Origin: Silvimonas sp. JCM 19000
GTDB lineage: Bacteria; Pseudomonadota; Gammaproteobacteria; Burkholderiales; Chitinibacteraceae
Direction of reading: 5' to 3'
Length of the DNA: 14,379 nucleotides
Assembly: GCA_001313065.1 (NCBI GenBank)
Contig: BBFD01000082.1
Span: forward strand, 1-14,379
The first letter of the stretch is position 1; the number at the start of each line of letters is the position of its first letter. Positions 1 through 14,379 of the stretch are shown in pieces. The position numbers and the translations under genes were made by a program. The notes under the pieces were generated by a model. That model had not been told where the DNA came from and searched no databases. It saw only the letters and a program-made list of their open reading frames with translations.

Positions 1-395
1 CCGGTATAACGGCACCTTACGCAAGGCAGGTCGGCAAGCGCGCTCGATGACTGCCACCAGGCCGGCTTCCAGCAGTTTGGTCGCACTATACAGCAGCCCA
101 CCGCTAATCCAGTGGTGCCGGGCCATCCAGTAATACGCCAGCACCTTGGGGGGTTCAAACGCGATAAACAAGGCGCTGACCACAAGCATCGCCTGCCATG
201 GTGGCCGGCGCGATAACCATGCAAATGACCACAAACTCAGACGCCGCCATACCGGCAAAGTTAAAAAAACGCTTCCACCAGTGGGCGCACGTGCGTCCAA
301 AGCCAGGCTTGCAGCTCGATCAGCAATGCCAGCGGCAAGCTAAACCAGGTAGGGCGACGGGAGTAGGGCACGGAAGACGGACCTGGCGACGACAA
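1..395 (-). CDS. uncharacterised membrane protein, C-terminal end cut by window edge, one frameshift
   Basis: Reading the minus strand from a TTG at 395 gives a hydrophobic protein: a TWFSLPLALLIELQ segment, then WLSRRPPWQAMLVV, then FIAFEPPKVLAYYWMARHHW, and a tail with LLYSATKLLEAGLVAVIERACRPALRKVPLYR that continues past position 1. The frame breaks at the A7 run 263-269; reading it as five A joins both halves in one frame. The pattern (basic loop, PPW, hydrophobic helix, PPK, AYYW, then a helix with TKLLEAG and a CRPAL end) resembles a conserved but unnamed proteobacterial membrane protein that I know only as hypothetical. The start is uncertain, because the frame upstream of the TTG meets a stop (minus TAG at about 405). 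Function unknown. Confidence 0.55.
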
Positions 396-694
396 AATCT
401 GATTCTAGCTGTAGCGGCTGGCGTCGGCCTGACGCGCCTTGATTTATTCGGCCTCTGCTCGGTCTTTTTCCGGAGTCTGCGCGGCATAAAAGCCGGCCAG
501 GCCGGGAGAGAGGGCCAGCCTGCCGGATAAGAACGATCAGGGAAATGCACCTGAACAACGCGCCGTGTTAATGCCCCGATGACAAGACTTATTACCAATC
601 GGCGGATTGCGGGCATGCCCTATAAACATCCCCGCTGTGATCGCCCGGATTATTTGTGTGCGTCAGGTAAACCGGAGGATGCTTACGGCGTTGA
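396..694. other. about 300 nt without a clear gene; weak minus-strand coding trace
   Basis: No gene here is convincing. On the minus strand an ATG at 616 opens MPAIRRLVISLVIGALTRRV, and a stop at 444-446 closes a frame ending FYAAQTPEKDRAEAE. The two frames differ by one base, so adding one G/C base around 500-530 would give a 57-aa product with a hydrophobic N-terminus. This matches the G/C-loss errors elsewhere but is not proof. On the plus strand an ATG at 679 follows GGAGG with no spacing and opens only 14 codons. The promoter of the gene at 728 should lie here, but I see no clear -35/-10 pair. Confidence 0.3.
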
Positions 695-727
695 GTGGTG
701 CTGACCATCAGACAGGCAGCTAAGGCA

Positions 728-1282
728 ATGGATGTGGATGTATCGGTAGAAAGCGGCGAGCGCAGGCTGAACCAGTGGGTGGGTCTGACTGTTTTAATCC
801 TGTCGGTGATTATGGGTATGGCCAAAATCAAGGACGACAATATTGTGCAGGCGATGCAGCAGGCCAAGATGCAGGCGCTGGATACCTGGAACGAATATCA
901 GTCGACCCGGCTTAAACGTCATCAGCTTGAAAACACCGATCTGCTAATATCGGCGCTTTCGTCCGCCGCGCCTGCACAGCACGCGCGCGCAACGTTGGCT
1001 GGCCAGATGGCGCACTACGATAAAGAAGTGCCGCAATTACGCCACACCGCGCAGGCGCAAGATGCGCTCTACGACAAACTAAACTATCGGGATGACCAGT
1101 TTGATCTGGCCGATGCCCTGTTGAGCATCGCCATTGCCATGGCGGGTGTCACCGCCTTGACGCATTTGCGCTGGTTGATGGCGGTAAGCTGGGTGTTTGG
1201 TGCGACCGGGGCCGCTTTTGTGGTGGCGGCGTTTGCCAGCCTGCCCTTGCATCCCGACTGGATTATCGCGGTTCTAACCTGA
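728..1282 (+). CDS. DUF4337 family membrane protein
   Basis: The frame is open from a GTG at 695, but I take ATG 728. It gives the usual acidic N-terminus (MDVDVSVESGERRLNQ) just before the first membrane helix and makes a 184-aa protein. Layout seen: helix 1 at about residues 17-34 (WVGLTVLILSVIMGMA), a soluble, probably coiled middle with the family-like WNEYQSTRLKRH segment, and two hydrophobic helices near the C-terminus (ADALLSIAIAMAGVTAL; AVSWVFGATGAAFVVAAF). This order and length fit DUF4337 (Pfam family of unknown function). The frame is intact. The gene lies 43 nt upstream of the ABC permease on the same strand and could be co-transcribed. No biochemical role can be assigned. Confidence 0.75.
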   Translation: MDVDVSVESGERRLNQWVGLTVLILSVIMGMAKIKDDNIVQAMQQAKMQALDTWNEYQSTRLKRHQLENTDLLISALSSAAPAQHARATLAGQMAHYDKEVPQLRHTAQAQDALYDKLNYRDDQFDLADALLSIAIAMAGVTALTHLRWLMAVSWVFGATGAAFVVAAFASLPLHPDWIIAVLT

Positions 1283-1325
1283 ACGCCGCTGCGGCGCGGG
1301 TCCGCTTGCAATAAAGAGAACAACA

Positions 1326-3067
1326 ATGATGAACCTGGACCGCTTCCAGTTTTTTGCCGCGCCGTGTAGTCGACACCGGCAACCGATGGGATTGGGCGCT
1401 GCTGCCACTGGTACTCAGCGCGCTGATTCTGCTGGGCTATGGCGCCAGCCAGATGACCACGCCGTATCAGGTCGGCACCCAGTTGCCGATTACGCTCGAC
1501 CCGATCTGGCTGCCGTATTACCTGCTGCGCACCATGCTGCGCATGTTTATTGCGCTTGGCTTCTCGCTGGTGTTTGCCTGCGTGTTTGCTGCGCTGGCGG
1601 CCAAGGTGCGCGCGGCGGAGAAAGTCCTGATTCCGATGCTCGACATTTTGCAGTCGATTCCGGTGCTGGGCTTTTTTTGTCGATCACGATCACCGGTTTC
1701 ATTGCTTTGTTTCCCGGCAATCTGCTGGGCGTCGAGTGCGCATCGATCTTTGCCATTTTCTGTTCGCAAGCGTGGAATATGGCGTTCAGCCTGTACCAAT
1801 CCTTTCGTACCGTGCCCGCCGAACTGCAAGAAGCTTCACGCATCTTCCAGCTGTCTGGCTGGCATCGCTTCTGGCGTCTGGAAATGCCCTATGCCATGCC
1901 GGGGCTGCTGTGGAACATGATGATGTCCATGTCCGGCGGTTGGTTTTTTTTGTGGTGGCCTCCGAAGCCATTTCGGTCTCCAACCAGAACATCAAACTGC
2001 CGGGCATCGGTTCTTATATTTCCGCCGCGATCGAGGCGCGTGATCTTGGTGCCATCGGTTGGGCGATACTGGCCATGCTGATCGGCATCCTGCTGTACGA
2101 CCAGTTGTTCTTCCGGCCACTGTTAGCCTGGGCCGACAAATTCCGCTTTGAAGAAACCGGTAGCACCGGCGGGCAGTCTTCGTGGTTGCTGACCTGGTTG
2201 CGCCGTACCGACCGCATGCAAACCATGATGCTGCGCGGCTTTTCGGTCATCGACCGCAGCTTTGTGTATTTCCGCAAAAAACACGACGGCACCTCGATCA
2301 TGTCGCGCCAGCGCACGCATAACAGCACGGCCGAGCGCGTCTGGGATGCCGTGGTGGCCGCGCTGACGCTGTTCGCAATCTATCGGCTGTCGCACTTTAT
2401 CCTGAGCGAGGTCGGGCTGGCCGAAGTCGGGCATGTGTTTTTTTTGCTTGGCTTCTACACGCTGCTGCGGGTGATGGTGCTGATTGCGCTAGCTGCGGCC
2501 GTGTGGGTGCCGGTGGGGGTGTGGATAGGCATGAACCCGCGCTGGGCCGATCGCTTGCAGGCGGTGGCGCAGTTTCTGGCGGCGTTTCCGGCCAACCTGA
2601 CTTTTCCGCTGGCGGTTGTGGTTATCGTCAAATTCAATCTGCATCCAGACATCTGGTTGTCGCCGCTGATTATCCTGGGCACGCAGTGGTACATCCTGTT
2701 CAACGTGATTGCCGGCGCGTCCAATATCCCGACTGAACTGCGCTATGCCGCGCGCAACCTCGGCCTGACGGGCTGGCTGAAGTGGAAGCGCTATATGTTG
2801 CCCGCTGTCTTTCCCAGCTTTGTGACCGGGGCCATTACGGCCAGTGGCGGCTCGTGGAACGCCAGCATCGTGTCGGAGTACGTGACCTGGGGCAATACCA
2901 CGCTGGAAGCGCACGGCCTGGGCAGCTATATCGCGCATATGACAGCGGTGGGTGATTTTCCGCGCATTGCACTCGGCATCGGCGTGATGTGCGTGTTTGT
3001 GATGGGTTTGAACCACTTTGTCTGGCGCCGCTTGTACAAGCTGGCCGAAGAGCGCATGCATTTCTGA
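1326..3067 (+). CDS. ABC transporter permease, fused double-permease type (NitT/TauT-like), three frameshifts
   Basis: The gene encodes an inner-membrane channel subunit holding two binding-protein-dependent permease domains in one chain. Read as given it is split over three frames. The breaks are at T runs 1350-1355 (6, expected 5), 1672-1678 (7, expected 5) and 1944-1951 (8, expected 6). Undoing them gives 578 aa, usual for this fused type. Domain 1 has the EAA-like loop ELQEASRIFQLSGWHRFWRLEMP and a MMSMSGGWFFVVASEAIS segment; domain 2 has ELRYAARNLGLTGWLKWKRYMLP and TASGGSWNASIVSEYV. A T8 run at 2438-2445 is in frame but could be a T5 lengthened by three. Start: ATG 1326 (or the adjacent ATG 1329) after a weak AAAGAGA. 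The ATPase follows 69 nt later. No substrate-binding protein is present, so the substrate is unknown; the nitrate/taurine likeness describes fold only. Confidence 0.85.
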
Positions 3068-3136
3068 GCGCATGCGGACGCAGCAAAATCAGGGCGCAAG
3101 CATAACGAATACACCGCAGCAGGCGGGAGAACCAGA

Positions 3137-4455
3137 ATGGCAAATGCATTGATTGAATTGAAAGGCGTCGGCAAATCGTTCCGTTCGGCCGACGGCACCC
3201 AGCGCGCGGTACTGGAGGACGTTGATTTCACCCTGGCCGAAGGCGAGATCGTCGCTTTGCTCGGCCAGTCTGGCTCCGGCAAGTCCACGCTGCTGCGGCT
3301 GATGGCCGGGCTGATACCGGCCGATGAAGGCTCGGTGCATTATCGCGGCCAGCCTATCTATGGCCCTACGCGCGGCGTATCGATGGTGTTTCAGTCGTTT
3401 GCCTTGTTTCCGTGGCTTACCGTGCAACAGAACGTTGAACTGGGGCTGGAAGCCCGCGGCGTGCCGCAAGCCGAGCGCGAAGAACGCGCCGAAAAAAGCG
3501 ATTGAGCTGATCGGCTTGTCCGGCTTTAACGGCGCTTTGCCGCGTGAATTATCGGGCGGCATGCGCCAACGCGTCGGCATAGCCCGGGCGTGGTGGTGGA
3601 GCCCGATATCCTGCTGATGGACGAAGCGTTTTCTGCGCTCGATGTGTTGACCGGCGAGCAATTGCGCGACGACATGCTGGAGTTGTGGGAGAGCAAACAA
3701 ACGCCGATGCGCGGCATTCTGGTGGTCTCGCACAATATCGAAGAAGCCGTGTTGATGGCCGATCGCGTGCTTATTTTCGCCAGCGATCCGGGCCGCGTGC
3801 GCGCCGAACTACGCATCTCGTTGCCGCGTCCGCGCAATCCGGAAAGCGTAGAAGTGCGCAGCCTGATCGACGAGGTGTACGCCCTGATGACGGCGCGTAC
3901 CCGTGCCGGCAAAACCACCGAGGCACCAGCGATCTGCATCTGGCCTATCGTTTGCCGGAAGCCGACGTCAGCCGTATGGAAAGCTTGCTGGAAATGTTGT
4001 CCGAGCCGCCATTCAATGGCCGTGCTGATTTGCCGGCTCTGGGTGAAGAAACCGAGCTGACCGACGATGAATTGCTGCCGCTGACCGATGCGCTGCATTT
4101 GCTCGGGCTGGCGCAGGTGGCGCATGGCGATATTGCAACCACGCCGCTGGGCCAGCGTTATGTGCAGGCCGAAAATACCGAGCGCCAGCAAATCTTTGGT
4201 ACGCAACTGTTGGCACACGTGCCCCTGGCGGCCCATATCCGCCATAGCCTTGATAGCAGTGATTCGGGCGAGTTGCCAGAAGAGCCGTTCTTGCGCATGC
4301 TGCGCGAGTCTATGGATGCCGACGAAGCCGAACGCGTGCTCAAGGTGGCCATCGAATGGGGCCGCTATGGCGAAGTCTATGAATATGGTTTCCACACCGG
4401 TCTGATCCGCTTGCCGGAAGAAGACGAACCCGAATCCGAAGAGGCAGAAAGCTGA
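3137..4455 (+). CDS. ABC transporter ATPase with C-terminal AAA-associated domain, three frameshifts
   Basis: This is the ATP-hydrolysing partner of the preceding permease. Seen: Walker A GQSGSGKST (residues 43-51), Q-loop VFQ (84-86), signature LSGGMRQRVGIARA, Walker B ILLMDEAFSALD and H-loop VVSHNIEEAV. About 170 residues follow, including NGRADLPAL, HVPLAAHIR and EWGRYGEVYEY, matching the AAA-associated C-terminal domain (PF09821) found on ATPases of this double-permease type. Breaks: A6 at 3492-3497 (expected 5), one base lost between 3590 and 3591 (RALVVEPD expected) and one C lost near 3926. Corrected length is 439 aa. Start ATG 3137 follows GCGGGAGA. The likeness to nitrate/taurine ATPases does not set the substrate. 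Confidence 0.87.
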
Positions 4456-4456
4456 T

Positions 4457-5614
4457 TTGTCACGCGTCGATCTAAACCGCGATACCCCCTCGCTCAGTAG
4501 CGAACAACGCCAGGCCATTGCCTCGCGTTCCAGCTGGGTGAGCGTGTGGGTGAATATCTGTTTGACCATAGGCCAGCTGGTCACCGGCGTGCTGGCGCAT
4601 TCGCAAGGTTTGATCGCGGACGGTCTGCATTCCTTGTCGGATCTGCTTTCGGATTTTGTGGTGCTGTTTGCCAACAAACACAGCCACAAAGCCGCCGACG
4701 CCGACCATCAATATGGCCACGCCCGCTTTGAAAACGCCGCATCGCTGGCGCTGGGCGTGTTGTTGCTGAGCGTGGCTGGTGTGATGTTGTTCCGCGCGGT
4801 GGAACGTATTCAGGACCCCAGCCATATCCCGCAAGTACATGCCGTCGCCCTCTGGGTGGCGGTGGCGGCCATCGTCGCCAAAGAGGGCCTGTTCCGTTAC
4901 ATGATGCGCGAGGCCAAACGCGTCAATTCCAGCATGCTGATGGCCAATGCATGGCACGCCCGCTCGGACGCGGCGTCTTCATTGGTGGTGGCGCTGGGTG
5001 TGATCGGCAATCTGCTTGGTTTTCCGGTGCTCGATCCGCTGGCGGCGATCATTGTTGGCGTGCTGGTGGGGCGCATGGGCTGGACCTTTGGTTGGGATGC
5101 CCTCAACGATCTGATGGACCGCGCGCTGCCCCCGCCGCAGGTCGATGCGATACGCAAAGTGCTGGAAAACACGCCGGGCGTGCTCAATGCGCATGATCTG
5201 CGCACGCGCAAGATGGGCGATTCGGCGCTGGTGGATGTACATCTGGAAGTCGACGCCCACATCAGTGTCAGCGAGGGCCATCACGTGGCGGTGTTGGCGC
5301 GGCGCGCAGTGCTCGCGCAGTTTGATGTGCTGGATGTGCAGGTGCATATCGACCCGCGCGAAATGGACTCGCCGGCCGATGTGCCATTGCCCACCCGCCG
5401 CGATGTGGTGGCGGCGCTCAGTGGTTTGCTGGGGGACGTGGAGCAGGGTGGCTGGCAAGTGGTGCTGCATTACATCAACGGCACGCTGGAACTGGAATTG
5501 CGCCTGGCTGCGGGCCTGCAGATTCCGGCCACGGCCAGCATCGAGCAGCAGTTATCCGGTGCTTTGCGTTGTCCGGTCAAGCTGACGCTGTGGCAAGCGG
5601 CTGCGCTTATTTGA
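4457..5614 (+). CDS. cation diffusion facilitator, probable Zn2+ or similar divalent-metal exporter
   Basis: An intact 385-aa protein of the CDF family, which exports divalent metal ions from the cytoplasm against protons. The membrane part has the HxxxD pair in helix 2 (H58, D62 in GLHSLSDLLSD), the HQYGHARFE loop (84-92) and the HxxxD pair in helix 5 (H167, D171 in WHARSD). HxxxD/HxxxD is the site common in Zn2+ carriers; the metal itself is inferred. From about 220 on comes the soluble cytoplasmic dimerisation domain (VHLEVDAHISVSEGH, VQVHIDP), followed by an extra tail of about 80 residues. TTG 4457 starts 1 nt after the ATPase stop, so translation is probably coupled. Its end overlaps the convergent response-regulator gene by 8 nt. 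One of the few genes here with no indel. Confidence 0.92.
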   Translation: MSRVDLNRDTPSLSSEQRQAIASRSSWVSVWVNICLTIGQLVTGVLAHSQGLIADGLHSLSDLLSDFVVLFANKHSHKAADADHQYGHARFENAASLALGVLLLSVAGVMLFRAVERIQDPSHIPQVHAVALWVAVAAIVAKEGLFRYMMREAKRVNSSMLMANAWHARSDAASSLVVALGVIGNLLGFPVLDPLAAIIVGVLVGRMGWTFGWDALNDLMDRALPPPQVDAIRKVLENTPGVLNAHDLRTRKMGDSALVDVHLEVDAHISVSEGHHVAVLARRAVLAQFDVLDVQVHIDPREMDSPADVPLPTRRDVVAALSGLLGDVEQGGWQVVLHYINGTLELELRLAAGLQIPATASIEQQLSGALRCPVKLTLWQAAALI

Positions 5615-6260
5615 CGATGCCGACGCGGATCGCATAACGGATCAGGTCGGCATTAGAGCCAAAGCCCATTTTTTTTGCAGAATGCCGCTGCGATAACTGC
5701 TGACCGTCTTGGCCGAAAGATTAAGTTCTTTGGCAATCTGCATCGGATCTTGCCCGATAGCAATGCGATAAAAAAAATCTGGAATTCACGCGCGGACAGC
5801 GTTTCGTGCATAGGTCGGTCGCTGGATAAGGTCACCTGGCTCACCAACTGGTTGAGCGTGGCATCGCTCAGATAATGGTTACCCGAAGCCACGCGGCGGA
5901 TGGCGCCGGTTAATGCGGCTGGCGGATCTGACTTGCTGATAAAACCTTTGGCGCCGGCCCGTAGCATGCTGATGGCGTAAAGGCTTTCCGGGTATTCGCT
6001 AAAGATCAGCACGGCGGGGGCCGGTTCGATCTGGCGGATGGCGTGCAGGGTATCCAGTCCGTTTTTTTGCCCGGCATGGCAATGTCCAGCAAGATCACGT
6101 CATATTGATGCTTGCGCAGCAAAGAAATCACTTCGTCGCCACTGGCAGCCTCACCGGTGACCTTAAGGTCGGGCTCGGTGTGGATAGAGTCGGCAACGCC
6201 CAGGCGCACGATAGGATGACTATCGGCAACCAGGATGCGAACGTGATCTGGAGCGGTCAT
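5607..6260 (-). CDS. NarL/LuxR-type response regulator, three frameshifts
   Basis: A two-component DNA-binding regulator. Receiver: acidic D13 (ILVADSHP), phospho-acceptor D59 (LLDIAMPG), S87 (LIFSEYPE) and K109 (GFISKSD). Linker, then a LuxR-type helix-turn-helix with LSAREFQIF, IAKELNLSAKTVSSYRS and the end NADLIRYAIRVGIVK. Corrected length is 215 aa, standard for the class. The breaks are T7 at 6062-6068 (expected 5), A8 at 5770-5777 (expected 6) and T8 at 5669-5676 (expected 6), each two bases too long. Start ATG 6260 follows AGGGAAG. No histidine kinase is encoded next to it, so its signal and targets are unknown. Confidence 0.9.
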
Positions 6261-6333
6261 GACTTCCCTGTACTTAGTCCAACCCGGCCGGATGGGCAGG
6301 CCAGGCGACGGCGCTTGTTGCTAAACAATAGAA

Positions 6334-6378
6334 AACCGCCAGGGGCCGTGCCAGTTAGGGCACTCGCGCCTGGCGGTT
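6334..6378 (-). terminator. intrinsic terminator behind the DUF1328 gene
   Basis: A perfect 10-bp stem, AACCGCCAGG at 6334-6343 pairing with CCTGGCGGTT at 6369-6378, with a small inner GTGCC/GGCAC stem. In the minus direction it ends in GGTTTTCTATTG, a short U-tract, and lies 17 nt past the stop at 6396. It separates the DUF1328 gene from the response regulator. Confidence 0.75.
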
Positions 6379-6395
6379 ATCTCACTGCGACCTCG

Positions 6396-6560
6396 TTACC
6401 ACCCTCGCATAAAGCCCAGCACAACGCTGACGAGGAAAATAACCAGGAACAAGAAGAACAGAATACGAGCAATATCTGCGGCGCCTGCTGCAATTCCACC
6501 GAAGCCGAATACGGCAGCAATAATGGCGATAATAAAGAATACGACGGCATAGTGAAGCAT
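6396..6560 (-). CDS. DUF1328 / YtjA-like small membrane protein
   Basis: A 54-aa protein starting [20 protein letters not shown], then [20 protein letters not shown] and a second helix ending in VLGFMRGW. The order (aromatic start, helix, FGFGGIA-A turn with ADIA, second helix, short basic end) is typical of DUF1328 (PF07043), two-helix inner-membrane proteins of unknown function common in proteobacteria. Two ATGs are possible: AGGAGG at 6569-6574 is 8 nt from ATG 6560 but only 2 nt from ATG 6566, so 6560 is chosen. It appears to be transcribed alone, with a terminator behind it and another upstream. Confidence 0.9.
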
Positions 6561-6568
6561 GATCATTT

Positions 6569-6574
6569 CCTCCT
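6569..6574 (-). promoter_or_regulatory. ribosome binding site of the DUF1328 gene
   Basis: A perfect AGGAGG on the minus strand, 8 nt before ATG 6560. It decides between two in-frame ATGs six bases apart. Confidence 0.8.
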
Positions 6575-6769
6575 GGTACTGGATTAAGGTTGTCCAATAT
6601 TGTTTCCGGACTCCACGCTTTGCATTCTAAACATTAGCCGTTAAAAAACCCATTGATTCAGGGCTGATTAAGCGGTCGGCTGCGTCCTACAGTTTTCGTC
6701 ATCTTTACGGGACATAAAGCGGATTTGTCCGACAAAAACATCAATCAATAATATTGAAGAAAATAATAC

Positions 6770-6796
6770 AAAAAAGGCGGGTCTAATCCCGCCTTT
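6770..6796 (-). terminator. intrinsic terminator behind galU
   Basis: A 9-bp stem, AAAGGCGGG (6773-6781) pairing with CCCGCCTTT (6788-6796), with a 6-nt loop. On the minus strand it runs into a six-U tract (6775-6770), a strong intrinsic terminator 8 nt past the galU stop. The plus-strand reading has only three U after the stem and is weaker. Confidence 0.88.
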
Positions 6797-6803
6797 GCAT
6801 ATG

Positions 6804-7743
6804 CTAGATAATCGGCGTGCCGTCCGCGCCCGGGTCATCCACTTTGACTCGATGTGGCGTGTACGGCAGGTTTACTCCCAGATAGCGCGCGAAGGCCGCG
6901 CCCAGATCGGGATGGCGCAGACCGTAGTCCACAGTGGCGCACAGATAGCCCAGTTTGCTGCCGCAGTCGTAGCGTTCACCTTCAAAGGCATAAGCACGGA
7001 TGGGTTTGCCCTGGCTGCGCAAGGTTTCGATGGCATCGGTCAGCTGGATTTCATCGCCTTTGCCCGGCGCAGTCTGCGCCAATACCTCAAATATATCCGG
7101 CGTAAATACGTATCGGCCTACAACGCCAAAATTGGAAGGCGCATCAGCTGGATCAGGTTTTTTTCAACAATGCCATCCAGACTATATAAACGTGGGCCTA
7201 ATTCTGAACCCGAAATGATGCCGTATTGTTTGGTATCTTCTGCCGGTACGGATTGCATGCCAATTACGCTGCAGGAATATTCCTCATAGACATCCAGTAA
7301 TTGGCGGATAGCCGGTGTTTCAGCATCGATTAAATCATCGGCCAGAATAACCACAAATGGCTCATTGCCCACCAGCGGCTGCGCACATAACACCGCATGG
7401 CCCAGGCCGCGTTGTTCCACCTGGCGGGTATAGGTAAAGCTCAGGTTGTCCGGAATGACAGACTGGATTTGTTTGAGCAATTCATCTTTGCCATGCGCGG
7501 CCAGCTCGGCTTCCAGCTCATACGCTTTATCAAAGTGGTCTTCGATATTGCGTTTACCGCGCCCGGTCACAAAAAATCATTTGCGTAATGCCCGCGGCGG
7601 CGGCTTCTTCTACCGCGTACTGGATCAGCGGTTTATCGACGATGGGCAGCATTTCTTTGGGCGATGCTTTGGTCATCGGCAAAAAACCGTGTGCCAAAAC
7701 CGGCCACCGGAAACACTGCTTTGCGTACGGGCTGCGCAGGCAT
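6804..7743 (-). CDS. galU: UTP--glucose-1-phosphate uridylyltransferase, three frameshifts
   Basis: GalU makes UDP-glucose from UTP and glucose-1-phosphate in the cytoplasm, feeding cell-envelope sugars, trehalose and galactose use. Seen: the nucleotide-binding start [20 protein letters not shown] with [14 protein letters not shown] after it, [15 protein letters not shown], the substrate-site region [32 protein letters not shown] and the glycine-rich [12 protein letters not shown]. Three T/A runs break it: A6 at 7681-7686 and A6 at 7571-7576 (each expected 5), and T7 at 7158-7164 (expected 5). Corrected length is 311 aa, near the usual 290-300. ATG 7743 follows GGAGGAG at good spacing. It sits 32 nt after the DUF4142 gene and may share its transcript. 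glgX, another user of the glucose-1-phosphate pool, lies divergently close by. Confidence 0.93.
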
Positions 7744-7775
7744 GATCAAACTCCTCCGTGCTGATAGATGGGTTG

Positions 7776-8332
7776 TTATTCGCTGCGCGAGTTGGCCAGC
7801 AGTTTGCGCGCCATGGATAACTGGTCATCCAGTATCGGCATCGAGCTTTGTGCAATGGCTTTGATATCGGCATCTTTGCCGTGCTCGGTTTCATCCAGAT
7901 ACAGCGTTTGCGCATCGAGCTTTTTTCTTGGCAACGCCAGGCTTAGATAATCGTGCTCAAACATCGGGCTCTTTTGCGTCTTTAGATGTTTGGCCAGCGT
8001 CAATGCCTCCGCATCCGGTTCGCTGGGCAGCACAATGCCCTTGTTTTTTTGGCCAGCTTGTCCAGCGCCTGCAAATGCGCTTGCTGCAGCGTAATGATCT
8101 GCTGCGCAAAGGCTTTGACTTCAGGAATATTGGCCTGGGTTTGCGCGATCTGTGCCAGCTGGATATCGGCGTTGGCGTAGCGTGCGGCCAGCTCCATAAA
8201 TTTGATATCCGGGGCGGCCACGGACGGATTGGCGGCCTGAGTGGCGGAGGCGGGGTCGGCGGTATGTGCGATCTCCACCGCGCCCAGGCCAATGACGGCG
8301 GCGAGCACAGCGGCTTCGAGTGCAAGTTTCAT
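7776..8332 (-). CDS. DUF4142 family exported protein, one frameshift
   Basis: A predicted secreted helical protein. It has a signal peptide (MKLALEAAVLAAVIGLGAVE, likely cut near HTA-DPA), then FMELAARYANADIQLAQIA, VKAFAQQIITLQQAH, a conserved-looking FEHDYLSLAL and a closing helix SMPILDDQLSMARKLLA. This fits DUF4142 (PF13628), a ferritin-like helical-bundle family in the periplasm whose function is not established. T7 at 8044-8050 (expected 5, two extra) is the only break; corrected length 184 aa. AGGAG at 8341-8345 favours ATG 8332 (8-nt spacing) over ATG 8338 (2 nt). The next gene downstream on its strand is galU. Confidence 0.82.
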
Positions 8333-8340
8333 GGCCATCA

Positions 8341-8345
8341 CTCCT
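8341..8345 (-). promoter_or_regulatory. ribosome binding site of the DUF4142 gene
   Basis: AGGAG on the minus strand, 8 nt before ATG 8332 and 2 nt before ATG 8338. It follows an A7 run (plus T7 at 8345-8351), so the length of the upstream leader is not reliable. The rest of 8346-8572, between the divergent DUF4142 and glgX genes, must hold both promoters, but I find no confident -35/-10 pair. Confidence 0.65.
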
Positions 8346-8572
8346 TTTTTTAATGATGGAACCATGCTAGGCGTCAGCCTTCTTTGCCGCCGTCAAACAG
8401 CCGCGCAAGCTGGCGTAGTCACAAACAGACGATCCGTGTCGGGCCGCCGACTACAGCCTGGGTGCCAAGTAGGCGCATTCCTATAGTCGTTTCCTCTTGC
8501 GCACAATTGTTGCAATGCGGGGCTTGCCGCACAGTTGCGCTCAATCTCATAACCACCCCCGCAGGCTCAACA

Positions 8573-10757
8573 ATGGTGACCTCAAGCACCCGCATGACCG
8601 AAGGCAATCCCGGCCCTCGTGGCGCCACCTGATGGCAAAGGCGTCAACTTTGCGCTGTTCTCGGCCCACGCCACCAAGGTCGAACTCTGCATATTCGATG
8701 AAACCGGCAGCAAGGAAATCGAGCGCATTGAACTGCCCGAATTTACCGATGAAGTCTGGCACGGTTATCTACCCGACGTAGGCCCGGGCCTGGTTTACGG
8801 TTATCGCGTATATGGCCCGTACGACCCGGAAAACGGCCACCGCTTTAACCACAATAAATTGCTGCTCGACCCGTACGCGCGCCGCCATATCGGCGAACTG
8901 AAATGGCGCCCGAAGTATTCGGCTATACCCTGGGCCACGACGATGCCGATCTGAGCTTTGACGAACGCGATAGCGCGCCGTTTGTGCCTAAATGCGTGGT
9001 GGTCGACTCGCAATTTGAATGGACGCATGAAAGCGCCGTACGTGTGCCATGGGAACACACCGTGCTCTATGAATTGCACGTGCATGGCTTTACCAAAATG
9101 AACGAGAAAGTGCCGGAGAAACTGCGCGGTTCTTTTGCGGCCTTGACCCAGCCCGATGTCATCAAATACATCAAGGATCTGGGCGTCACCAGCGTTGAAT
9201 TGCTGCCGATCCATTCCTTTGTGAATGACAGTTATTTGCTGGACCGTGGCCTGACCAATTACTGGGGCTATAACACCCTGGGCTTCTTTGCCGCCGATCC
9301 GCGTTATTTTTTCCAGCGATTCGATCAGCGAATTCAAAGAGATGGTCAAGCAGTTTCACAAGGCCGGTCTCGAAGTGATTATGGATGTGGTGTACAACCA
9401 CACTGCCGAAGGCAATGAGCTCGGCCCGACGCTGAGTTTTAAAGGCATTGATAACGCCAGCTATTACCGCTTGATTCCGGATCAACGTCGCTATTACATC
9501 AACGATACCGGCACCGGCAATACCGTTAATTTGAGCCATCCGCGTGTGGTGCAAATGGTGACGGACAGCCTGCGGTATTGGGCCACCGAAATGGGTGTGG
9601 ATGGCTTTCGCTTTGACCTTGCCACCATCCTTGGTCGCGAAGAATACGGCTTTGACGAGAGCTGCGGCTTTTTGCAGAGCTGTCGCCAGGATCCCATCCT
9701 GTCCAGCGTCAAACTGATTGCCGAGCCGTGGGATTGCGGTCCTGGCGGCTATCAGGTGGGCGGCTTTGCGCCGGGTTGGGCCGAATGGAATGACCGCTTT
9801 CGCGATACCGTGCGCAGCTTCTGGAAAGGTGACGAAGGCAAATCGCCGGAGCTGGCAACGCGCCTGACCGCCTCGGGCGATCTGTTTAATCAACGTGGCC
9901 GCCGCCCGTGGGCCAGTGTCAACTTCATTACCGCGCACGACGGTTTTACCTTGAACGATCTGGTTTCGTATAACGACAAGCACAACGAAGCCAATGGTGA
10001 AAACAATCAGGACGGCAGTTCCAATAATCATTCGTGGAATTGTGGTGCCGAAGGCGACACCGATGACGCCAACATCATCACGCTGCGGGAAAGACAAAAG
10101 CGCAATTTATTGGCAACGCTGCTGCTTAGCCAGGGCACCCCCATGCTGTTGGCCGGCGATGAATTCGGCAATTCGCAAGGGGGGAATAACAATGCCTATT
10201 GCCAGGATAACGAAATCAGCTGGCTGAATTGGGCCGGCATTGATGACAAGGGCGCGGCCTTGCAACGCTTTGTTAAAAAAGCTGATTCTGCTGCGCCAGT
10301 CGTTTCCGGTATTGCGCCGTGGTCGCTTTTTTGACTGCGGAATGGAATGACGAGCTCAAGACCAAAGATGTGACGTGGTTGTCGCCCGCGGGTGAAGAAT
10401 TGACTGGCGAACAGTGGGGCGAAGGCAATATGCGTTGCTTTGGCATGCTGATCGATGGCCGCGCCGCCGTCAGCGCCATCATGAAGCCAGCATCCGATAC
10501 CACCTTGTTGCTGGTGTTCAATGCCTGGCACGATATGGTCGAGTTCAAATTGCCTGATTTTGAATCGGACAAACAATGGACTTGCCTGATTGATACCAAT
10601 AATCCGGAGCCGGAATCTTTGCCGACTTTTAATGGTGGCGATCAATTCCAGGTGACCGGCCGCTCGTTTGTGTTGTTCCGTCGCGAGGCGCAGGGCGATA
10701 CCGAAAGCTTCTCGCAGTCGGTGGAACAAAAAACTACTGGGCAAGGCATCGGCCTGA
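8573..10757 (+). CDS. glgX: glycogen debranching enzyme (isoamylase-type GH13), several frameshifts
   Basis: GlgX cleaves alpha-1,6 branches of phosphorylase-trimmed glycogen in the cytoplasm. The N-terminal CBM48-like part ([17 protein letters not shown]) is followed by a GH13 barrel: DVVYNH (9384-9401), DGFRFD with the nucleophile codon at 9615-9617, AEPWD with the acid/base Glu codon at 9723-9725, and TAHDG with the Asp at 9939-9941. The debrancher stretch [15 protein letters not shown] follows. Breaks: GGG read as G near 8631, GGG as GG near 8905, and A/T runs one too long at 9307-9312, 10275-10280, 10327-10332 and 10728-10733. Corrected, it stops at TGA 10755-10757, giving 727 aa (720 from ATG 8594). 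Without the last correction the frame runs on into the LOV gene. Start ATG 8573 has only a weak Shine-Dalgarno. Confidence 0.92.
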
Positions 10758-10759
10758 TG
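10755..10759 (+). promoter_or_regulatory. TGATG stop/start overlap joining glgX and the LOV gene
   Basis: If the A6 run at 10728-10733 is truly five A, glgX ends [11 protein letters not shown] and its TGA (10755-10757) shares one base with ATG 10757-10759. Such an overlap usually means translational coupling. As printed, glgX and LOV are instead one frame and this ATG is an internal Met. Confidence 0.6.
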
Positions 10760-11464
10760 TTGAACAAGCCCACCGCTCCCCGCCGCCCCGCGCCGCATGC
10801 CGACGCTTTGCGCCAGTTTGCGGCGTACGGGGAAGGCGACGTGTTTTATGCCGTGTTGCAAAAGACGCGTATTCCGATGGTGATGGCCGACGCGCGCAGC
10901 GAAGGCCATCCCCTGGTGTTTGCCAATGCCGCTTTTGCGCATCTGACCGGCTACAGCGTGGACGAGGTGGTGGGCCGCAACTGCAATTTTCTGCAAGGGC
11001 CGGGCACGCGCGCCGACATCGTCTTGCAGTTGACGGACGCGCTGGACTGGCCGCGCGAAATTGCAGTCGAAATACTCAATTACCGCAAAGACGGCACGCC
11101 GTTCTGGAATGCCTTGTTTATCTCGCCGGTATTTGATCAGGACGGAGAGCTGCGCTATTTCCTTGGCTCGCAGCGCGACGTCACGCAACGGCACGCCGCC
11201 GCCGAAGCGCTGCGCCATGCCCGTGACGCCGGCGGCGATGGCCATATCAGCAGCGAAGCCGCGCATGACTTCAATAATCTGTTGCAGGTAATGCTGGGCC
11301 AGCTTAGCTTGCTGACCCGCTCGCTGCAGAAGACGCCGGTGCCGGGCAGCAAGGCGCAGCATCATCTGCAAGCGGTGCGGATGGCGGTGGAGCAGGCGGG
11401 TGCCTTGTCGGGCCAGTTGCAGGCGGCGGCGCAACACGCGCGCCGCCAGAGCAGACCGGCCTGA
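10757..11464 (+). CDS. LOV blue-light sensor with histidine-kinase dimerisation segment, no ATPase domain
   Basis: A 235-aa cytoplasmic protein with a PAS/LOV domain at about residues 33-145. It has the full photoactive motif GRNCNFLQG (residues 73-81), whose C76 would form the light-driven flavin adduct, plus the flavin-contacting N108 (ILNYRKDG), N118 (PFWNALF) and Q139 (FLGSQRDV). A helical linker leads to EAAHDFNNLLQVMLGQLSLL, a HisKA-like (DHp) helix with the candidate phospho-histidine H170, and a second helix to the end. The ATP-binding HATPase_c domain that should follow is absent. It cannot be hidden by a frameshift, because the convergent dgoT ends 2 nt past the stop. The protein may be a light-gated dimer or phosphatase-like partner; this is inference. 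Confidence 0.85.
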   Translation: MLNKPTAPRRPAPHADALRQFAAYGEGDVFYAVLQKTRIPMVMADARSEGHPLVFANAAFAHLTGYSVDEVVGRNCNFLQGPGTRADIVLQLTDALDWPREIAVEILNYRKDGTPFWNALFISPVFDQDGELRYFLGSQRDVTQRHAAAEALRHARDAGGDGHISSEAAHDFNNLLQVMLGQLSLLTRSLQKTPVPGSKAQHHLQAVRMAVEQAGALSGQLQAAAQHARRQSRPA

Positions 11465-11466
11465 AC

Positions 11467-12787
11467 TTATTCGCCGACCCGGCGTACGTCTCCCACCAGA
11501 AAGATGTACGACAGGGCGCCGACCAGTGCCACCAGCGAGATGTAGATCAGTGCTGGAGCAAAGCCGTAATCCTGAGCGATATAGCCAATCACCAGCGGCA
11601 CCGTAATGCCGCCGAGGCCGCCGGCAAAATTGAACACGCCCCCGGTCAGGCCGATCAGCCGCACCGGTGCCAGCGATGAAACCAGCGACCACGTGATCGA
11701 GCAAAGCCATTACCGAAGAAGGCGATGGCCATCAACGTCATGATCCAGAGCGGGTCATCGGTGTAATTGGCGCCGATGATGCACGTCGACAGCAACAAGC
11801 CGCAAATGATCGGCGTCTTGCGCGCAAAACCGATGGACTTGCCCGCGCGCACCATACGGTCCGCGGCATAGCCCGACAGCAGCACCCCGACAAAGGCGGC
11901 AAGGAAAGGCACCGTGTCATAAAGCCCGCGGTCAATGCGCTGACATGTTTTTCCTGAGTCAGATAGCTGGGGAACCAGGTCAGAAAGAACCACAGCGTGG
12001 ACGCGATGGCAAACTGGCCGACATAAACGCCGATCAACTTGCGGTTAAAAAAATCATTTTCCAGTCCGCCGCCGTGACCACGCCGCGCGATTTCTGCGTT
12101 GATGGCGCGTCGCCATCGATCATGCCGCCACCGGCAGCGATATGGTCCAGCTCCGCCTGGTTTATGCCACGGGCTTTACGCGGGGCTGATACACAAAGTG
12201 CCACACCAGCGCCCACAGCATGCCGATGCCGCCGGTAAGGATAAACACCCAGTGCCAGCTCAGTGATTCCTGTACCCAGATCAGCAGCGGCGTCAGAAAC
12301 GCCAACCCGACAAACTGGCCCGAGGTGTAAAAGCCCACCGCCGAAGCGCGTTCCTGCTCCGGAAACCAGCTGGTGACCATGCGGTTATTGGTGGGGAAGG
12401 CGGGCGCTTCAAACAGGCCGGTGAGTGCGCGTAGCCCGATCAGCGAGGCAAGGCCGCCGGCCATGCCCTGAAACAAGGTGGCGATAGACCAGCCCATCAC
12501 GGCAATAAAGTAGGTGAGCCTGGAGCCGACCCGATCCAGAAACCAGCCGCCCGGAATCTGGAAGGCGTATAAGTCCAGGCAAAGGCCGAAAAGATATAGC
12601 CCATCTGCGTGCGGCTGATGCCGAATTCCTTCTGGATATGTGCCGAGGCCACGGCGAGGTTGGCACGGTCCACGTAGCAAATGACCACGGTGACAAAGAT
12701 CATCAGCAGTGTCAGATAGCGACGGCGCGTGGGTTTCTGTGCTGCCACGGCGGCGGGCAGCGGTGTTGCCAGATCAGGGGTTTGCAT
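11467..12787 (-). CDS. dgoT: D-galactonate:proton symporter, MFS family, five indels
   Basis: A 12-helix inner-membrane carrier of the anion:cation symporter MFS family that imports D-galactonate with protons. The sequence follows E. coli DgoT closely as I recall it: [76 protein letters not shown], then [40 protein letters not shown] and the end [10 protein letters not shown]. Indels: one base lost at 12564-12565, C5 read as C4 at 12182-12185 (plus G), T7 at 12047-12053 (expected 5), one base lost near 11916 and one near 11701. Corrected length is 440 aa, against about 430 in E. coli. ATG 12787 follows GGAAAG with 6-nt spacing. It is the last gene of the dgo operon here. Confidence 0.88.
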
Positions 12788-12987
12788 ATACGACTTTCCA
12801 TGAGAGTGCGATTGACAGGGGCGTAACGGCGCCTCGCGAGCGCGTCGCCCATGATTTTTTATGGTGTTGCCAGGGTAAAACGGGGTGTCGGCAACGGCAG
12901 CCCGCGGGCGCGGGGCCGCTGCTAACGGGGTTTCGACGTGCGCCGGACCGCACGCGCAATCAGCGCGCTGTTACGCGCGGCGCGTAA
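12788..12987 (-). other. 200-nt GC-rich spacer between dgoD and dgoT
   Basis: No open frame stands out. On the minus strand it begins right after the dgoD stop with a GTTACGC/GCGTAAC inverted repeat (12970-12988), passes GC-rich hairpin-prone sequence (about 12890-12925), and ends with the dgoT ribosome site at 12794-12799. A second GTTACGC-like copy lies about 12830 (minus CCGTTACGCC). I see no U-tract terminator and no clear promoter. Confidence 0.55.
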
Positions 12988-12988
12988 C
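12970..12988. repeat. inverted repeat at the end of dgoD
   Basis: GTTACGC and GCGTAAC, 7 bp each around a 5-nt GC-rich centre; the last base is part of the dgoD stop. It could be an mRNA hairpin protecting the upstream message or a protein-binding site before dgoT; no U-run follows it. Confidence 0.5.
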
Positions 12989-14135
12989 TACCATTCGGCC
13001 ACTGCGCCGTCGGGATAGCGCCATAGCGGATTGCGCCAATCGGGCGCGCAGCGGCTGCGTTCGATCACCAATTCCTCGTTGACGACCACGCCGAGTCCGG
13101 GCCTGGTGGGCGGGCGGAAGTGACCCTCGGCCATGCTGAAGTCCTCCGGGTTAAGCACGTAATCAAGCAGCTCGGCACCTTTGTTGTAATGGATGCCCAT
13201 GCTTTGCTCCTGCAGCACTGCATTCCGCGCGACGAAGTCAGATGCAGGCACGATGCCAGTGCAATCGGCCCCAGCGGGCAATGCGGAGCCAGTGCCACAT
13301 CGTAGGCTTCGGCCATGGCGGCAATCTTGTGGCACTCGGTCAGACCGCCCGCGTGCGAAAGATCGGGCTGCACGATGCCGAGGCCGCCGTCGGCCAGCAC
13401 GCGTTTGAAGTCGAAGCGCGAGAACATGCGTTCACCCGCGGCGATGGGGATATGCGTGGCAGCTTGCAGACGTGGGTAGTACTCGGCTTGTTCAGCCAGT
13501 ACTGGTTCTTCGATAAACAGGGGCCGGTACGGCTCCAGTTGTTTGATCAGCACGCGCGCCATCGGCGCGCTGACGCGCCCATGAAAATCAAGGCCGAACT
13601 CGATGGTGTTGCCAAAGGCGGCGCGGATCTCCGCTACCACCGCCACGGCAGCGTCGACCTTGCGGCTGTTATCAATAATCCCCATTTCTTCGCAGCCGTT
13701 GAGCTTGAAGGTATCAAAGCCCGTCGCCTGCAAGGTCTTGATGCCCGCAATCACGTCCGCGGGGCGGTCGCCGCCCACCCAGCTATAGGCCTTGATACGG
13801 TCACGGACCAGGCCACCCAGCAGCTGGTACACCGGCACCCCCAGCGCCTTGCCTTTGATGTCCCACAATGCTTCGTCGATGCCGGCGATGGCGCTCATCA
13901 GGATGGGGCCGCCGCGATAGAACGCCCCGCGATACATGGTCTGCCACAGGTCGTTGATGCGATGCGGGTCCTGGCCGATCAGGACATCGCCCAATTCGTG
14001 TACCGCCGCTTCGACGGTACGGGCGCGGCCCTCGATAACGGGTTCGCCCCAGCCGGTGATGCCCGCGTCGGTTTCAATCTTGAGAAACATCCAGCGGGGA
14101 GCCAGCCGATAGGTGCTTAAGCGTGTGATTTTCAT
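12988..14135 (-). CDS. dgoD: D-galactonate dehydratase, one frameshift
   Basis: This enolase-superfamily enzyme converts D-galactonate to 2-dehydro-3-deoxy-D-galactonate. The metal ligands and catalytic residues fall at the E. coli positions: D183 and H185 (LDFHGR), E209 (FIEEPV), E235 (AAGERM) and H285 (APHCPLGP). The N-terminal capping domain ([28 protein letters not shown]) is present. A lost base near 13239 ([10 protein letters not shown] expected) breaks the frame. Undoing it gives 382 aa, the E. coli length, ending [14 protein letters not shown]. The ATG overlaps the dgoA stop by 4 nt (ATGA, 14132-14135), a sign of coupled translation. Confidence 0.95.
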
Positions 14136-14379
14136 GCCTGGGTACTCCGGTAAGCGGCCACAAATTGGCGGGCCAGTTCGGTGGTGCGCGCGACGCTCTG
14201 GCCCGCGCGATACAGATCGCCGCCCAAGCCCGCACCCACGCAGCCGGCGGCGAGATAATCGGCAAGATTGCCCGGTGTGATGCCGCCGACGGCATAAACC
14301 GGCACCTCGGCGGGCAGCACGGCTTTAAGCGCCTTGATATAGGCGGGGCCAAAGGCGCTGGAAGGAAAAAAATCTTTAG
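14132..14379 (-). CDS. dgoA: 2-dehydro-3-deoxy-6-phosphogalactonate aldolase, C-terminal part, cut by window edge
   Basis: This class I aldolase splits KDPGal into pyruvate and glyceraldehyde-3-phosphate, the last step of galactonate breakdown. Only the last 80 or so residues are inside. The edge reads [20 protein letters not shown], whose Lys is the conserved Schiff-base lysine of the KDPG/KDPGal family, then [16 protein letters not shown] and [13 protein letters not shown], close to E. coli DgoA. A7 at 14366-14372 (expected five) breaks the frame only about 3 codons from the edge. The DGAL-type loop [13 protein letters not shown] favours DgoA over Eda. Its position before dgoD, with the 4-nt overlap, supports the call. 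Confidence 0.9.

Follow-up and report, generated by a model that had tools for sequence, protein, structure and literature searches.

A short LOV protein that ends in a histidine-kinase-type DHp hairpin, encoded between glgX and dgoT in Silvimonas and Amantichitinum ursilacus

In the LOV hybrid histidine kinases described by NCBIfam model NF010076 (PRK13557), a LOV domain is followed by a DHp hairpin with the motif AHDFNN, and then by catalytic and receiver domains. In HisKA proteins, the acidic residue directly after the phospho-acceptor histidine (H+1) is needed for kinase activity, and Thr or Asn at H+4 for phosphatase activity; the DHp domain of EnvZ or NtrB alone suffices for the latter, with the catalytic domain greatly raising the activity (PMC3510030). 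A photoreceptor built as a kinase can act as a light-sensitive phosphatase, as described for D. radiodurans BphP (PMC8292422). In YF1, the LOV helix continues into the first helix of the DHp domain (PMC13322254). We analysed a gene for a much shorter LOV protein, found in a stretch of 14,379 nucleotides from Silvimonas sp. JCM 19000 (contig BBFD01000082.1), called here the window.

The gene lies at 10757..11464 on the forward strand and encodes a protein of 235 aa (P0001), from an ATG start to a TGA stop at 11462-11464. Residues 29-146 (10841..11194) form a LOV domain with the adduct cysteine Cys76 (codon 10982-10984); Pfam PAS_9 matched with E 5.1e-22, NCBIfam LOV-kinase models matched as well, and the best solved relatives of this part are LOV sensors of histidine kinases. 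After the LOV domain comes a DHp hairpin of about 85 residues (placed at residues 150-228), reached through a linker (residues 143-161, 11183..11239) whose helix is predicted to break at 158-161. The first DHp helix spans residues 162-190 (11240..11326) and carries H170 (11264-11266), D171 and N174; the second spans residues 197-232 (11345..11452), and there the protein ends, as the earlier note, made from the window alone, had proposed. NF010076 matched residues 25-233 over its positions 27-235 of 540, at 240 bits, below its whole-protein cut-off of 631 bits. Pfam HisKA scored the tail at 14.7 bits, under the cut-off of 26.9 bits, and gave no reported match at E 0.001 in the A. ursilacus copy described below. 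A DHp profile built from 73 relatives outside the short group, however, gave the tail 54.8 bits, whereas none of 1000 shuffled tails exceeded 7.3 bits; the match is above chance, and the AHDFNN helix with H170 that the earlier note had recognised is indeed present. There was no Pfam match to HATPase_c, and neither Pfam nor NCBIfam revealed a fused effector enzyme. The gene stops 2 nt from the convergent dgoT stop (11467), leaving no room for a hidden catalytic domain, so that this part of the earlier reading holds in the window. Judged by its domain content, the protein could not be a kinase on its own.

The earlier note had proposed a search beside glgX in related genomes, and in Amantichitinum ursilacus (genome G400) the same gene indeed lies between glgX and dgoT. 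Its product (233 aa, GTG start; L111, 5849-6550, minus strand) is 89% identical to the window protein, and the gene order is that of the window, with intact neighbours: glgX of 738 aa and a convergent dgoT of 444 aa. No catalytic domain is hidden at this locus, the one relative locus read at the DNA level, so that the finding which the earlier note had named as refuting its reading, a full kinase in this place, did not turn up in this relative. The view of the window gene as a truncated outlier was rejected because A. ursilacus holds the same short gene at the same place. Two further proteins, P0004 (67%) and P0005 (63%), are also short and end at about the end point of the window protein, both ends being judged from protein sequence (contigs of 40922 and 1232 bases, respectively). 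The short group so far comprises four sequences that are 63-91% alike, plus the fragment P0006; among the best 120 of 3275 profile-search matches, no close relatives beyond P0003-P0006 were found. Another LOV protein, P0008 (240 aa, 44% identity; five member sequences on five contigs, the longest of 34002 bases), stops directly after a canonical, kinase-like AHDFNN DHp, and could be an independent short form or the result of a frame break.

Comparison of the window and A. ursilacus genes (NG86) gave dN 0.0555 and dS 0.982 for the LOV half (dN/dS about 0.06), and dN 0.0665 and dS 0.919 for the DHp half (dN/dS about 0.07). The DHp differences fall 13, 3 and 25 at codon positions 1, 2 and 3 of 78 codons, with six residue changes. 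By this measure, both halves are under purifying selection. That selection, together with the short form shared by other sequences and the intact frame of the LOV gene beside six neighbours that have 24 frame breaks between them, makes a decaying remnant of a LOV kinase very improbable, even though the catalytic part is absent here and present in all 19 HDFNN relatives read, and even though the neighbours in the window are full of frame breaks. Since close relatives carry the same short form, the protein has the look of a functional, pared-down light sensor and not of a defective kinase; the catalytic part would have been lost from a longer ancestor.

The frame breaks are instructive about the window itself. 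Relative to A. ursilacus, the 24 frame-breaking indels lie within 5294-12881 and at 13239, in a response regulator gene (3), galU (3), a DUF4142 gene (3), glgX (7), dgoT (7) and dgoD (1). This pattern suggests that the window comes from a long-read style assembly that was left uncorrected; gene fusions, splits and truncations seen there therefore need checking against relatives. The dgoT-like MFS transporter gene (11467..12787, minus strand), for example, is broken in the window. So is the frame of glgX, for a glycogen debranching enzyme (8540..10756, forward strand; start approximate, taken from the intact A. ursilacus gene). Missed in the earlier note was an open frame, 10319-11464, that joins the glgX tail to the LOV gene without a stop. 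It is open because of one extra A in a run of six (10728..10733, forward strand), one base more than in the alignment with A. ursilacus, by which glgX reads into the LOV gene. Read in another frame, glgX of the window would have a stop whose letters run into the LOV start (TGATG), an overlap that would be in keeping with an operon. That glgX, LOV and DHp are made as one fusion protein, as the window frame taken at face value would have it, is scarcely credible and was rejected: besides the extra base, glgX in A. ursilacus ends a little before the LOV gene opens with a start of its own, P0004 and P0005 each have an initial Met near that point, and at all six readable loci among eight other glgX loci the gene stops 20-60 residues past the conserved GRS motif (distances by eye), without LOV; at the remaining two loci the pattern applied brought out no frame. 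Three glgX-like genes are present in A. ursilacus (G400:C4:115558-117771, C2:61221-63392 and C7:94733-96595), one of which shares 72% identity with the copy next to the LOV gene.

LOV proteins that end after the DHp hairpin are rare. A survey of 90 related loci yielded 75 with a readable LOV frame, 74 of them with Arg directly after the adduct cysteine (Cys+1) and one with Asp; the 15 loci left out had no LOV frame by a simple pattern (nine from genome searches, some of them maybe in the other orientation, and six from genome contigs). All 19 survey loci with HDFNN run at least 247 residues beyond the histidine and contain a G2-box-like motif; the H-motif pattern is blind to HWE-type kinases, and loci without an H motif are no evidence of short forms. 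Across 399 genomes from the order to which genome G001 belongs, the ten best matches fall within open frames that are 554-812 aa long; a search with an over-strict limit matched 0 of 399 genomes. Within the family of genome G380, two of 43 genomes matched at E 1e-25, A. ursilacus and G423; the G423 match sits in a frame of 1294 aa, so the short gene occurs in A. ursilacus only. The other 19 A. ursilacus matches at E 0.001 or better are all far weaker (5.6e-13 or worse). An exact AHDFNN site occurs six times in that genome, in the LOV-DHp gene and in five proteins with HATPase_c and receiver domains (two of these read from frames cut off at the locus end). Among viral contigs, 58 stretches fitted a pattern and none was confirmed; 346 plasmid records matched, all below 60% identity, with one covering at least 80% of the query. 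A mobile origin of the gene was dropped on these results. No natural LOV-DHp-only protein was named in the titles and abstract openings of the literature searched, which is weak evidence of absence, with subscription papers outside the scope. From the sequences covered, we take the protein to be conserved, rare and lineage-limited.

We aligned 83 proteins picked from the listed matches (alignment A3; plant and algal LOV proteins, fragment P0006 and others omitted, several rows partial). C76, N57, N75, Q80, N108, N118 and Q139 are identical in all 83 rows, which bears out the earlier note on the adduct cysteine. Its claim that all flavin contacts are kept went too far: the predicted contacts to the flavin ring are intact in the window protein and those to the phosphate are not. 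In PpSB1-LOV the FMN phosphate is held by R54 and R70, where the window protein has N77 and T93 instead. Cys+1 is Arg in 78 of the 83 rows; the short sequences have N, N, S and N there instead, and P0038 has S. The second FMN-phosphate Arg is present in 68 rows, among them the three short sequences apart from the window protein. In P0038, a LOV relative, Ser and Gly stand at the two positions, so the Arg pair is not strictly required in LOV relatives. As FMN, FAD and riboflavin are all possible ligands of LOV proteins (PMC5314338), loss of the phosphate-binding Arg residues is compatible with a photoreceptor.

In the DHp part, H170 and N174 are present in 83 of 83 rows, and position 171 (H+1) is D in 73 and E in 10. 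Three positions set the short sequences apart. Besides N or S after the LOV cysteine, all four have Glu at H-3, where the other 79 rows have Gly (72), Ser (6) or Val (1), and all four have Gly or Pro at 158-159, which none of the 79 has; these are derived marks common to the group. The changes at H-3 and 158-159 sit where a catalytic domain and a rigid linker would no longer constrain the sequence. An AlphaFold2 single-chain model of P0001 (mean pLDDT 80.9) has the LOV domain at high confidence and helices at 143-157, 162-190 and 197-232, with a pLDDT of only 63-75 in the DHp region. Foldseek alignments of the model with YF1 (4gcz) and SB2F1 extended through both LOV and DHp, covering 199-211 columns. 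The overall superposition was poor (rmsd about 26-28, TM-score by query 0.48-0.53), so the relative placement of LOV and DHp is not common to the model and these kinases. The rigid LOV-DHp helix seems to be broken at 158-161 in the model, which may uncouple the DHp hairpin from light.

The broken helix, the lost phosphate Arg and the Glu at H-3 together agree with a plain short LOV protein, in which the hairpin would be a dimerisation extension and the histidine a relic, with a partner outside two-component systems or a LOV domain that barely works; short LOV proteins do signal via partner proteins and helical extensions (PMC4335406). However, AHDFNN and the following helix are the best-kept part of the tail among the sequences 63-91% alike, and dN/dS is as low for the DHp half as for the LOV half, and we consider this reading unlikely.

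Our working model, placed ahead of this and of the two alternatives set out below, is a phosphatase or phosphate sink for a response regulator, modulated by light. In this model the protein is a natural light sensor of LOV plus DHp hairpin, related to the PRK13557-type kinases, lacking their catalytic and receiver parts and maintained by selection; we hold it tentatively, as somewhat short of an even chance. The protein would dimerise via a DHp four-helix bundle and, because it has no ATP domain, would not autophosphorylate. Blue light on the LOV domain would alter the DHp hairpin, which would strip phosphate from, or store phosphate for, a response regulator loaded by other kinases or by acetyl phosphate. 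In favour of the model, the HisKA-phosphatase residue at H+4 is present (N174), the conserved short form and purifying selection argue for a function, the DHp domains of EnvZ and NtrB and the photoreceptor BphP offer precedents, and the changes at H-3 and 158-159 fit a protein freed from a catalytic domain and a rigid linker. Against a pure phosphatase, all four short sequences retain the H+1 acid, which kinase activity requires and phosphatase activity does not, and this speaks equally for kinase-like or phosphotransfer chemistry. Also to be counted against the model are the broken linker helix, the loss of both FMN-phosphate Arg residues in the window protein and the pLDDT of its DHp region. 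The earlier note had offered the LOV-DHp-only unit as a phosphoreceiver, a phosphatase or a partner of another kinase. The unit itself appears genuine, given the conserved short form, the A. ursilacus locus and purifying selection on the DHp half; with both the H+4 phosphatase residue and the H+1 acid kept, the sequence does not choose among the three roles.

Two of these roles were weighed as alternatives. As a dimerising adaptor, the hairpin would pair with the DHp domain of a full hybrid kinase and set its activity by light, and the five other AHDFNN proteins of A. ursilacus could offer a similar DHp. Yet there is little likeness between the DHp helices, with 28-40% identity in this region for the A. 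ursilacus matches, that genome has no other close LOV protein (next match E 5.6e-13), and mere pairing would not require H170 and N174; an adaptor is thus rather doubtful. In Hpt-like phosphotransfer, H170 would be phosphorylated by a hybrid-kinase receiver and would in turn phosphorylate a regulator, with access governed by light. The histidine and its adjacent acid are kept in all four short sequences, and the receivers of the same five hybrids could donate the phosphate, but no hybrid kinase is linked to the gene. In addition, the phosphatase residue N174 is just as invariant, so conservation does not single out transfer; we regard this role as no likelier than the plain short LOV protein.

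No linked cognate response regulator for the LOV-DHp protein was identified at the locus. About 4.5 kb away lies a gene for a NarL/LuxR-type response regulator (window 5653-6260, frame broken; intact in A. ursilacus, 215 aa, L111 11019-11666), near which no kinase gene was recognised. It is matched at E 1e-40 or better in 15 of the 43 family genomes, against one for the LOV-DHp gene. In G380, where the search did not turn up the LOV-DHp gene, the top match to the regulator (57%) adjoins glgX, so the place of the regulator near glgX is independent of the LOV gene. A role as specific partner is not supported by these distributions, and the regulator is a candidate partner only.

More broadly, the protein could represent a natural class of photoreceptor in which LOV directly controls a stand-alone DHp, giving a blue-light-dependent phosphatase or phosphotransferase for response regulators that needs no ATP domain and in which the rigid coiled coil has given way to a rebuilt linker hinged by Gly/Pro. 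This wider proposal is speculative and less likely than not. If true, it would provide a minimal, naturally selected test of a sensor steering a DHp without a catalytic domain, a case that bears on the switching of histidine kinases between kinase and phosphatase states, and possibly a small light-controlled phosphatase or phosphate-transfer module for optogenetics. The group is tiny, four sequences and one fragment, which limits its significance.

The protein resembles several known systems and differs from each. From the PRK13557 kinases, whose LOV-DHp order it shares, it differs in the absent catalytic and receiver domains, a Cys+1 residue other than Arg, the changed linker and Glu at H-3. 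The phosphotransferases Spo0B and ChpT use DHp-like helices for phosphotransfer without kinase activity, and keep a degenerate ATPase-like domain. In contrast, nothing follows the DHp hairpin in the window protein. Isolated DHp domains of EnvZ and NtrB likewise have no catalytic domain, carry the H-D/E-x-x-T/N motif and suffice for phosphatase activity (PMC3510030); these, however, are laboratory constructs with no light sensor. D. radiodurans BphP is a phytochrome with the catalytic domain present, His at H+1 and Glu at H+4. The engineered YF1 and SB2F1, alignable with the model across LOV and DHp, are full kinases with a continuous LOV-DHp helix (PMC13322254). The short LOV proteins PpSB1-LOV, PpSB2-LOV, RsLOV and DsLOV are likewise small and have no attached effector enzyme (PMC4335406, PMC6798134), but where these have just short helical extensions, the window protein has a whole DHp hairpin with a conserved phospho-acceptor histidine.
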